Shown: in pieces, positions 1 to 64,000 of the stretch | Layout: each line of letters begins with the position of its first letter | Position numbering within the stretch: the first letter of the stretch is position 1 | NCBI RefSeq assembly: GCF_006546655.1 | Contig: NZ_VIAQ01000012.1 | Coordinates: 186,001 to 250,000 of the forward strand | DNA from: Methanolobus vulcani | GTDB taxonomy: Archaea; Halobacteriota; Methanosarcinia; Methanosarcinales; Methanosarcinaceae | DNA: 64,000 nucleotides | Direction of reading: 5' to 3' | Position numbers and translations under genes: made by a program | Notes under the pieces: generated by a model | Databases searched by the model: none | Told to the model about the DNA's origin: nothing | What the model saw: the letters and a program-made list of their open reading frames with translations, nothing else

Positions 1-239
1 AATAACTTATCAACCTTGATGTTTGAGATGTCTATCATTACGATGTTACCGTCATATATCTCTTTTTTGAGTGCGGTCAGCTCATTGAGGTTTGTGAGTT
101 CTGCAACGCGGATGTAAGTCTCTGCTGGCTCGTCATCCATTACCTCTTCGTACTTAGTAAGGTCAAGTTCAGTATACTCATCCTCAGTGGTTGAGCTTTT
201 GCTGCTGCCACCAAACAATTTGTTAACAATATTTGCCAT
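1..239 (-). CDS. sepF: Cell division protein SepF, archaeal type (3' end beyond window)
   Basis: About the first 79 codons are visible, starting MANIVNKLFGGSS at the ATG ending at 239; the rest lies beyond the left edge. Archaeal SepF anchors FtsZ to the membrane through an amphipathic N-terminal helix and organises the division ring. The sequence shows a short amphipathic N-terminus, an acidic linker (residues about 15-37) and then the start of the SepF core (YIRVAELTNLNEL, then IVMIDISNIK), which matches the family. The gene reads away from the PUA-domain gene on the same strand, with a 170-bp gap. The call rests on the N-terminal half only. Confidence 0.85.
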   Translation of the reverse strand, partial: MANIVNKLFGGSSKSSTTEDEYTELDLTKYEEVMDDEPAETYIRVAELTNLNELTALKKEIYDGNIVMIDISNIKVDKL

Positions 240-409
240 AATTCGCCCTCATGTATTCAAAAACACTGTTATATTAATAGCACTAATACTTAAAACGTTA
301 CCGGAATAGATTGCGTATACCGGACATGATCAGTATTATCTACGTGATATTTAATTACTGATATTTACTGGTATTTATATTCAATCTCATCCTATTTTAA
401 TGATTTCTT

Positions 410-892
410 TTAGATGTCAAGATTCCAGAGCTTATCGCCTACGTAATGAATGGATTTTACACCTTTACCAGTATTTCCATTCATCTCAGCACCCGGCATC
501 AATGCAGTCCCTATTGCAAGAGGTTTGCTGTGGGCTTCCTCTATAATGATCACCGGATCACCTTCCTGAATATTGTCATCTGCAGCAACTATGCCAGGAC
601 ACATGATGTCAGCGCCATTTACCACAAAACGAACGGCACCGGAATCCACAGTTACCACGTTCTTCAACAAGCCAAGCTTCAGTACTCCCTTTACAGTAGG
701 GAAGTAGAATTCATTAATCTGGAAAAGCAAAGGTTCACCGTCAACCAGTATAAGAGACAAGTCATCTATGTTTGCTGTTTCAAACTTGCTCTTTTCCAGT
801 TGCTTTACAGCATCACCAAAAACGGATGTAATATCACTTAAAAGCTGATTCTTTGCAGATTTCCTTAACTGTACCCTGGACTTTATTTTCAA
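410..892 (-). CDS. PUA-domain RNA-binding protein (MCT-1/Tma20-like archaeal family, DUF1947)
   Basis: A 160-aa protein. Residues 1-75 form an N-terminal DUF1947-like domain; residues about 76-155 form a PUA domain with the typical GADIMCPGI and EGDPVIII stretches. Archaeal members resemble eukaryotic MCT-1/Tma20, which act with the ribosome; the role in methanogens is not established. The start is TTG: the GGTGATC ribosome-binding site lies directly upstream and no in-frame ATG exists nearby. It lies between sepF and valS on the minus strand. Confidence 0.8.
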   Translation of the reverse strand: MKIKSRVQLRKSAKNQLLSDITSVFGDAVKQLEKSKFETANIDDLSLILVDGEPLLFQINEFYFPTVKGVLKLGLLKNVVTVDSGAVRFVVNGADIMCPGIVAADDNIQEGDPVIIIEEAHSKPLAIGTALMPGAEMNGNTGKGVKSIHYVGDKLWNLDI

Positions 893-1057
893 CTGATCAC
901 CTGTCAGATAAGATAGATTGTGATTTGAATGATTGTCTAATTAATAATCCTGCTAAAATAAGTGATGGATGCTTTTAAAGTTTATGTGAAAACACACAAA
1001 GCATCCCTATATAAATTTGCAGTAATATATTCAGTTGACTACAGAATTTCCTGTTGT

Positions 1058-3649
1058 TTATCTAATAATTACAACAGGAACTCCGCTGATGTCAAGAACA
1101 TCCACAGCCCTTCCTGCGGAAACTACCTCTTTCTCTATTTCAACACATTCAGGTTCAAGCTCAATTGTCTGGCCGTCTACTTCAACAACAACCTTGCCAG
1201 TTGCAAGTTCATCTGCGATCTTCTTTGGATTTGCTTCTGTAAGTGCATTGATAATTGCCTTGGCCTGTCCCCTGAATTTAGGACCAATCATACCCATGTT
1301 TGGCTTGACATTAACAGGAACATGCTCGAAGTCAGGTTCACCGTCGATCATCTCAACCGGGGAATTGGTAGCTCCAAGTACATCAGTCAGATCATCAAGA
1401 CTTCCGTAGATCTCAATCTTCTCAAGAGGAGCATTCAGTGCCATTCCGTGCTCGGACTTGTAGCGCCTGACATTACTTGCGATTTCCTTGATGAACTCTC
1501 CGGATTTCTCCACATCTTCATCGATAAGTGAGTCACAAACTTCAGGCCATGCCTGAACGTGAACACTGCCATCACCGATACGTGAGAACATTTCCTCTGC
1601 AAAGAACGGAGCGAATGGTGCGAGCATGCGTGAAAGCGCATCAATAGCCACATACAAAGTGTACCTTGATGCCTTCTTTCCTGCTTCATCTTCACCATAA
1701 AGACGTGCCTTGACGAGCTCAATATAGTTGTCTGCAAGGACATCCCATGTGAAACCTCTTACAGCTTTGAAAGCCTCATCGAACTGGTATTTTTCCATTG
1801 AATCGGTAACTGAAGCTATGAGCCTGTTAAGGTTGCTCAGGAGCCATTTGTCAACGACCTTAAGCTCTGAAGCATCAATTTCGCTGTGCTCGTATTCCTC
1901 AAGATGGGACATGCTGAACCTGTAAATGCTCCACATCTTTGCGAAGAATCTTGATGCTGATACAACATCTTTCCAGCGGAACATTACATCTGAACCCGGT
2001 GAACCACCAATTGCAGCCCACTGCCTGAAAGAGTCAGCACTATAATCTTTAATTACTTCTTCCGGTGAGATGACATTACCAAGTGATTTACTCATCTTGT
2101 GACCGTCTTCGCCAAGAACCATGCCGTTGATAAGAATAGAATCCCATGGTCTCTTGCCCTGGATTGCCATTGACCTGAGAATTGTATAGAATGCCCATGT
2201 CCTGATAATATCATGACCCTGTGGGCGTAACTGAGTTGGAAGCCTCATTTCGTGGTCTGTGAGCCAGCCGGAAACATGGAGTGCTGTTATTGATGAATCC
2301 ATCCATGTATCCAGAACATCTTCTTCAGCCTCGAATTCTGTGCATCCGCATTTGCAGGCTTCTGGTGGCTGCTGTGTTGTTGGGTCTATTGGCATCCACT
2401 CTTCTTTGGCAACCATTGCCTCGCCACATTCCTTACAATACCATACAGGAATCGGAGTTGCGAAAAGTCTCTGACGGGATATACACCAGTCCCATTCCAT
2501 GGTGTTGTTCCAGTTGTCAAGCCTGACCTTCATGTACTCTGGCAGCCATTCAATCTCATTTGCTGCCTTTGCAATCTCATCATTTGGAATTTTAATGAAC
2601 CACTGGCGTTCGGAAAGGATCTCAATAGGAGTACTGCATCTCCAGCACATACCGACATTCTGATCCAGTGATTTCTGCTCATAGAGATAACCTTCATTCT
2701 TGAGGTCTTCGATTATTGCCTGCTTACATTCAGGAATTGTCATTCCCTTGTACTTGCCTGCAATTTCGGTCATAAGACCCTGCTTATCAATTGCCTTACG
2801 CAATGGAAGACCATGCTCCAGCCACCATCTGACATCCTGTTTGTCACCGAAAGTACAGATCATAACAACACCTGTACCAAATGAAGGATCAACAGCCTCA
2901 TCGCCAATGACCTTTACCTCGTGGCCAAAGAGCGGAACTTTCACAGTTGAACCAATGTGTTGTTTATAACGGTCATCTTCAGGATTTATTACAACTGCAA
3001 CACAGGCTGCAAGCAATTCCGGTCTTGTGGTTGCAATCTCAAGACCATCGAAGTGCAGGAAATTAAGCTTTGTTTCCCTTGCATCGTACTCAACCTCTGC
3101 AAAAGCAATAGCAGTTTCACATCTTGGACACCAGTTTACAGGGTGCTCGGACTGATAGAGACGACCCATATCATACATCTGCCTGAAAGACCTCTGGGTC
3201 TTTGAATAGTACTCAGGCTCCATTGTCACAAACTCATTGCTCCAGTCTGTAGAGAAACCGAGGTTCAGCATGGTCTGTCTCATCTTTTCGATGTTGCCAA
3301 CAGTGAGCTCACGGCACATGTTCCTGAACTCTTCCCTTGGAACCTCATTCTTTGTGATGCCGTGAATCTCCTCAACCTTTACTTCAGTAGGAAGACCGTG
3401 ACAGTCCCATCCCTGTGGGAACATCACATTGAACCCACACATACGTTTGTATCTTGCAACAAAATCGATGTAACACCAGTTAAGGGAATTACCGATATGG
3501 AAATTTCCAGTAGGATATGGTGGTGGAGTATCGATAATGAACTGGGGTCTGCTGTTATCTTTCCAGTTAAAGTGATACATGGACATATCCCATGAATCGC
3601 GCCATTTAGGCTCTATAATGTGTGGGTCATACTCTTTAGGAATTGTCAT
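1058..3649 (-). CDS. valS: Valyl-tRNA synthetase
   Basis: An 863-aa class I aminoacyl-tRNA synthetase that charges tRNA-Val. The ATP-binding HIGH signature appears as PTGNFHIG (residues 46-53) and the second signature as KMSKS in the middle of the protein. Between them lie the editing (CP1) domain and CxxC pairs consistent with zinc binding (CPRC, CWRC, CKEC). A C-terminal anticodon-binding helical region follows. The length is normal for archaeal ValRS. The ATG is preceded by GGAG. The downstream neighbour on the same strand is the PUA-domain gene. Confidence 0.96.
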
Positions 3650-4037
3650 TGTGACTCTCCGATAAATGCAATAAAATGTAATTTGATGTATTTGGTATTC
3701 ATGTAAAATTCATCAATTCATTGAATGTATTGATTGTGTTTTTATCCTAAGTGGTGTAAGATTATTTAAATTATCTGGTTAGACCTGAAATACCGGAGCA
3801 TGCTGATAAATACATTTATGCGAACCGGAAGGAACATGGCAATCATCTTACATTCGTTAAAAAGAGGCTGCCCCTGCACAAAGGAGCATCTTACAGAAAA
3901 CTCCACGGACAAGAGGTCATTGGTGTACGATTGAAAGCAAACATTTCCTTGACGAATGGGTGATGATACCGCCTGGAACATATGCCCTACATTTTGCCCG
4001 GTTATGTGCAAAAGGACAAGCCACCCATTGTGAGGGG

Positions 4038-4055
4038 AATTTGATATATCAAATT
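4038..4055. promoter_or_regulatory. 18-bp perfect palindrome upstream of the DsrE/ferritin/SOR genes
   Basis: The site reads AATTTGATATATCAAATT, identical to its reverse complement. It ends 18 bp before a strong TATATATAA element (4074-4082). A dimeric regulator site is the natural reading. The regulator is unknown, and the site does not match the TTCG-type half sites reported for MsvR. Confidence 0.5.
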
Positions 4056-4188
4056 TGCGATTTTATTTTACAGTATATATAACTACACAACCGTGCGGAA
4101 ATGGCCATTAATAAAAATACAAAACAAAGTTCAATACAACTGCAGTACCTCCGCATTTTGAATAAAAATATCAGGAAACCGAAAATAC

Positions 4189-4196
4189 TTTATACA
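4189..4196 (+). promoter_or_regulatory. Probable TATA box for the DsrE-like gene
   Basis: TTTATACA preceded by an A-rich BRE-like stretch, about 55 bp before the chosen ATG. It would place the transcript start near 4220, giving a leader of about 28 nt that contains the GGTGA ribosome-binding site. The more upstream TATATATAA at 4074-4082 is an alternative. Confidence 0.45.
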
Positions 4197-4247
4197 AACC
4201 TCATCCATTTTATGAAGGGGAAGCATAGGGTAATGAAAGGTGACATA

Positions 4248-4598
4248 ATGGCCAGGAAAGTAGCTATTTTTGCTTTTAATGGAGAGGAGATGTGTTTCAT
4301 CCACGCCCTGATGAATGCACTTGATACGAAAGACAAAGGCTATGACGTGAAACTTATCATAGAAGGTTCTGCAACCCGTCTTGTAAAGGAAGCTGAAGGT
4401 GAGAAAAAACCATTCACAGCCCTTTATGTTAAAGCAAAGGATGCAGGACTCATTGACTGTGTATGCAGAGCATGCGCATCCAAAATGGGAAGCCTTGAAA
4501 GTGCGAAAGATCAGGAACTTCCTTTGTGCGATGAAATGTTCGGACACCCACGCATGGCCCGATACATGGACGACGGCTACGAAATTGTCGTAGTATGA
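4248..4598 (+). CDS. DsrE-like sulfur-relay-fold protein
   Basis: A 116-aa cytoplasmic protein of the DsrE/DsrF-like fold: an N-terminal beta strand (KVAIFAFNGEEMCFIHALMNAL), a central KLIIEG strand, and a cysteine pair (CVCRACASKMG) in the region where DsrE-type proteins hold a reactive Cys. Family members move sulfur or bind small ligands; this one's substrate is unknown. ATG 4248 is chosen over upstream starts because AAAGGTGA lies just before it. Ferritin and superoxide reductase follow on the same strand, suggesting a role in redox or iron/sulfur stress. Confidence 0.7.
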   Translation: MARKVAIFAFNGEEMCFIHALMNALDTKDKGYDVKLIIEGSATRLVKEAEGEKKPFTALYVKAKDAGLIDCVCRACASKMGSLESAKDQELPLCDEMFGHPRMARYMDDGYEIVVV

Positions 4599-4650
4599 TT
4601 ATCTCATGAAAACTTCTAGTATTTAAAAAATAGTCGAACGGAGATTGTAA

Positions 4651-5166
4651 ATGTTAAGCGAAAAGATGGTAGCAGCCCTCAATGGGCAGATCAACAAAGA
4701 GATGTATTCTGCATATCTGTACATGGATATGTCAGCTCACTGTACATATGAAGGACTTGATGGTTTTGCTAACTGGTTCATGGTACAATACAATGAAGAA
4801 ATGAGCCATGCAATGAAGATCTATGACTATGTAAATGACCAGGGTGGAAAAGTCTTACTTGAAGCAATTGAAAAGCCACCTGAAAGCTTTGGAACTCCGT
4901 TAGAAATGTTTGAGGCAACACTCAATCACGAACAGTTCATCACAAAATCAATTTACGATCTTGTGACACTGGCAAACGAAGAGAAGGACTATGCTACACA
5001 AATATTCCTCCAGTGGTTCGTAACAGAACAGATTGAGGAAGAAGCAAACGACAATGAACTTATTGCAAAGCTCAAGCTCATAGGTGAAGATGGAAACGGC
5101 CTCTATATGCTTGACAAGGAACTTCTGACAAGGGTGTTCACACCACCTGCTACATCAGAGGAATAA
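4651..5166 (+). CDS. ftnA: Non-heme ferritin
   Basis: A 171-aa ferritin that oxidises Fe(II) and stores iron in a 24-mer shell. Ferroxidase ligands are visible at the expected places: E17, E50 with H53 (YNEEMSH), E94, Q127 and E130, the same pattern as bacterial FtnA. The start is preceded by CGGAGAT. It sits between the DsrE-like gene (52 bp upstream) and superoxide reductase (76 bp downstream), probably one transcript or regulon for oxygen and iron stress in a strict anaerobe. Confidence 0.93.
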   Translation: MLSEKMVAALNGQINKEMYSAYLYMDMSAHCTYEGLDGFANWFMVQYNEEMSHAMKIYDYVNDQGGKVLLEAIEKPPESFGTPLEMFEATLNHEQFITKSIYDLVTLANEEKDYATQIFLQWFVTEQIEEEANDNELIAKLKLIGEDGNGLYMLDKELLTRVFTPPATSEE

Positions 5167-5242
5167 GAACTGAAGTTTGTTGTACAAACTTAACGTCATT
5201 CAATGTTATCAAAAACACAAAATCATATAAAAGGTGAGATAA

Positions 5243-5593
5243 ATGGAATTTGAAGAAGCGCTTAAAGGAAAGGATGTTGAAGGTAAAGAGAAGCATGTCC
5301 CTGAAATAGACATTATCAGAGGACATGGACATGCAAAGGCAGACTATGTACGCGTAATTGTCGGAAAGGAAGTAAAACACCCAAACACTGTTGAGCACCA
5401 TATCTCATGGGTCGAGCTTTACGGCATCACAAAGGATGGTAAAATGGTAGACTTTGGAAGAATGAACTTCGAGCCAGTATATACCGAGCCGACTGCTTCA
5501 TTCCACATTAACAACATTAATGACTTCAAAGCCTTCTGTGCACTCGAATACTGTAACGTCCACGGCCTGTGGAAGAACTGTATTGAGGTTTAA
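5243..5593 (+). CDS. Class II superoxide reductase (neelaredoxin)
   Basis: A 116-aa enzyme that reduces superoxide to hydrogen peroxide without making oxygen. The iron site is complete: EKHVP (E16, K17, H18), H46, H52-H53 in EHHISWVE, and C104/H107 in CNVHGLW. The spacings between the later ligands (6 and 3 residues) match the P. furiosus enzyme. The N-terminal rubredoxin-like desulforedoxin domain of class I enzymes is absent. A GGTGAG ribosome-binding site precedes the ATG, and a strong hairpin terminator follows at 5620-5638. Confidence 0.93.
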   Translation: MEFEEALKGKDVEGKEKHVPEIDIIRGHGHAKADYVRVIVGKEVKHPNTVEHHISWVELYGITKDGKMVDFGRMNFEPVYTEPTASFHINNINDFKAFCALEYCNVHGLWKNCIEV

Positions 5594-5619
5594 ATACTAA
5601 AGTGAAAGAATATACATTT

Positions 5620-5638
5620 TGTGGCATCAGTAGCCACA
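5620..5638 (+). terminator. Hairpin plus T-run after superoxide reductase
   Basis: TGTGGC and GCCACA arms flank a 7-nt loop and are followed at once by TCTTTTTTATA. It lies 27 bp after the stop codon. Confidence 0.65.
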
Positions 5639-5713
5639 TCTTTTTTATACCTGTTCATTCCCTCCTTTCACTAATAACATCATGCAAATGAGTTGAAAAA
5701 AGAGGAATAAACA

Positions 5714-5815
5714 GTGATCAAAAAACTTATCGGAAAACTTGCATTCCTTGCCATTGTAGTCGGAGCAATGGCAATGATCATACTAAACTATGTAATACCT
5801 TACATGCATGCATGA
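5714..5815 (+). CDS. 33-aa single-span membrane protein
   Basis: A short ORF starting GTG with AGAGGAATAA just upstream. It encodes a basic N-terminus (IKKLIGK) followed by one hydrophobic segment (LAFLAIVVGAMAMIILNYV) and a short IPYMHA tail. The layout, positive residues then one helix, predicts an inner-membrane protein with the N-terminus inside. It lies between superoxide reductase and the convergent ahbC, 17 bp past the ahbC stop. Function is unknown; the ribosome-binding site and clean composition support a real gene. Confidence 0.55.
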   Translation: MIKKLIGKLAFLAIVVGAMAMIILNYVIPYMHA

Positions 5816-5831
5816 AAGAAAAAAAGGTTAC

Positions 5832-7031
5832 TTAAAACTCGTCGTAACCTATCTCTTCCTTGGAAAGATAACATGCAGGATCGTCAGCCCAGGTGTTACC
5901 ATAGATAGCTTCAGCTCTTACACGGAAGTTTCCGTTACAGATATCGAACCATTTGCATTTTGCACACCTATCGGCATTTTCTTTTATCAGAGGCTTGCGG
6001 TCCTTAAGTCCTGCCATGAGTTTATCACTGGCATCTCTCCAGATCTCACTGAACTTGCGCTCTCTTATATTTCCGAATGAGTAATGCCTCCAGAACTGAT
6101 CAGGATGTACTGAACCATCCCATGAGATGCAACCAAAGCCGATTCCGGTAGAATTGCCTCTGTTCATGTTCAATAGTTCAAGAACTTCTGCAGCCCTTTC
6201 AGGGTCCTCTTTCAGAAGACGCATGTAAATGTATGGACCATCACAGTGGTTATCCACAGTCAGAACTTCAGCTTTGAAGCCTTTTGCATGTAGCTCCCTT
6301 GTCTTGTCCATAAGCAGGTCAACGGTCTTGCGACTTTCCTCAAGGCTCAGGTCCTCATTAACCATTTCAGAGCCACGGCCTGAATATACCAGATGATAGA
6401 AACAGATACGAGGGACGTTTTCCCTTTCCATCAGATCAAATATTGCAGGAATATCATGTACATTATGGCGATTGATGGTAAACCTGAGTCCTACCTTGAT
6501 ACCCTCTTTCTGGCAGTTGTGCAGACCCTGAAGTGCTTTGTCAAAAGAACCTTCGATGCCACGGAACTTATCGTTTGTTTCCCTCATACCGTCAAGGGAA
6601 ATGCCTACATAAGAAAGGCCAATATCCTTGAGTTTTTTTGCCATCTCTTCAGTGATCATGGTACCGTTTGTTGAAATTACGGCCCTGATACCTTTTGAGC
6701 GTGCATAACCTGCAAGTTCAGGCAGGTCTTTCCTCATGAGAGGTTCACCGCCTGAGAAAAGTATTACAGGACAACCGAACTCAGCAAGGTCATCTATGAG
6801 AGCCTTACCTTCCTCGGTGGTCAGTTCGTTTTTGTATTCCATGTCCTTTGAATGAGCATAACAATGGACACAGCGAAGATTGCAGCGCTGGGTGACATTC
6901 CAGACTACAACGGGTTTTTTATCCTTTGAGAACTGGAGCAAATGTGATGGGAGTTTTTTAGAGTCACGCCCGTACCTGAGCGCGTCTGAGGGCTCCACAG
7001 TTCTGCAATAAAGTTTTGAAATTCCTATCAT
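5832..7031 (-). CDS. ahbC: Radical SAM 12,18-didecarboxysiroheme deacetylase AhbC
   Basis: A 399-aa radical SAM enzyme with CNLRCVHC (C50, C54, C57) for the SAM-bound [4Fe-4S] cluster, a GGEPL motif, and a C-terminal SPASM-type Cys region (CAKCKWFDIC...C). In the alternative heme pathway of methanogens and sulfate reducers, AhbC removes the C12 and C18 acetate side chains of didecarboxysiroheme, giving iron-coproporphyrin III. The N-terminus (CRTVEPSDALRYGRDSKKLP) is what I recall for AhbC rather than AhbD. hemD and cobA lie just upstream on the same strand, matching the siroheme route. AhbA, AhbB and AhbD are not in this window. Confidence 0.82.
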   Translation of the reverse strand: MIGISKLYCRTVEPSDALRYGRDSKKLPSHLLQFSKDKKPVVVWNVTQRCNLRCVHCYAHSKDMEYKNELTTEEGKALIDDLAEFGCPVILFSGGEPLMRKDLPELAGYARSKGIRAVISTNGTMITEEMAKKLKDIGLSYVGISLDGMRETNDKFRGIEGSFDKALQGLHNCQKEGIKVGLRFTINRHNVHDIPAIFDLMERENVPRICFYHLVYSGRGSEMVNEDLSLEESRKTVDLLMDKTRELHAKGFKAEVLTVDNHCDGPYIYMRLLKEDPERAAEVLELLNMNRGNSTGIGFGCISWDGSVHPDQFWRHYSFGNIRERKFSEIWRDASDKLMAGLKDRKPLIKENADRCAKCKWFDICNGNFRVRAEAIYGNTWADDPACYLSKEEIGYDEF

Positions 7032-7176
7032 GATCGGACTCCGAATAAAAGATAAAAGAAGATTGTTCTATTATATGCGAAGTTCCTATACCATCATCCT
7101 ATATTACATCTATGGTAGGTCGACTAAGGTAAGTACTATAAAAACAATCAAAATAAAAAAAGAAAGAGTGGAAATG

Positions 7177-7983
7177 TTAGTTCAGCATATCCAGAACTTT
7201 TTTGAGAATAGCCTCGAATGTGAATTTCCCGGGAGTCACTGAAACTTTAACACCATACTCTTCGATAGTCTGAGCAGTAGGTACACCTATAGCCGCAACA
7301 ATAGAATTGTTCATGATGTTTATCACTTCATCCTTTGAAGACTGGTCCACAGCATGTTCGAAGAAATTGCGCACCATCATAGAACTTGTGAATGCGAACA
7401 CATCAACTTCGCCTGCAAGTACCTTTGCTATGAATTCTTCCTGCCCGTCACCTTCAGGTTTTGTCAGGGTATAAACATTAGTTTCATGAATTTCAGCCCC
7501 GCAATCCTTCAGGCCTTCTATAAGAAGTGTTGAACCGTAGAAGCTTCTTGCTGTGTCAATTACCTTGCCTTTTACATCAGGACAGAGAAACTCCACAAGA
7601 CCTTCGGAACTATATACTCCGGGCATGCCAAGTACATTTATACCCATGTCGTCCAGTGCCTTGCGGGTAGTAGGACCTATGGCAATAACTTTTGTAGAAT
7701 TAAGGGCAGTAATGAATTTCTCATGCTCATCAGCAGGAATCTTATCCAGTGTGAAATCTATGCCGTTGGCACTTGTAAATATCACATAATCTGATTTTCC
7801 TGACATTACCCTTTCAACAAAGCCATCGAAGAACTCGTCCTTCATGCCCTCAAGCTCGATCATTGGAACTGCAAGGGGTTCAAATCCCATAGACTGCGCA
7901 AGTTCCACTGAATCTTTCAGGTAACGTTTGGGCCTCATTATAGCAAGTACAGGTCTTTTGGACTTTTCTGTCAAAGGTAACAC
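7177..7983 (-). CDS. hemD: Uroporphyrinogen-III synthase
   Basis: A 268-aa HemD-fold protein that cyclises hydroxymethylbilane with inversion of ring D to uroporphyrinogen III. It has two Rossmann-like halves, with VIFTSANGI (first half) and VFAFTSSMMVRNFF plus AIGVPTAQ (second half), as usual for this poorly conserved family. The GTG at 7983 is possible, but AAGGTG overlaps it and sits 5 nt before a TTG at 7974, which may be the true start. It is 3 bp downstream of cobA, so the two are almost certainly cotranscribed. Confidence 0.88.
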   Translation of the reverse strand: MLPLTEKSKRPVLAIMRPKRYLKDSVELAQSMGFEPLAVPMIELEGMKDEFFDGFVERVMSGKSDYVIFTSANGIDFTLDKIPADEHEKFITALNSTKVIAIGPTTRKALDDMGINVLGMPGVYSSEGLVEFLCPDVKGKVIDTARSFYGSTLLIEGLKDCGAEIHETNVYTLTKPEGDGQEEFIAKVLAGEVDVFAFTSSMMVRNFFEHAVDQSSKDEVINIMNNSIVAAIGVPTAQTIEEYGVKVSVTPGKFTFEAILKKVLDMLN

Positions 7984-7986
7984 CTT

Positions 7987-8754
7987 CTAATCAAAATAAT
8001 TTGAGACCTGCTCGCCAAGAATATCGTGCAGTGATACAACATTACCAATTATGGTAATTGCAGGTGCCTTTACACCTCTCTCCTTTGAGACTTCAGCGAT
8101 ATTCTCAAGGGTACCAACTGTTACACGCTGGTCAGGTCTTGTTCCCTTCTCAATAAGAGCAACCGGAGTTTTTGGGTCCTTGCCGAATTTTATAAGTTCG
8201 CCTACATTCCTGCCAAGCATTTTCACTCCCATGAAGATAACGATAGTGCCATCGAACTTTGCAAGTGTTTCCCAATCAAGGGCTGTTTCTTCTTTTGTAG
8301 GGTCTTCATGACCTGTGATGAAAGTCACCATTGATGCGTGGTCCCTGTGGGTAACAGGTATGCCTGCGTATGCAGGAACTGCAACAGCGGATGTGATACC
8401 TGGAACGACCTCAAACTCAATTCCTTCTGCAATAAGTTCCTCGGCTTCTTCTCCCCCACGACCAAACATATAAGGATCGCCACCTTTGAGGCGGAGTACG
8501 TTCTTTCCTTCCTTGGCTTTCCGGATGATAACAGCATTGATCTCATCCTGAGTGAGTGTGTGATCACCTGCATGCTTACCTGCATCGATCTTTTCAGCGC
8601 TGTCAGGAATGGAATCTATTATCGCCTTACCCGGAAGCTGATCGTATACCACGACTTCAGTCGTATCGAGTAACCTGCGTGCCTTAAGTGTCAATAATTC
8701 CGGGTCACCCGGACCTGAACCAACCAAATAGACTTTACCATATTTCTGGGCCAT
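7987..8754 (-). CDS. cobA: Uroporphyrinogen-III C-methyltransferase (SUMT)
   Basis: A 255-aa class III methyltransferase that adds two methyl groups from SAM to uroporphyrinogen III, giving precorrin-2 for siroheme, cobalamin, F430 and AhbC-route heme. Signatures: VYLVGSGPGDPELLTLKA at the N-terminus, LRLKGGDPYMFGRGGEE, and PGITSA. This is the short SUMT form without a CysG dehydrogenase/chelatase part. Its leader contains a 7-bp hairpin (8772-8790), and a TTTATAAC element near 8810 may be its TATA box. No cobalamin riboswitch is visible. Confidence 0.93.
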   Translation of the reverse strand: MAQKYGKVYLVGSGPGDPELLTLKARRLLDTTEVVVYDQLPGKAIIDSIPDSAEKIDAGKHAGDHTLTQDEINAVIIRKAKEGKNVLRLKGGDPYMFGRGGEEAEELIAEGIEFEVVPGITSAVAVPAYAGIPVTHRDHASMVTFITGHEDPTKEETALDWETLAKFDGTIVIFMGVKMLGRNVGELIKFGKDPKTPVALIEKGTRPDQRVTVGTLENIAEVSKERGVKAPAITIIGNVVSLHDILGEQVSNYFD

Positions 8755-8947
8755 GTTAGTGAGATCCTCTCTATCTTTATCAGAAAGATAATGAACTTAC
8801 CAAGTTATAAATATGCATCGTCTTGAAAGACGGAAAACAAGGTAACTTTATAAGTAGTCAAAAAGGAAAAACTAATTTAACAAAACAAAATCAATGTGAT
8901 AAAAAGATCAGAACAACACACTGGAAATCTTACTAAATATAAATGGA

Positions 8948-8971
8948 GTGCTGTACCGTTAGATACCGCAC
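8948..8971 (-). terminator. Hairpin downstream of the DUF1699 gene
   Basis: Nested arms GTGC/GCAC and GTA/TAC enclose a short loop. The hairpin lies about 20 bp past the stop of the minus-strand DUF1699 gene, and the following minus-strand sequence is T-rich (CATTTATATTTAG). Confidence 0.4.
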
Positions 8972-8992
8972 CTTTCCCAACCCGTTAAAATT

Positions 8993-9391
8993 TTATTTTT
9001 TGCTCAATATGTAGAACAACATCTCTTTATTCAATTTACCTTCGCGTTCAAGTTTGCTTACTATATTTTCATCAGACATGCCTTCTGATTTAAGCTCTTT
9101 GATCTTATCAAGTAGCGCCGGAGCGATACTATAATACTCATTTATGTCTTTCCTGTGACCCCAGACATCTCCTTCAATGAGCTTAATATCCTGCATTTGC
9201 ATGAACATCTCGATGGACTTTGAGACTGTACGTCTGTAAGAACTCGGGATCTGGATAACTTCCACTTTAGGACAGGTCTGGACCAGTGAAAAAATATCCT
9301 TGTTCGATGGTCTGAAAGCAAGATGGATCACCTTCTCACCCGGATTCAGATGTGGTATTTCCTCTCGCGAACTTACAACTCTTATTTTCAT
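8993..9391 (-). CDS. DUF1699 family protein
   Basis: A 132-aa protein matching the DUF1699 family known mainly from Methanosarcinales. The first half is a small alpha/beta fold (KIRVVSSREEI, KVIHLAFRPS, KVEVIQIPSSY). The C-terminal part (YSIAPALLDKIKELKSEGMSDENIVSKLE) looks like a short helical, possibly DNA- or RNA-binding, module. The function is unknown. It lies between cobA and hisD on the same strand but more than 100 bp from either, so it is probably its own transcription unit. Confidence 0.7.
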   Translation of the reverse strand: MKIRVVSSREEIPHLNPGEKVIHLAFRPSNKDIFSLVQTCPKVEVIQIPSSYRRTVSKSIEMFMQMQDIKLIEGDVWGHRKDINEYYSIAPALLDKIKELKSEGMSDENIVSKLEREGKLNKEMLFYILSKK

Positions 9392-9494
9392 AACTCTCCC
9401 TCACCTCCAGTTCGTTGAGAACTTATTAAAATAATGTATGTGTTCACCTATTAAATAATTACCGATTTAAAATGGAAAAAAATAGGGAGGTAAT

Positions 9495-10775
9495 TTACTC
9501 AAACCTTGTTCTTACAGAATCTGCATGTGCCTGCAGACCCTCTTTTTCAGCAAGAGCAATTACAGAATCTTTCAAAGTTTCAAGTCCCTGCTTGCTAATT
9601 CTCTGGATACTTGCAGACTTCATGAAATGAGCAAGGTTTAGTCCTGAGTAGATTCTTGCATAACCCGCGGTTGGCAATACGTGATTTGTACCTGATGCAT
9701 AATCTCCAACCGGGACAGGTGCGTAGTTACCCACAAATATGGAACCTGCATGTTCGATTCCTTCAAGAACTTCATCGTCGTTCTCAACCATGATCTCAAG
9801 GTGTTCAGGTGCAAATGCATTTGAAAACTCGATGCACTCATCCATCGAGTCCACTATAAGGATAGCGGCATTCGCAAGAGAAGTATTTACAATCTCTGAT
9901 CTAAGCGTTTCTTCTGCCTGTTTAAGCACCTCAGCTTTTACATCTGCGGCAAGATTCTCAGAAGTTGTTACAATAACTGATACCGCATTTGGATCATGCT
10001 CTGCCTGAGCGATCATGTCTGAAGCTGCCATCCTGGCATTACATGTTTCATCAGCTATGATAAGCACTTCACTTGGCCCGGCAGGGAAATCTATCTCAGC
10101 CATATCCCTTACCTGCATCTTTGCAGACGTTACAAAAACATTACCCGGACCAACGATCTTGTCAACCTTCATAACAGTGTCAGTACCATAGGCCATACCG
10201 GCAACTGCCTGTACACCACCGATTTTATATACATGGTCTGCTCCGGCAACTTTTGCTGCCGCAAGAGTAAGAGGATTTACTTTTCCATCCTTGCCCGGAG
10301 GAGTACACATAACCACATTCTTAACACCGGCAACTTTTGCGGGAACTATGGTCATCAAAGCTGTGGAAGGATATGATGCTCTGCCTCCCGGAACATAAGC
10401 CCCAACAGTTTCAAGGGCTGTGAACTTCTGTCCAAGTTCAATTCCCGGTGAGACTTCAATGAACCATGTCTTTTGTGGCATCTGGGCCTCATGGAACCTG
10501 CGAATGTTGCCTGCAGCAAATTCAAGATGCTTCATAAGTTCAGGATCAATGCTTGCTGCAGCCTCATCGATCTCTTCCTTTGTGACCTCAATTGCCTCAA
10601 TATCAGCACCATCGAACTTCCTGGTATATTCACGCAGGGCTGCATCGCCATTATGCTTTACATCTTCAAGGATAACTGCAACTGTATCTTCAACATTTGC
10701 AAGATCTCCGCCACCACGTCCTATGAGTTTGTTCTTTTCTTCATCGGTTAATTCGGATAGTTTCTTGTAAAGCAT
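9495..10775 (-). CDS. hisD: Histidinol dehydrogenase
   Basis: A 426-aa enzyme for the last two steps of histidine synthesis (L-histidinol to L-histidine, two NAD-dependent oxidations, zinc-dependent). Hallmarks: [45 protein letters not shown]-type core ([14 protein letters not shown]), QAEHDP, and the C-terminal [11 protein letters not shown]. The length is typical. The ATG (MLYKKLSEL) is well placed. No other his genes are adjacent, as is common in archaea. Confidence 0.96.
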
Positions 10776-10916
10776 AATTATTCCTCTGCTGAGTAACTAA
10801 AATTGTATAAGATTAGTAATGTTAATCAATGATATGACTATTTCCTGATGCTTATACCTGTTCATCATATATAATGCTTAAAATTTGAATTGAATACATC
10901 AATTCTACACTAAAAA

Positions 10917-11120
10917 TTAATCGTCGAAAAAAAAGATCTCCTCGATTTTTGATTCGAACACCTGGGCTATGTCATATGCAAGTTTTAACGAAGGATTATA
11001 TTTTCCCTTTTCCAAAAAGACAATAGTCTCCCTTCTTACTCCTACTCTATCTGCAAGGTCTTTTTGAGTTAAATCGAACTTTGACCTTAATTCTTTAATT
11101 GTAGTTCTCAGCTTATTCAC
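10917..11120 (-). CDS. XRE-family transcriptional regulator (YozG-like)
   Basis: A 67-aa single HTH_3 domain: [34 protein letters not shown] is the canonical helix-turn-helix, followed by a short acidic tail ending EIFFFDD. The start is GTG. It lies 67 bp downstream of a small membrane protein gene. XRE plus DUF2178-type membrane protein is a recurring pair in archaea and bacteria, with the regulator usually controlling the pair; here that is inference. Confidence 0.85.
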
Positions 11121-11187
11121 CTATCGTATTGTGTATCATTTGAAGGTTAAGAAAACATGTGATCTGATAACCTAATCACTATTTAGA

Positions 11188-11571
11188 CTAAAAACCAATT
11201 TCGTCTTTCACTTTTGTGTAGTACATTTGAAGTGCTATTTTTGAGATTAACATGACAGCTAATAAAATAGCTAACACTTCAAACACATCAAATAATGTTG
11301 GGAAAAAATGCAACACCACTGTCAATAATCCAATTGATATGATTGAGAGACACAATGCAATATCCGATGACATACCAGAAATTCTTTTGACCATTTCATC
11401 CTTTTTGATGCCGTTTTTTAACATTGCATTTCGTATAATGTTACTTATAGATAATCCAATTACAACAGCAGCCATCATATTCCCTCCAACAGTATCACCA
11501 TAAGAATATAGAGTTACGGCAGCAATTCCAAAAATTACACATAATATCCAGTACATAGTAGATTTCTTCAT
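11188..11571 (-). CDS. Four-helix membrane protein, DUF2178-like
   Basis: A 127-aa membrane protein with about four hydrophobic helices (residues 5-22, 28-45, 70-92, 97-117) and a charged middle loop (KNGIKKDEMVKRISG). The pattern resembles DUF2178 proteins that pair with small XRE regulators. GGAGGTCAATA precedes the ATG. A palindromic AT-rich stretch lies at 11600-11640 upstream. Function is unknown. Confidence 0.65.
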   Translation of the reverse strand: MKKSTMYWILCVIFGIAAVTLYSYGDTVGGNMMAAVVIGLSISNIIRNAMLKNGIKKDEMVKRISGMSSDIALCLSIISIGLLTVVLHFFPTLFDVFEVLAILLAVMLISKIALQMYYTKVKDEIGF

Positions 11572-11831
11572 TATTGACCTCCTAAAATTAAGTCACTCAT
11601 AAGTTATGTTAACTATATCTAACATATGGTATTTTAAACTGTTGAGTGTGTTAGAAATATACAACATCCAAATATACGTAAATTCAGCTCATAAAAACCT
11701 TCGATACTCAGGTAAAAATGAAAGAAATTATTGACTAAAAATGAATTATACCGTATTAAAAAACATGTATTTTCCGGATTGATGATAGTTGGATTGGTGT
11801 TTATACAATGCCTTTTTAGTAAACAATGGTG

Positions 11832-14800
11832 TTATTTCTCAAAATCACTGAAAGTGCTCTGTTCCCTTTCAATAAGTGAACTCATTGTCCTGGATTTAAT
11901 ACCATCTTCTGAGCCAGATGGCCTTAATCCTGAACTAATAGCAAGCTCCTCAAAAAGTTTCCTGGCGGTCTTTGGACCTATCAGTTCAGATACCGTGCTG
12001 ATATCTGAATTCCTAATTGCCTGCACTGTTTTAAGTCCGCTATCATAGAGCTTGCGTGCACGCACACGACCTATTCCTCTGATACTTACAAGCTCGATAA
12101 GATCGGATGAAGCACCGTAGTGTATCCTTTTTTCCAGCAGGGCAACATGGTTGGAAATATCTTGTGACATCTCAGGAGCAATGAGTCCTGAAAGTCTTGA
12201 AGTTGCATGCATTAGCCACTCTGCAATATCGGCAAAAGCATGTACATCACCCTCACCAACATTGAATTTCTTTGTTATCTGGTCAAGGGATTTCTCATTG
12301 ATCCAGTCTTCTACCAGAAGTGCAGTTTTCACTTCAGCCATGAACCACTCATAATCAACTTCCTTTGACCTTGGAGGAATCTCTACAAACTCATCACTGC
12401 GAGCCATGATAATATCGTTGATCACTTCATAGTCACTGGATCTCATGTAGAGCTGCCTCATATCCGGTGTTTTGCAGATAAGATGCAAAAGAGTCATGTC
12501 CGTAATGTTCTCAGCTTTAGCTTTTTTCAGACCATCAACAATGTAAGCACCTGAAAGCGGATCAATGTAGAGAGTAGAGACAAGTCTTCCAAGTACTGTT
12601 GGAAGCAATGTACCCTCACCTTCAAGCATACCATGGTTTCTGAGGAAATAGAGACACTCATCCACAACATCCATGATCCCCCATGTATCGTTCTGGTGAG
12701 CGAAGAAAGTAGCTTCAATAAATTCAAGGAGACCTTCCCTTGTTGTTGCGAAGCCGTTGACAATTGTTGAAAGGATGTGAGTTCTCAGTGCATTTTCTGA
12801 ACCGAGCTTGGACCAGATATCTTCTGCGTCGGCATCAATGTAATTATCGAAAAGACCTGTCATTTCATTATATGATTTTGCGATGAGGACCGATTCACCA
12901 TAAGGATCAAGGTGCGGCCTGCCTGCACGACCTGCCATTTGCTTGTAATCCAGCACCGGAATTGGCTGCATACCATAATTCGGATCGTAACGTCTGTAAC
13001 TTCTGATAATTACCCTTCTTGCAGGAAGATTGAGTCCTGCTGCAAGGGTAGGGGTGCTGGAAATCACCTTTATCTTGTTAGCTCTGAATCCATCTTCCAC
13101 AATCCTACGGTGTGCAGAATTAAGTCCTGCATGATGGAAAGCAGTTCCATTCCTGACACACTTTGCCAGTTCATTGGCAGCTTCAGTCTCACCATTCTCT
13201 ATAATCCCCTCGACAAGTTCGTCAAGTGCTTTTCTTGTTGGTTCGTCAAGGGTCTCAGCCACTTTTGTGCCTGCCCTTTTAGCAAAAGAAACACTGTTCT
13301 TTCGGCTGCTTTCAAAAACAAGACACTGACCGCCTTCTTCCAGTGTATCCAGCACCACATTGACAGCCTCATCTTTTGCCCGGGCTTCGATGCGTTTCTG
13401 TGAGCCATGGAAATTTATATTTCCATTAAGATAGACACCTTCCTGAAGGCGTGTTGGTCTCCATTCACTGAGAACAAGTTTTCCTTTCAGCCAGTCAGCG
13501 ATCTCGTAAGCATTGCCTACTGTTGCTGAAAGAGCAATAATCTGACATCCGGGATTAAGTTTCATGAGTTTTGTTAACGTAACTTCCAGTGTAGGACCCC
13601 TGTTTGCCGAATCAAGTAAATGCACCTCATCAACCACAATTGTGGTTATGTCCTGCATCCAGGAAGTCTCATTACGTAATAGAGAGTCTGTTTTTTCTGA
13701 TGTAGCAACTATGATATCATTGAAACCTAGCCGCTCATCCTTTGATTCGAAGTCACCGGTAGAGATGCCAACTCTAACTCCTCCGGATTTTATATTGATT
13801 GATGAAAATGACCTGAATCTCTCAAATTTTTCACTTGCCAAAGCTCTTAGAGGTACTATGTAGAGAGCTTTGCCACCAGATGATATGGCTTTTAACATTG
13901 CAAGCTCTGCAAGAAGTGTTTTTCCAGACGCAGTAGGAATTGCTGCAAGCAGGTTGTTTCCATCAAGCAATCCTTTTTCGATAGCTTCCACTTGTGGTGG
14001 ATACAGTTCTTCAATTCCAGAATCTAGGTAAAATCGGAGAACTTGTTCTGGAATGTCAAGATTTGTTATATCAAATGTACCTGCAAAATGTTTAATATTC
14101 TCTTTTTTGACTGAAAATCTATTTGTTAGTTTATTGTTGCTAATTTTCTCATACTTCTCTTGTTTTATTTCAACATATGATTGTTTTTTTTGTACAGGCA
14201 CCCCATTCAATCCATCTTGCTTTTCTCGGAGGATATTATAAATTTCCTGTTCTTCTGCATACTCTTGAGTGATAAATTCAGAGAATGGATCTAGAAAAAT
14301 ATCAATCGTTATCTGCTCATTTACTTTATCTGAATATATTTGATCAATCCACTTGGTAAATCCAGAATGAGTCTGAGGTAATTTCTTTAATCCTTTCCCT
14401 TTTAAAACTTTATTTATGAAAGTTGATTTAGAGATTTCACAACCATAGTTTTTTTTTGAAATTTTATCAAAGCCTTTAGTATGAGATTTATTTGGGATAT
14501 AAAAAATAAGGTCATTGCCCATATCTAAAAATAAAGGTTTTTGTGTACAAAGAATCCATTTCCTTGCCCATTTCCAAATATACTCATAAAATACAACATC
14601 TCTTTTTAAATTGTAAGCTAAATGCAAATTAAAATTTTCCTGAAGATATGTGGCATCAAATAACCAAACCATATCTCCATAAAATAATTCCCGGGCTCTT
14701 ATATCATATTCATTTATCTTAGAGTGTTGGAGCTCTATTACCAAACCATCTTTGTTTTGTATATCAGCCCGATGTCTTTCACCATTTTTAGTGATGGTAA

Positions 14801-15050
14801 CTTCACAATATTTCTCATCAACTAATTCTTTCCAGCCTAAATGCCAATCTGTTTCTTTTCCACTAGCCCACGGATCACATTCAGCTCCCGGAGGGTGAGC
14901 AAAGTGAGGTTTCCTTTCATCACCACATCTTAGTCGTAAAGGTCTTTCATTTAGTGGGTCACAAAAAGGACAATAAAATTTAATTTGTGTTCCTTTTAAT
15001 TCAAAAGTAGCCTTTACCTTTTGACCATCAGATGTCTTTGCATAAAGCAT
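11832..15050 (-). CDS. hel308: Hel308 DNA helicase with fused N-terminal CoiA-like nuclease domain
   Basis: A 1072-aa fusion. Residues about 1-135 resemble the CoiA family: zinc-like CPFC (C27, C30) and KPHFAH, then HRADI (93-97) and VIELQHS (104-110), the restriction-endonuclease-like core. Residues 136-325 are an uncharacterised AT-rich linker domain. From about residue 328 (ITNLDIPE) a complete Hel308 follows: Walker [13 protein letters not shown] (475-478), QMAGRAGRP (705-713), winged helix, ratchet, and a C-terminal helix-hairpin-helix ([14 protein letters not shown]). Hel308 unwinds stalled replication forks. Normal Hel308 is about 730 aa, so the extra 328 residues are unusual. No in-frame start codon remains at the junction, and the N-terminal third is clearly more AT-rich. 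No ribosome-binding site precedes the ATG; it may be leaderless. Confidence 0.9.
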
Positions 15051-15208
15051 AGGTACGTAGATGGAATCGAAATTAATAATATTTTATCCCTAAAAGACGC
15101 GTAAGCATTTTTCACAATTCTATACACAAGATCGAGTGTTGGAAATTCTAATAGACTTACATAAAGTTACCCCGAATTATAAATAAAGGGTTTGTAATAA
15201 AAATGAAA

Positions 15209-15228
15209 GCAGCAATAAATACTGCTGC
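15209..15228 (-). terminator. Hairpin after the aquaporin gene
   Basis: GCAGCA and TGCTGC arms with an 8-nt AT-rich loop lie 7 bp past the aquaporin stop. The minus-strand continuation TTTCATTTTTATTAC is T-rich. Confidence 0.5.
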
Positions 15229-15234
15229 CAAATT

Positions 15235-15984
15235 TCAGTTATTTTCTTTCGCATCTGCCACATAGTCATAAAGCAAAGCTGCAATCACAGCGCCTGCAAT
15301 CGGACCAATTATATAAATTGGGAACTGCCACCAGAGATTTGACCCTCCGAGAAGGAAATCCGCAAGATACGGACCGAAAGTACGTGCAGGATTAAGGGAT
15401 GATCCGGTTATATTTCCAACTACGATAACGTCCGCAGCTACCACAAGACCGATAGCCAGTCCTGCAAAACCTGCCGGTGCTCTTTTATCCACTGCTGAAC
15501 CCATGATGGTCAGCATAAGGAAAAAGGTTGCTACTGCCTCACAGAGTATGGCCTGACCGTAACTCACACCATCAAACATTGCTGTTGCACCAAGACCCGT
15601 ATCTACCGCCCGGCTACCCAGTATCGCAACAATGGTAAAGGATGCCAGGCTTGCACCGATAAGCTGTGCTACTATGTAACCAAGCATATCCTTTGCAGGG
15701 AAGCGTCCTGTTGCCCATAATGCGATACTCACTGCAGGATTGATATGTGTGCCTGATATATGGCCGAAGGCATATATCATTGCAATTATCGCTATGGCAA
15801 AGGAAATTCCTATTGCAAACCACGCTGCGATATCAATACCCACAAAAAAGGCATTTCCCGCTATGGAATCTGAACCCTGGACTAGCAAGACAGTTGTAAC
15901 AACTGACCCTGTTCCCAAAAAGACCAGCATATAAGTTCCTATCAGTTCGGCTATGGATCTTTTTAACAGACCCTGTTCTGACAT
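15235..15984 (-). CDS. aqpM: Aquaporin / MIP-family channel
   Basis: A 249-aa integral membrane channel for water or small neutral solutes. It has six membrane spans and the two half-helix NPA motifs: INPAVSIALW (NPA 82-84) and SSLNPARTFGPYL (NPA 198-200). Both are intact, and the length matches archaeal AqpM. GGGTGATT lies 5 nt before the ATG. It is flanked by its own hairpin downstream and by one from the DUF2193 gene upstream, so it is likely monocistronic. Glycerol or gas permeability cannot be read from sequence. Confidence 0.93.
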   Translation of the reverse strand: MSEQGLLKRSIAELIGTYMLVFLGTGSVVTTVLLVQGSDSIAGNAFFVGIDIAAWFAIGISFAIAIIAMIYAFGHISGTHINPAVSIALWATGRFPAKDMLGYIVAQLIGASLASFTIVAILGSRAVDTGLGATAMFDGVSYGQAILCEAVATFFLMLTIMGSAVDKRAPAGFAGLAIGLVVAADVIVVGNITGSSLNPARTFGPYLADFLLGGSNLWWQFPIYIIGPIAGAVIAALLYDYVADAKENN

Positions 15985-16008
15985 ATAATCACCCGCCTGA
16001 AAACAAAA

Positions 16009-16027
16009 TGTGCCTTAGAAAGGCACA
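16009..16027 (-). terminator. Hairpin between DUF2193 and aquaporin genes
   Basis: A perfect 8-bp stem (TGTGCCTT/AAGGCACA) with a 3-nt loop lies 8 bp past the stop of the DUF2193 gene, followed on the minus strand by TTTTGTTTTC. It probably ends the DUF2193 transcript. Confidence 0.6.
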
Positions 16028-16034
16028 TCCGTGA

Positions 16035-17510
16035 TCAAACTGCCTCCTGCCAGTTGCAGTATTTGCACTTGTAGTCGAAGTAGTTGGCTGCACAGAACTT
16101 ACAGGTGCGTGCCGGTGAATGCGGCTCTGTCTTATGCAAGGATATAATGTTTGTCAGCATGGTAGCCGTAACAGGCTCACTTGTCAGCAGGCATGGGAAA
16201 TCAGCCAGACGCATAAGTGCTGAGAACCTGACGGTGATGGCACAGGCAGGATATGTGTAACGCTGTGGGTTGTTGAGAACCTCATTCTTCTCTATCGGAC
16301 TCAGGTCAACAGGTATACCCTGAACCATGCCGCCCATACCCCTTGGCTTGTGATCTATGATACGCTCACCCTTTTCTATAAGGTCAATAAAATCAACGTT
16401 ATGAAGCTCGGCTGCTGCTCCTCTTGTTGGATTATTAAGTACCAGATTGTGGAATCTCTTGACCAGCAGATCCAGTACCATCATGGTTGTGAAACCATCC
16501 ATCCAGAGAATCTTTGTTGTTGCGGCGGCGGCGGCATCTGTTGCAATGGTCAGTGGTGAATACTCGTCTTTGAACTTACCCATTGCATTGTTCATTGTGC
16601 CGTCCATAACATCGGTTACAGCGTTGATGACGGCCATCACAACATCATCCTTTGTCATATTAAACATCGACTGGGAAATATGATGTGCAACGTCACCTAC
16701 ACCATATGCAGGAACAGTAACAATGTTTCCGTAGAAAACATCTGCATCCATGGCAGCTTTGACAGTTTTCTTCATCCTGTTTTTGTACTCACTCATATAC
16801 TTCTTTACATCAAAAGATATGTGACCGGCTTCATCCATGAGCTTGGCCTGTGCAGCCATAGGTGTATCGTAGACCATCTGAAGCATTTCAATCTCCTCTT
16901 TAATGGCTTCAGCGGGTGTTTTACCATTCTCGATTGCCATCTGGAATTTTGCACCGATGCCATATGATGTGTTCATACCCCATGATTTTGAAGAAAGAAT
17001 TGCACGCTTATGATCAACCGGAATGTCTGTTTTTTCAAGAATCCTGTTGACAACATTGCTGGTGCTTCCTGGAACAAAAGCAAAGTCAACAACGCAGGTA
17101 GGACCATAGAAGCCTGCATACCTGCGGATTGACTCTTTGCCGATGAGAGCTTCCGAGCGACCGATCTTCTCGATGAATTTTTCCACTGATGTCCTGAAAG
17201 AGGGGTCCTCCTCATAAAGGATATCCAGAATTGGCGGTGTCTGATAGTGTTCAACAAACGGGTCATCCTCCGGCCTTACGCTGTCTGTTAAGCTGGAGAG
17301 AACTTCATAATGCGTGTTAACTGAGTTTATGTGCAGGTCAAAAACTTCCTTGCACTGCTTACCCTTCGGCTCCATCTTGTTAACTGCGTCAACATAGGGT
17401 TTTGCATCCTCTACCTTAAAAGCCGTACCACGCTTCTTGTTAATTGTACTAACTACGGCTTTCTGTGCATTCATGGCTTCTGTTGCCATTTTATCGTATA
17501 TCTCTTTCAT
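16035..17510 (-). CDS. DUF2193 family protein
   Basis: A large soluble protein (about 491 aa from the ATG at 17510) of the DUF2193 family, found in methanogens and some relatives. The start MKEIYDKM is preferred to the upstream in-frame ATG because AAGGGGC precedes it. The C-terminus holds a probable zinc or iron-sulfur site (CKFCAANYFDYKCKYC), and an alanine-rich run (DAAAAATTK) sits near residue 340. The reaction is unknown. It appears to be a single-gene unit ending in a strong hairpin. Confidence 0.8.
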   Translation of the reverse strand: MKEIYDKMATEAMNAQKAVVSTINKKRGTAFKVEDAKPYVDAVNKMEPKGKQCKEVFDLHINSVNTHYEVLSSLTDSVRPEDDPFVEHYQTPPILDILYEEDPSFRTSVEKFIEKIGRSEALIGKESIRRYAGFYGPTCVVDFAFVPGSTSNVVNRILEKTDIPVDHKRAILSSKSWGMNTSYGIGAKFQMAIENGKTPAEAIKEEIEMLQMVYDTPMAAQAKLMDEAGHISFDVKKYMSEYKNRMKKTVKAAMDADVFYGNIVTVPAYGVGDVAHHISQSMFNMTKDDVVMAVINAVTDVMDGTMNNAMGKFKDEYSPLTIATDAAAAATTKILWMDGFTTMMVLDLLVKRFHNLVLNNPTRGAAAELHNVDFIDLIEKGERIIDHKPRGMGGMVQGIPVDLSPIEKNEVLNNPQRYTYPACAITVRFSALMRLADFPCLLTSEPVTATMLTNIISLHKTEPHSPARTCKFCAANYFDYKCKYCNWQEAV

Positions 17511-17540
17511 GTTAGCCCCTTGTTTACTTGAAAGTGACAA

Positions 17541-17875
17541 CTAATCCTGAAAGAAGTGCAAATTAAAATACGACTTCAAAAATAAAATATACCTCACGGT
17601 ACTTGATTAGTATGAGCTACCTGATTGCCCTAACAACACTCCTTCTCAGTGTATTCTTCACTCCACATAATACTTTCCAGGTAATACAAAATAAATATTT
17701 CTAAACTAAAATAAACAAACTAAAAGTTTACACATGCAGAAGCCAGAATAGAATAATTAAGCATATCAAGCTAAATTTTAATTGAAAATAAATAATGCAT
17801 ATGTGCTTTTTGCAAAGCTGAAATGTCAAAAAGAGAATAAATGTGGCATGAGAAATGCCACTAATTTTCAGATAA
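17541..17875. other. Intergenic region between trpB2 and the DUF2193 gene
   Basis: AT-rich, 335 bp. It holds the DUF2193 promoter region and the hairpin after trpB2. One hydrophobic ORF of about 30 codons near 17612 lacks a ribosome-binding site. No RNA gene is recognised. Confidence 0.5.
17843..17861 (-). terminator. Hairpin after trpB2
   Basis: GTGGCAT/ATGCCAC, 7-bp perfect stem with a 5-nt loop, 14 bp past the trpB2 stop and followed on the minus strand by TTTATTCTCTTTTTG. Confidence 0.65.
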
Positions 17876-19174
17876 TCAGTCGTTGCTTAGCTCACCGCTG
17901 AAGTACTTGTCATAGGAACCCATGTCAAAGTGACCGTGACCACTGAGATTGAACATGATGGTTTTCTCTTCGCCTGTTTCCTTGCATTTGAGTGCTTCAT
18001 CAATAGCGCATTTAATAGCATGGGCAGATTCGGGAGCAGGAGCAATTCCCTCGCTACGTGCAAATGTCACTGCAGCATCGAATATCTCTATCTGGTGGTA
18101 TGATCTTGCTTCCATGATTCCGTCTGCAACAAGCTTACTGATAATTGGTGATGCACCGTGGTATCTGAGACCTCCTGCATGGATTGCAGGTGGTATGAAC
18201 TCTGAACCCAATGTGAACATCTTGAGCAGAGGGGTCATCTGTGCCATGTCACCGAAGTCATACTTGAACTCTCCTGATGTGAGGGTTGGACATGCGGATG
18301 GTTCTACTGCTATGAATCTTGTGTTGGTCTTGCCTGCAAGGTTGTCCCTTATGTATGGCAGACTTACACCGGCGAGGTTACTTCCGCCACCACAGCATCC
18401 GATAACAATGTCCGGGTAGTCCTCAGTCTTGTCAAACTGTGCCTGCGTCTCAAGACCTACAACGGTCTGGTGCAGACTGGTGTGATTAAGGACACTGCCA
18501 AGTGCATACTTGGTGTTGTCGTTAAGAGCTGCATCCTCGATAGCTTCACTGATAGCTATTCCAAGACTTCCTGATGTGTCAGGGTACATCTCACGGATCT
18601 TTCTTCCAAACTGTGTATCAGGGCTTGGGGACGGAACGACATTTGCCCCCCAGAGGTTGATAAGTGACTTGCGGTATGGCTTCTGGTAGAAGCTTGAACT
18701 TACCATGTATACCTTACACTCGATGTCAAAGTAGTTACAGCAGAGTGATAATGCACTGCCCCACTGACCTGCACCGGTTTCGGTTGTGATTCTTTCAGTG
18801 CCTTCCTTCATATTGTAGTATGCCTGCGCGATTGCAGTATTTGGCTTGTGACTTCCTGCTGGACTGACACTTTCGTTCTTGTAGTATATCTTTGCAGGTG
18901 TTCCCAGAACTTTCTCAAGCCTGTGTGCCCTGTGCAAAGGTGATGGTCTCCAGAGTGAATATATTTCCCTGATCTCTTCAGGAATGTCAATGTATCTCTT
19001 GGAGCTGATCTCCTGATTGATAAGTTCCTTTGCAAATATTGGCTCAAGATCTGCAGGATTCATTGGCTCATTTGTTGCAGGGTTCAGTGGTGGCTCTACC
19101 GGCAGGTCTGCAAGTATGTTGTACCACTGTTTTGGCATTTCATTTTCATCAAGTAATATCTTTGTATGGTCCAT
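17876..19174 (-). CDS. trpB2: Tryptophan synthase beta-like enzyme TrpB2
   Basis: A 432-aa PLP enzyme. The PLP lysine is K110 in GSHKPNTA, and the phosphate-binding loop is [10 protein letters not shown]. The long N-terminal part ([20 protein letters not shown]) and length mark the TrpB2 group rather than the roughly 395-aa TrpB1 that pairs with TrpA. TrpB2 condenses indole with serine and often acts without TrpA, perhaps salvaging indole. No trpA or other trp gene is adjacent, which fits. AGAGGT precedes the ATG. Confidence 0.93.
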
Positions 19175-19317
19175 AGTTCATACCTCTGTAAAAAGGATTC
19201 AATAATGTATATCATAGTACATTAGAGAAATATTTAATGCTTTTGATTTATGCATGAAGCAAAATATACAGTGAATAAAATCAAAAAATAATCAGAAAAG
19301 TAGATTCTAATCAGAAA

Positions 19318-19917
19318 CTACTTTCTTTTGTAAATAACAGCTAGCACCAATGCAAAACCAGTAAATAACGCAGTAAATGCAGGCGTGGATGAAGAACTGC
19401 TTTCATCTTCGGAGTTAGATGTTGAATCTGTCGTGAATTCTGTACCATCGTAGTACTCTTCGGAGATTGTTACGTAGGCTGCGGTGAACTCGCCTTGAAC
19501 AAGAAGCTTTGTTGTTTCAAAATCATTCAATTGATAAACAAAATCCAAAGGCATACTTCCTCCTGCCCATTCATCAGTAGCTTTGAGTTTCCACTCATAA
19601 GAGATGGTATCGTTTATCTCTAATTTATCATCAGTATATTGATCTATTTTTGAAGTCGGTCCTTCAATTACTTCAAAACTACCATCTGCCAATTCTGTCA
19701 GTTTCACGGATAAAACACCAGGATTAAAACATGTCACATCAAACTTTACTGTGAAAGGTTCACCTATTTTCACAAGGGGTTTTGGAGTTGAAGCACCCGG
19801 ATATAATTGATCATTATAATACACATTAATTGAAATATACTGACTTGTAGCTGAAGTTATGGCTGGTGTTAACGTAAAATAAATAGCAAGTACTACTATT
19901 ATCATTTTTGTGTTCAT
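19318..19917 (-). CDS. Secreted protein with C-terminal membrane anchor (PGF-CTERM-like)
   Basis: About 199 aa from the ATG at 19917: a signal peptide (MIIVVLAIYFTLTPAITSA), a beta-rich body that may be an Ig-like fold, a Ser/Glu-rich linker (SNSEDESSSSST), then PAFTALF, a hydrophobic helix and KRK. That tail resembles PGF-CTERM sorting signals processed by archaeosortase, with A replacing G. ATG 19917 is chosen because GGGAG lies 8 nt upstream; it begins 2 nt after the stop of the 1355-aa gene, so the two are an operon. It may be a surface partner of that protein. Function is unknown. Confidence 0.6.
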   Translation of the reverse strand: MNTKMIIVVLAIYFTLTPAITSATSQYISINVYYNDQLYPGASTPKPLVKIGEPFTVKFDVTCFNPGVLSVKLTELADGSFEVIEGPTSKIDQYTDDKLEINDTISYEWKLKATDEWAGGSMPLDFVYQLNDFETTKLLVQGEFTAAYVTISEEYYDGTEFTTDSTSNSEDESSSSSTPAFTALFTGFALVLAVIYKRK

Positions 19918-19919
19918 CT

Positions 19920-22900
19920 TTAATTCTCCCATTCGGATACTAATGTGTCATATGCTTCTGATTTTTCATCTCTATCACCTGTTTTGTCACCAACACCTTT
20001 TGGCCCAGAGCCTACAATTGTAGCTGCATATCCACTGAATCTAAACTTAATTGGAGCATTGTACCCTATCCATAAAATATTCCCATTATTACCTCTATTA
20101 AATGGATGAGGAACACGCTCTTCCTGTCTCACATACACCTGAGCATCATGCCCAAAATATGGATTGAACATACATTCATTATCGTTATCTATTACCTCGA
20201 AGCTCTTGTACTTTCCAATAACTTCATACTCCCAGACATTCACAGTACACACCCAGTTAGGCGGAAGCACAGGCAGACCACATGGAACATATTTCATGGA
20301 CCTTTCAAGCCTCTTTTCAATATTCTCAGCAAGTTGGCCTGTCAGTTTCTCGCTTGATTCGTCCAATTTGTTTTGTAACTCGTTGTTGATGTTCTCAAAA
20401 CACTGGTCAATGGTTTCCTGGCAGAGTTCAATTGACTTACAAATACCATCTGATATTCCTATACGTAGATCTGCTTCAAGACGATAAAGAACCGCATCCA
20501 TTTCATCAGAATCTATGGTAGGATTATCATTTTGTATCTTCTGACTGATGCGATACAGAATCTCATCCTGTAATGTGTTGTCGGCAGCCATGTCCACAAT
20601 TTCCTCATCAGAAAGTGAATCAAGATAAGTTTCTGTAATTGTGATCACATCCTCTTTGCTAATCCAGGTGCTTAGAACCGGATCACTGGAAATCTCATCA
20701 GCAATGGTTCCGGGAACCTGATCCCTGATGCTACGGCTGTATTCATCCATCATTTTACTGCGGTTCTCTTCAATAAAAGAGATGTCCGTTGAAACTCCGT
20801 TCTTGACAAGTTCCGTACTGTTGACTGCAAGATCTGCAAGCAGTGAATCGATCTCCGCATTAGCATCTGAAATGCTCTGGCTCATTGACTGAGAGATCAT
20901 ATCTTTAAGTGGTTCAGACGCTTCTGAAAGCGTCCCTGCAATATCATCTCCTATACCTGTAGAGAAAACACATACATTCCTGACAGCCAGCGGATAGACC
21001 GCCTTCCCTGTTGTGTCCTCCCATTTGTACTGACTCTGGATATCGAAATCCGGGTCATGGTAGAGATAATCAGGATACTGGTCTACAACGATTGTCATGT
21101 TCTCAGTCCAGTTGTACTTGCTACCCGGCATTCCCACAACCTCAATCGTTTCGATAATACCCATTTCAGCAGCCAGGGCTGTTGATGCTTTATCCATGGC
21201 GGGGTTGTTAAAGATAACATCTGTAGACACTTTATTTTGTACAAGATCAAGAAGAGAATGTCCCTGTTCTTTCTCAAAGGATTCGTCGATGTAAGTCTCA
21301 AAGGAATCTTCTGTCTCTTTGTTCCGTTCCCTGATTTCCCTGAGCAAACGGTCATAAGCTTCATTCTTTGAGATAGCACGACATGCAGCACTGCTTGTAC
21401 TGAACTGTCCTGAATTCATGTACTGAGATTGATCGATGAAATAATCTCGTTTAGAAGATTCTTCCATTTCGTCAGCAAGGTCAAGTGAAGCCTCCTGTAT
21501 CAATGTGATTGGATTCTCCCCCAGATTTTCACCAAGCAGAAATACTTCCCTTGTAGGATTGTCAGTATTTATGGAATCGAACATGCATTCCATTTCCTGA
21601 CTCAGATTCTTGTGAAGCCATGAAGGAATGTCGCAATAGACTTTCTCATCAGAGAGGTATGCTCCATCACTGTAAGTGTTGTATCCTTTTTCAATCTCAG
21701 CCAGATTTACATACTGGTCACGATACTTATCTGCTGCATCACTACACCCAAAATCCGGTTTTGGAATTCCATCAATGATCACAGTTGTATTCCTGTAATC
21801 ATTGGAGCTTCCTGAATCGTAAATGGCATCTTCTCCGACATAACCACCCGAAGGAAGATACTGATGATACACGATGCTTATGTATTCGGTTTCTGTCTGT
21901 TCATGGGGAACTGAAATTTCGTCTGAAATAAGATAATTTGTCAATGAACCGGAAGAATCACCGTCAAAATGATTCCAACTCCCTCCTCCTTCCGGGTCAG
22001 GACTATAAGTCTTGTATGACCAGTGATATGAATAATAGATATTCCAACGTGTTTTGACCTTGAACTTAACTTTATACGTAATCAGCCAATCAAAAGAATG
22101 ATTTTCATGAGATAGATAACCATCTGTCCTTTCAATATCCACCAGATTATCGTGGCCTATGTAATCATAAGTTACATCCACGTCCTCACAAACGATATTT
22201 GTAGAAACATGCTCCACATTTACGCTATTGAAATACCATTTGTGAGAGGAGGCATCCACACTTACTTTGTGATCAAAATCGAATATATCACTAAAGCTAT
22301 AGTCAGGAGAAAGTGCACATGTATGTGAAACTGACACTGGATGATGGCTTGTCCAGGTAATGTATTTGTCTGCCTTTGATTCACCTGTTTCGTAAGAAAC
22401 CGAATCATATGTCGTTGAACCAACCCACAGACTATAAGGAACAGCAGTGTTGAAACCATCCCTGAATACCTGACCCTGTACTGTGCCACTATATACCTCA
22501 TGTGTTACATCGTGCAGCAGGTCAGGATACTCATTGCTCCACTGGTCAACATCATTGTAGACCCAGTTACTGTAAACCTCATTGGTAAAATTGGAAACCG
22601 AAACTACTATTTTTGAATTATCAGCAACCTCTTCCATGGTTATGTTAGATTCCCTCATGGACTCATTGACACCCTGTTCAACACTTATATTGAAAGTGCC
22701 GTCACTTGACAGATCATCGTATGTTGTGCTGAGATTTTTACCGGAATCGTCCTCATATGAATTCGTTCCCTTTTTGACATCCTCATAGAGCACTTTGCCG
22801 TTGTAATAAGTGGTGTATGTCAAAGCCCAGGGGTCCACAGAATCGAAAACACGTTTCTGTGTGTAAAGAGTTCCGCAGTTCACGGAAGCGGACAATGAAG

Positions 22901-23987
22901 GATCCGTCACGATGTTCAGGGGACCATTCAGATAATGCTGCCACGGACCATAGATGAAAGTCCTGATGTTAGTGGCACCAAGCACAATATCCGATGTCAC
23001 TCCACCATTCAGCTCATTTTCATACTCATTTACCAGTTCTTCAAGCAGAGGTTCTCTGGAAGTGATAAGAGCACTCACATTCATGGAACCGGCTCTTGTA
23101 CTATTGTCTGTGAGGCCTACAATGGAATAATTGAGGTTTTCAACGGACATTGTATAATAAATAGGATATCCCGAATCATCTGTCGGTGACCTGCTTATTT
23201 CTCTTTTTAATGTTCCGTTGATCTTACCGATCCTTATCTGTAAAGGAGATACATCAGGATTAATATTGATTGCATAATTATTGAATGTGTGCTGATTCTC
23301 CTGATATGAGGTTTCAATATATTCATTGAAATATTCAGCCGTGATGTCTTTCAGGGGACTGGTGCCAACGTGGAACCAGTTAACTGCTTTCTCCTCGCCA
23401 TCATACTCTAAAACAAGATATGCATATCCGTATTCTGCATTTTCAGGTATTGTTATTTTTTCTTCAAATTCAGAAGATGTCCAGAACGAATGAGTTTCAT
23501 CGTAGGATATGGACTTGTAAACTGTACCGGAACCACTTTTAAGTATCAGGGTTCTTGGTTTGTCGGAAAAAAGGCATGATATGGCTTCGAATACATCTGA
23601 AGGAAGAGTTACATCTACCGTAATAATGTCTCCGGGTTCAGTATTCCTGTTATCCGGCTCAATGGAAAAACCATCCGATTCCATTGATTCGTATACAAGG
23701 TCTTCGGGTTTTATGACAGGATGCTCTCCCTGCCATGCGAGGGCTTCCATTCCCGCATAATTAAGACAGCGAGCGAGATCTGATGACGCAAATTCAACTG
23801 CCGTCTTTTCCATATCTGTAGTATCCGTATTGTGTATCACTTCTGCAAGTGCATAGTCTGTTTTTGTAAGGTATATCGATGCTATTACGGCAAAAAGCAG
23901 AATGAATATACCGATCACCGCAAACGGAATATAGGCCCGGGTGTCCTGGCTAAAGCTTCGTTTTTCGTTTTTGGGATCGGATATCAT
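19920..23987 (-). CDS. Large membrane-anchored surface protein, resembling haloarchaeal DUF7286
   Basis: A 1355-aa protein with one N-terminal membrane helix (about residues 20-43, AYIPFAVIGIFILLFAVIAS) after a short charged tail, then a long extracytoplasmic region. There are Tyr/Trp/Ser-rich beta regions in the first half. A helical, Asp/Glu-rich segment (about 960-1210) has repeats such as SMSQSISDANAEIDSLLADL and is likely coiled coil. The C-terminus is a beta-rich domain (LPVLPPNWVCTVNVWEYEV). From memory, this order matches haloarchaeal DUF7286, which occurs with pilus-like gene sets; I could not run a search. It is cotranscribed with the short anchored protein downstream and divergent from hisS and four pilin-like genes. 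Confidence 0.6.
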   Translation of the reverse strand: MISDPKNEKRSFSQDTRAYIPFAVIGIFILLFAVIASIYLTKTDYALAEVIHNTDTTDMEKTAVEFASSDLARCLNYAGMEALAWQGEHPVIKPEDLVYESMESDGFSIEPDNRNTEPGDIITVDVTLPSDVFEAISCLFSDKPRTLILKSGSGTVYKSISYDETHSFWTSSEFEEKITIPENAEYGYAYLVLEYDGEEKAVNWFHVGTSPLKDITAEYFNEYIETSYQENQHTFNNYAININPDVSPLQIRIGKINGTLKREISRSPTDDSGYPIYYTMSVENLNYSIVGLTDNSTRAGSMNVSALITSREPLLEELVNEYENELNGGVTSDIVLGATNIRTFIYGPWQHYLNGPLNIVTDPSLSASVNCGTLYTQKRVFDSVDPWALTYTTYYNGKVLYEDVKKGTNSYEDDSGKNLSTTYDDLSSDGTFNISVEQGVNESMRESNITMEEVADNSKIVVSVSNFTNEVYSNWVYNDVDQWSNEYPDLLHDVTHEVYSGTVQGQVFRDGFNTAVPYSLWVGSTTYDSVSYETGESKADKYITWTSHHPVSVSHTCALSPDYSFSDIFDFDHKVSVDASSHKWYFNSVNVEHVSTNIVCEDVDVTYDYIGHDNLVDIERTDGYLSHENHSFDWLITYKVKFKVKTRWNIYYSYHWSYKTYSPDPEGGGSWNHFDGDSSGSLTNYLISDEISVPHEQTETEYISIVYHQYLPSGGYVGEDAIYDSGSSNDYRNTTVIIDGIPKPDFGCSDAADKYRDQYVNLAEIEKGYNTYSDGAYLSDEKVYCDIPSWLHKNLSQEMECMFDSINTDNPTREVFLLGENLGENPITLIQEASLDLADEMEESSKRDYFIDQSQYMNSGQFSTSSAACRAISKNEAYDRLLREIRERNKETEDSFETYIDESFEKEQGHSLLDLVQNKVSTDVIFNNPAMDKASTALAAEMGIIETIEVVGMPGSKYNWTENMTIVVDQYPDYLYHDPDFDIQSQYKWEDTTGKAVYPLAVRNVCVFSTGIGDDIAGTLSEASEPLKDMISQSMSQSISDANAEIDSLLADLAVNSTELVKNGVSTDISFIEENRSKMMDEYSRSIRDQVPGTIADEISSDPVLSTWISKEDVITITETYLDSLSDEEIVDMAADNTLQDEILYRISQKIQNDNPTIDSDEMDAVLYRLEADLRIGISDGICKSIELCQETIDQCFENINNELQNKLDESSEKLTGQLAENIEKRLERSMKYVPCGLPVLPPNWVCTVNVWEYEVIGKYKSFEVIDNDNECMFNPYFGHDAQVYVRQEERVPHPFNRGNNGNILWIGYNAPIKFRFSGYAATIVGSGPKGVGDKTGDRDEKSEAYDTLVSEWEN

Positions 23988-24351
23988 AAGACTTACCTTT
24001 TTTCAGCTTTTGTGAGCTGGACATTGCAGGTAAGAAGAATATTTAAACGTTGTTATTTTATTCTATTTTAAGTTAAATTTTATAACTGTACTTAGATATT
24101 CATTTATGAAACTGAAAAATAAAATATTGAAAGACAAAAAATACAGTATTTGCTTATTTGCTCTTATATAGATAAGAACTAATCGAAACTGTAAAATATA
24201 CTACATTTATAGTAGCAGACATAATTAACAGGAAGTTGCAATTATTCATTCAGCTTTCTCACAACTAACTGAGCAATACTTGCTTACAGAATTCATGCAT
24301 TTGAATTCATAATTTGATATTTACAATTCACACTTATCAGGTTGACACAAA
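23988..24351. other. Divergent promoter region between the surface-protein operon and hisS
   Basis: An AT-rich 364-bp gap with several TATA-like stretches on both strands (for example ATTTAAACG near 24040 for the minus side). No structured RNA or clear operator was found. Confidence 0.45.
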
Positions 24352-25587
24352 ATGAAGATCACTAAACCACGAGGCACACGTGACTTCCTCCCAGAGGACA
24401 CAAGGAAAAGAAGATATGTAGAAGGTATACTGCGTCAGGTAGTCAAAAACTGGGGATTCAGCGAAATCATCACTCCTACATTTGAGAATCTCGAGCTATT
24501 TACTCTCAAATCAGGCGAGGGAATTATTGGGGAACTTTATAATTTCACTGACAAAGGTGATAGGGAAATGACACTGCGTCCTGAGCTGACCGCACCTGTA
24601 ATGAGGATGTATGTCAACGAGATGCAGGCTTATCAGCAGCCTTTGAAATTATTTTACTTTGAGAACTGTTTCAGGTATGAGAGACCACAGAAAGGACGCT
24701 TCAGAGAGTTCTGGCAGTTCGGCGTAGAACTTATCGGAAGCAGAAGAATGGATGCTGATGCTGAAGTGATTGCCCTTGCAACAGAAATGCTAAAGTCCGT
24801 AGGTATAAAAGGCGACCTTAACGTAAACAACCTTGGAGTTATCAGGCATCTTCTCAGTGTTCTGGAAAATGAACAGCAGAGCCAGATCATGAGACTTGTT
24901 GACAAGAAAGATTATGAAGGACTTGATAACTTCCTGGAGGATATTAACGCTCCTGCTGACCTTCGTCAGAAACTTATCGAACTTATCTCACTTACTGGTA
25001 ATGATGCGATAGCAAAAGCAAGAGATATTCTGGGAGATCTTCCTGAAATAGACGATTTCCAGGAACTTCTTACTATGCTGGATGCCTACGGTGTGGAATA
25101 CACAATTAACTTTGGAATTGCCAGGGGACTTGATTATTACACAGGAACCGTTTTCGAGATTTACGCAGAAGGACTCGGTGCACAGAACCAGGTCTGTGGT
25201 GGCGGTTCATACCAGCTTATCCAGCTTTTCGGTGGCGGAGATGTTCCTTCAACAGGATTCGGGCTTGGTTTTGATAGGATAATGGAAGTATGTGAACTTG
25301 AAGCACCTGATGATGCACCTGTTGTGATTATTGCAAAGGACAGCACACGTCTTGATGCAATAAAAGCAGCCAATGAATTTAGAAAACACGTGCCAGTATA
25401 CAATGATCTGATGAAGAGAAACTTCAAAGCTCAGTTATCATATGCCAATAACATTGGTGCAAAGCATGTTATCATCATTGGTGAAAAGGAAGTTGAAGCC
25501 GGGAAAGTCATGTTAAAGGACATGACCAGTGGTGAGCAGGAGCTTCTGAGTCTCGATGAGGTCATTACAAAGCTCACAAACAAATGA
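24352..25587 (+). CDS. hisS: Histidyl-tRNA synthetase
   Basis: A 411-aa class II synthetase. Motif 1 region is [11 protein letters not shown]; motif 2 is [20 protein letters not shown]; histidine-A motif is [13 protein letters not shown]; motif 3 is [13 protein letters not shown]-terminal anticodon-binding domain follows. AGGTTGAC precedes the ATG. The stop overlaps the start of the next gene by 4 nt (ATGA), so hisS heads an operon with four pilin-like genes, an unusual partner set for a tRNA synthetase. Confidence 0.96.
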
Positions 25588-26075
25588 CCCTTTTTTCTAG
25601 AACTTTTCTAAAAAACGAGAGGGCAGCAGATGCCCTCCCAATGAGATTGGTGCTTGCTGTAATAGTAATAGGGGCACTGCTAATCCTGATGACAGGTGCA
25701 GTTTCCTCTTTGATCGAAAGTGAGGAAACATACACAACCAGATCAATCATTTCTGAAATAGAATCAAATGCAGAACAAATGTCAGCCAAAGGCACAGGCA
25801 GCATTGTCACACTTGATGTGAATGTACCTTCTGGTGTTGAGATCACATTTGGAGCGATTCCTGACCATGAAAATGCCTGGCCCTCTGATGCTGAAAACTA
25901 TTATTTTGAACTAAATGGGAAGCAGACCATTGGACAGTCGTCCGCATATTATTCCAATAAGGCATTAGATAGTTGTTTTATCCTTGATTCCGGACCACAT
26001 GTATTGACTCTTAAAAGTGTGCGCGATCAAAATGGAAAAATTTTTATTACACTTTGTGATAAGTCGCAACCGTAA
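25584..26075 (+). CDS. Pilin-like protein with one N-terminal membrane helix (1)
   Basis: A 163-aa protein: charged N-terminus ([12 protein letters not shown]), one long hydrophobic helix (residues about 21-45) and a soluble outer domain of beta character ending DKSQP. This is the layout of archaeal minor pilins or TadE-like pseudopilins. It overlaps hisS by 4 nt and ends 1 nt before the next ATG (TAATG), implying translational coupling. Family is not recognised with certainty. Confidence 0.6.
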
Positions 26076-26704
26076 TGAAAAAACAAAAAGAAGTTTGTAT
26101 TCACCATTTAATCACAGATGATTCTGCATGGGCAGACTTGCTGCTCTCAAAAACGGCACTAATACTGGCTACTGTAACAATATTAATGGCGGTTTACAGT
26201 CTTGCAGGCAGCTCTTCAGACCTTGTAAGAAAAGATGAATTGGAGATCATAACCGTGGATATTGCTTCAAATATAGATTCAATGGGAGCGGCACATTCTG
26301 ATAGTTCAATCAGTTACTTGGAATTAAATCCAGAAAGGTATGAACAGCAATTAACTCTAAAAAGTGACCTGAACATATCAATCAGCGGTGAATACGTATT
26401 CTGCACACTCAAAGAGAACGGACATGATATTTCAGCAGCCAGGCAGCTAAGTTACAGGACACTTACCCTGAATCCCCAGGAATTGCGCAATATACTCACA
26501 GGCACCTTCGGCGCAGACGGCAACATCAGCCAGCCGATAATTTCAGTATTCCCATACGCGGATGTTACTGAATTTCTTGCCGGCATGGGAACTGATGAAC
26601 TTTATGTGAACATGAGTAAAGAGATTCACATTCAGAGAACAACGATATTTGTTACAGATGGAAGTGAGGTGAACGGACTTGAATATGTCCTCGTTTACCA
26701 GTGA
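26075..26704 (+). CDS. Pilin-like protein with one N-terminal membrane helix (2)
   Basis: A 209-aa protein. A polar N-terminus of about 25 residues precedes a helix (LSKTALILATVTILMAVYSLAG), then an outer domain with conserved-looking ISGEYVFCTL. The ATG shares a base with the upstream stop, and the 3' end overlaps the next gene by 26 nt. The function is unknown; it is probably a subunit of the same surface assembly as its neighbours. Confidence 0.6.
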   Translation: MKKQKEVCIHHLITDDSAWADLLLSKTALILATVTILMAVYSLAGSSSDLVRKDELEIITVDIASNIDSMGAAHSDSSISYLELNPERYEQQLTLKSDLNISISGEYVFCTLKENGHDISAARQLSYRTLTLNPQELRNILTGTFGADGNISQPIISVFPYADVTEFLAGMGTDELYVNMSKEIHIQRTTIFVTDGSEVNGLEYVLVYQ

Positions 26705-27185
26705 TGAGAGAGCACTTCTTGAACCGAATAATGACATCATAGCCACGGCTCTCGTTGTAATTGGCTTTGTAGTGTTTGCTGCAATCCTTTCAAAGACATA
26801 TATCGCATTCAATGATAACTCCCATGCACTTGAGAACTATGAACAGGCTGCCATGATAGTAAATGACATTGCATCCTATCCTCCACTTCAGGGAAGCCGA
26901 CAGGAACTCATCTCCGCACAGACTCTGGATTTGCTGGCAGATTCTTCACAAGACCCGCAGTCACATTACATGTTCTTCCACAGATTCTCATCAAATCTTG
27001 ATTTCTATGTAGAAGCACGAACAGATGACGGGAACTATCACTGGACCATCAGCAATGGAAACACTGCACTGAATGGAAGGGATGTCATAGCTGCATCCGT
27101 CCCTGTTGTAATAGAACTTGGCAGCAATGCACGCTGTGAACCCGGAACAATAACTGTAAAACTTGTGCAGAACGGATGGAATTGA
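26679..27185 (+). CDS. Pilin-like protein with one N-terminal membrane helix (3)
   Basis: A 168-aa protein with one N-terminal helix (DIIATALVVIGFVVFAAILSKTY) and a soluble outer domain ending in a beta segment (GTITVKLVQNGWN). The TTG at 26679 lies 6 nt after GAGGTGA, whereas the ATG at 26685 lies 12 nt after it, so TTG is favoured. The start is inside the upstream gene, typical of tightly coupled operons. Role is unknown. Confidence 0.6.
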   Translation: MNMSSFTSDERALLEPNNDIIATALVVIGFVVFAAILSKTYIAFNDNSHALENYEQAAMIVNDIASYPPLQGSRQELISAQTLDLLADSSQDPQSHYMFFHRFSSNLDFYVEARTDDGNYHWTISNGNTALNGRDVIAASVPVVIELGSNARCEPGTITVKLVQNGWN

Positions 27186-27226
27186 GGATCTAACCCTGAA
27201 AACAAAATCAAAAACGGTGAATATGA

Positions 27227-28402
27227 ATGAGATTTATAGATGATGAAAAGGGATTTTCTACCAGCATAGATGCAATTTTATTTCTCATACTGGTATCCGT
27301 TTCTGCAGTGATACTGTTCCCTTCACTTGCTGCAGATGAGCAGTATCGTTCCGCATCCTATTCATCAGCACAGGACATGGATACCCGGCTTATGAATACG
27401 ATCATGAGCAGTACCGTGGAGGAGTTTGAATACACAGTAAAACCAGCCGAAATTGCCGGGATTGAAGTTAATCTGTCGGAAGATTCCATCCTTGAAAATG
27501 CAGAAGAAACACTATTTGCAAAAGAGCAACAACATCGAACCTTTTCTGACCTTGTGGCCGAAGGTCTGGTATTTGGCCTGGTAATGGAAAAGAATGGTAC
27601 TGAAAAGCCTCTAAATCCCATGACAAAGATGCAGAGTATTGAAACCGAAAAAGCCATTGAAGAACATCTTGAAATGACAATAGGACAGAGATACAATTAC
27701 AGATTTGAAGCACACTGGCAACCTGTTTCAGGATACAATATACACAGCGACATAGTAGTTGGTCAATCTGCTCCGGCGGATGCAATTAAACAAAATGCCA
27801 GAATATCAGTTCCTGTGACATATGCCGTCACCAGGGATGAAATATGCCAGCCATTCAACGAGAGCAGTATATACGCAGCCATTAGTTCATCTGATCCTGA
27901 CAAAGAACTTCATGAAATGTTTAATTCCAGTATTGATATAGCATCAGAAGGATCTTCAGGGATAATCACTGAAATCGTATTTCCATATGAATACCTCTCA
28001 TCACTCAATGGAACTGAAATATCAATTGATAGTGAACAACTTGCATGCATTGCAGGACCGGATAATGCAAATTACAGTAGTCCAATTATTAAGAGTGCAC
28101 TTGGATGCATGAACTACACCGTGAAAGACCTGTATGGACTTAACGTTGAACTGACAACTGAGGAACAAAGTATCAATCTGGATATTGTGGATACTGTACA
28201 TGACTTTATCAAAGAGAAGAATACGAACCAGATATCAGAGTACATATTAAGTAGCCAGAGTGAGGATATCAACCAGACTATTGCGCTTATGTGCAATGCA
28301 TCAGAGAACACTAGCAGGCTTGAACTTGCAAATACGCAGATCTCAAAAATCTACAGGACTGCCAATACCGGTGGAGCAGACATCGTAATTATAATCTGGT
28401 AA
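27227..28402 (+). CDS. Pilin-like protein with one N-terminal membrane helix (4), DUF7284-like
   Basis: A 391-aa protein. The N-terminus (DDEKGFSTSIDAILFLILVSVSAVILFPSL) resembles a class III prepilin signal: charged, KG, then a hydrophobic stretch. The haloarchaeal DUF7284 N-terminus, as I recall it, is very similar (STVxDAALFLLLV). The outer region is long, with two Cys near 268-285 and a terminal hydrophobic strand (ADIVIIIW). GGTGA lies 7 nt before ATG 27227. It is the last gene of the hisS operon; an inverted-repeat region follows. Confidence 0.6.
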   Translation: MRFIDDEKGFSTSIDAILFLILVSVSAVILFPSLAADEQYRSASYSSAQDMDTRLMNTIMSSTVEEFEYTVKPAEIAGIEVNLSEDSILENAEETLFAKEQQHRTFSDLVAEGLVFGLVMEKNGTEKPLNPMTKMQSIETEKAIEEHLEMTIGQRYNYRFEAHWQPVSGYNIHSDIVVGQSAPADAIKQNARISVPVTYAVTRDEICQPFNESSIYAAISSSDPDKELHEMFNSSIDIASEGSSGIITEIVFPYEYLSSLNGTEISIDSEQLACIAGPDNANYSSPIIKSALGCMNYTVKDLYGLNVELTTEEQSINLDIVDTVHDFIKEKNTNQISEYILSSQSEDINQTIALMCNASENTSRLELANTQISKIYRTANTGGADIVIIIW

Positions 28403-28498
28403 GGATGGTTTCTTATGGAAATTCGCATCACATCAATCATAACATATATATGAGATGATTGACTTCATAGGTAGCACTTCGCCAATCATATTAACATT

Positions 28499-28534
28499 TT
28501 ATCGAACCGACTCCCAAGTTCAAGAGTTCGATAA
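28499..28534. repeat. Inverted repeat upstream of rpsO (1)
   Basis: Nine-base arms TTATCGAAC and GTTCGATAA separated by 18 nt. It lies in the 221-bp gap between the pilin-like operon and rpsO. It could act as the end of the upstream transcript or a control site for rpsO. Confidence 0.5.
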
Positions 28535-28547
28535 GGATCAAAATATA

Positions 28548-28578
28548 CTATATTGAATTCCATCTAAATTCAATATAG
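28548..28578. promoter_or_regulatory. Inverted repeat upstream of rpsO (2), at the likely promoter
   Basis: Twelve-base perfect arms (CTATATTGAATT/AATTCAATATAG) separated by 7 nt. An AAATATACTA TATA-like element overlaps the left arm, so the right arm would lie at the transcript start. This fits an operator, or a hairpin in the S15 leader. Confidence 0.5.
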
Positions 28579-28623
28579 ACCTATTAAATCAAAACTTAAA
28601 TTACAATTATCAGGAGGAAGCTA

Positions 28624-29082
28624 ATGGCAAAAATGCACACCCGTAGGAAAGGAAACTCCGGACCTACAAGACCACTTCGCACAGAAGTACCTTCATGGTC
28701 AACAATGACCGCAGACGAAATTAAAGAGGTAGTTACCGACCTCTGGAAGCAGGGAATGAGCACAAGCGAGATCGGAATGATCCTTAGGGACAAGTATGGA
28801 GTACCTGATGTTAAGCTCGCAACTGGCAATAAGATCACAAAGATCCTTAAGGACAACGGTGAGAAGTTCGCTGTACCTGAAGATCTCTACAACCTTATCG
28901 TAAAGGCAATCGGAATGAGAAAGCACATGAACTACAACCACAAGGATGTACACAACAAGCGTGCTCTCCAGAATACCGAATCCAAAATCAGAAGATTGGT
29001 AAAATACTACCAGTCCGCAAAGGTTCTTCCAGCTGACTGGAAATACAAGCCAGAAACAGCTGAGATGCTGATCACCAGATAA
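28624..29082 (+). CDS. rpsO: 30S ribosomal protein S15
   Basis: The 152-aa archaeal form of S15 (eukaryotic uS15 type): an N-terminal archaeal extension ([13 protein letters not shown]) and the rRNA-binding core ([26 protein letters not shown]). AGGAGG lies before the ATG. In many archaea rpsO is followed directly by the recJ-like gene, pcc1 and rps3ae; here a UDP-GlcNAc gene set intervenes. A strong hairpin terminator follows. Confidence 0.97.
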
Positions 29083-29103
29083 GCATATTTCAATTATAAA
29101 CTC

Positions 29104-29127
29104 TTGTTTGGCCTATTGGTCAAACAA
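29104..29127 (+). terminator. Terminator after rpsO
   Basis: TTGTTTG/CAAACAA arms extended by a G-T and two C-G pairs give a 10-bp stem with a 4-nt loop, followed by AAAACTTTTCTCTTTTTTC. Confidence 0.7.
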
Positions 29128-29232
29128 AACTTTTCTCTTTTTTCATTGTTCCTATATTTCAGCGGTAGCTCTATACATGAATTAATCCAAGAGTAGAAAT
29201 CTATCGTTATCTAAAACACTTATGAAGGTAAC

Positions 29233-29240
29233 TTATAAAT
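29233..29240 (+). promoter_or_regulatory. TATA box for the glm gene group
   Basis: TTATAAAT centred 27 bp before ATG 29264, with no ribosome-binding site between. The spacing suggests a leaderless or nearly leaderless transcript for the first glmU-like gene. Confidence 0.5.
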
Positions 29241-29263
29241 TGTTTTAAAGAGCATTATATGCC

Positions 29264-30484
29264 ATGAAAGCTGTCATACTTGCAGCCGGTGAAGGAAAAC
29301 GATGCCGGCCCCTCACACTCACAAGATCAAAAGTAATGCTTCCGGTGGCAAATAAACCTATTCTTGAACATATCATCAACGCTCTTGTAAAAAATGACAT
29401 CAAAGAGATAATACTGGTTGTCGGTTACGAGAAAGAGCGTATCATGGATTATTTTGAAGATGGGATCAATTTTGGTGTGAAAATCAAGTATGTGGAACAA
29501 AAAGCACAGATCGGAACAGCACATGCAATTCTTCAGGCACGTGATCAGATAGGAAAAGATGAAGATAAGTTCATTGTTGTCAATGGGGACACTATAATAG
29601 GACCGGATGCCATTGCAGACCTGATAAATGGAGAAGAAGGTGATGCAACAACATTACTCACATGTAAAAAGGACGATGTCAGCGGTTACGGAGTAATTGT
29701 TGCCAAAGGAAAGAAAGTGATTGAAATCATTGAAAAACCAAAGACACTCATAAGTCACCTTATCAACACAGGCATCTATCTTTTTAAGAATGACATTTTT
29801 GACATGATTGAAAAGACATCCATATCAACAACCGGTGAATATGCAATAACAGACACAATTCAAATGATGATCGATGAAGGAAGGCCTGTAACGACTACAG
29901 TAACAAACGCAGGGTGGATTGATGCAGTTTATTCATGGAACCTTCTGGAAGCAAACACAATTATTCTCGGAGACTTTGAAACTGATGTTTCAAAAGCAAA
30001 AATCGAAGATTGTGTCAGCATAAAAGGAAGTGTTTCTATTGGCAAAAACACAACAATAAGGGCAGGATCATACATTGTGGGACCCGTAGTAATTGGTGAC
30101 AACTGTGACATTGGCCCAAATGTAGTCATATTGCCTTCCACCAGTATTGGTAATAACGTATCTATTGCCTCTTTCTCATATATCAAAAACAGTATTTTAA
30201 TGCAGGATGTGCGGGTCAGTACACACAGCAACATATCAAGCTCTGTTATAGGAAGTAATGTCATAACAGGTCCTAACTTCATTACAGAAGAGGGAGAAAA
30301 ACTACATATAATTCTTGAAAATGAACTTAATGAAGCTGAAAAGCTTGGAACTGTAATTGGTGATGACACAGATATCGGCGGAAATGTGTTAGTTCGTGCC
30401 GGAAAAATGGTCTCGTCTAACTGTCGTATCAGTTCCGGAAAAACAATTGCAGAGGATGTACCAACTAATGCACTTATAAATTAG
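29264..30484 (+). CDS. GlmU-like sugar-1-phosphate nucleotidylyltransferase (paralog 1)
   Basis: 406 aa: an N-terminal nucleotidyltransferase (LAAGEGKRCRPLTL, VMLPVANKP, VVNGDTIIGP) and a C-terminal left-handed beta-helix of hexapeptide repeats. Archaeal GlmU makes UDP-GlcNAc from glucosamine-1-phosphate. This copy differs from paralog 2 (33655): the signature reads GKRCRP instead of GTRMRP, and the catalytic-His region of the acetyltransferase ([11 protein letters not shown] in paralog 2) is altered to HSNISSSVIG, with the His shifted one place. It may have lost acetyltransferase activity or use another sugar phosphate. It heads glmS and glmM with short gaps. Confidence 0.8.
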   Translation: MKAVILAAGEGKRCRPLTLTRSKVMLPVANKPILEHIINALVKNDIKEIILVVGYEKERIMDYFEDGINFGVKIKYVEQKAQIGTAHAILQARDQIGKDEDKFIVVNGDTIIGPDAIADLINGEEGDATTLLTCKKDDVSGYGVIVAKGKKVIEIIEKPKTLISHLINTGIYLFKNDIFDMIEKTSISTTGEYAITDTIQMMIDEGRPVTTTVTNAGWIDAVYSWNLLEANTIILGDFETDVSKAKIEDCVSIKGSVSIGKNTTIRAGSYIVGPVVIGDNCDIGPNVVILPSTSIGNNVSIASFSYIKNSILMQDVRVSTHSNISSSVIGSNVITGPNFITEEGEKLHIILENELNEAEKLGTVIGDDTDIGGNVLVRAGKMVSSNCRISSGKTIAEDVPTNALIN

Positions 30485-30499
30485 GATTGGGGTAAAAAA

Positions 30500-32329
30500 A
30501 TGTGTGGAATAGTTGGATATATTGGTGATGGACAGGCAGTACCTATATTGCTTGAATCGCTTAAAATGCTGGAATACAGAGGTTATGACTCCGCCGGTGT
30601 AACTGTTTTTAATGAAAAGCTTGAGACATATAAGATTGCAGGCAGAATAAAGAACCTGGAGGAAATTATTCCTGAAAATGTATCAGGAAATATGGGAATC
30701 GGACACACTAGATGGGCTACTCATGGAAAACCGGAAACCAGAAATGCTCACCCTCATAATTCATCAGATATATCAGTAGTACACAATGGTATAATTGAAA
30801 ATTATCTGGAACTCAAGGAAAGTTTGATTGATCAGGGATACGAGTTTAAGTCTGATACCGATACAGAGGTCATTGCACATCTTTTACATTCCAACATGAA
30901 CTGTGATAGTGAGATGTGTCTGCTGGATGGTCTTGCTAAAACCGTAAAAGAACTTGACGGATCATATGCCATTGCTGCTCTTTGTAATAATGAACCTGGA
31001 ATAATTGCCTTTGCAAGGAAAGACAGCCCGCTTGTAATAGGAATTGGAAATGGAAGCAACTATGCTGCATCCGATGTCACTGCTTTTTTGAAGCACACAA
31101 AAGAGGTTCTTTTCATTAATGATAATGAGATAGGTCTTCTAAGACCAGATTCAATCGAGATCTATGACCTTGAAGGAAACTCAGTTTCAAGAGACACAGA
31201 AACAATTGAATGGGACCTTGAAGCTGCAGAGAAAGCAGGTTATGAACACTTCATGCTCAAAGAGATTCACGAGCAGCCTACTTCCATACAGAACACATTT
31301 GCGGGTAAGCTTTCTGAGCTTGAGGGAACTGTCACACTTGAAGAGATATATCTCAAACCTGAAGAGGTTAAAAGACTCAGAAGAGCCACGATAATTGCAT
31401 GTGGGACTTCCTGGAATGCCGGAATTCTTGGAAAATACCTTTTTGAGAAACTTGCAGGCCTGCATACTGATGTTGAAACGGCATCCGAGTTCAGGTACAG
31501 TAATCCGGTTCTTTGTGGCGAGGAACTTACCATTGCAATCACCCAATCAGGCGAGACCGCTGACACCCTTGCAGCCGTCAGAAGCTCAAGTTCTTATGGA
31601 TGTCGCAGTATCGCAATTACAAATGTAGTTGGAAGTACAATCACAAGGGAATCTGACAGCGTGCTCTATACCAGAGCAGGGCCAGAGATAGGAGTTGCTG
31701 CAACAAAGACATTCACAGCCCAGCTTATGGCACTTTACATGCTTGCGATAAATCTTGGAAGAACACGAGGAGTTATCAGTGCCAATGAAGCAAAGGACCT
31801 TATTGTCGGAATAAAGAAGCTTCCCGGCCAGATACAGAAAGTACTCAGCAGGAAAGATGCGATTAACGAATGTGCTACACAGTTTGCAGATAAGAGGGAT
31901 TACTTCTTCATCGGCCGTTACCTGAATTTCCCTGTAGCTCTGGAAGGAGCTTTGAAGCTGAAGGAAATCTCATATATTCATGCCGAAGGTTATGCAGCAG
32001 GCGAACTTAAACACGGTCCACTGGCACTTATCACAGATGAGACTCCGGTTGTGGCAATTGCCACGAAGGGACATACATATGAGAAGATACTGAGTAATAT
32101 CAAAGAAGTAAAAGCGCGTGATGCGACTGTTATTGCAGTTGCAGATGACGATGATACAGAGATTGACAAGTATGTGGATGTAGTGATACGTGTGCCACCT
32201 GCACACGAACTGCTGTCTCCTGTGCTTTCCTCAGTAGCGCTGCAGTTGCTTTCATATTACACAGCACTGGCAAAAGGATGCTCCATTGATAAACCAAGGA
32301 ACCTTGCAAAGAGTGTTACTGTAGAATAA
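30500..32329 (+). CDS. glmS: Glutamine-fructose-6-phosphate aminotransferase (isomerizing)
   Basis: A 609-aa enzyme forming glucosamine-6-phosphate from fructose-6-phosphate and glutamine. The N-terminal amidotransferase nucleophile is Cys2 (MCGIVGYIGDG), with RGYDSAG and HTRWATHG. Two SIS isomerase domains follow (CGTSWNAG, TQSGETADT, EGALKLKEISYIHAEGYAAGELKHGP), and the C-terminus is KSVTVE as usual. GGGGT precedes the ATG, and it is 15 bp after the glmU-like gene. Confidence 0.97.
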   Translation: MCGIVGYIGDGQAVPILLESLKMLEYRGYDSAGVTVFNEKLETYKIAGRIKNLEEIIPENVSGNMGIGHTRWATHGKPETRNAHPHNSSDISVVHNGIIENYLELKESLIDQGYEFKSDTDTEVIAHLLHSNMNCDSEMCLLDGLAKTVKELDGSYAIAALCNNEPGIIAFARKDSPLVIGIGNGSNYAASDVTAFLKHTKEVLFINDNEIGLLRPDSIEIYDLEGNSVSRDTETIEWDLEAAEKAGYEHFMLKEIHEQPTSIQNTFAGKLSELEGTVTLEEIYLKPEEVKRLRRATIIACGTSWNAGILGKYLFEKLAGLHTDVETASEFRYSNPVLCGEELTIAITQSGETADTLAAVRSSSSYGCRSIAITNVVGSTITRESDSVLYTRAGPEIGVAATKTFTAQLMALYMLAINLGRTRGVISANEAKDLIVGIKKLPGQIQKVLSRKDAINECATQFADKRDYFFIGRYLNFPVALEGALKLKEISYIHAEGYAAGELKHGPLALITDETPVVAIATKGHTYEKILSNIKEVKARDATVIAVADDDDTEIDKYVDVVIRVPPAHELLSPVLSSVALQLLSYYTALAKGCSIDKPRNLAKSVTVE

Positions 32330-32356
32330 TCATTTTATTTTTAGAGAGGATAGCAA

Positions 32357-33658
32357 ATGAAGTTATTTGGTTCTTCAGGTATCCGTGGACTTGCAAATGT
32401 GGAAGTTACCGTAGACCTGGCACTGAAAGTTGGAATGGCTCTTGGAAAATCAAAAAAGAATGCTGTTATCGGCAGAGACCCAAGGGTAGCAGGAGAAATG
32501 ATCGAACTTGCAGTAATTTCCGGTCTGATGTCTGCAGGCTGTGATGTTGTAAGAGTTGGTCTTGTGACAACTCCAACCCTTGCATACGCAGCAAGGAATT
32601 ACGATTGTGGTGTAATGATCACTGCATCACATAACCCTGCAACTGATGTTGGAATTAAGCTATGGAATCCTGATGGAATGGCATTTGATTCAGCGCAGCA
32701 GGAAGAAATTGAGGACATCATCGAGAAAGAAGATTTTGTTTATGTCCCCTGGAATGAGGTTGGTGAGATCTCCGCATACGGAAATGCCGTAAGGGATCAT
32801 ATGGATATGATACTCAGCCACTCCACAGGTGCACAAATACGTGTTGTAATAGATTGTGGAGGCGGTGCAGGAGGTACAATAACACCTTTCCTTTTACGCG
32901 AGATGGGATGCGAGGTTATCACACTAAATTCCCAGCTTGACGGACATTTCCCTGCACGTAACCCGGAACCAAATGACAAGAACCTCTGGATGCTGAAAAA
33001 AGCAGTAAAAGAATTCGATGCGGCTCTTGGTATTGCCCATGATGGTGACGCCGACAGGATGATGGCTGTGGATGAGAATGGTATCTTCCTTTCAGGTGAC
33101 GAAATGCTTGCAATCTTTGCACGTTTTGAATGCAAAGGCAATCCTATGATTGTGGTTCCTGTTGATACATCAATGATAGTTGATGATTCCATGCCTGGTT
33201 CCACTGTTGTTCACACAAGGGTTGGAGACGTATATGTTGCCGAGGAGATGAAGAAACTTAAAGCTGATTTCGGAGGTGAGCCGTCTGGAAGCTGGATATT
33301 CCCAAGGATTTCCTACTGCCCGGATGGAATTTATGCAGCAGCCCTTCTTGTTGACATTGTGAAAGAGAAAAAGCTCTCTGAACTCAGAGATGAGCTTCCC
33401 AAATATCCAACACTCAGAAGCACGGTTTCATGTGACAATGATAAGAAGTCTTCTGTAATGCAGGCTGTAAGCTCGAAACTTGAAAGCATGGGTGAAGTTT
33501 CCAGTATCGATGGAATCAGGGTTGATATGGAAGGTGGCTGGGTGCTTGTGAGACCATCAGGAACTGAGGCAAAGATAAGAGTAACTGCTGAAGCCAGACA
33601 GGATGTTGAGGAACTGCATGCCAAAGTTAAGAACATAGTAAAGGAGTGCCTCAAATGA
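32357..33658 (+). CDS. glmM: Phosphoglucosamine mutase
   Basis: A 433-aa alpha-D-phosphohexomutase converting glucosamine-6-P to glucosamine-1-P. The phosphoserine loop is MITASHNP (Ser91), the magnesium loop HDGDADR, and the C-terminal phosphate-binding loop [18 protein letters not shown] precedes the ATG. The stop overlaps the next ATG by 4 nt. It could also act on other hexose phosphates, but the glmS/glmU context supports GlmM. Confidence 0.93.
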
Positions 33659-34863
33659 AAGTAGTAATCCTTGCTGCCGGTGAAGGCACACGCATGAGAC
33701 CTCTTACCGCTTCAAAACCAAAGGTGATGCTTCCAATCGCTAACAAACCAATGATGGAGCATACCATCAATGCTGCAATCGAAGCAGGAGTTAAGGAGTT
33801 CCTGATCGTTACAGGTTACCGGGAGGAGGCTATTAAGGACTATTTCAAAGATGGTAGTCATCTTGGAATCAGTGTTGAGTACGTGCGTCAGGAAGAGCAG
33901 CTTGGAACTGCAAATGCCATTGGTTGTGCAGAAGGTTTTGTGGAAGGTCACTTCATAGTGCTTAATGGCGACATGCTTGTCAGCACAGAACATATTGCTC
34001 ATCTTGTATCAAGAACTGAAGATGCTATTATCAGTGTCAAGAAAGTGGATAATCCTTCCCAGTTCGGTGTCATCGAAAGCGATGGGGATAAGGTCACACG
34101 CATTATTGAAAAACCTAAAAATCCACCTACTAACCTTGCAAATGCAGGAATATACCTTTTCCATGAAGCTATTTTTGATTATATTGCAAAGACCGGTAAA
34201 TCATCGAGGGGAGAATACGAAATTACTGATTCCCTGCAAATGATGATTGATGATGAACTTAATGTTGGTTATGAAGTTCTGGAAACGGAATGGATCGATA
34301 TTGGCAGGCCATGGGATATTCTTGATGCAAACAAGGTACTGCTTGAAAATATCGATAATACCTGCGAAGGAACAATCGAACCCTATGCAACACTGCATGG
34401 TAATGTGAAGGTTGGAAAGAACACAATAATCAGAAATGGGGCATACATAATGGGTCCTGTTATCATAGGTGAAGATTGTGATATCGGCCCTAATTGTTTC
34501 ATCAGGCCTTCAACTGCAATCGGTAATGATGTTCGCATTGGAAATGCTGTTGAGATAAAGAACACTGTGATTATGGATGGCACAAATGTTGGTCACCTAA
34601 GTTATGTCGGTGACAGTGTCATAGGGACTAACTGTAATTTCGGTGCCGGTACAAAGGTTGCAAATCTCAGGCATGATAATAAGAATGTGAAATCTGTTAT
34701 CAAAGGCGAGATTGTTGACACCGGAAGAAGGAAGCTCGGCGTAATTATGGGTGATGATGTACACACAGGCATCAATACCAGCATCAATATCGGCACTGTA
34801 ATGGAAGCCGGAAGTTCAACAATGCCCGGCGAAGTTCTGATTTACAGAAGAAAAACTAATTAA
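33655..34863 (+). CDS. glmU: Bifunctional GlmU (UDP-GlcNAc pyrophosphorylase / GlcN-1-P acetyltransferase), paralog 2
   Basis: 402 aa from ATG 33655, which follows AAGGAG by 8 nt and overlaps the glmM stop. N-terminal nucleotidyltransferase: [31 protein letters not shown]. The C-terminal left-handed beta-helix keeps the acetyltransferase-type stretch [21 protein letters not shown] (like E. coli HLTYLGD) and [10 protein letters not shown]. This copy is therefore the better candidate for full GlmU activity, completing fructose-6-P to UDP-GlcNAc within one operon. UDP-GlcNAc feeds N-glycans and other glycoconjugates in methanogens. Confidence 0.87.
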
Positions 34864-34894
34864 GGCTCATTGCCATCTTTATTCGGAGATTCGG

Positions 34895-36235
34895 ATGAAC
34901 TTAAATATCGAGATGCAAAAACTCAAGGAACTGGCACGGGAAGCAGCAGATATAATTGAGAAGTATGAGCATGTACGTGTTATTTCCCACAATGATGCAG
35001 ACGGCCTGACATCAGCCGGAATTATCTGCCAGGCTCTTCTGAGACAGGATATCCGTTTTCATACATCTATTGTGCCGCGTCTTGATAAATCCGTAGTGGA
35101 GATGGTGAAAGAAACCACAGCAGACGATGATCTTGTGATTTTCTGTGATATGGGCAGCGGCCAGTCAGATATAATCTCCGAAATAAAGCAGGATATTGTT
35201 GTACTTGACCACCATGTTCCTGTTGGCGAATCTCCTGCAAAGGTGCTGGTTAACCCGCATATTGTGGGAATTGACGGTGCAATGCACATATCCGGCTCGG
35301 GAGTTACTTTTTTTGTAGCAATGGAAATGGAACCTGCAAATATTGACCTATCGGGACTTGCTATTGCAGGTGCTGTGGGCGACAAACAGATTTTCAGTAC
35401 ACTTAACGGCCATATTCTTGAAGAGGCTGTGAATGCCGAAGTTGTTTCAATAAAGAAAGGACTGAAAATCGGTGACGGAGATATTGCAAAGGTGCTTGAA
35501 TACACGCCTGAACCTTATCTTGATATAACCGGTGACAGTGAAAAGATAGCTCAGTTCCTGGATTTCCTTGGAATTGAAGGAAATATCAAAGACCTGAACC
35601 CTGACCAGACAAAAGCACTTACATCAGCTGTTGCGCTCAAACTTGCAAAGAATGCAAGTCCTGAAGCTGTGGATGCTGCAATCGGTGATGTTTACATATT
35701 GAACAATGAGATTGTTTCTAATGTCTATGACCTTGTTGCAATTCTTAATACCTGTGGCAAGGCTGAAAAATATGGCATGGGACTTTCCATATGCTTGAAA
35801 GACAAAACCCATCTGGAAGAAGCAAGGGATATGGCTATTTCTCACCAGATATCCATTGTGGAGAATATCAAAAAAGGCATGGACATGGTTAAAGAAGGAA
35901 CAAGCATTGGTTACCTGATAGGAGAAGATATGGAATCCACTGGCATGATTGCCAGTACATTTGTCAGGTATGTAAATCCTGAAATGCCTTTTGTTGCAGT
36001 GAACCAGGTAGATGAGCTGGTAAAAGTTTCCGCAAGGGGCACCCGTGCACTTGTGGGGAAGGGACTTGACCTTTCATTTGCACTCCGCGAGGCTGCAAAG
36101 TCAGTTGGCGGCGAAGGTGGTGGACATAATGTTGCATCCGGTGCATCAATCCCACCTGGAACTGCCGAGCAGTTCATTGCTAAAGTTGATGAGATAGTTG
36201 CAGAACAACTCCCAAAGCAGGAGCAGACTGAATGA
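34895..36235 (+). CDS. Archaeal RecJ-like DHH phosphoesterase
   Basis: A 446-aa DHH-family protein related to RecJ and the archaeal GAN nuclease that associates with the replisome. Metal-binding motifs: HNDADG (32-37), FCDMGSG, LDHHVP (DHH 105-107), and the C-terminal DHHA1 motif GGEGGGHN. Such proteins degrade single-stranded DNA or RNA. CGGAGATT precedes the ATG. The pcc1 start overlaps its stop by 4 nt, an arrangement conserved in archaea. Confidence 0.9.
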   Translation: MNLNIEMQKLKELAREAADIIEKYEHVRVISHNDADGLTSAGIICQALLRQDIRFHTSIVPRLDKSVVEMVKETTADDDLVIFCDMGSGQSDIISEIKQDIVVLDHHVPVGESPAKVLVNPHIVGIDGAMHISGSGVTFFVAMEMEPANIDLSGLAIAGAVGDKQIFSTLNGHILEEAVNAEVVSIKKGLKIGDGDIAKVLEYTPEPYLDITGDSEKIAQFLDFLGIEGNIKDLNPDQTKALTSAVALKLAKNASPEAVDAAIGDVYILNNEIVSNVYDLVAILNTCGKAEKYGMGLSICLKDKTHLEEARDMAISHQISIVENIKKGMDMVKEGTSIGYLIGEDMESTGMIASTFVRYVNPEMPFVAVNQVDELVKVSARGTRALVGKGLDLSFALREAAKSVGGEGGGHNVASGASIPPGTAEQFIAKVDEIVAEQLPKQEQTE

Positions 36236-36465
36236 AGATAACTACAACTATTGAATTTAAGGATGAAGGTGCCATGCAGATTGCAAAGAGAATTGCAAAT
36301 TCACTGGCTCCTGATAACCTGACTAATATGCATACTGAAGTAAAAGATGACAGCATGTGCATTCATATTTCCACTGAAAAAATAACTTCACTAATTGCCA
36401 CTGTAGATGATTTGCTGATGAATGCAAAGCTTGCAGAAGAGATAGCAGAAGACCTTGAAAAATGA
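36232..36465 (+). CDS. pcc1: KEOPS complex subunit Pcc1
   Basis: A 77-aa Pcc1 family protein (KITTTIEFKDE, then MCIHISTEKITSLIATVDDLL). Pcc1 is the dimerisation core of KEOPS, which with Kae1 installs t6A on ANN-decoding tRNAs. The start overlaps the RecJ-like stop (ATGA). Kae1 and the other subunits are not in this window. The usual downstream neighbour rps3ae lies 5.9 kb away here. Confidence 0.9.
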   Translation: MKITTTIEFKDEGAMQIAKRIANSLAPDNLTNMHTEVKDDSMCIHISTEKITSLIATVDDLLMNAKLAEEIAEDLEK

Positions 36466-36507
36466 TAGAATAGTATATTTCAGATTTCTTCTTTTACTAT
36501 TCTACTG

Positions 36508-37077
36508 TTATTCCCACAAATGCCTGTTATTATCAATAAGTGCGTTCTGTTCCTCAATCCTTGAACGCTGGTAAATTAATGCTGCAGGATGGTATATTTT
36601 CAGAAGAGTGTATTTTTCATCCACTGCTCTTGGAACTCCCCACTCGAGTTTTTCACCATCACAAAATGCTTTTTCTGCAGTGTTTCCAAGAAGTATGATC
36701 ACTTTTGGATTTAGCAATTGAATCTGTGCTTCAAGAAATGGTTTGCAGGCTTTTATCTCACTTTTGAGAGGATTACGATTTTTAGGAGGGCGACATTTAA
36801 TTGTGTTTATAACAGCATAATCATCGCCTGAAAGTCCCATATACTCGATCATGCCATCGAGGTTCTTGCCTGCTCTTCCGCAAAAGGGAACACCGGTTTC
36901 ATCTTCGTTCTTTCCAGGTGCTTCGCCTACAAAAACAACTCTGGGAGTTCGGGAACCTTTGCTGATTACTTTGTTGGTTACAGTTTCATGAAGCTGGCAG
37001 TCTGTGCATTCAAGTATTTCTTTTTCAACAGTTTCAAAACCCTGTTCCACAAGTTCACTTACTGACCTGACTGCCAT
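36508..37077 (-). CDS. udg: Family 4 uracil-DNA glycosylase (iron-sulfur)
   Basis: A 189-aa UDG4 enzyme that removes uracil from DNA. Four Cys ligate a [4Fe-4S] cluster: C24 and C27 (CTDC), C95 (IKCRPP) and C111 (ACKPF). Catalytic motifs: GEAPGKNEDETGVPFCGRAG and HPAA (163-166). The length matches the family. AGGTGATT precedes the ATG. The gene converges on pcc1 and is 44 bp from panE on the same strand, possibly cotranscribed. Confidence 0.94.
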   Translation of the reverse strand: MAVRSVSELVEQGFETVEKEILECTDCQLHETVTNKVISKGSRTPRVVFVGEAPGKNEDETGVPFCGRAGKNLDGMIEYMGLSGDDYAVINTIKCRPPKNRNPLKSEIKACKPFLEAQIQLLNPKVIILLGNTAEKAFCDGEKLEWGVPRAVDEKYTLLKIYHPAALIYQRSRIEEQNALIDNNRHLWE

Positions 37078-37121
37078 ATAATCACCTTTCCAATCCTAGT
37101 TTCAATTTTAGTTTGTAAGCC

Positions 37122-38051
37122 TTATTCCTGCTTCTGTTTTTCTGCCTGCAATGCTTCCATGAAGCGTATCTGCTCTGAAATGAATGTGTTGTATGGTGCA
37201 TCAATTCCAAGTTTCTTTGCCCTTGATACTATCGCACCGTTGAGGAAATCAATCTCAGTCTTCCTGCCGGAAGTGATATCCTGGTACATGGAGGAATGAT
37301 GCTCTGCAGTATTCGGGAGCTGGAAATCATGGAGGAAAGCAAGGTATTCTTCTGCGGTCTTCCATGGAAGTACAACACCTTCTGCTTCAGTGACCTTGAA
37401 AGCCTCCTGAACAATGTTCTCTATAATACTCCATGCGTGTGAGTTTTCAAGTTTCCCGTATGGAACTCCCATGACAGCACCAAGTGGATTAAGGGCTGAA
37501 TTGTACAGAACCTTTGACCAAACAGAACTCATGATGTTCTCTGTTCCGTTTACCTGAATGCCTGCACTTTTCACAAGTTCAACAAGCCTGAGCACGCTAT
37601 CATCAAGTCCTGATGGGAATCTGCCGAGATTCATTGGCCCGGTTTCAACGGATACATGAATCTGTGCATCGCCTGACCATTCAAAACCGGTAATTATGGT
37701 ACCTCCAATTACTTTATCGGTGTATCCAGCAATAATATCTTCATTTCCAAGACCATTCTGCATGCTGATAACTTCCCTGCCTTTTATTATATCGGCAAAT
37801 TGCTCACAGATTGATTCGGTAGCAATTGACTTGGAAGTAATGAAAATATAATCATAATCATCTTTAGGGGCATCTTCTGAACAACTGAACTTACAGGTTG
37901 CATCACCCCAGATGCCTGTCATCTTAAAACCATCTGAATTTATTTTGTCAGCATGTCTCTGGCGGCATACTGCATGTACATCACAAACTGAAGATAATTT
38001 TGCAGCAAGGGTCAGACCCACTGCTCCTGCACCTAATATCAGGACTTTCAT
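37122..38051 (-). CDS. panE: Ketopantoate reductase (2-dehydropantoate 2-reductase)
   Basis: A 309-aa NAD(P)-dependent reductase: N-terminal Rossmann GAGAVG (residues 7-12), a middle KVLYNSALNPLGAVMG helix with the catalytic Lys region, and the C-terminal all-helical domain ending SGRKTEIDFLNGAIV. In archaea it makes pantoate for coenzyme A. GAGGTGCT precedes the ATG. Other ApbA/PanE-family reductases with different substrates exist, so the exact substrate is inferred. Confidence 0.87.
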   Translation of the reverse strand: MKVLILGAGAVGLTLAAKLSSVCDVHAVCRQRHADKINSDGFKMTGIWGDATCKFSCSEDAPKDDYDYIFITSKSIATESICEQFADIIKGREVISMQNGLGNEDIIAGYTDKVIGGTIITGFEWSGDAQIHVSVETGPMNLGRFPSGLDDSVLRLVELVKSAGIQVNGTENIMSSVWSKVLYNSALNPLGAVMGVPYGKLENSHAWSIIENIVQEAFKVTEAEGVVLPWKTAEEYLAFLHDFQLPNTAEHHSSMYQDITSGRKTEIDFLNGAIVSRAKKLGIDAPYNTFISEQIRFMEALQAEKQKQE

Positions 38052-38255
38052 AGAGCACCTCTTTTTTGCTTTAGATGTTTTTTTCCGTTAAAAGAATAAC
38101 TCTTGGACGCTGACCAATTAAGAGAAGCTCTTAATTAGCAAAAGATACATCTTGCATAAAGTAGCCTGAGGGCTGGAAATAACTATAACGTTCATGAAAA
38201 GCAGTTATGGCTGCTTGATTTTCCCTATCACAATCATACAGAGGAATGGAAATCT

Positions 38256-39827
38256 ATGGAAGGAAAAAAAAGAGACGAATGCTGTCCGGTAGATAAACCG
38301 GAAGGTGCAGGAAGTACAATTGACTTTAAATTCAGGCTGGAGTGCGCACTTAAGACAAGTGCAGATGCAACACCGGCTACAGATGTTGTTGACAAGTACA
38401 TCCATGAAGCTAATCACAGTATTCTTACCAAGGGTGCACCGGAAGGACAGGGTGCAAAGGTCACAGGATGGAAAGTAGAGGGCGACAGGATTAAACTCAT
38501 TATTGAATCCGGCAGGCATGTACGTGTCCATGATGCACTGCTTCGTATGAGAAAACCTCTTGCAGGCAAGCTTGGAAAAGAATTCAAGATCGGTGTCCGT
38601 GGAATAGAAGTAGAGTCATTCACAATTGAAGTTCCTTCTGAGAAAGAACTTCCTCCAATGAAGATTCCTTATGTTGCAGAAATGACATACACAGATGGAA
38701 TTATCAAGCTTGTTCTTGATGTTGATGAGTCTGCAATGTCAAACCGTGTTCCTGACAGGATACTTTCTCTCATGGAAGACAAGATCGAGCAGCAGTCCTA
38801 TGGTGGAAAGACAGAACACTGGAACATTCTCTGGCAGAGCGAGAAGAAAGACCATAAGTTCAACGAAGACCCGACCAAAGCAATGATGGATGCTGGCTGG
38901 CTTAAGAGAGGTGCCAGCAGAGGTCAATGGATACATGGTCCGCAATCCACAAGGATGTTCAGAACTTTTGAGAGAATCGTTCTTGAGGAGCTTCTTGAAC
39001 CTCTCGGATACAGGGAAATGATCTTCCCGAAGCTTGTACCATGGGAGGTATGGCAGAAATCAGGACATGCAAAAGGTGTCTATCCTGAGATTTATTACGT
39101 CTGTCCTCCAAAGACAAGAGACCCTGAGTTCTGGGAGGAAGTTATCGACCATTACAAGGTAACACACGAAGTTCCAACATCCCTCATCAAGGAAAAGATC
39201 GGCGATCCAATCGGTGGAATGTGCTATGCACAGTGTCCTCCTTTCTGGGTATACCTGCAGGGTGAGACCATCCCAACCGACGAGTTCCCAATAAAGGTAT
39301 TTGACAGATCTGGGACATCACACAGATATGAGAGTGGTGGAATCCACGGTATGGAACGTGTGGATGAGTTCCACAGGGTCGAGATTCTCTGGGTAGGTAA
39401 TAAGGAACAGGTAATCAAAACTGCAAATGAACTTCATGAGAAGTATATGTACATCTTCAATGAACTCCTTGACCTTGAATGGAGAAAGGCATGGGTTACA
39501 CCATGGTTCATGGCACAGGAAGGACTTACAGGAGTTTCCGAGCAGGCAGAAGCCGGTACGACTGACTATGAAGCAGTGCTTCCTTACCGCGGCGAGGATG
39601 CCGAATGGCTGGAATTCCAGAATGTCAGTGTAAATGGAAACAAGTATCCATCAGGATTCAATGTCAAGTGCCAGTCCGGCGAGGAACTCTGGTCTGGATG
39701 TTCCGGTGTGGGACTTGAAAGATGGGCTTCCGCCTTCTTTGCACAGAAAGGAATTGACCCTGAGAACTGGCCTGAGGAATTCAGGAAAAGAGCAGGAGAG
39801 ATTCCAAGAGGAATTAAATTCCTCTGA
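38256..39827 (+). CDS. serS: Seryl-tRNA synthetase, methanogen type
   Basis: A 523-aa atypical class II SerRS found in methanogens, in which zinc binds the substrate serine. The zinc ligands known from the M. barkeri enzyme (C306, E355, C461) fall at C327 (CYAQCPPF), E376 (HRVEILW) and C482 ([11 protein letters not shown]). All are offset by exactly 21, so this protein carries a 21-residue N-terminal extension ([20 protein letters not shown]...) with its own Cys pair. The leader has a short hairpin (38199-38216). It may use a longer transcript leader than its neighbours. Confidence 0.95.
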
Positions 39828-39887
39828 TTTTCTTTTTTATTTCATGTTTAATGAGGGAATGAACTCTCAGTTGATATTTTGAAAGTC

Positions 39888-40379
39888 TCATTTTCCATAC
39901 ATTATTGTTGTATAGCCGCCAACCTGTTTTTTACAGATACCTGCATGCATTTCCTCATCTTTGATCAATTGTTCCATATCATTAAGGAATTCATTCACAT
40001 CATTTTCATCAGGAAATACCTGACTTAACACATCGGGATTGGTATTCTTCATATCTTGATAGGCATTCATTGCAAGTATTTCATATTTCATTATAGTCCT
40101 GAACATTTCCTGATTTGAAGATCCATTGAAGTCAAATATATGCTTTGGAAGGCCGTGAGGTGCTTCTTCGGGAATGGAAATATTCCCTTTAATTAGCCAT
40201 TTTTTCATGAGCTCCCCATGTCTGTCTGAATCATGAGATAAGGTTTCAAGTGCAGCAATATTCTCATCCATCATTTCAATACGAGCTTCCCAGGTGCCAA
40301 GTTGCTCCATTTCCGCTTCGATCCAGTACATCCGCTGAAGCATTTTTTCAAGTGTTACTTTATCGTTGATCGCTGGCAA
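39888..40379 (-). CDS. Ferritin-like (rubrerythrin-fold) protein, uncharacterised
   Basis: A 163-aa mostly helical protein. The spacing of acidic residues and His in helices (EAEMEQLGTWEAR, DRHGELM, KYEILAMNAY, DEEMHAG) suggests a ferritin-like four-helix bundle with a diiron or similar site. A tail (KKQVGGYTTIMYGK) follows. The start is TTG, with GGGGAA 7 nt upstream. The function is unknown; the ferritin-like call is based on motif spacing only. Confidence 0.55.
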   Translation of the reverse strand: MPAINDKVTLEKMLQRMYWIEAEMEQLGTWEARIEMMDENIAALETLSHDSDRHGELMKKWLIKGNISIPEEAPHGLPKHIFDFNGSSNQEMFRTIMKYEILAMNAYQDMKNTNPDVLSQVFPDENDVNEFLNDMEQLIKDEEMHAGICKKQVGGYTTIMYGK

Positions 40380-40566
40380 AATTATTCCCCATATAATAAG
40401 TAGTGTAAATTTATAAAAATATAACTATATCGAATTGTTGTCTGCGGAATTTTTATCCATTTATTTCAAAATCAAAAAATAGGTGGTTCTATGCTGCGTA
40501 TCATCACAGCATACATTATAGTAGATAAAATTAGATCAGTAATTCCGGATAAATCCGGCATCTACA

Positions 40567-41223
40567 TCAATATTTGATTTTTTGTATCAAATCAATGAAT
40601 TCCCTGGTTTCCCGTTCCACATCATCACTGCAAACAACAGCAGAAATCGCAACCAGACTGTCAGCACCACCAAGGATCACACTTTCGCTGTTCTGCTTAT
40701 TGATGCCACCTATAGCAACAATAGGGATTTTAATAGCATCTTTCACAACTCTGATGCTTTCAGGACCGATGCCGTTTCCAGCATCCTTTTTAGTAGAAGT
40801 GTTAAAAATCGGGCTGAGGCCCACATAATCAGCACCCATTCTTTCCGCTTCAAGGGCTTCCTCTATATTGTGAACTGTAAGACCGATAATTTTGTTTGGT
40901 CCGAGAAGTTCTCTTGCAGTATCAATTGGCATGTCATCCTGTCCGATGTGCACACCATCAGCATCAACGGCTAAAGCAACATCAACGCGGTCATTTACAA
41001 GGAAAATTGACTCACTGCCACATAATGTCTTGATCTGCGCTGCTTCAAGTATCATATCCTTTGTACTGATGGCCTTTTCACGATACTGGATAATCCTGCA
41101 TCCTGCAGCAACAGCTTTTTCCACATCAGAGAGGGTACCTTTTTTGGACAGACCTGAATCTGTCACAAGGTAGAAATCAATTTCATCCAGCAATACTCTT
41201 TTATCAGTCATCGGTTTCAGCAC
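40567..41223 (-). CDS. thiE: Thiamine-phosphate synthase
   Basis: 218 aa, a TIM-barrel enzyme joining HMP-pyrophosphate and thiazole phosphate to thiamine phosphate. Motifs: [38 protein letters not shown] and VAIGGIN. The GTG at 41223 overlaps the thiM stop; an in-frame ATG at 41211 is an alternative. It forms a two-gene salvage operon with thiM. No TPP riboswitch is visible upstream. Confidence 0.95.
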
Positions 41224-42002
41224 TCTTCGAAGTTCATCATGGACTGTGCTTTTTCATCGGAAAGATTGTATACCTCATCATAGAGATACATCTTGAATGT
41301 GCCCGGACCTGCAGATTTTTCAGCTGCAAGCTGTCCTGCAATTCCAAAATAGCAGAGAGCATCTTTTGCAGCTTCACAGAGGTCTGAGTTCACTCCTGCA
41401 AAGGAACCTATTATTGATGCAGCCATACATCCTGTTCCTACAATTGAACCCATCAATTCATGTCCGTTCTTAACAACGAATGTTCTTTCCCCGTCACTGA
41501 TTATATCTTCAGCACCTGTCATTACAACTACACATGATCTGGCTTTTGCAAATTCCTTTGCAATCTTTTTAGGATCAGCTTCAATAGATGTAGCTTCTAC
41601 ACCTCTTGTAATTGCATTTTCACCTGCGAGTTTTGCAATCTCAGAATAGTTACCTTTGATTATATCCACACGGACGGAATCAAGTATTTTTGCAGCCATC
41701 TCATCACGGAACTTTGTTGCACCGACTCCTACTGCATCAAGGACTACAGGCATGTTCTTCTCGTTTGCAGCCTTTGCTGAGAGGATCATTGCATCGATGA
41801 GTTCTGTTGTAAGGGTTCCGATGTTAAGAACAAAAACTGTGGAAATACCCGTCATGTCTGCACATTCTTCCGGGGCATGAGCCATGATTGGAAGAGCACC
41901 GAAAGCTCTTGTTATATTTGCACAATCATAGATGGTTACCCAATTTGTGATGTGATGTACCAGCGGTTTAGATTCCCTTATAGATTCAAGCGGATTTTTC
42001 AT
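41217..42002 (-). CDS. thiM: Hydroxyethylthiazole kinase
   Basis: A 261-aa kinase phosphorylating 4-methyl-5-hydroxyethylthiazole for thiamine salvage. Motifs: [47 protein letters not shown] and the anion-hole [22 protein letters not shown] precedes the ATG. The stop overlaps the thiE start by 7 nt. An inverted repeat lies 80-100 bp upstream (42080-42102). Confidence 0.95.
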
Positions 42003-42321
42003 TAAAATGCCCCCGTTTTTTTGATGATAAGTGTACCATATTAAGCATGATTGATTATTCGATTATGATTGCCATAGAGAAGTATTTATTCATAAAATAC
42101 TTTTTTGTATCTATTATTACCTGAATTGAAACTTAATACTGGCTTTTTCTGATTCAGACCTAACCGATTTGTTTATATATGGATATGCATAGTATAGAGA
42201 GCCAATTTATCAGTGCATACATTATCTCATAATTATTTATGACAGCTCGTTGAACAATTACAGATTACATATATTCATAAAATTATATCATTAAATCACA
42301 CTCATCTGGAGGAATTATTAC
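42003..42321. other. Divergent intergenic region between thiM and rps3ae
   Basis: A 319-bp AT-rich region with TATA-like stretches (TTTATATATGG near 42173; AAAATTATATC near 42280) and the inverted repeat described separately. No riboswitch or RNA gene is recognised. Confidence 0.45.
42080..42102. promoter_or_regulatory. Inverted repeat upstream of thiM
   Basis: Eight-base arms AAGTATTT/AAATACTT with a 7-nt spacer. Its position upstream of the thiM-thiE operon makes it a possible operator for thiamine control. This is inference from location only. Confidence 0.35.
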
Positions 42322-42912
42322 TTGGCAAGGAAAGTGCAGAGAAAGTTAGACAAATGGAAGTCAAAGACATGGTACAACGTAGAGACACCGGAATTCATCA
42401 GCAGGACAAACATTGGTGTTACACCTGCAGAAGAGCCTGAACAGCTCATCGGTCGTGTCGTTGAAACCACAGTCGGCGAAATTGCTAACGATTTCACAAA
42501 GCATAACACAAAGCTTAGACTCGAGATCAATGATGTCAACGGTGACATCGCAAACACAAGATTCCTCGGTCACGAGATCACAACAGATTACCTTCGCTCA
42601 ATTGTAAAGCGTCAGACCTCAAGAATCGATGCAAACCTTGATGTTAAGACAAAGGACGGATACGTCATCAGAGTAAAGCCAATTTGCTTCACTGTAAAGA
42701 GAGCAAGAACCAGCCAGATCAAAGGCATCAGAGAAGTAATGGCTAAGATCGTACTGGAACGTGCAGCAGAGCTTAACTTCGAGCAGTTCATCGAAGAAGC
42801 TATCATGGGCAAGCTTTCCGCAAACATCTACAGGAATGCAAAGTCCATCTACCCACTCAGAAGGGTAGAAATCAGAAAGACAGAAGTAAAAACTGTCCCT
42901 GCAAAAGCTTAA
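42322..42912 (+). CDS. rps3ae: 30S ribosomal protein S3Ae
   Basis: A 196-aa archaeal eS1/S3Ae protein ([15 protein letters not shown] near the N-terminus, [30 protein letters not shown]-type core). The start is TTG, with the strong CTGGAGG 9 nt upstream. In many archaea this gene directly follows pcc1; here it is separated by six minus- or plus-strand genes. A strong terminator follows at 42937. Confidence 0.96.
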
Positions 42913-42936
42913 TTTTAAATTTAAATATAAACTAGA

Positions 42937-42954
42937 AGGTGGCCTGCGCCACCT
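42937..42954 (+). terminator. Terminator after rps3ae
   Basis: AGGTGGC/GCCACCT stem with a 4-nt loop, 24 bp past the stop, followed by a T-rich CTCTTTTTAG stretch. Confidence 0.65.
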
Positions 42955-43000
42955 GAATATCTCTTTTTAGTTGATTTTCCTCAGGAAGCGTAGCTTTAAT

Positions 43001-43240
43001 TTATTCTGAAACACGTGCTTTACTTTCGTACTCATCACGTATCAGTTTCATCATTTCCAGATTCGCATCGATGACAAAGGCACCAATATAACCACAATAT
43101 TTGCAGTGATAGAGACCTTCAGTGCCACCTGCTTCATAATAAAGTTCAGGACTGCCACATACAGGACAAACTTCTATCAATTCTTCGTCTTCATCAGATT
43201 CCTGAACATCTGCCAGTTCGATATCATTATTGTCTTCCAC
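43001..43240 (-). CDS. Small zinc-ribbon protein
   Basis: 79 aa: an acidic N-terminus (about 24 residues), then one zinc ribbon made of CPVC and CKYC spaced by about 19 residues, then a short helix. The start is GTG with GGAGATG 5 nt upstream. Single-ribbon proteins of this kind often bind nucleic acid or other proteins; no specific function can be given. It lies upstream of nothing obvious on its strand. Confidence 0.7.
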   Translation of the reverse strand: MEDNNDIELADVQESDEDEELIEVCPVCGSPELYYEAGGTEGLYHCKYCGYIGAFVIDANLEMMKLIRDEYESKARVSE

Positions 43241-43347
43241 GATAGCATCTCCTTTAGATTCCCCACGTGATGTGTACCGACAATATAGTATGGAATTTCA
43301 AAAGATATGAAATTATCTGATGCTGATTGTAGCAGCAGCATCTATTT

Positions 43348-44316
43348 TTAAAAATCCTCTAATATTTCCGATGGATACGGGCAGAAAAGTGTTTGTTCTG
43401 AAAGATACTCCACACCATATTTCCCGGCCATTGACATGAACCATTTTCTCAATTCAAATATTACAGAGCCATCTGTCCGCAACTTTTGTAACTGCTGCAT
43501 GAATCCGAATTTTTCAGCGACACTGAGATGTCGAGAAAAGTAACCGAATGCATGCATAAAAGCATTGATAGCAGAACCAGTTTGCGAAGATTTTGAAATT
43601 ATTTGCATTAAAAGTGCAGTGTAATTCTCATACACTTTCTCAACCGGAAAATCATTCCTATTAGCAACTATGTTTCCCATAGCAGTCATCATCTGTTTGT
43701 CATAAGCCATGAAAAGCAGTTTATTTGCAGAATGGAATTGTACCAGTGAATGAAGTTTGCATGAAACGGATGCATCCCTGAAAGATGCAAGCATAAAGAC
43801 CTGTGTCAAAAAATGGTCCCTCTTTATCGGGTCATTGATTTGTTCCTCATCGATGACAGGAATTTCAGGATAATTCTGAAATACCGTTTCTGCAAAAAAT
43901 CCGTTTCCTTCGTGATGAGTATACTCTTCAGTCTCTGTGTCAGGAAATACTTTAGTCGTACCTGTACCGCAAGATGGAGATTTTGATTTGAGTATGAAAC
44001 CATGAAAATCATCCCGTTTTTCGAGGTAAAAACGGGAAAACGATTCCATCTTCTCTGTCAGGTCAAGACCTGTTGCAGGTTGTATCAGTTTCCTGCTGCT
44101 TTCTTCAATATCCTCAACTATGCGTATAGGTTCCCTTGGAATCCCAAGACCGATATCGTACTCAGGACACACATCAATAAACTCAACAAATGGTTTCATG
44201 GCTTCTGCTAAAGGAAATGAAACTATCTGTCCATCATAGCGACAATTATCAAAACCAAGGCATCTGCTGATTACAATTGTCGGGCGTGAAAAACTGCATT
44301 TGGACTGAGATTCCAT
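43348..44316 (-). CDS. DUF523 and DUF1722 (YbgA-like) two-domain protein
   Basis: A 322-aa protein. The N-terminal DUF523 domain carries the Cys-rich motifs SRCLGFDNCRYDGQIV, CPEYDIGLGIPREPIRI and LKSKSPSCGTGTTKVF. The C-terminal DUF1722 domain is helical (HFLTQVFMLASFRD, HSANKLLFMAYDK, NAFMHAFGYFS). This fusion is widespread in bacteria and archaea. DUF523 is suspected to bind a metal or sulfur; the reaction is not known to me. Confidence 0.85.
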   Translation of the reverse strand: MESQSKCSFSRPTIVISRCLGFDNCRYDGQIVSFPLAEAMKPFVEFIDVCPEYDIGLGIPREPIRIVEDIEESSRKLIQPATGLDLTEKMESFSRFYLEKRDDFHGFILKSKSPSCGTGTTKVFPDTETEEYTHHEGNGFFAETVFQNYPEIPVIDEEQINDPIKRDHFLTQVFMLASFRDASVSCKLHSLVQFHSANKLLFMAYDKQMMTAMGNIVANRNDFPVEKVYENYTALLMQIISKSSQTGSAINAFMHAFGYFSRHLSVAEKFGFMQQLQKLRTDGSVIFELRKWFMSMAGKYGVEYLSEQTLFCPYPSEILEDF

Positions 44317-44381
44317 GTAAAGTAAACAGTAAACTGGAAAAAAGACTTTTTGGATAGAATCAGTAATAAAAATAAAATGAA

Positions 44382-44403
44382 AAGGATTGAATTATCAATC
44401 CTT
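44382..44403 (-). terminator. Terminator overlapping the end of the beta-helix protein gene
   Basis: A 9-bp perfect stem (AAGGATTGA/TCAATCCTT) with a 4-nt loop overlapping the stop codon region, followed on the minus strand by TTCATTTTATTTTTATT. Confidence 0.7.
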
Positions 44404-46119
44404 ACGTCTAAAAAGAACCATTGATACTATTACTACAATAGTTGTCAATACACCAAATCCCGGAGCGCTGCTTGTAGTCTCTGTAGCATCAGAAGCTTCT
44501 TCTGCAATATTATTACCGATATCCATTTCAGTTTCTTCTTCATATACCTCTGGTGTGGACTGCAATGGAGTTTCTTCAATATCTGCTACTGCATTGTCTT
44601 CTTCCTCATCGGGTTCTATAATTCTGAGTTCAGTACCTGTATTACCACCTGAAGAACTGGTTCTACTTTTTGGCGTAACAGTATTAACCACTGCCTGTTC
44701 ATCAGTCTTTGCAGCGTCACTAATCAGATTGGTGTTTACATTACCCGAACTATCAACAGTCATGATGCCAATTTCACAAACAGTGCCCTGTGAGATACCT
44801 GTTGCATTGAAGAATTGATATGTCACTGTACCAGTATAATTTCCATCGATGTAAATTTCACAGTGGTCAAAGTCCACATCTGAAGGATTGGTCCAACTCC
44901 AGTTGATCCAGGTATAACCGATATCAACCTCACTTAAACCTGTAACAATAGCAGGTGCAGTTCCATCAAGTGTGGTAGCAGTGTCGTTGACCCAGGTTGT
45001 GTTGATATTGCCGGACTTGTCAACTGTCCTTATTCCTATTTCATATGTTGTGGAATCAGATAGAACAGTAGCATTAAAATGCTCTGTGGACACGTTTGCT
45101 TTGAAAACTCCATCGAGATAGACCATGCTGTGATTGAAGTTACTATCTGACGGATTGGTCCAGCTCCAGTTGATCCATGTGTAACCAATATCTGATTCTT
45201 TGAGGTCAGAGACACCTACTACAGGAGCATAACCACCCAGTGGGAAATAATCTACATCTGCGCCACGAACGTAAGCTTCGTCACAGATACCATCACCATC
45301 GGCATCTATGTGCGTCTGACTGAAGCCTGTTCCATCTGGCCTGCCCCAGTAGTTACCACCCATATATGAACCTCCGATTATGTTGACACCTGAACTTCTG
45401 GTTGTGTTCCAGATACTAACAGCACTGGCTGAGAAGTGATTGTATCTGTTCATCAAATAATTGTTGTAAAAGTTATTATTGGAAATATACCTTTCATTAA
45501 AAACGATTCCATAATCGGTATTGAATAAAATGTTGTTTCCTGTAAAAGTGTTATAAGAAGAAGTACCATAATAGCTTGAATCAATATAGATACCGTATTT
45601 GTTATTTGTGATAGTATTATCAGCGAACAGGTTATAGTTTGCATTTTTTATTAGTATGCCATTACCAGTAAGAAACTCACTGATAGTATTCTTCTCTATG
45701 GTTAAGTTGCGTCCTTCATAGGAATAGATACCATAAGAACTTCCGAGAAGTCCCCCGTTGATATTAAAACCTGTGATAGTCACATTGCGTGCATAATTTG
45801 CATTGAAACCAGCTACTATTGTATCAACTTGATTAGCTGATTCAGACATTATTGTGATATCTGTTTTATATTGAAGATTGACTAATTCCGGATAAATACC
45901 AGGTTTTACCAGAATAATATCTCCTATAATTGTTGGTGAGTCAACAGCTAATTGTATGGTAGGATATGCTCCAGGCGTTGCACCTGAAGAATCAACGATC
46001 AATGTTTGTGCAGATGCACAGTTTGAAAGCAATACAAAAGCTAAAAGTGCTACTATCGATATTTTCGACAAATTAAGAAAAGTACTGTTTTTACATGTTT
46101 TTTTATTAGTTACCACCAA
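44395..46119 (-). CDS. Secreted NosD-like beta-helix protein with two Fn3-like repeats and PGF-CTERM tail
   Basis: 574 aa. Signal peptide at residues about 18-38 (ISIVALLAFVLLSNCASAQT); right-handed beta-helix with NosD/CASH-type repeats about 55-250; a DADGDGICDEAY calcium-type loop (272-283); two near-identical Ig/Fn3-like repeats, 298-383 and 389-472, each with GYTWINWSWTNPSD. Then an acidic low-complexity linker, and SAPGFG plus a hydrophobic helix and RRKD: a PGF-CTERM sorting signal, for archaeosortase cleavage and lipid anchoring. It is a cell-surface protein, possibly carbohydrate- or S-layer-associated. Confidence 0.85.
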   Translation of the reverse strand: MVVTNKKTCKNSTFLNLSKISIVALLAFVLLSNCASAQTLIVDSSGATPGAYPTIQLAVDSPTIIGDIILVKPGIYPELVNLQYKTDITIMSESANQVDTIVAGFNANYARNVTITGFNINGGLLGSSYGIYSYEGRNLTIEKNTISEFLTGNGILIKNANYNLFADNTITNNKYGIYIDSSYYGTSSYNTFTGNNILFNTDYGIVFNERYISNNNFYNNYLMNRYNHFSASAVSIWNTTRSSGVNIIGGSYMGGNYWGRPDGTGFSQTHIDADGDGICDEAYVRGADVDYFPLGGYAPVVGVSDLKESDIGYTWINWSWTNPSDSNFNHSMVYLDGVFKANVSTEHFNATVLSDSTTYEIGIRTVDKSGNINTTWVNDTATTLDGTAPAIVTGLSEVDIGYTWINWSWTNPSDVDFDHCEIYIDGNYTGTVTYQFFNATGISQGTVCEIGIMTVDSSGNVNTNLISDAAKTDEQAVVNTVTPKSRTSSSGGNTGTELRIIEPDEEEDNAVADIEETPLQSTPEVYEEETEMDIGNNIAEEASDATETTSSAPGFGVLTTIVVIVSMVLFRRKD

Positions 46120-46313
46120 GATTACCTCCAGCCAATTGGATAATCAAAAGCTGTTTTTTAAAATTAGTAATTCAGCCTAAATGTGCATTCATACACAGTT
46201 ATATAAACTTTTCGAGATTAACGCTGTTAATATATGAATATAAAAAGATAATCATAATGATGATAAATCAAAGAAGAAACGCAAGATAACGATAAAAACA
46301 AAATAAAAATAGG

Positions 46314-46333
46314 AAAGGATTTTAGAATCCTTT
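46314..46333 (-). terminator. Terminator after gltX
   Basis: AAAGGATT/AATCCTTT with a 4-nt loop directly at the gltX stop, followed on the minus strand by TCCTATTTTTATTTTG. Confidence 0.65.
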
Positions 46334-48042
46334 TATTTATGTGTATAATAAGCCACAACTTCATCATCTACAGAATCAATGCGACAGAACCCGAATCTTT
46401 CGAACTGTACGATCTTATCAAGCTCAGTTGTAACCTGCTTTTCACCGATACCTGTAAACTCACCATCGGGTGACAATACTCTGATAGAAATACCGTCCAT
46501 TGGAGCCCAGTGGATGATTCTCATCTTTTCCTTTTTCACTGACTCGATTGAATCACCGATATGCTTTGCCTGAAGCGGCTCAGTGGAAGTAATCTCCACA
46601 TTGAAAAGGTCCTTGAGTCTGAGTTTTGAACCTATCTGGAGTTTATCAGCATCTTCATTGCAGATATAGACCTTATCGACAACTTCAATCTCACGACATC
46701 CCCTGTCTTCAGTCGGATGCAATGAGGGATTTACTATGCATGGTTCTGAATCTGTGATTTCAATCTCAACAGGATTCCATACAAAAAAATACCTATTTGC
46801 AACAGAATCAATAAGTTTACGATTCTCTGCGTAAAGAGTGTCCATACTGATGCTGACATCAGTTTCTCCTACACCCATTTCGATGAAGAACTTACGAATC
46901 GCTTCAGGGAGAATACCTCTCCTGCGCATTGCACGGAGTGTTGGAAGACGCGGGTCGTCCCAGCCTGAATACTCGCCATCCTCAATGGACTTACGTAATG
47001 CACTGGTACTGAACTTACCGAACTCGTGCATCTTAACACGTCCCCAGTGAGTTGTTTTCGGATATTTCCATCCTAGATAATTGTAGATATAGGTCTGGCG
47101 TTTCTCACTGTCCATCAGGTCCTTACCCCTGATAATGTGAGTCATGCCAAGTTCATGATCCTCAATAGCACCTTCAAAGTCAAGAAGTGGCCAGACACAA
47201 TATTTGCCATCGACTTCCGGACGTGGGTGAGGTACCTTTACAATCCTGAATGCTCCGAAATCACGAAGTGCAGGGTCCTTGTGAGTTATATCGGTCTTAA
47301 TACGCAGGACAGCGGATTTCTCCTCATACTCACCGGCAAGCATCTTGTCCCAGTGCATGAGGTTCTCTTCCGGACTTACATCCCTGTGAGGACATGCTTC
47401 CTTGGCATCCTTAAATTTCTTGAAATCTGCACCATCACAGAAACAGACATATGCATTTCCCATTTCGATGAGCTTTCTGGCATAGTCATAATACATTGGG
47501 ATTCTGTCTGAAGCTATGACAACCTCATCAGGGTCAGCACCAAGCCATTTACAGTCATCAAGATACCAGTCGTATGCTTCCATCATAGGACGCTTTGTCT
47601 GAGGGTCTGTGTCATCGAAACGTATGATGAACTTGCCGCCATATTTCTTCACATATTCTGAATTGACAACGATACCACGGGTGCTTCCAAGGGTTGGTGG
47701 ACCATTTGGATTTGGTGCAAAACGCATAACGACCTGCTGTCCCTCTTCAACATCAAGTGCCTTAAGACCCTTATCAGGTTCCTTCTTTGTATTGAGCTCC
47801 TCAATGAGTTCAGGGGCAATAGCCTCAAGGCGGGCCTGCCACTCTTCGGGGGTTTCTTTAGCAACTTCTGCAAGTATCTGTTGGATAACAGGTCCGACTT
47901 CCTTTGCCATTGGACGCAGGTGGGCACATTCACCCATCACACGACCCATAACAGCACCAATCTGTGGTGCCTGGCCGTATTTTACAGCATTCTGCAACGC
48001 ATATTTCTCTATGGTCTTTTTATCGTCGTCAGTTAAAGTCAT
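46333..48042 (-). CDS. gltX: Glutamyl-tRNA synthetase
   Basis: A 569-aa archaeal (GlxRS-type) class I synthetase with an N-terminal helical extension of about 100 residues. The first signature is FAPNPNGPPTLGSTRG; the second, KMSKS-like, is FSTSALRKS. The C-terminal beta-barrel anticodon domain is of the archaeal/GlnRS type. In archaea it charges both tRNA-Glu and tRNA-Gln with Glu, the latter then being amidated by GatDE. GGAGATC precedes the ATG. Confidence 0.95.
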   Translation of the reverse strand: MTLTDDDKKTIEKYALQNAVKYGQAPQIGAVMGRVMGECAHLRPMAKEVGPVIQQILAEVAKETPEEWQARLEAIAPELIEELNTKKEPDKGLKALDVEEGQQVVMRFAPNPNGPPTLGSTRGIVVNSEYVKKYGGKFIIRFDDTDPQTKRPMMEAYDWYLDDCKWLGADPDEVVIASDRIPMYYDYARKLIEMGNAYVCFCDGADFKKFKDAKEACPHRDVSPEENLMHWDKMLAGEYEEKSAVLRIKTDITHKDPALRDFGAFRIVKVPHPRPEVDGKYCVWPLLDFEGAIEDHELGMTHIIRGKDLMDSEKRQTYIYNYLGWKYPKTTHWGRVKMHEFGKFSTSALRKSIEDGEYSGWDDPRLPTLRAMRRRGILPEAIRKFFIEMGVGETDVSISMDTLYAENRKLIDSVANRYFFVWNPVEIEITDSEPCIVNPSLHPTEDRGCREIEVVDKVYICNEDADKLQIGSKLRLKDLFNVEITSTEPLQAKHIGDSIESVKKEKMRIIHWAPMDGISIRVLSPDGEFTGIGEKQVTTELDKIVQFERFGFCRIDSVDDEVVAYYTHK

Positions 48043-48193
48043 TATAGATCTCCGGGAAAATCAAATATGAGCATTAAATATTGAGTGTCATAATCCCAAA
48101 TTTTACGGGACTGCAAGCATCAATATAGTAGAGTGAATTATAAGAACTGAACTTAAAAGATATGGTCAGATCATAAATGAAACAGGAAATCTC

Positions 48194-48493
48194 TCAGAAA
48201 GAGCCACCTATTTCCTTTACTTCCTCAGCCCTGTTGATCAGTTCTTTGATGTTCTCTTCAAAATCAGACAGGAATTCTTTTACTGCGTCTCCTGCAACCG
48301 CACCATGTGACGAAGGCTTGATCAGTTGTTCCTGTTCAAGTACACGCAAAGAATAACGCACTTTGTGTGTTGGCATACCGGTTTCCTCTGAGAGTTTGAG
48401 AATACCAATAGGACCTCTTTCAACAACTACTTTTAAAACCTCTAAATGACGCTGGGAAAGTTCCAGCTCCTTGTTAACCTGATCGAATAGCAT
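48194..48493 (-). CDS. Winged-helix regulator-like protein
   Basis: A 99-aa protein: HLEVLKVVVERGPIGILKLSEETGMPTHKVRYSLRVLEQEQLI is a clear winged helix, followed by a helix that may dimerise (EFLSDFEENIKELINRAEEVKEI). The ATG overlaps the stop of the FAH-family gene by one base (TAATG), so expression is coupled. It may control that gene or bind with another partner; no target is known. Confidence 0.75.
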   Translation of the reverse strand: MLFDQVNKELELSQRHLEVLKVVVERGPIGILKLSEETGMPTHKVRYSLRVLEQEQLIKPSSHGAVAGDAVKEFLSDFEENIKELINRAEEVKEIGGSF

Positions 48494-49224
48494 TATGCAA
48501 CCTCGTTGACCAAAGTTCCTATTCCTTCAATTTCCACTTCAACAACATCACCGGGGTGAATTTCACCTACTCCCGGAGGTGTTCCTGTTGCAATAATATC
48601 ACCAACCTCCAGTGTCATAACTCCAGAAATGAACTCCAGCAAATAAGGAATATCAAATATCAGGTTGCTGATGTTAGAATCCTGTTTTACCTCTCCATTT
48701 ACACGAGTTACAATGGAAGCGTTCTCCGGATCAAAATCCTCAACAGGTACTACAAAAGGACCTACAGGCGCAAAAGTATCGAAGCTTTTAGACCTTGTCC
48801 ATTGTCCATCCTTCTGCTGCAGGTCACGGGCAGTCACATCATTAAAACATGTGAAACCTGCAATTACATCATAAGCCCTGTCATAGGTAATATTCCTGCA
48901 CTTTTTACCGATAACAATTGCCAGCTCTGCTTCATAATCTACCTGCTTGCTGATCTTCGGATACATTATCTTCCCATTTTGCCCGATGATAGCTGATGGT
49001 GGCTTTATAAACAATATTGGCTCTTCAGGAACAGCCATACCAAATTCAGTAGCATGGTCATGATAATTTAGGCCCACACATACTATCTTTGATGGATGAG
49101 AAGGTGGAAGTATTTCCAGTTCGGAGAGTTCATACTCCATGAAAGAGCCTTCTATGGAAGTTACTTTGTTTCCATCAACCTCTCCGTAAAATACATTATC
49201 GTTATACCTGAATCGTCCAAACAT
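48493..49224 (-). CDS. Fumarylacetoacetate hydrolase family protein
   Basis: A 243-aa FAH-fold enzyme. The metal site residues are in KPPSAIIG, DYEAELAIVIGK and FNDVTARDLQ; the GDIIATGTPPGVG loop is typical. Relatives hydrolyse or decarboxylate beta-keto acids such as acylpyruvates or oxaloacetate; the substrate in methanogens is not known to me. The ATG lacks a ribosome-binding site, suggesting a leaderless transcript. It is coupled to a winged-helix gene. Confidence 0.87.
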   Translation of the reverse strand: MFGRFRYNDNVFYGEVDGNKVTSIEGSFMEYELSELEILPPSHPSKIVCVGLNYHDHATEFGMAVPEEPILFIKPPSAIIGQNGKIMYPKISKQVDYEAELAIVIGKKCRNITYDRAYDVIAGFTCFNDVTARDLQQKDGQWTRSKSFDTFAPVGPFVVPVEDFDPENASIVTRVNGEVKQDSNISNLIFDIPYLLEFISGVMTLEVGDIIATGTPPGVGEIHPGDVVEVEIEGIGTLVNEVA

Positions 49225-49331
49225 TAGTGGGACTGTTTTGTTTTCATTCTAGATAAGGATGAGTATTGAAAGTATTCGGGAACATAATCCTAAGTAAAAT
49301 ATTTAAGTGAACCTGCAGATTTGAAGTTGCA

Positions 49332-50573
49332 GTGATAATAACATTAGTAATTCTAGCCATTGTGTTCTTTCTTACAGCCGTAAGACAGGTTGGGAATGTG
49401 AAACTTGATATCTGGCAGATAATGTCCCTTGGTGCTGCCGGTGTAATTCTTACAGGCCAGATTTCAATAGCTTCTGCCATTAAAGCTGTAAATGTCGATG
49501 TCTTGCTTTTTCTTTTCGGCATGTTTCTCATAGGACAGGCACTTGAGATGAGTGGGTATCTTTCCCACCTGTCATATAGATTTTTTAAAACTGCAGGTTC
49601 GGTTGATCTTGTAGTACTGTACATTCTTTTTGGCATGGGATTTGCCTCGGCATTCCTCATGAATGATACACTTGCTATAATCGGAACTCCGGTAGTACTT
49701 CTGCTTGCAAAGGACCACCATATCAACCCTAAACTGCTTCTGATGAGTCTTGCGTTTGCAGTAACAACTGGCAGTGTCATAAGCCCTATAGGCAACCCCC
49801 AGAATCTCCTTATAGCGCTTGAAAGTGGGATGCAGAACCCATTTATTGAGTTTATGAACCATCTGCTTCTTCCAACTGCCATTAACCTGCTGGTTGCATA
49901 CATATTCCTGAGAATTGCATACAGGAAGAATTTCATTTCAACTGTGCTGAGTCATTCAAAACAGGCTATAAGTGATCAAAAACTTGCAGGACTTTCCAGA
50001 ATTTCACTTGCACTGGTAATGCTGCTGGTATGCATTAAGATATTAATGACAATTACAGGACTGGTTGAACATTTTGACCTGAAACTTACATACATAGCTC
50101 TTGTAGCAGCAATACCGGTTCTTATTTTCAGTGAAAGAAGAAAAGAAGTATTGAAAAATATGGACTGGCACACACTGATATTTTTCGTGGCCATGTTCGT
50201 TCTTATGGAAAGTGTATGGGACAGCGGATTCTTCCAGAATATCATTTCTTCATCTGAAATTGACATCAGCAAAGTGCCAATGATCCTTACAATAAGTGTT
50301 ACGCTCAGCCAGTTGATATCTAACGTTCCGCTTGTTGCGCTTTACATACCCATTTTATTGCATGCCAATGTAAGTACCGGAGAATTTGTGGCACTGGCAG
50401 CAGGAAGTACTATCGCTGGAAATCTGTCAATACTGGGTGCTGCAAGCAACGTAATCATAATACAGAATGCAGAGCGCAGGAGTAATGTCTCACTCGGGTT
50501 CTTTGAATTTGCCAGTATCGGAATACCTCTCACTGTGGTTCAGATATTTGTTTACTGGTACTTCATAGGATAA
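49332..50573 (+). CDS. ArsB/NhaD/SLC13-type anion transporter
   Basis: A 413-aa integral membrane protein with about 11 hydrophobic helices. Family features include GMGFASAFLMNDTLAIIGTP and ISPIGNPQNLLIA in the first half, and SQLISNVPLVALYIP with LSILGAASNVIII in the second, the two inverted repeat halves of the ion transporter superfamily. Substrates of relatives include arsenite, dicarboxylates, sulfate and Na+/H+. No ars genes are near, so the substrate is open. The start is GTG with no strong ribosome-binding site. Confidence 0.8.
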   Translation: MIITLVILAIVFFLTAVRQVGNVKLDIWQIMSLGAAGVILTGQISIASAIKAVNVDVLLFLFGMFLIGQALEMSGYLSHLSYRFFKTAGSVDLVVLYILFGMGFASAFLMNDTLAIIGTPVVLLLAKDHHINPKLLLMSLAFAVTTGSVISPIGNPQNLLIALESGMQNPFIEFMNHLLLPTAINLLVAYIFLRIAYRKNFISTVLSHSKQAISDQKLAGLSRISLALVMLLVCIKILMTITGLVEHFDLKLTYIALVAAIPVLIFSERRKEVLKNMDWHTLIFFVAMFVLMESVWDSGFFQNIISSSEIDISKVPMILTISVTLSQLISNVPLVALYIPILLHANVSTGEFVALAAGSTIAGNLSILGAASNVIIIQNAERRSNVSLGFFEFASIGIPLTVVQIFVYWYFIG

Positions 50574-50629
50574 AAATAATAATTCAATTCTTTAATGTAT
50601 TATGAACTGAAATTACTGAAAAAGAAGAA

Positions 50630-50652
50630 AGATGTCCTGCAAGCAGACATCT
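50630..50652 (+). terminator. Hairpin after the anion transporter
   Basis: AGATGTC/GACATCT arms with an inner TGC/GCA extension, followed by CTGTTTTTATTTTG. It lies between the convergent transporter and TPR genes. Confidence 0.6.
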
Positions 50653-50692
50653 CTGTTTTTATTTTGAATTCCTTTAACCTATGATTACAGTC

Positions 50693-51835
50693 TCAAAGGA
50701 TCTTGGAAAGGATCAGGACAATAAGCATTGCTACAACGCCAACTGCCCAGAATTTGAGAGTTTCATTCAATGGTATCCTTATATCCACAAGATCCGCTCC
50801 TGAAATTGCAACTGGTTTAGAACCTGCTATACTGCCGGAAGATAAATCGTACCCTGCTGCTGGTCTTTTTGGTGCTTCTGACACCGGAGGTGCTGAAGCA
50901 GCCACAGGTGTGCTTGCCGGAGCACTTGCAGGTGCAGACCATATTGATTCTGGTTTGGACCTTCCAATTACATTTTCTTCAGCCTTGTAGGAAGAAACAG
51001 GTTTCTGCTGTGCAGGTGTGGACGGAGATGAGAATGTATCTTCCCTTTTTTCCACAGGCTCAGGAGATGAAAATACAGATGGTTCATCTCTTTCAACAAC
51101 TGATGGTGAACCTGAAATCACATCACGCTCTGTTGATTCAGATGATGAAACAGAACCGCTTCCGAAAACGTTCTCTTCTGTTTCTTTGTGGGATTCATAT
51201 CCAGAATCCTCTGTAAAAGATTCAGGTTCTGATGCTGGTTCAGATATAGGTTCCGATCTGAAATCGGATCTGACTTCTGGTTCCTCTTCGATGAGCTCTT
51301 CCTGCTCTTCAACATAATTGTCATTTGCATAAGATGGAGATTCATTGTCCGATTCGTCATCAGATATCACGTTACTGAATATTGATTCATCACCAACAGG
51401 TGGCCTGTATGATGAAACACCCTCGTTGGAAGGTTCTGCTGTTGTAACAATTTCAGGTTCGTAAAGAAGTTCTTCTTCCATCAGCTCTTCTTCAATTACA
51501 GATTCAGGGGGTTCTAGCTCATTTACATCCTCTTCAACTAATAAAGATGAAGGAACATCAGCAGATGGTTTATAGGAACCTCCAATCAGGCCCTGATAAT
51601 CCGGATCGACCTCTATTGCAAGATCAAAGCTTTTCTTGGCTTCCTCGAAGCGTCCCATTTTTTCAAGAGCTTTACCTTTCTTAAACCATGCTTCAGCACT
51701 GTAAGGATTGATATCCAGTGATTTAGTATAATATTCAACCTGCTTATCAACCGTTTTGGCTGAGTCGCCCATTTTTATCCAGTTATCGGCAGCTTTCTGC
51801 TTTTTCTTTGATTTTACGTCATCTAACATTCCCAT
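50693..51835 (-). CDS. TPR protein with Ser/Glu-rich linker and C-terminal membrane anchor
   Basis: 380 aa: a charged N-terminus, two TPR repeats (residues about 17-80, WIKMGDSAKTVDKQVEYYTKSL and AEAWFKKGKALEKMGRFEEAKK), then about 250 residues of low-complexity acidic, Ser- and Pro-rich sequence. A single C-terminal helix follows (FWAVGVVAMLIVLILSKIL). The tail-anchor layout places the TPRs in the cytoplasm, probably as a scaffold at the membrane. AAGGTGTT precedes the ATG. The partner is unknown. Confidence 0.75.
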   Translation of the reverse strand: MGMLDDVKSKKKQKAADNWIKMGDSAKTVDKQVEYYTKSLDINPYSAEAWFKKGKALEKMGRFEEAKKSFDLAIEVDPDYQGLIGGSYKPSADVPSSLLVEEDVNELEPPESVIEEELMEEELLYEPEIVTTAEPSNEGVSSYRPPVGDESIFSNVISDDESDNESPSYANDNYVEEQEELIEEEPEVRSDFRSEPISEPASEPESFTEDSGYESHKETEENVFGSGSVSSSESTERDVISGSPSVVERDEPSVFSSPEPVEKREDTFSSPSTPAQQKPVSSYKAEENVIGRSKPESIWSAPASAPASTPVAASAPPVSEAPKRPAAGYDLSSGSIAGSKPVAISGADLVDIRIPLNETLKFWAVGVVAMLIVLILSKIL

Positions 51836-52012
51836 GTAAACACCTTTTTGAAATACCGGTAGCCTGCCGGAAAGATTGAAATAATCAGTACCTTAACCCA
51901 GTTATTAAATTGTTTATCTATTTAATAACTCTATTTACGTTTTTAATGCATGTATGGCCTATATAAAAATATATGCATTTAATTGAGGCATTCAATTACG
52001 ATGATCAGCCCT

Positions 52013-52546
52013 TCAGTCCTTCACTTCTTCATATTCAAAAGCCCACATGGGAAGTCCTTCAATTTCAACATGCTCCAGATGTTCCATCTCATGTGCAGCA
52101 TAGAATGCTGAAGGACCGGAAAAAGATACGGTTTTTTCTGTGGATTCTTTTATGTAGATCTTCTTTTTTGCTGTGCTAATGGAAGCAACTATTATTCGTT
52201 CAGCCTTGAGTGTGACTGAATATGGCCGTGTGACAAGAGAACGCTCATCCTTCCCGCCGCATTTTTCCAGTCTATGAACGATGCCTTCCTTTGATACCCA
52301 CTCTGGATTCAGTAACATCCAGACTTCTTCAATAGTATGACCTGTTTTACTCTCTTTATCATAGTCTGTGAAGACTTTCATCACAGAGATGCTTTTCAGG
52401 TCATCTGTAGAATAGCTCCATGCACCTCCGACTTTCAGTGAAAGGACCATGGGATAGAATGCATCCCTGAGAATGTCGAATTTTCCAAATATCGCTTCTT
52501 CCCTTGAACTGAATTTGAGGATGGCTTTCAGGTCGTTGATCTTCAT
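52013..52546 (-). CDS. Uncharacterised protein of about 177 aa
   Basis: Not recognised. It is a soluble alpha/beta protein from the ATG at 52546 (MKINDLKAILKF); a TTG two codons upstream is the alternative. Features: VLSLKVGGAWSYSTDDLKS, EEVWMLLNPEWVSKEG, a Lys/Ser-rich strand region, and an acidic C-terminus (HEMEHLEHVEIEG). No ribosome-binding site is seen, so it may be leaderless. Composition matches the neighbours, which favours a resident gene. Confidence 0.55.
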   Translation of the reverse strand: MKINDLKAILKFSSREEAIFGKFDILRDAFYPMVLSLKVGGAWSYSTDDLKSISVMKVFTDYDKESKTGHTIEEVWMLLNPEWVSKEGIVHRLEKCGGKDERSLVTRPYSVTLKAERIIVASISTAKKKIYIKESTEKTVSFSGPSAFYAAHEMEHLEHVEIEGLPMWAFEYEEVKD

Positions 52547-52730
52547 GTTCAAAATTTATTATTGATGCATGGTGATAAATAAGTTATCAAAACGTTCCAT
52601 TCTTTTGATATATGTTGAACTCCAATTTACTTGTGTAAATACATGCAGATGAAAAATGGGGATGAATCTGAACAATGCATGTAAGCAAAATCGCAATCAA
52701 ATTATAAAATCAATCAATGGGAGTATAAAT

Positions 52731-53072
52731 ATGGATAAAATGAAAAAAGTCGGGCTTTTAGGAGCAGCAGCACTTATCGGTGCAGGACTTGCAGCACTTT
52801 CAGAAGAGAGAATCAGAGAGTTCGTTAAGGACAAAGTTGATACAGGAAAGCTTAGCAAGGAGGAAGGAAAAATCCTTGTTGAAGACCTTATCAGCGAAAC
52901 AAAGAGACAAAAACTCAGTCTGGAAAAGAATGTTCTTGAAAAAATCCACGATTCTGTAAAAATGGCAGACAAGGAACTGGATGAACTTACCGACAAGATA
53001 GATGAGCTGAAAATCCAGGAACTTGAGGCTGAACTTGAAAGAATGAAGAGTTTAAGAAAGGGGCAACAGTAG
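52731..53072 (+). CDS. Small coiled-coil protein with hydrophobic N-terminus (phasin-like layout)
   Basis: 113 aa from ATG 52731, with GGGAG 7 nt upstream. A short glycine/alanine-rich hydrophobic start (GLLGAAALIGAGLAAL) is followed by charged helices, the last (KMADKELDELTDKIDELKIQELEAELERM) a clear coiled coil. The layout resembles phasin-like or PHA-granule-associated proteins, but this is weak. Function is unknown. A hairpin overlaps its stop. Confidence 0.65.
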   Translation: MDKMKKVGLLGAAALIGAGLAALSEERIREFVKDKVDTGKLSKEEGKILVEDLISETKRQKLSLEKNVLEKIHDSVKMADKELDELTDKIDELKIQELEAELERMKSLRKGQQ

Positions 53073-53077
53073 GTTGC
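53063..53077 (+). terminator. Hairpin at the end of the coiled-coil gene
   Basis: GCAAC/GTTGC with a 5-nt loop that contains the stop codon, followed by TTCTTTGTATTTTTATT. A second hairpin (GATGAAA/TTTCATC, 53095-53113) follows. Confidence 0.55.
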
Positions 53078-53263
53078 TTCTTTGTATTTTTATTGATGAA
53101 AATGAATTTCATCGAAAGAAGACCATGTAAAAATATGCGTTAATTGAATGTCAATAAACCCTGGCTGTTGATAGAATCTATTAATTGATATAACTATTTT
53201 AGAAATGATTAAATATAATAAAACTGGTACCTAAATTACCAACATACAAAAAATGATAGATAT

Positions 53264-54307
53264 ATGTCTAATAATTTATTAATTGGTGATCCTGTACAAG
53301 TTTTTTATGCAAGTACTTTTGCACTGGTCCTCTCAGTTATATTTTTTATTATAATAAAAAATGCTAATTATACTGCAAACGCAAGGAAAGTTTCATCGCA
53401 AAAAAACTCTACATTACTTCGAGGATTTAACCCTAAATATGTTGGAAATATATTTGACTTAAAACCAAAGATAATGCATTGCCATATAATTATTATAATT
53501 ATAACAATTACAGTGCCGATTATTTTGGAGTATGCCCTCGAAATTAAGTCTGTTGATGATTTTGATTTTAGTTCCATTCTTATATCTATTGCAATTCCAG
53601 TTATCACATTAGGTATAAAGCCACTTATAACAGACTATAAAGTAATAATAAAATTGTTCAAACATTATTTTAAACTTGATTTTAAGTTATTTCTATACAT
53701 ATTGCTAGAAACGTATCTTACGTATAGAATATTCAATAGTTTTTCACGTTTTCCATCATATGCAATAATTGGTAGTTCTCTTTGGTTAATTAGTGGTGCT
53801 TTCAGAATATTATTTCAAAAATCAACTGCACTATTTTGTGCACAACCGAAAGACTTAGCACAATTAATTATGCTTTTTGGATATTTTAGAATGGCATATT
53901 TTGCATTAGGCTACATTTTAATAATAAACAAACTAGATTTTATATCAAATATGTATTATTTAATTTCAAATATATCCTCGTTTTCGCTCTTAGATTTGTT
54001 ATACATGTCTGTATTAATAATGCTGATTTATGCTACAACTAGATTCATTATTACTTTGTATCCTTATTTCACCAATGATCCAGAAGTTCAAACATCCATA
54101 GAAATTCTCCAATATGTATCTACTAAAAAGAAAGGTACATCTATCCAAAATATTGAATCTAACTTTAATCTTTTGAGCAAAGAAATGATAGAACAATATC
54201 TAAATAACCTTATATCATCAAAATACATATACAAATATAAAACTAAATATAAATTAACTAGTGAATATGAATTATTATTAAAAAAATGTGACCAAACGTC
54301 ACTATAA
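53264..54307 (+). CDS. AT-rich multi-span membrane protein with C-terminal winged-helix-like segment
   Basis: A 347-aa protein, not recognised. There are about eight hydrophobic helices between residues 15 and 270. Then comes a cytoplasmic tail (about 275-345) with a helical EILQYVSTKKKGTSIQNIESNF and YLNNLISSKYIYKYKTKYKLT pattern, like a winged helix. The base composition is far more AT-rich than the surrounding genes, and no ribosome-binding site is evident, both signs of recent transfer. The neighbouring DUF4143 ATPase is convergent. A sensing or defence role is possible but unsupported. Confidence 0.65.
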   Translation: MSNNLLIGDPVQVFYASTFALVLSVIFFIIIKNANYTANARKVSSQKNSTLLRGFNPKYVGNIFDLKPKIMHCHIIIIIITITVPIILEYALEIKSVDDFDFSSILISIAIPVITLGIKPLITDYKVIIKLFKHYFKLDFKLFLYILLETYLTYRIFNSFSRFPSYAIIGSSLWLISGAFRILFQKSTALFCAQPKDLAQLIMLFGYFRMAYFALGYILIINKLDFISNMYYLISNISSFSLLDLLYMSVLIMLIYATTRFIITLYPYFTNDPEVQTSIEILQYVSTKKKGTSIQNIESNFNLLSKEMIEQYLNNLISSKYIYKYKTKYKLTSEYELLLKKCDQTSL

Positions 54308-54433
54308 AACTGTTTTTTATTAACACAATGTAACTACGATTAAGTATCAACAACCATTGTTATTATATGAAATCTAGTTAAATACTTTTTAACAAGCAAT
54401 TTACAGTCTAATATTATACCCATAAGCTACGCT

Positions 54434-55759
54434 TCATTCAAATTCATATTCCAACATCCAATACCACAACGGCACATACCTAACTTTCTTCCCCTCAATC
54501 TCTTCCTCGCCAAATTCATCAGAAGTGATTATTAATCCTTCATTCATTTTGAAGTTCTTCATACCGGCGAGCAGACCGTTTAGCTCACGTTCTTTTGTTT
54601 CAGGGTCTGAAAGATTATAGCAAACCTGTATTAATTGAGTTGGTTCAAGGCCTTTCTTTGTAACAAAATCAACTTCGTGGCCTTTCTGGTTCTGCCAATA
54701 GTAGACTTCTTGATTGGAACGCAAAAGATGGATGAAAACCATGTTTTCGTATAGTCTGCCGGTGTCCGAGGAGAGTTTAAAAGAAACTGCATTGATCATG
54801 CCATTATCAATACAATACAGCTTTCTGGGTTTGCTCATCTGCTGCTTCAGTGACTCATCGTAATGAGAAACACTGAAAAGCAGGAAAGCGTCCTCAAGGT
54901 AGTTGATATAATTGATCAGGGAATCAGTGCTCAGGGATGAAAAATTAGCAAAGAGTCGCCTGAGTGAATTGTAAGTATGTGGTTTTGCGATATTTGAGAT
55001 ACAGAACAATGCAAGGTCTTTGAACACCTGTGGATTCCTGATGCCATATCTTGAGATTATATCACGATAGATTATATCATCAAAATACGACTGGAGTAGT
55101 TCATGATGTTGTATTGATGGATAAACTATTGTCTCCGGGAAACCACCGTTAACCAGATACTCGTTAAACATCTTTTTTACAACGATTCTGTCTTCAGAAT
55201 ACGGAAGTGTCTTCAGGTTGTAATCGATAGAATGATATTCAAGGAACTCTGCAAAACTGAAAGGGAACATACGTGTACTAAGGTGTCTTCCTGTCAGCAG
55301 TGTGGATATATCCTGTGAAAGCAGGGAAGCATTTGAACCGCTTATAACTATCTTTACGTTTTGTTTTCTGTCATAGACACCTTTCACCCATCGCTCCCAT
55401 GATGGATAACTCTGAACCTCATCAAGGAAAAGATATAAACGACCATCATTGGAACTGTTCTTAGTGTCCTGAAGTTCCCTGAATGTTTCTATTAAAAGCT
55501 GAAGCTCATTTCCATTTATCGGCTGGAGCCGGTCGTCATCAAGGTTGAGATGCAATATATTGCTCTTTGGAACCCCCTGCTCTATCAGTTCCTGTATTAA
55601 CTGATACATGTAGAAAGTCTTACCACATCTTCTGACACCTACAATATCATTTACATGAGGCGTGTTGAGATCTAGCTTGTAACCTCGCCTCTGCAACGAT
55701 GGTAAATCTCTTTCATGCCAGTCGATGATTGCATTCTTTAGTTTTTCTTTGATATTCAC
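54434..55759 (-). CDS. AAA ATPase with DUF4143 C-terminal domain
   Basis: A 441-aa protein. The N-terminal AAA_14 ATPase has a Walker A in VGVRRCGKTFYMYQL and a Walker B in LYLFLDEVQ; SGSNASLLS is the sensor region. The C-terminal DUF4143 part contains the restriction-endonuclease-like segment YYWQNQKGHEVDFVTKKG. These proteins are common in archaea as mobile, multi-copy genes of unknown role. The start is GTG with no ribosome-binding site; a TATA box 22-30 bp upstream suggests a leaderless transcript. Three 32-bp-spaced repeats lie just upstream. Confidence 0.87.
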   Translation of the reverse strand: MNIKEKLKNAIIDWHERDLPSLQRRGYKLDLNTPHVNDIVGVRRCGKTFYMYQLIQELIEQGVPKSNILHLNLDDDRLQPINGNELQLLIETFRELQDTKNSSNDGRLYLFLDEVQSYPSWERWVKGVYDRKQNVKIVISGSNASLLSQDISTLLTGRHLSTRMFPFSFAEFLEYHSIDYNLKTLPYSEDRIVVKKMFNEYLVNGGFPETIVYPSIQHHELLQSYFDDIIYRDIISRYGIRNPQVFKDLALFCISNIAKPHTYNSLRRLFANFSSLSTDSLINYINYLEDAFLLFSVSHYDESLKQQMSKPRKLYCIDNGMINAVSFKLSSDTGRLYENMVFIHLLRSNQEVYYWQNQKGHEVDFVTKKGLEPTQLIQVCYNLSDPETKERELNGLLAGMKNFKMNEGLIITSDEFGEEEIEGKKVRYVPLWYWMLEYEFE

Positions 55760-55780
55760 AATAACAATCTAACATCTTTC

Positions 55781-55789
55781 TTTAAATAT
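55781..55789 (-). promoter_or_regulatory. TATA box of the DUF4143 ATPase gene
   Basis: ATATTTAAA on the minus strand, about 26 bp before the GTG start at 55759. The distance fits a leaderless transcript. Confidence 0.5.
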
Positions 55790-55797
55790 CCATCGAC

Positions 55798-55874
55798 TAT
55801 ACTCGATAAAATACACCCTGTTTATCTATTATACTCGACAAAAATCGCAATATCTGTTCAGTATAATCGATAAA
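55798..55874. repeat. Three direct repeats spaced exactly 32 bp upstream of the DUF4143 gene
   Basis: TATACTCGATAAA begins at 55798, TATACTCGACAAA at 55830 and TATAATCGATAAA at 55862: three 13-mers with one or two differences, each starting 32 bp after the last (about three helical turns). They sit immediately upstream of the TATA box, as expected for sites of a cooperatively binding regulator. Confidence 0.65.
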
Positions 55875-55896
55875 GAAACATTTTCTTCATAAAACC

Positions 55897-55980
55897 TTAC
55901 TTTTCCAGCAATTCCATGAGTGCATAGAAATGTTGAATTTCATGAGTAGTATACAATACCACGCTTCCAAGTGCATTCAA
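55897..55980 (-). pseudogene. Possible C-terminal remnant of a lost gene
   Basis: An open stretch of 27 codons on the minus strand reading LGSVVLYTTHEIQHFYALME, then LLEK and a stop, with an in-frame TGA just upstream. It reads like the end of a real protein but has no start signal. The source is not identified. Confidence 0.25.
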
Positions 55981-56313
55981 TCATAGAGTTTCTAAAAACA
56001 AATTACCGAATAAAATCATTAAACGTGCAACAAACCTTAAAGTATGAACTCAACTTCACCGTATTTAATCTTACTTGTTTTATGTTAACAATATCTAAGA
56101 TAATATGCTTTTAATAACCCAATTAATACAATTTTTGAAATTGAATAATCCATAACATAGTAAATTTACTTTATTTAGCAAATAAAGTGCTAAAAAGTGC
56201 TATTTTTACAAAAGAAGGCAGCATAACTTATATATTACACTATACTCAATAAGATATTGGAATAGGATTTTCTTTTTATTGTCCTGTTCACTAAAAGAGG
56301 GAGGAAACAAATA

Positions 56314-56490
56314 ATGCAACCATTTATCGTTGAACACTATCTGCAAAAAGATGTTGATGTTTATTGTGGTGGACCAGACACCTTCCAGGGAGTAGTTGAA
56401 GCTTGTGCCGACGGTGTCCTGACCCTTACAAAAGAAGGCAAGTTCACTCACATAGCTATCGATAAAATTATTGCTATATGGGCAAAATGA
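56314..56490 (+). CDS. 58-aa protein, possibly Sm-like fold
   Basis: A 58-aa ORF beginning MQPFIVEHYLQKDVDVYCGG with GAGGGAGGAAAC upstream, an excellent ribosome-binding site. Alternating beta strands (EHYLQKDVDVYCG, FQGVVEACADGVLTL, FTHIAIDKIIAIW) have the spacing of an Sm/Hfq-like small beta-barrel (strand, GxVxxxxDGxLTL, strand, IxxDxIxAIW). I recall similar small proteins in Methanosarcina. It may bind RNA; this is inference. A strong terminator follows, so it is a single-gene unit. Confidence 0.7.
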   Translation: MQPFIVEHYLQKDVDVYCGGPDTFQGVVEACADGVLTLTKEGKFTHIAIDKIIAIWAK

Positions 56491-56497
56491 TTTAGTC

Positions 56498-56519
56498 GAG
56501 AGTAGTCTTCTCTACTCTC
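56498..56519 (+). terminator. Terminator after the 58-aa gene
   Basis: GAGAGTAG/CTACTCTC, an 8-bp perfect stem with a 6-nt loop, starting 8 bp after the stop codon. Confidence 0.6.
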
Positions 56520-56808
56520 TACTTAGTTTGTAGCATATTAGTTTTGATATTCTCGCTTTTCCACTATTTTTTTGCATCTTGCCGAATTTTTCCTTGTATA
56601 GTGATGCTCATGTCAGGGAAAACTTTGAGTGTAGCTAAACTAAAAACTCCTAATTCTTCTGTTGATCTAAAATAAACAATTCATAGACTTTATAATCAAC
56701 ATTGAAAAATTTGGAATTTGGTAATAAGATATTCAGTTGAGTAAAATCACTTGAATGATACCTACGACCTTTGAATTACAAATAAAAAACAGGATAAAAC
56801 AGGATTTA

Positions 56809-56832
56809 GACCCTTACATATGTGTCAGGGTC
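56809..56832 (-). terminator. Terminator after the 64-aa gene
   Basis: GACCCT/AGGGTC arms with an inner ACA/TGT pairing, 22 bp past the stop, followed on the minus strand by TCCTGTTTTATCCTGTTTTTTATTTG. Confidence 0.65.
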
Positions 56833-56854
56833 TTAGACTTATCTGATTAAGAGT

Positions 56855-57049
56855 TTATGCTGTGACAGCAACCAGTGTAACACCAAGTTTAGCTTCAGTC
56901 TCTTGAACCTGTTTCATGTCAGCTTCAGAGAGGTCAGCGGTCTTGACGTCCTGTCCGGTAAAAGCCACTATAGTAACACCCATCTTTTTCTCAAGGTCCT
57001 GTACGGTCTTTACTGCTGCATCATCTAATTTTGAATATCCATATATCAT
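56855..57049 (-). CDS. 64-aa protein with an internal repeat
   Basis: A 64-aa protein made of two similar halves: VQDLEKKMGVTIVAFTG (residues 16-32) and VQETEAKLGVTLVAVTA (48-64), each preceded by a short acidic helix (KLDDAAVKT; DLSEADMKQ). This is a beta-alpha type duplication. GGAGAT precedes the ATG and a strong terminator follows. The family is unknown to me; the regular design and signals support a real, probably well-expressed gene. Confidence 0.75.
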   Translation of the reverse strand: MIYGYSKLDDAAVKTVQDLEKKMGVTIVAFTGQDVKTADLSEADMKQVQETEAKLGVTLVAVTA

Positions 57050-57351
57050 TTGTTTGCATCTCCTTTTGGTTATTGTTTAAAACTAACCCCATACTGCTTC
57101 TTTATTTTATGTTAGCTTCAGGCTAAAATTGAATAATGTCACTTAAAAGGATTACTTTCGCTTTTCTTGAAAGATTAAACGTAGTATTGATGACGCTAAT
57201 TCGTTTTTACAAAAAATGAGGGTTTCACACGCGTTAACGAAAACAAGGTTAATAGTAAAAGATTAGTTACAATAAAGAATTGCAAGTTAAAGTAAATCAA
57301 CAATTAACTCGCGCCAGAACTGTTATTGAGATGCTTTCAAAACAATATTAT
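57050..57351. other. Intergenic region upstream of the 64-aa gene
   Basis: 302 bp, AT-rich, with the promoter of the 64-aa gene (minus-strand ACATAAAATAAAG near 57105) and a short inverted repeat (TTAGC/GCTAA near 57113). Nothing else is supported. Confidence 0.45.
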
Positions 57352-58317
57352 CTAATTTATTCCCGGATAATGATAATCCTCCCCAGATTCTTCCGAAGGG
57401 TCAACATGAATTGTGGTTCCAGATAGGTACTTAAGGTGATGAAGTAGATTTTTCCTGACCTCATCTGCTATTCTATGCCCTTCACGTACAGAAAGATCCG
57501 AGTTCACTGAGATATTGATCTCAGCATGTAGCCTGTGACCAATCCATCTTACTCTGATATCAGATACATCCTCCACACCTTCCACATGGTTGATCGAGTG
57601 ACGTATTTCATCTATTACTTCAGGTTCAACACCATCCAGTAATCTGGAAAACACCATTTTGCTAGAGTCCCAGACTATTTTCAGTATAGCCACTGTTATT
57701 ATTAGACCTATTATAGGATCTGCCAGTGGATAGCCCATCCAGACACCAATTGCTCCAAGCAGGACTGCAAGGCTGGTAAAACCATCCACTCGTGCATGAT
57801 AGCCATCGGCTATAAGAGCTGCACTGCCTATTTCCTTACCGGTCTTTATTCTGAATTCAGCAACCAATTCATTGCCCACAAATCCTATCAAAGCTGCAAT
57901 AGCTACATATTGTAAAAACATTATTTCCTGAGGATTTATCAGACGGTGAATAGATTCATAACCCGCTACAAGAGCGCTAAATAATATTAAAAGAATTACC
58001 ACCACACCAGCGAGGTCCTCCACCCGTCCGTAACCATAAGTGAATCGGCTGTTGGGCTTGCGTCTTCCAAGAGAGAAAGCTATCCATAAAGGAATGGCTG
58101 TTGCAGCATCGCCAAAATTATGTATTGTATCTGCAAGCAAAGCAACACTTCCAGTTATATATACAATGAATATCTGAAGAAGAGCTGTAACCATAAGTGC
58201 GATGAATGACCACTTGACAGCCCATATGCCTCTTGAAGTGCTGACAATGGAAGGATCTACAGCTCCATGCGTATGAGCGTGGTGTTTTTCATGTTCATGA
58301 TGATGTCTTCCCTTCAA
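57352..58317 (-). CDS. Cation diffusion facilitator (CDF) metal exporter
   Basis: About 321 aa. Six membrane helices carry the paired HxxxD metal sites ADTIHNFGDA (helix 2) and ADGYHARVDG (helix 5). The C-terminal cytoplasmic domain (HVEGVEDVSDIRVRWIGHRLHAEINISV) is the usual regulatory CDF dimer domain. The N-terminus is His-rich (GRHHHEHEKHHAHTHG), typical of Zn/Co/Ni transporters. The TTG at 58317 is chosen: GGGGAG precedes it, and a longer frame to 58353 would place a TATA-like TTATATAAA inside the coding region. Confidence 0.88.
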   Translation of the reverse strand: MKGRHHHEHEKHHAHTHGAVDPSIVSTSRGIWAVKWSFIALMVTALLQIFIVYITGSVALLADTIHNFGDAATAIPLWIAFSLGRRKPNSRFTYGYGRVEDLAGVVVILLILFSALVAGYESIHRLINPQEIMFLQYVAIAALIGFVGNELVAEFRIKTGKEIGSAALIADGYHARVDGFTSLAVLLGAIGVWMGYPLADPIIGLIITVAILKIVWDSSKMVFSRLLDGVEPEVIDEIRHSINHVEGVEDVSDIRVRWIGHRLHAEINISVNSDLSVREGHRIADEVRKNLLHHLKYLSGTTIHVDPSEESGEDYHYPGIN

Positions 58318-58584
58318 AATTGCTCCCCGTCCATTGTAATTTTTATATAACATTCATATTAGTGTTTTGTGATAGAGATAGAGTTTGTTTTGAAACATAT
58401 GTTTTTGACCGACCTGGTTTATTTCCAGTGCAACCGCATTGTTGTGTTCATTGTTGTGTTTAATTGTTATAAGCTCAAAGAGAGACTCCTATTGTAGGTT
58501 TTTAAGTTATTTTCAGACCTTTCGAATTACATTATTACATCTCACACAAATAGATAACTAGAACAAGCAATAATACAAAAACAT

Positions 58585-58731
58585 ATGAATGTAGTAGATA
58601 TATATGTATTTGTGAACACTAATAAAGATGCAGATTATATTGCCTATTTCGATGAAGAAGATATTTTGATTATTGAGTCAACTTCTGACAAGAAAAAAAG
58701 TAAAAACGATGATGCGCCAGCAAAAGGATGA
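58585..58731 (+). CDS. 48-aa acidic/basic small protein
   Basis: A small ORF (MNVVDIYVFVNTNKDADYIAY...) with a beta-strand start, an acidic centre (FDEEDILIIES) and a Lys/Asp-rich disordered tail. The stop lies 2 bp before the ATG of another small ORF, suggesting a two-gene unit. No ribosome-binding site precedes it, so it may be leaderless. The function is unknown. Confidence 0.45.
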   Translation: MNVVDIYVFVNTNKDADYIAYFDEEDILIIESTSDKKKSKNDDAPAKG

Positions 58732-58733
58732 AC

Positions 58734-58841
58734 ATGAAAAAACAAGAATGGAAAAAAGCAAGGTTTAAAACATATTCAGATAAGGACCTTATAGAAGAAC
58801 TGAGCAAACGTGGTTACATAGTTCTAAAAACATCAAAGTAA
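58734..58841 (+). CDS. 35-aa small basic protein
   Basis: A 35-aa ORF (MKKQEWKKARFKTYSDKDLI, then a helix-turn ending RGYIVLKTSK) that starts 2 bp after the 48-aa ORF and has AAAGGATGA just upstream. The segment SDKDLIEELSKRGY is a sensible amphipathic helix. It probably forms an operon with the preceding ORF; the function is unknown. Confidence 0.5.
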   Translation: MKKQEWKKARFKTYSDKDLIEELSKRGYIVLKTSK

Positions 58842-59080
58842 CAATTTTGCATCAAGAATAATAGCAAACTTTACTAAATAGTTTCATTCTACAGATTCAA
58901 GATGCTTCGATCTTGTTATCGGAAATCTAGATTAATATCTACAAAAAACTGTGGATGAGATCATTAGAGAGGTTTTGTAGAGGTCATCAATTTTTAATTT
59001 TGAGACTTTTCCTACAAGTATCTAGTATACTGGCTTTTGTTTCTGAAAAATATTAATTCAAATGCCCTTTGTATTACAAT

Positions 59081-59821
59081 CTAATAATGTCTGCCTGTTC
59101 CCCAATAATATTCAAAAACTCTCTTGCACCATTCTATAAAAACGTCATCTGAACCAACGAGTACATTGTCCCTATCAACTTTTCCATCGAGTCCTGGAAG
59201 TGCTAGCAGACCGAACCTATCGGTAACATTGATGATTATATTAACTTCATTCACCGTTAGGATTTCAGTACTATTGAGGATCTTTTCAGGTACGTCCACC
59301 AAAAGTTTTTCCGCAAAGTCCCTGGGGTATATTGCACGAAAATTCACACCCTCGTCCAATTTCTTTTCTACCATCGGTATAAAGAAACGTGGAAAATCAT
59401 CGGAAAGATACCAGGCATATTCATGAATCTCTTCAAATATCTCGGTCATTTTATTAACAAGCACAAAAACGCCTTCTATAACCTCCCCTTCTTTGAGAGA
59501 ATCGATCTCCCTGAGTAAATGCGGAGGTATCGGAGAAGTATCATGATGCAGGAAAAAATCAGATCTCTTTGCAATGGTTTCCAGATTGGATATTGATGAA
59601 ACGACCAGTTTACCAAGAGATGTTAGTGAATAGCTTCCATCACCATCTTTTACAATGAGGTCCATTTTAGACAAACGGTTCAACTGCCTTGATGTTTCAG
59701 GAGATGTTGCATCTATTATGGATCTTAGCTGGGTGAACTTCAGTGGTTCCTTTTCCAGGGCTTTTAGTATAGCTATCCTGTTCTCTGATGCAAGTTCAGC
59801 AAAGAGCTCATGACTTTTCAT
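59081..59821 (-). CDS. FilR1-type HTH transcriptional regulator (DUF1724)
   Basis: About 246 aa from the ATG at 59821: an N-terminal winged helix (SENRIAILKALEKEPLKFTQLRSIIDATSPETSRQLNRL) and a C-terminal DUF1724 ligand-sensing domain (HDTSPIPPHLLREIDSLKEGEV, DEGVNFRAIYPRDFA). This family includes methanogen regulators such as MreA and FilR1. A TTG six codons upstream is the alternative start. It is divergent from the 59907 gene across a shared inverted repeat (59845-59875), so it likely controls that operon and itself. Confidence 0.85.
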   Translation of the reverse strand: MKSHELFAELASENRIAILKALEKEPLKFTQLRSIIDATSPETSRQLNRLSKMDLIVKDGDGSYSLTSLGKLVVSSISNLETIAKRSDFFLHHDTSPIPPHLLREIDSLKEGEVIEGVFVLVNKMTEIFEEIHEYAWYLSDDFPRFFIPMVEKKLDEGVNFRAIYPRDFAEKLLVDVPEKILNSTEILTVNEVNIIINVTDRFGLLALPGLDGKVDRDNVLVGSDDVFIEWCKRVFEYYWGTGRHY

Positions 59822-59844
59822 TTCTTTAAATTGTAACAATTATG

Positions 59845-59875
59845 TTACTTAGTCATAACGATGCGACTAAGGTAA
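59845..59875. promoter_or_regulatory. Inverted repeat between the FilR1-type gene and its divergent neighbour
   Basis: Arms TTACTTAGTC and GACTAAGGTAA with a 10-nt spacer and one bulged base, in the 85-bp divergent promoter. It is a candidate operator for the adjacent regulator. The right arm with its preceding C (CGACTAAGGTAA) recurs at 7121-7132 upstream of ahbC. Confidence 0.5.
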
Positions 59876-59906
59876 TAATTGTTCCAGATTTTTTTAAAGT
59901 ACCTGT

Positions 59907-60179
59907 ATGAGAATAGTATTATTTGTGAAGGAAATGGTCGAACAAGAATTTGCATTTTCCGTTGCAATCAAGGATTTCAGTGTCATAAGAAAACTGAAGA
60001 CCTGTTGTGATTGTACCAATGTGATGGAGATCAGTGGTATACTGGACATTGAGGAATTGAGCTTCATCGAGCCCTGTGTTCTGCATATCTCAGGCAAATT
60101 TGGTGATATTGACCTTTCTTTTGATGAATCTCAACTAAAGAATTTGTTGTTAAAAGGTGATAAAAATGAGGACAAATAG
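59907..60179 (+). CDS. 90-aa uncharacterised protein
   Basis: A small alpha/beta protein (MRIVLFVKEMVEQEFAFSVA) with a Cys-rich centre (KTCCDCTNVME) that could bind a metal, and a C-terminal beta region (VLHISGKFGDIDLSFDE). There is no ribosome-binding site, so it is probably leaderless. It overlaps the next small membrane-protein gene by 14 nt and is divergent from the FilR1-type regulator. Confidence 0.6.
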   Translation: MRIVLFVKEMVEQEFAFSVAIKDFSVIRKLKTCCDCTNVMEISGILDIEELSFIEPCVLHISGKFGDIDLSFDESQLKNLLLKGDKNEDK

Positions 60180-60348
60180 AGAAGGAAATTGGTTTGGATT
60201 TTTGGTAATGATTGTCGGAGTAGTATATCTACTTGCAGATATTGCAAAGACATTCAGCCCAGGAATCAGTGGATGGACAACATTCTTCCTGCTTACAGGT
60301 CTCTGGTTCATGCAGAACAACAGGAGAAGAAAAGAGCTTCATGAATAA
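60166..60348 (+). CDS. 60-aa two-helix membrane protein
   Basis: From ATG 60166, preceded by GGTGATA. There are two hydrophobic helices (WFGFLVMIVGVVYLLADIAK and GWTTFFLLTGLWFM) around a short turn, with basic ends (NNRRRKELHE). The layout resembles small LiaF-N/DUF5668-type transmembrane proteins. Its reading frame starts inside the upstream gene, so the two are coupled. The function is unknown. Confidence 0.65.
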   Translation: MRTNREGNWFGFLVMIVGVVYLLADIAKTFSPGISGWTTFFLLTGLWFMQNNRRRKELHE

Positions 60349-60380
60349 GGTAGATCGTTTATTCTAAGTGGCTGAAGATT

Positions 60381-61244
60381 ATGAGTAATTTTAAAAACAA
60401 GGATTTCAACAAGAAAGCATCCAGAACAAAAAGCAGACCAGATGAAATAATCAAGTTGCTTCTTCTGGAATCTGGTCAGAATGTTGCAGATATGGGAGTT
60501 GGAAGAGGGTTACCCTCCTTTTTGCTATATGCTTTAGGTCGTGAGTACATGGACAATGATATTGAAAATGAGCAAGGTGAGAACAGGTCCTTACAGTGGA
60601 TCTGGTATGTTATTCCGTTTGGTGCATTATTTTTATTATGGGAAATATTAGCAAGAATAATTCTTGTGAAATATGGTTTACCACCAATTTCCGTTATTGT
60701 ATGGTCTTTGTCACCACGAATGATATATCAACTCGGAATTACGTTTCTTTTTTCCATTTTGGAACTACTGGTAGTGCTACTGATAGGTTTACCACTGGGA
60801 AATCTTATACACACATCTAAAAATGTAAAGCAATTTATCACCCCGGTATTGTGGTTTCTGATCTTTTTGACTGGAACAGCAATTATAGTAAAAACACCCA
60901 TATTAACCGTGCTATTTGGAATTTCGCAATTTTTGATCTTCTTACAGTCAATAATAGTTCCAATTTTAGTAGTTATGTTGATTTCTGGCGATGGTCAAAA
61001 ATTAATTGCAACAAAAATGGGTTATTTATTTTGTCTACTTTTTCAAATGATGAGTGAAATGACAATTCAAACCATGGTTGGTGGCATTGGACAACTGCTT
61101 TCAATGTATTACAATACACATAATTTCACTATGTTGTACTCAACATTGTTTCTAATTGGTGCAGCTGGTCTTTTTGTTGAAAAGGTACTCATTGAGTATG
61201 TGGGAAATAAACTGAAAAACTACAATAAAATATTGGATTTGTAG
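60381..61244 (+). CDS. Chimeric ORF: methyltransferase N-terminus joined to a degenerate ABC permease
   Basis: A 287-aa open frame. Residues 1-43 look like the start of a UbiE-type SAM methyltransferase (FNKKASRTKSRPDEIIKLLL, then GQNVADMGVGRG, the beginning of motif I). After this the sequence becomes a membrane protein like TauC/SsuC-type ABC permeases (WEILARIILVKYGLPPISVI; later SEMTIQTMVGGIGQLLSMY and a typical permease end). The cytoplasmic EAA loop expected before SEMT appears missing. The second part is AT-rich. ATG 60549 could start the permease part alone. It is probably a decayed rearrangement rather than a working fusion. Confidence 0.6.
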   Translation: MSNFKNKDFNKKASRTKSRPDEIIKLLLLESGQNVADMGVGRGLPSFLLYALGREYMDNDIENEQGENRSLQWIWYVIPFGALFLLWEILARIILVKYGLPPISVIVWSLSPRMIYQLGITFLFSILELLVVLLIGLPLGNLIHTSKNVKQFITPVLWFLIFLTGTAIIVKTPILTVLFGISQFLIFLQSIIVPILVVMLISGDGQKLIATKMGYLFCLLFQMMSEMTIQTMVGGIGQLLSMYYNTHNFTMLYSTLFLIGAAGLFVEKVLIEYVGNKLKNYNKILDL

Positions 61245-61285
61245 AAAAACTACTATATTTTTTAGCATAACAGAGGAGGTAAAAC

Positions 61286-61747
61286 TTGAGCAAATTAATG
61301 AAGTTTATTATCATTTCCTTAATTGTCATGATTGTATTCATAATTGCAGTTTTCCTAATTGGCAATTTTTATTTCAGTGTGAATACTGTTGAGAAGAGCG
61401 GTGAGCAAGTTACTAATATAAGTGGAGATGACCTGGAGAACGACCTTTTGATTGCAAAAAGCTACAGTTATGACGATCACCTGACCTTCACATATGTTCC
61501 ACGTACATCAGGAAAGCCTATTGATTTGTATGCTGACTATAAACTAAAAGAAGACGGCACAACAATAGCCACTGGAAACCACAGGTTATGTGAGGATGTT
61601 TCTGTTGATAAGCCAATAGTCATTGAAGTTCAAAGAAACCTTTCTTCTGTGTATGAATTAGGTATGTCCGTTGAAGATACGAACGGGAACATGGTTCAGA
61701 AAAGCAACATTGCAATAAAACCGCATAATGAGTTGTTTTTCGGATAA
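61286..61747 (+). CDS. 153-aa membrane-anchored extracellular protein
   Basis: One N-terminal helix (FIIISLIVMIVFIIAVFLIG) anchors a beta-rich outer domain (LTFTYVPRTSGKPIDLYADY, then KLKEDGTTIATG), perhaps Ig-like. It is not recognised. The TTG start follows GAGGAGG by 5-6 nt, a strong signal; an in-frame ATG is four codons downstream. It lies 41 bp after the chimeric ORF. Confidence 0.6.
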   Translation: MSKLMKFIIISLIVMIVFIIAVFLIGNFYFSVNTVEKSGEQVTNISGDDLENDLLIAKSYSYDDHLTFTYVPRTSGKPIDLYADYKLKEDGTTIATGNHRLCEDVSVDKPIVIEVQRNLSSVYELGMSVEDTNGNMVQKSNIAIKPHNELFFG

Positions 61748-61797
61748 TGATTTCTACAGAGCCAAAAGATATAACCTCTTAAAACCAATCATAACCC

Positions 61798-62208
61798 ATG
61801 CAGAAAAGCATCTATCTTTATTCAATTGGTGCATGGATAATGCTTGTAATTCTGGCAATAATCAATGGAATTATCAGGAATTCATTTTACTCCCGGCAAT
61901 TGGGTGAACTTCTTGCCCATCAGGTAAGCACAATTGTATTCTGCATAACTATTATAGCATTCTCCTATCTCTTTTTCAAATATTCAGGTGCCACAGGTAC
62001 CAGAAAAGATTATTTATATATTGGACTTATGTGGCTCTGCCTGACTGTTGCTTTTGAGTTTCTTTTCGGTCATTACATTGCAGGTCACACATGGGAACAT
62101 CTTCTTGCAGATTATAATGTGTTTAAGGGAAGAATATGGATTCTTGTGTTAATAATTACAGCAACAGCGCCATCAATTTCCTATTGGATGATAAAACATA
62201 GGTCATGA
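61798..62208 (+). CDS. 136-aa four-helix membrane protein
   Basis: Four hydrophobic helices (about residues 5-27, 40-62, 73-92 and 108-130) with a conserved-looking FLFGHYIAGHTWEHLLADYNV loop containing three His. It is not recognised as a named family. There is no ribosome-binding site; a GATATAAC element about 25-30 bp upstream suggests a leaderless transcript of its own. Confidence 0.6.
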   Translation: MQKSIYLYSIGAWIMLVILAIINGIIRNSFYSRQLGELLAHQVSTIVFCITIIAFSYLFFKYSGATGTRKDYLYIGLMWLCLTVAFEFLFGHYIAGHTWEHLLADYNVFKGRIWILVLIITATAPSISYWMIKHRS

Positions 62209-62833
62209 TTTTTACCATACAAAATGGCATTCCATTTTTTGATTTTTTATCCAAACAAGACGTATCTATAGATTTGTCTTGCTTGTTTGCCAATTTTCAA
62301 AAACTCGAACTTTTGATTCTCCGCTTTCGCCATAAAAGAAATATTCTGCATAATAGAAGAGTAGATAGATAGTGGTTTATGTTAGAATAATGAAAAGGGG
62401 AATGCCTTTTAGGATGCAATAATTGAGTAAGCTGTAAGTAGGATATAAAGAGCAAGATAGACCTAAAACTAAACACATTATTCTTTTCAATGTACTATTG
62501 TTTTTAATTATATCCGACATTCCTGGAGTCATCCATAAACCACTCAAGAACAAATGAAGTTAATTAAAAGTATGAACACTGAAAAATCAGTGTTCAGGGG
62601 GACAACAGGCAAAAACGGGTGATAACGAAAAAGGCATGCTGCCGCCAAGTAGCATACCTTAACTACTTCGTTTTGCGTTGTTGATGTTTATTATTACACA
62701 CACTATTACTTAACTGTTTTGAAATAAATTAACGCTGTTTACGTTTGGAATGAACAAATTAACGGTGTTAATAAGAAAAAATGAATGGTACATGATTCAG
62801 GAAAACACCAAATAAAGGAATACAACCATAATA
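62209..62833. other. Gene-free region with structured RNA candidate
   Basis: 625 bp of AT-rich sequence with many stops in all frames. It contains the hairpin and complex fold described separately (62574-62683). No tRNA, insertion sequence or ORF of interest is seen in the remainder. Confidence 0.5.
62574..62683 (+). ncRNA. Candidate structured non-coding RNA
   Basis: The block begins with a 9-bp perfect hairpin (GAACACTGA/TCAGTGTTC, AAAA loop). A larger fold follows: outer pairing of CAACA, GC and AAAA (62603-62614) with TTTT, GC and TGTTG (62671-62683). Inside it, AAGGcATGCT (62631-62640) pairs with AGCATaCCTT (62651-62660), leaving a GC-rich loop GCCGCCAAGT. It does not match any RNA family I recognise. 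The strand is not certain, since the pairings also exist on the complement. Confidence 0.4.
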
Positions 62834-62998
62834 ATGGAAGAGTTAGGACCGAAGAAAACAATAAGGAAAAAGCAGAATATGATACCGAAAATACAAAAGA
62901 CTTCAGAGTATACTCATTTTGCGGCTATGTCTACGAGTAGTAGACGACACATGGGAGGAGAAAAAGGTATTCATGAAGCCAGAGTTGCGACCAAATAA
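62834..62998 (+). CDS. Possible 54-aa basic protein
   Basis: An open frame from ATG 62834 (MEELGPKKTIRKKQNMIPKI...) to TAA 62996. It is basic and low in hydrophobic residues, with no ribosome-binding site. It could be a small gene, a remnant, or chance; composition alone does not decide. Confidence 0.25.
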   Translation: MEELGPKKTIRKKQNMIPKIQKTSEYTHFAAMSTSSRRHMGGEKGIHEARVATK

Positions 62999-63059
62999 TT
63001 GAATGCGAAATATCAGATATAACAATATATTAGACTGCAAAAACAACAGGAAACAGAAA

Positions 63060-63410
63060 ATGATAACAAATGACTTTGCTCTTGAATCATATCCGGAATC
63101 TAAAGTACCTTCACAACAACCAATTCTTATATTCAACCTCGAGGATCGCACAGCCCACCTGATTTACGAAAAAATAAGCCAGCCTTTGTATCGTAATGAA
63201 CTTTCTGAAAGAGGAGTTCATTACCTCGAATCCTATATCCCCAGAAAATCAAATCTCGAAAATTTCCCGCAGTTCTACGAAACTTACATTCGTCCTCTTG
63301 CAAATCTATTTATTCATCCGGAAGATGAGAAAAGCTATTACATAAAGAATAATCGCAGGTTCGTGGAGATAATTCATCCAATCATTGAACATGGATTACC
63401 CAGGTATTAG
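63060..63410 (+). CDS. Uncharacterised 116-aa protein
   Basis: From ATG 63060 (MITNDFALESYPESKV), chosen because AGGAAA precedes it; an upstream ATG at 63003 would add 19 residues. It is a soluble protein with PILIFNLEDRTAHLIYEKIS, an ENFPQFYETYIRPLANLF helix and an HPIIEHGLPRY tail. It is not recognised. The composition is balanced and the frame clean, favouring a real gene. Confidence 0.5.
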   Translation: MITNDFALESYPESKVPSQQPILIFNLEDRTAHLIYEKISQPLYRNELSERGVHYLESYIPRKSNLENFPQFYETYIRPLANLFIHPEDEKSYYIKNNRRFVEIIHPIIEHGLPRY

Positions 63411-63535
63411 GTGATTACATAGGTGCCCATAACCCTTGTAAAGAAACACAATCAAGTGATTTGTATCCTGAAATTGTATTGAGGAACATTATTAAAGGAA
63501 ATGCATGTAGTTAGGCTCTGAACCATATTATAAAG

Positions 63536-63607
63536 AGCCTCGGGTGGGATTTGAACCCACGGCCTCGTCCTTACCAAGGACGCGCTATACCCCTAAGCCA
63601 CCGAGGC
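63536..63607 (-). tRNA. tRNA-Thr (anticodon GGU)
   Basis: A full cloverleaf on the minus strand: acceptor GCCTCGG/CCGAGGC, D arm with GCT/AGC, anticodon stem CGTCC/GGACG around loop TTGGTAA (anticodon GGT at 63573-63575), variable loop AGGCC, and T arm GTGGG-TTCAAAT-CCCAC. The discriminator base is U, as in archaeal tRNA-Thr. No CCA is encoded and no intron is visible. Confidence 0.95.
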
Positions 63608-63682
63608 ACAGAATAAGTATTGGGGTGCTCTCCCCTAATATACAGAATCAATTAATAAGCTTTCGGTTGGAAGAGAGGTTAT

Positions 63683-64000
63683 TTATAAGCACCAGCGTGC
63701 ATCAACAGGGAATTTCTCATTGATCCACATCAACACACCACTGTGATGGACAATGCGATAAGAACGCGAGAGTAATTTTTGCGCTCCGAACAGAGGCTCA
63801 TCCTCAATAATCTCAATATTTTCAAAATCCCTGCGAGTCTCAATATCGTGGTCACGCAAAATCCTGCCAATTGGAATGTCAGCTTTCATCATGTCAGAGC
63901 GTACACCCTCTGGCATATTTTCAATAGCTGACAGAGAGCGGGCAAACACATATGGAACATCACCGGCGGTAAGGGTCACCACACGCTCATTGATATCCGC
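63683..64000 (-). CDS. Chorismate-pyruvate lyase family protein (DUF98), C-terminal part
   Basis: The last 105 codons of a gene that continues beyond the right edge. Visible features: VVTLTAGDVPYVFARS, then the family signature VRSDMMKADIPIGRILRDH and a basic-acidic C-terminus ending VDARWCL. DUF98/chorismate-lyase-like proteins split pyruvate from chorismate to make 4-hydroxybenzoate; archaeal members are less well studied and may serve pterin or other aromatic pathways. The tRNA-Thr gene lies just downstream. Confidence 0.7.
   Translation of the reverse strand, partial: ADINERVVTLTAGDVPYVFARSLSAIENMPEGVRSDMMKADIPIGRILRDHDIETRRDFENIEIIEDEPLFGAQKLLSRSYRIVHHSGVLMWINEKFPVDARWCL

Follow-up and report, generated by a model that had tools for sequence, protein, structure and literature searches.

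The fused gene and its locus

The window, a 64,000-nucleotide stretch of Methanolobus DNA, contains hel308 in the order aquaporin - hel308 - hisD, and the gene is read as a single uninterrupted frame of 1072 aa with 0 internal stops (Table 1). Residues 327–1070 of its product matched NCBIfam NF002654 (PRK02362), a Hel308-type equivalog, at E 0 and 1084 bits (cut-off 887), and the score with the stricter Hel308 model NF040935 was 544.8 bits, under its cut-off of 1200. Complete Hel308 domains, with domain 4 and the HhH, were recognised by Pfam and all SF2 motifs are intact, in agreement with an earlier note on this DNA that regarded the helicase moiety as complete. The fused gene was the sole full Hel308 detected in the window genome, the remaining matches being a stand-alone CoiA and other helicases.

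Table 1 Features of the fused gene and its surroundings (coordinates are positions in the window)
Feature	Residues	Coordinates	Strand	Basis or remark
Fused CoiA-like / Hel308 gene	1-1072	11832..15050	-	1072 aa; ORF and domain matches
CoiA_N domain with CxxC...HFAH zinc-type motif	17-59	14874..15002	-	Pfam PF25164 above cut-off
Predicted PD-(D/E)XK nuclease core	66-135	14646..14855	-	predicted fold, structure matches, invariant residues
Candidate catalytic residues	D96, E106, Q108	14763-14765, 14733-14735, 14727-14729	-	PD-EXQ motif
C-terminal part of CoiA-family protein	136-222	14385..14645	-	aligns with bacterial plasmid CoiA to residue 213 and with archaeal stand-alone CoiA
Linker	223-326	14073..14384	-	low model confidence; long helix predicted
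Hel308 helicase	327-1072	11835..14072	-	motifs Q, I, II, III, IVa, V, VI all intact
DNA missing at this site in unfused Methanolobus relatives		14061..15190		about 1.13 kb in place of about 90-130 bp; blastn against G005, G007, G020, G025
Aquaporin-type gene, upstream synteny anchor		15235..15984	-	named by eye; same neighbour in G005, G007, G020, G025
hisD-type gene, downstream synteny anchor		9495..10775	-	named by eye; adjoins hel308 also in Methanolobus genomes and G117

The N-terminal part had been assigned to CoiA on the basis of CPFC, KPHFAH, HRADI and VIELQHS, all of which are present. The CoiA_N domain (PF25164) was detected at E 9.5e-8 (31.9 bits, cut-off 26.3), and tblastn aligned residues 1–185 with plasmid genes whose annotation reads 'competence protein CoiA family protein' (best E 1e-20). 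An HMM built only from stand-alone CoiA-like proteins, archaeal and bacterial, gave E 1e-75 for the window extension; where it gave low-E matches to decoy ORFs, these too were CoiA-like or fused genes. HMMs of this kind also retrieved the N termini of all eight fusions described below, at E 1e-14 or better. PF06054 (CoiA_nuc), the model that the earlier note had named, gave no match to the window protein; it scored 35.3 bits (cut-off 20.3) on the homologous relative G108s, with weak matches in G112s, G000s and G024f. Solved structures searched by sequence returned nothing meaningful. These comparisons at the sequence level confirmed that the stretch up to about residue 222 belongs to the CoiA family, and that the window gene consists of a complete Hel308 preceded by this CoiA-family N-terminal domain.

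Four Methanolobus genomes (G005, G007, G020 and G025) have an unfused hel308 of 750 aa at the same aquaporin - hel308 - hisD locus. The flanks of the window insertion are 84–87% identical to them at the DNA level on both sides, and identity is lost only across ~14061–15190. The GC content is 0.315 in the extension versus 0.431 in the helicase part, which, together with the lack of a counterpart for this DNA in the unfused relatives, bears out the earlier proposal that AT-rich acquired DNA was captured in frame upstream of hel308. Nor is there a separate stop and start between the two parts, as had been noted: the canonical Hel308 start Met is gone, F-D-I-T-N standing where the relatives read M-K-I-E-S, and no ATG, GTG or TTG is found at that position. 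The nearest in-frame start codons are TTG and GTG 44–47 codons upstream and, downstream, a codon 26 codons past the canonical start, beyond the Q-motif. Thus, Hel308 with its Q-motif could be produced only together with the extension or from the GTG or TTG in the linker.

Parts of the first ~300 bp of hel308 (13772–14072) diverge more from the relatives than the relatives do from one another, hinting at donor DNA or at adaptation at this junction. Donor DNA bringing in a 5′ piece of hel308 was rejected as a general mechanism, since the junction in G117 lacks such divergence. The neighbourhood of the fused gene is housekeeping. Elsewhere in the window, 19920–23987 encodes a 1355-aa protein with a DUF7286 C-terminal domain.

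Recurrence and origins of the fusion

CoiA profile searches of 186 Methanosarcinales genomes detected 24 CoiA-like genes, eight of which were fused, in every case to Hel308 and with CoiA at the N terminus; the unfused genes are stand-alone frames of ~250–490 aa. The window fusion is not unique, which the earlier note had not recognised. Native hel308 loci carry the fusions of, among others, G000 (the window genome), G024, G117, G097 and G087, while in G002 and G017 the fusion sits in an accessory Hel308 paralog (G002p and G017p); that of G122 was detected via the CoiA profile. The SF2 motifs, including IVa (F/YHHAGL), were found in all eight by regular expression. CoiA searches of a 393-genome phylum sample revealed no fusion outside Methanosarcinales. 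Hel308 searches of 60 relatives and, among the matches listed, of the order returned frames far longer than the usual 730–790 aa, which on reading out had CoiA-like N termini, except for those of G034 and G035, whose length is due to an insert within Hel308, and a PNP fusion in G017. The count of CoiA fusions in the order is that given by the CoiA profiles, and the Hel308 list covers other N-terminal domains among the matches listed. Since the same architecture recurs in eight genomes, including the single-contig assemblies of G024 and G002, an assembly or frame artefact is very unlikely, to the point of being negligible, the loci of G122 and G117 on short contigs (14 and 8 kb) being less certain than those of G024 or G002.

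Several other Hel308 variants were observed in the survey. G024 has, in addition to its fusion, a second and unfused hel308 copy (contig C1, L039:3094-5313). Plasmid NC_019972 of Methanomethylovorans hollandica (G142, contig C1, L074:2740-4998) encodes an unfused Hel308 paralog of the accessory lineage, whose relatives G002p and G017p are CoiA-fused. In G017 (contig C7, L043:2888-6118), a Hel308-like helicase with 27–29% identity to Hel308 carries a C-terminal PNP_UDP_1 phosphorylase domain (E 6e-18), which gave a PADLOC 'Effector' cross-hit, and this protein is possibly another accessory helicase effector. A divergent full-length paralog in G001 (contig C1, L042:3752-6031) has no recognisable Walker A or DExH and is apparently a dead helicase retained as an open frame. 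The Hel308 proteins of two other genera of the family (G034 and G122; L058:3162-5960 and L056:1-2925) contain an extra stretch before domain 4, which in G034 is long, low-complexity and charged.

In a 54-row helicase tree built by a quick method, the eight fused rows require seven changes, all seven forced by well-supported branches, although such counts are blind to gain versus loss. Every fused row adjoins an unfused relative, except the G002p/G017p pair. AU tests rejected clades of G000 with G024 (p 4e-5), of G097 with G087 (p 2e-10) and of all six native-locus fusions (p 3e-5). The CoiA tree contains two well-separated types, each with stand-alone relatives: a bacterial-like type A, comprising G000, G024, the stand-alone G016, the stand-alone copy of the window genome and plasmid CoiA, and an archaeal type B, comprising the other fusions. 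With moderate support, the G024 extension groups with the stand-alone G016 and that of G122 with the stand-alone G118. G097 and G087 group together as sisters by their CoiA parts but not by their helicases, suggesting that modules may also move between hel308 loci.

The boundaries of the extensions are clean. G117 and its unfused relative G115 are 94–95% identical on both flanks, the two sequences aligning again from the old ATG onwards; G087 has retained the stretch around its original hel308 start, and its CoiA frame comes after this stretch. The old Hel308 Met is gone in seven of the eight fusions, G117 being the one that keeps it. In all eight, the GC content of the extension (0.30–0.38) is below that of the helicase (0.37–0.56). 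These low GC values and clean insertion boundaries favour gains over losses. A single ancestral fusion, inherited and then lost many times by clean deletion, would agree with the direction-blind parsimony counts and with the sister relationship of the G097 and G087 CoiA parts, but each loss would need to restore an identical Met-K-I start and the intergenic DNA. The separation of the two CoiA types, the extension GC that stays low whatever the GC of the host gene, and the grouping of the G024 and G122 extensions with stand-alone proteins also argue against it, and we consider ancestral fusion distinctly improbable. Judged from these trees and alignments, the same joining apparently happened several separate times in Methanosarcinales.

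The predicted nuclease core

A first structure model of residues 1–329 had a pLDDT of 56, and a trimmed model of residues 1–222 was therefore used, with a pLDDT of 74 overall and mostly 84–91 in the core. The modelled core has the order alpha-beta-beta-beta-alpha-beta, with D96 and E106 placed on adjacent strands. Its closest folds are mainly PD-(D/E)XK nucleases, namely Bax1 (in complex with XPB helicase), Can2, I-Bth0305I, XisH, Hjc and XPF, with Z up to 6.4 (all below 8) and an rmsd of 3.7 over 101 residues. The top Foldseek match of the modelled extension was SSO0001 (E 0.035), which we take to be a Cas4-type nuclease, and weak DdmD-type matches were also obtained. Because the Z-scores are modest, a nuclease fold of the extension is likely rather than proven. 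D96, E106 and Q108 are invariant across the type-A alignment and match the PD-EXQ active-site variant proposed for CoiA (PMC1189080), so that D96 and E106, singled out in the earlier note, probably belong to the active site. In the type-B domains (G117, G097, G087, G122, G002 and G017), the Q of PD-EXQ is missing and the sequence there is E-[IV]-x.

Purifying selection on the extension was detected in the one testable pair, G002p/G017p, with a dN/dS of 0.30 versus 0.10 in the helicase. Between G000 and G024, dN is 0.38 in the extension versus 0.09 in the helicase; dN/dS of the window extension against G024 was dropped as selection evidence, as silent sites look saturated. The extension might be a passenger, either dead or neutral, or the cell might also make Hel308 by itself from an internal start, for which the TTG and GTG upstream of the canonical start in the window and the old ATG in G117 could serve. 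The presence of nuclease motifs in all eight fusions, the dN/dS of the testable pair and the loss of the old Met in the other seven argue against this explanation, which we regard as unlikely.

Relation to known systems and possible function

The Hel308 part shares SF2 motifs, domain 4, HhH and the equivalog match with Hel308/Hjm, the archaeal HELQ-type Ski2-like helicases; in contrast to the window fusion, the canonical protein begins with the helicase and lacks a nuclease domain. The extension shares with the CoiA family (PF25164, PF06054; COG4469) the zinc-type CxxC..HFAH, the PD-EXQ site and the C-terminal stretch to residue 213. CoiA, however, stands alone and has an established role in streptococcal competence, whereas here it is joined to a helicase in an archaeon. 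Helicase-nuclease fusions such as Hef are already known as a kind. Hef and XPF-type proteins and Bax1-XPB likewise combine an SF2 motor with a PD-(D/E)XK-fold nuclease on branched DNA, but they belong to another helicase subfamily and another nuclease family; the nuclease is N-terminal in CoiA-Hel308, and the whole is not homologous. DdmD, a plasmid-defence protein that carries an SF2 helicase and a PD-(D/E)XK nuclease in one chain and works with an Argonaute partner, is comparable by analogy only, as the families differ. The Hel308-Hjc complex also unites Hel308 with a nuclease of the PD-(D/E)XK superfamily (PMC10484726), but it is non-covalent, and Hjc, a Holliday-junction resolvase, has the fold alone in common with the CoiA-like domain. 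In the open-access papers searched, we found none combining CoiA and Hel308 and nothing relevant on CoiA-like fused proteins, in line with the earlier note, which knew of no characterised protein of this design. The CoiA-Hel308 pairing and its repeated origin thus appear to be undescribed.

The genomic contexts of CoiA-like genes are mixed. McrBC adjoins the G017 fusion, a stand-alone CoiA of the window genome lies between two Cas1 genes (contig C8, L049:948-2150, 5117-6130, 7410-8237; E 4e-70 and 4e-46), and a Nocardioides plasmid CoiA has an OLD-type ATPase, UvrD and McrC as neighbours. Many of the archaeal stand-alone CoiA genes inspected sit among ordinary genes. In G118 (contig C3, L087:3475-6718), a stand-alone CoiA-like gene follows RadA-like and primase-large-subunit-like genes identified by eye, the RadA-like gene being two genes away. 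PADLOC found no system specific to CoiA-Hel308, giving only the helicase cross-hits HamB, BrxH and SngC over the Hel308 part, and no match to the stand-alone CoiA proteins. No relative was detected in viral contigs scanned with the type-A CoiA profile, and phage records gave no match. The link to competence and imported DNA drawn in the earlier note found no echo in these results: nothing points there, some relatives adjoin defence genes, and an anti-phage selection has yielded a protein with a CoiA domain (PMC9519451). This finding, together with the scattered occurrence, the foreign composition, the rapid divergence of the extension and some of the neighbours, suggests a defence role, which, given the housekeeping window locus and the ordinary neighbours of many stand-alone CoiA genes, draws on a minority of contexts.

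That CoiA-like nucleases work with Hel308 is strongly supported by the repeated joining of this pair. The fusion could serve host DNA repair rather than defence, the nuclease helping Hel308 to resolve stalled forks or recombination intermediates and the extension being gained and lost by drift. Archaeal Hel308 is reported to unwind forks and D-loops 3′-5′, to suppress recombination and to bind Hjc, which acts at Holliday junctions (PMC10484726), and pneumococcal CoiA is required for transformation, which otherwise falls to 0.001–0.01 of wild type (PMC3661451). The likeness to the action of Hjc, Hef and Bax1-XPB, the native housekeeping locus of the window gene and the RadA-like gene near the G118 CoiA are also consistent with repair. 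On the other hand, accessory immunity would account better for the scattered occurrence, the foreign composition, the rapid divergence of the extension and its repeated acquisition, and we judge a role confined to repair to be somewhat unlikely.

Because CoiA-like modules of both types were repeatedly acquired from accessory genes that are AT-rich and evolve fast, destruction of foreign DNA is the benefit we consider most likely. We slightly favour the reading that in-frame capture of a CoiA-like PD-(D/E)XK nuclease at the 5′ end of the resident hel308 turned the Hel308 made in the cell into a single-chain helicase-nuclease against foreign DNA, with host repair kept. The Hel308 part would recognise branched DNA such as forks and D-loops and translocate 3′-5′, and the N-terminal nuclease, held on a linker of ~100 residues, would cut a strand at or near the branch, where the motor loads. 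The targets would be foreign DNA, probably that of invading elements, during its replication or recombination. More broadly, we propose only tentatively that CoiA-Hel308 may be an undescribed family of archaeal immune (or fork-surveillance) effectors, in which mobile CoiA-like nucleases, captured in frame at the start codon of a resident replication-fork helicase, have on several occasions turned it into a nuclease against foreign replication or recombination intermediates. The fusion offers a way to test what CoiA does biochemically, and our data suggest that a housekeeping repair helicase can repeatedly be enlisted to carry accessory nucleases.
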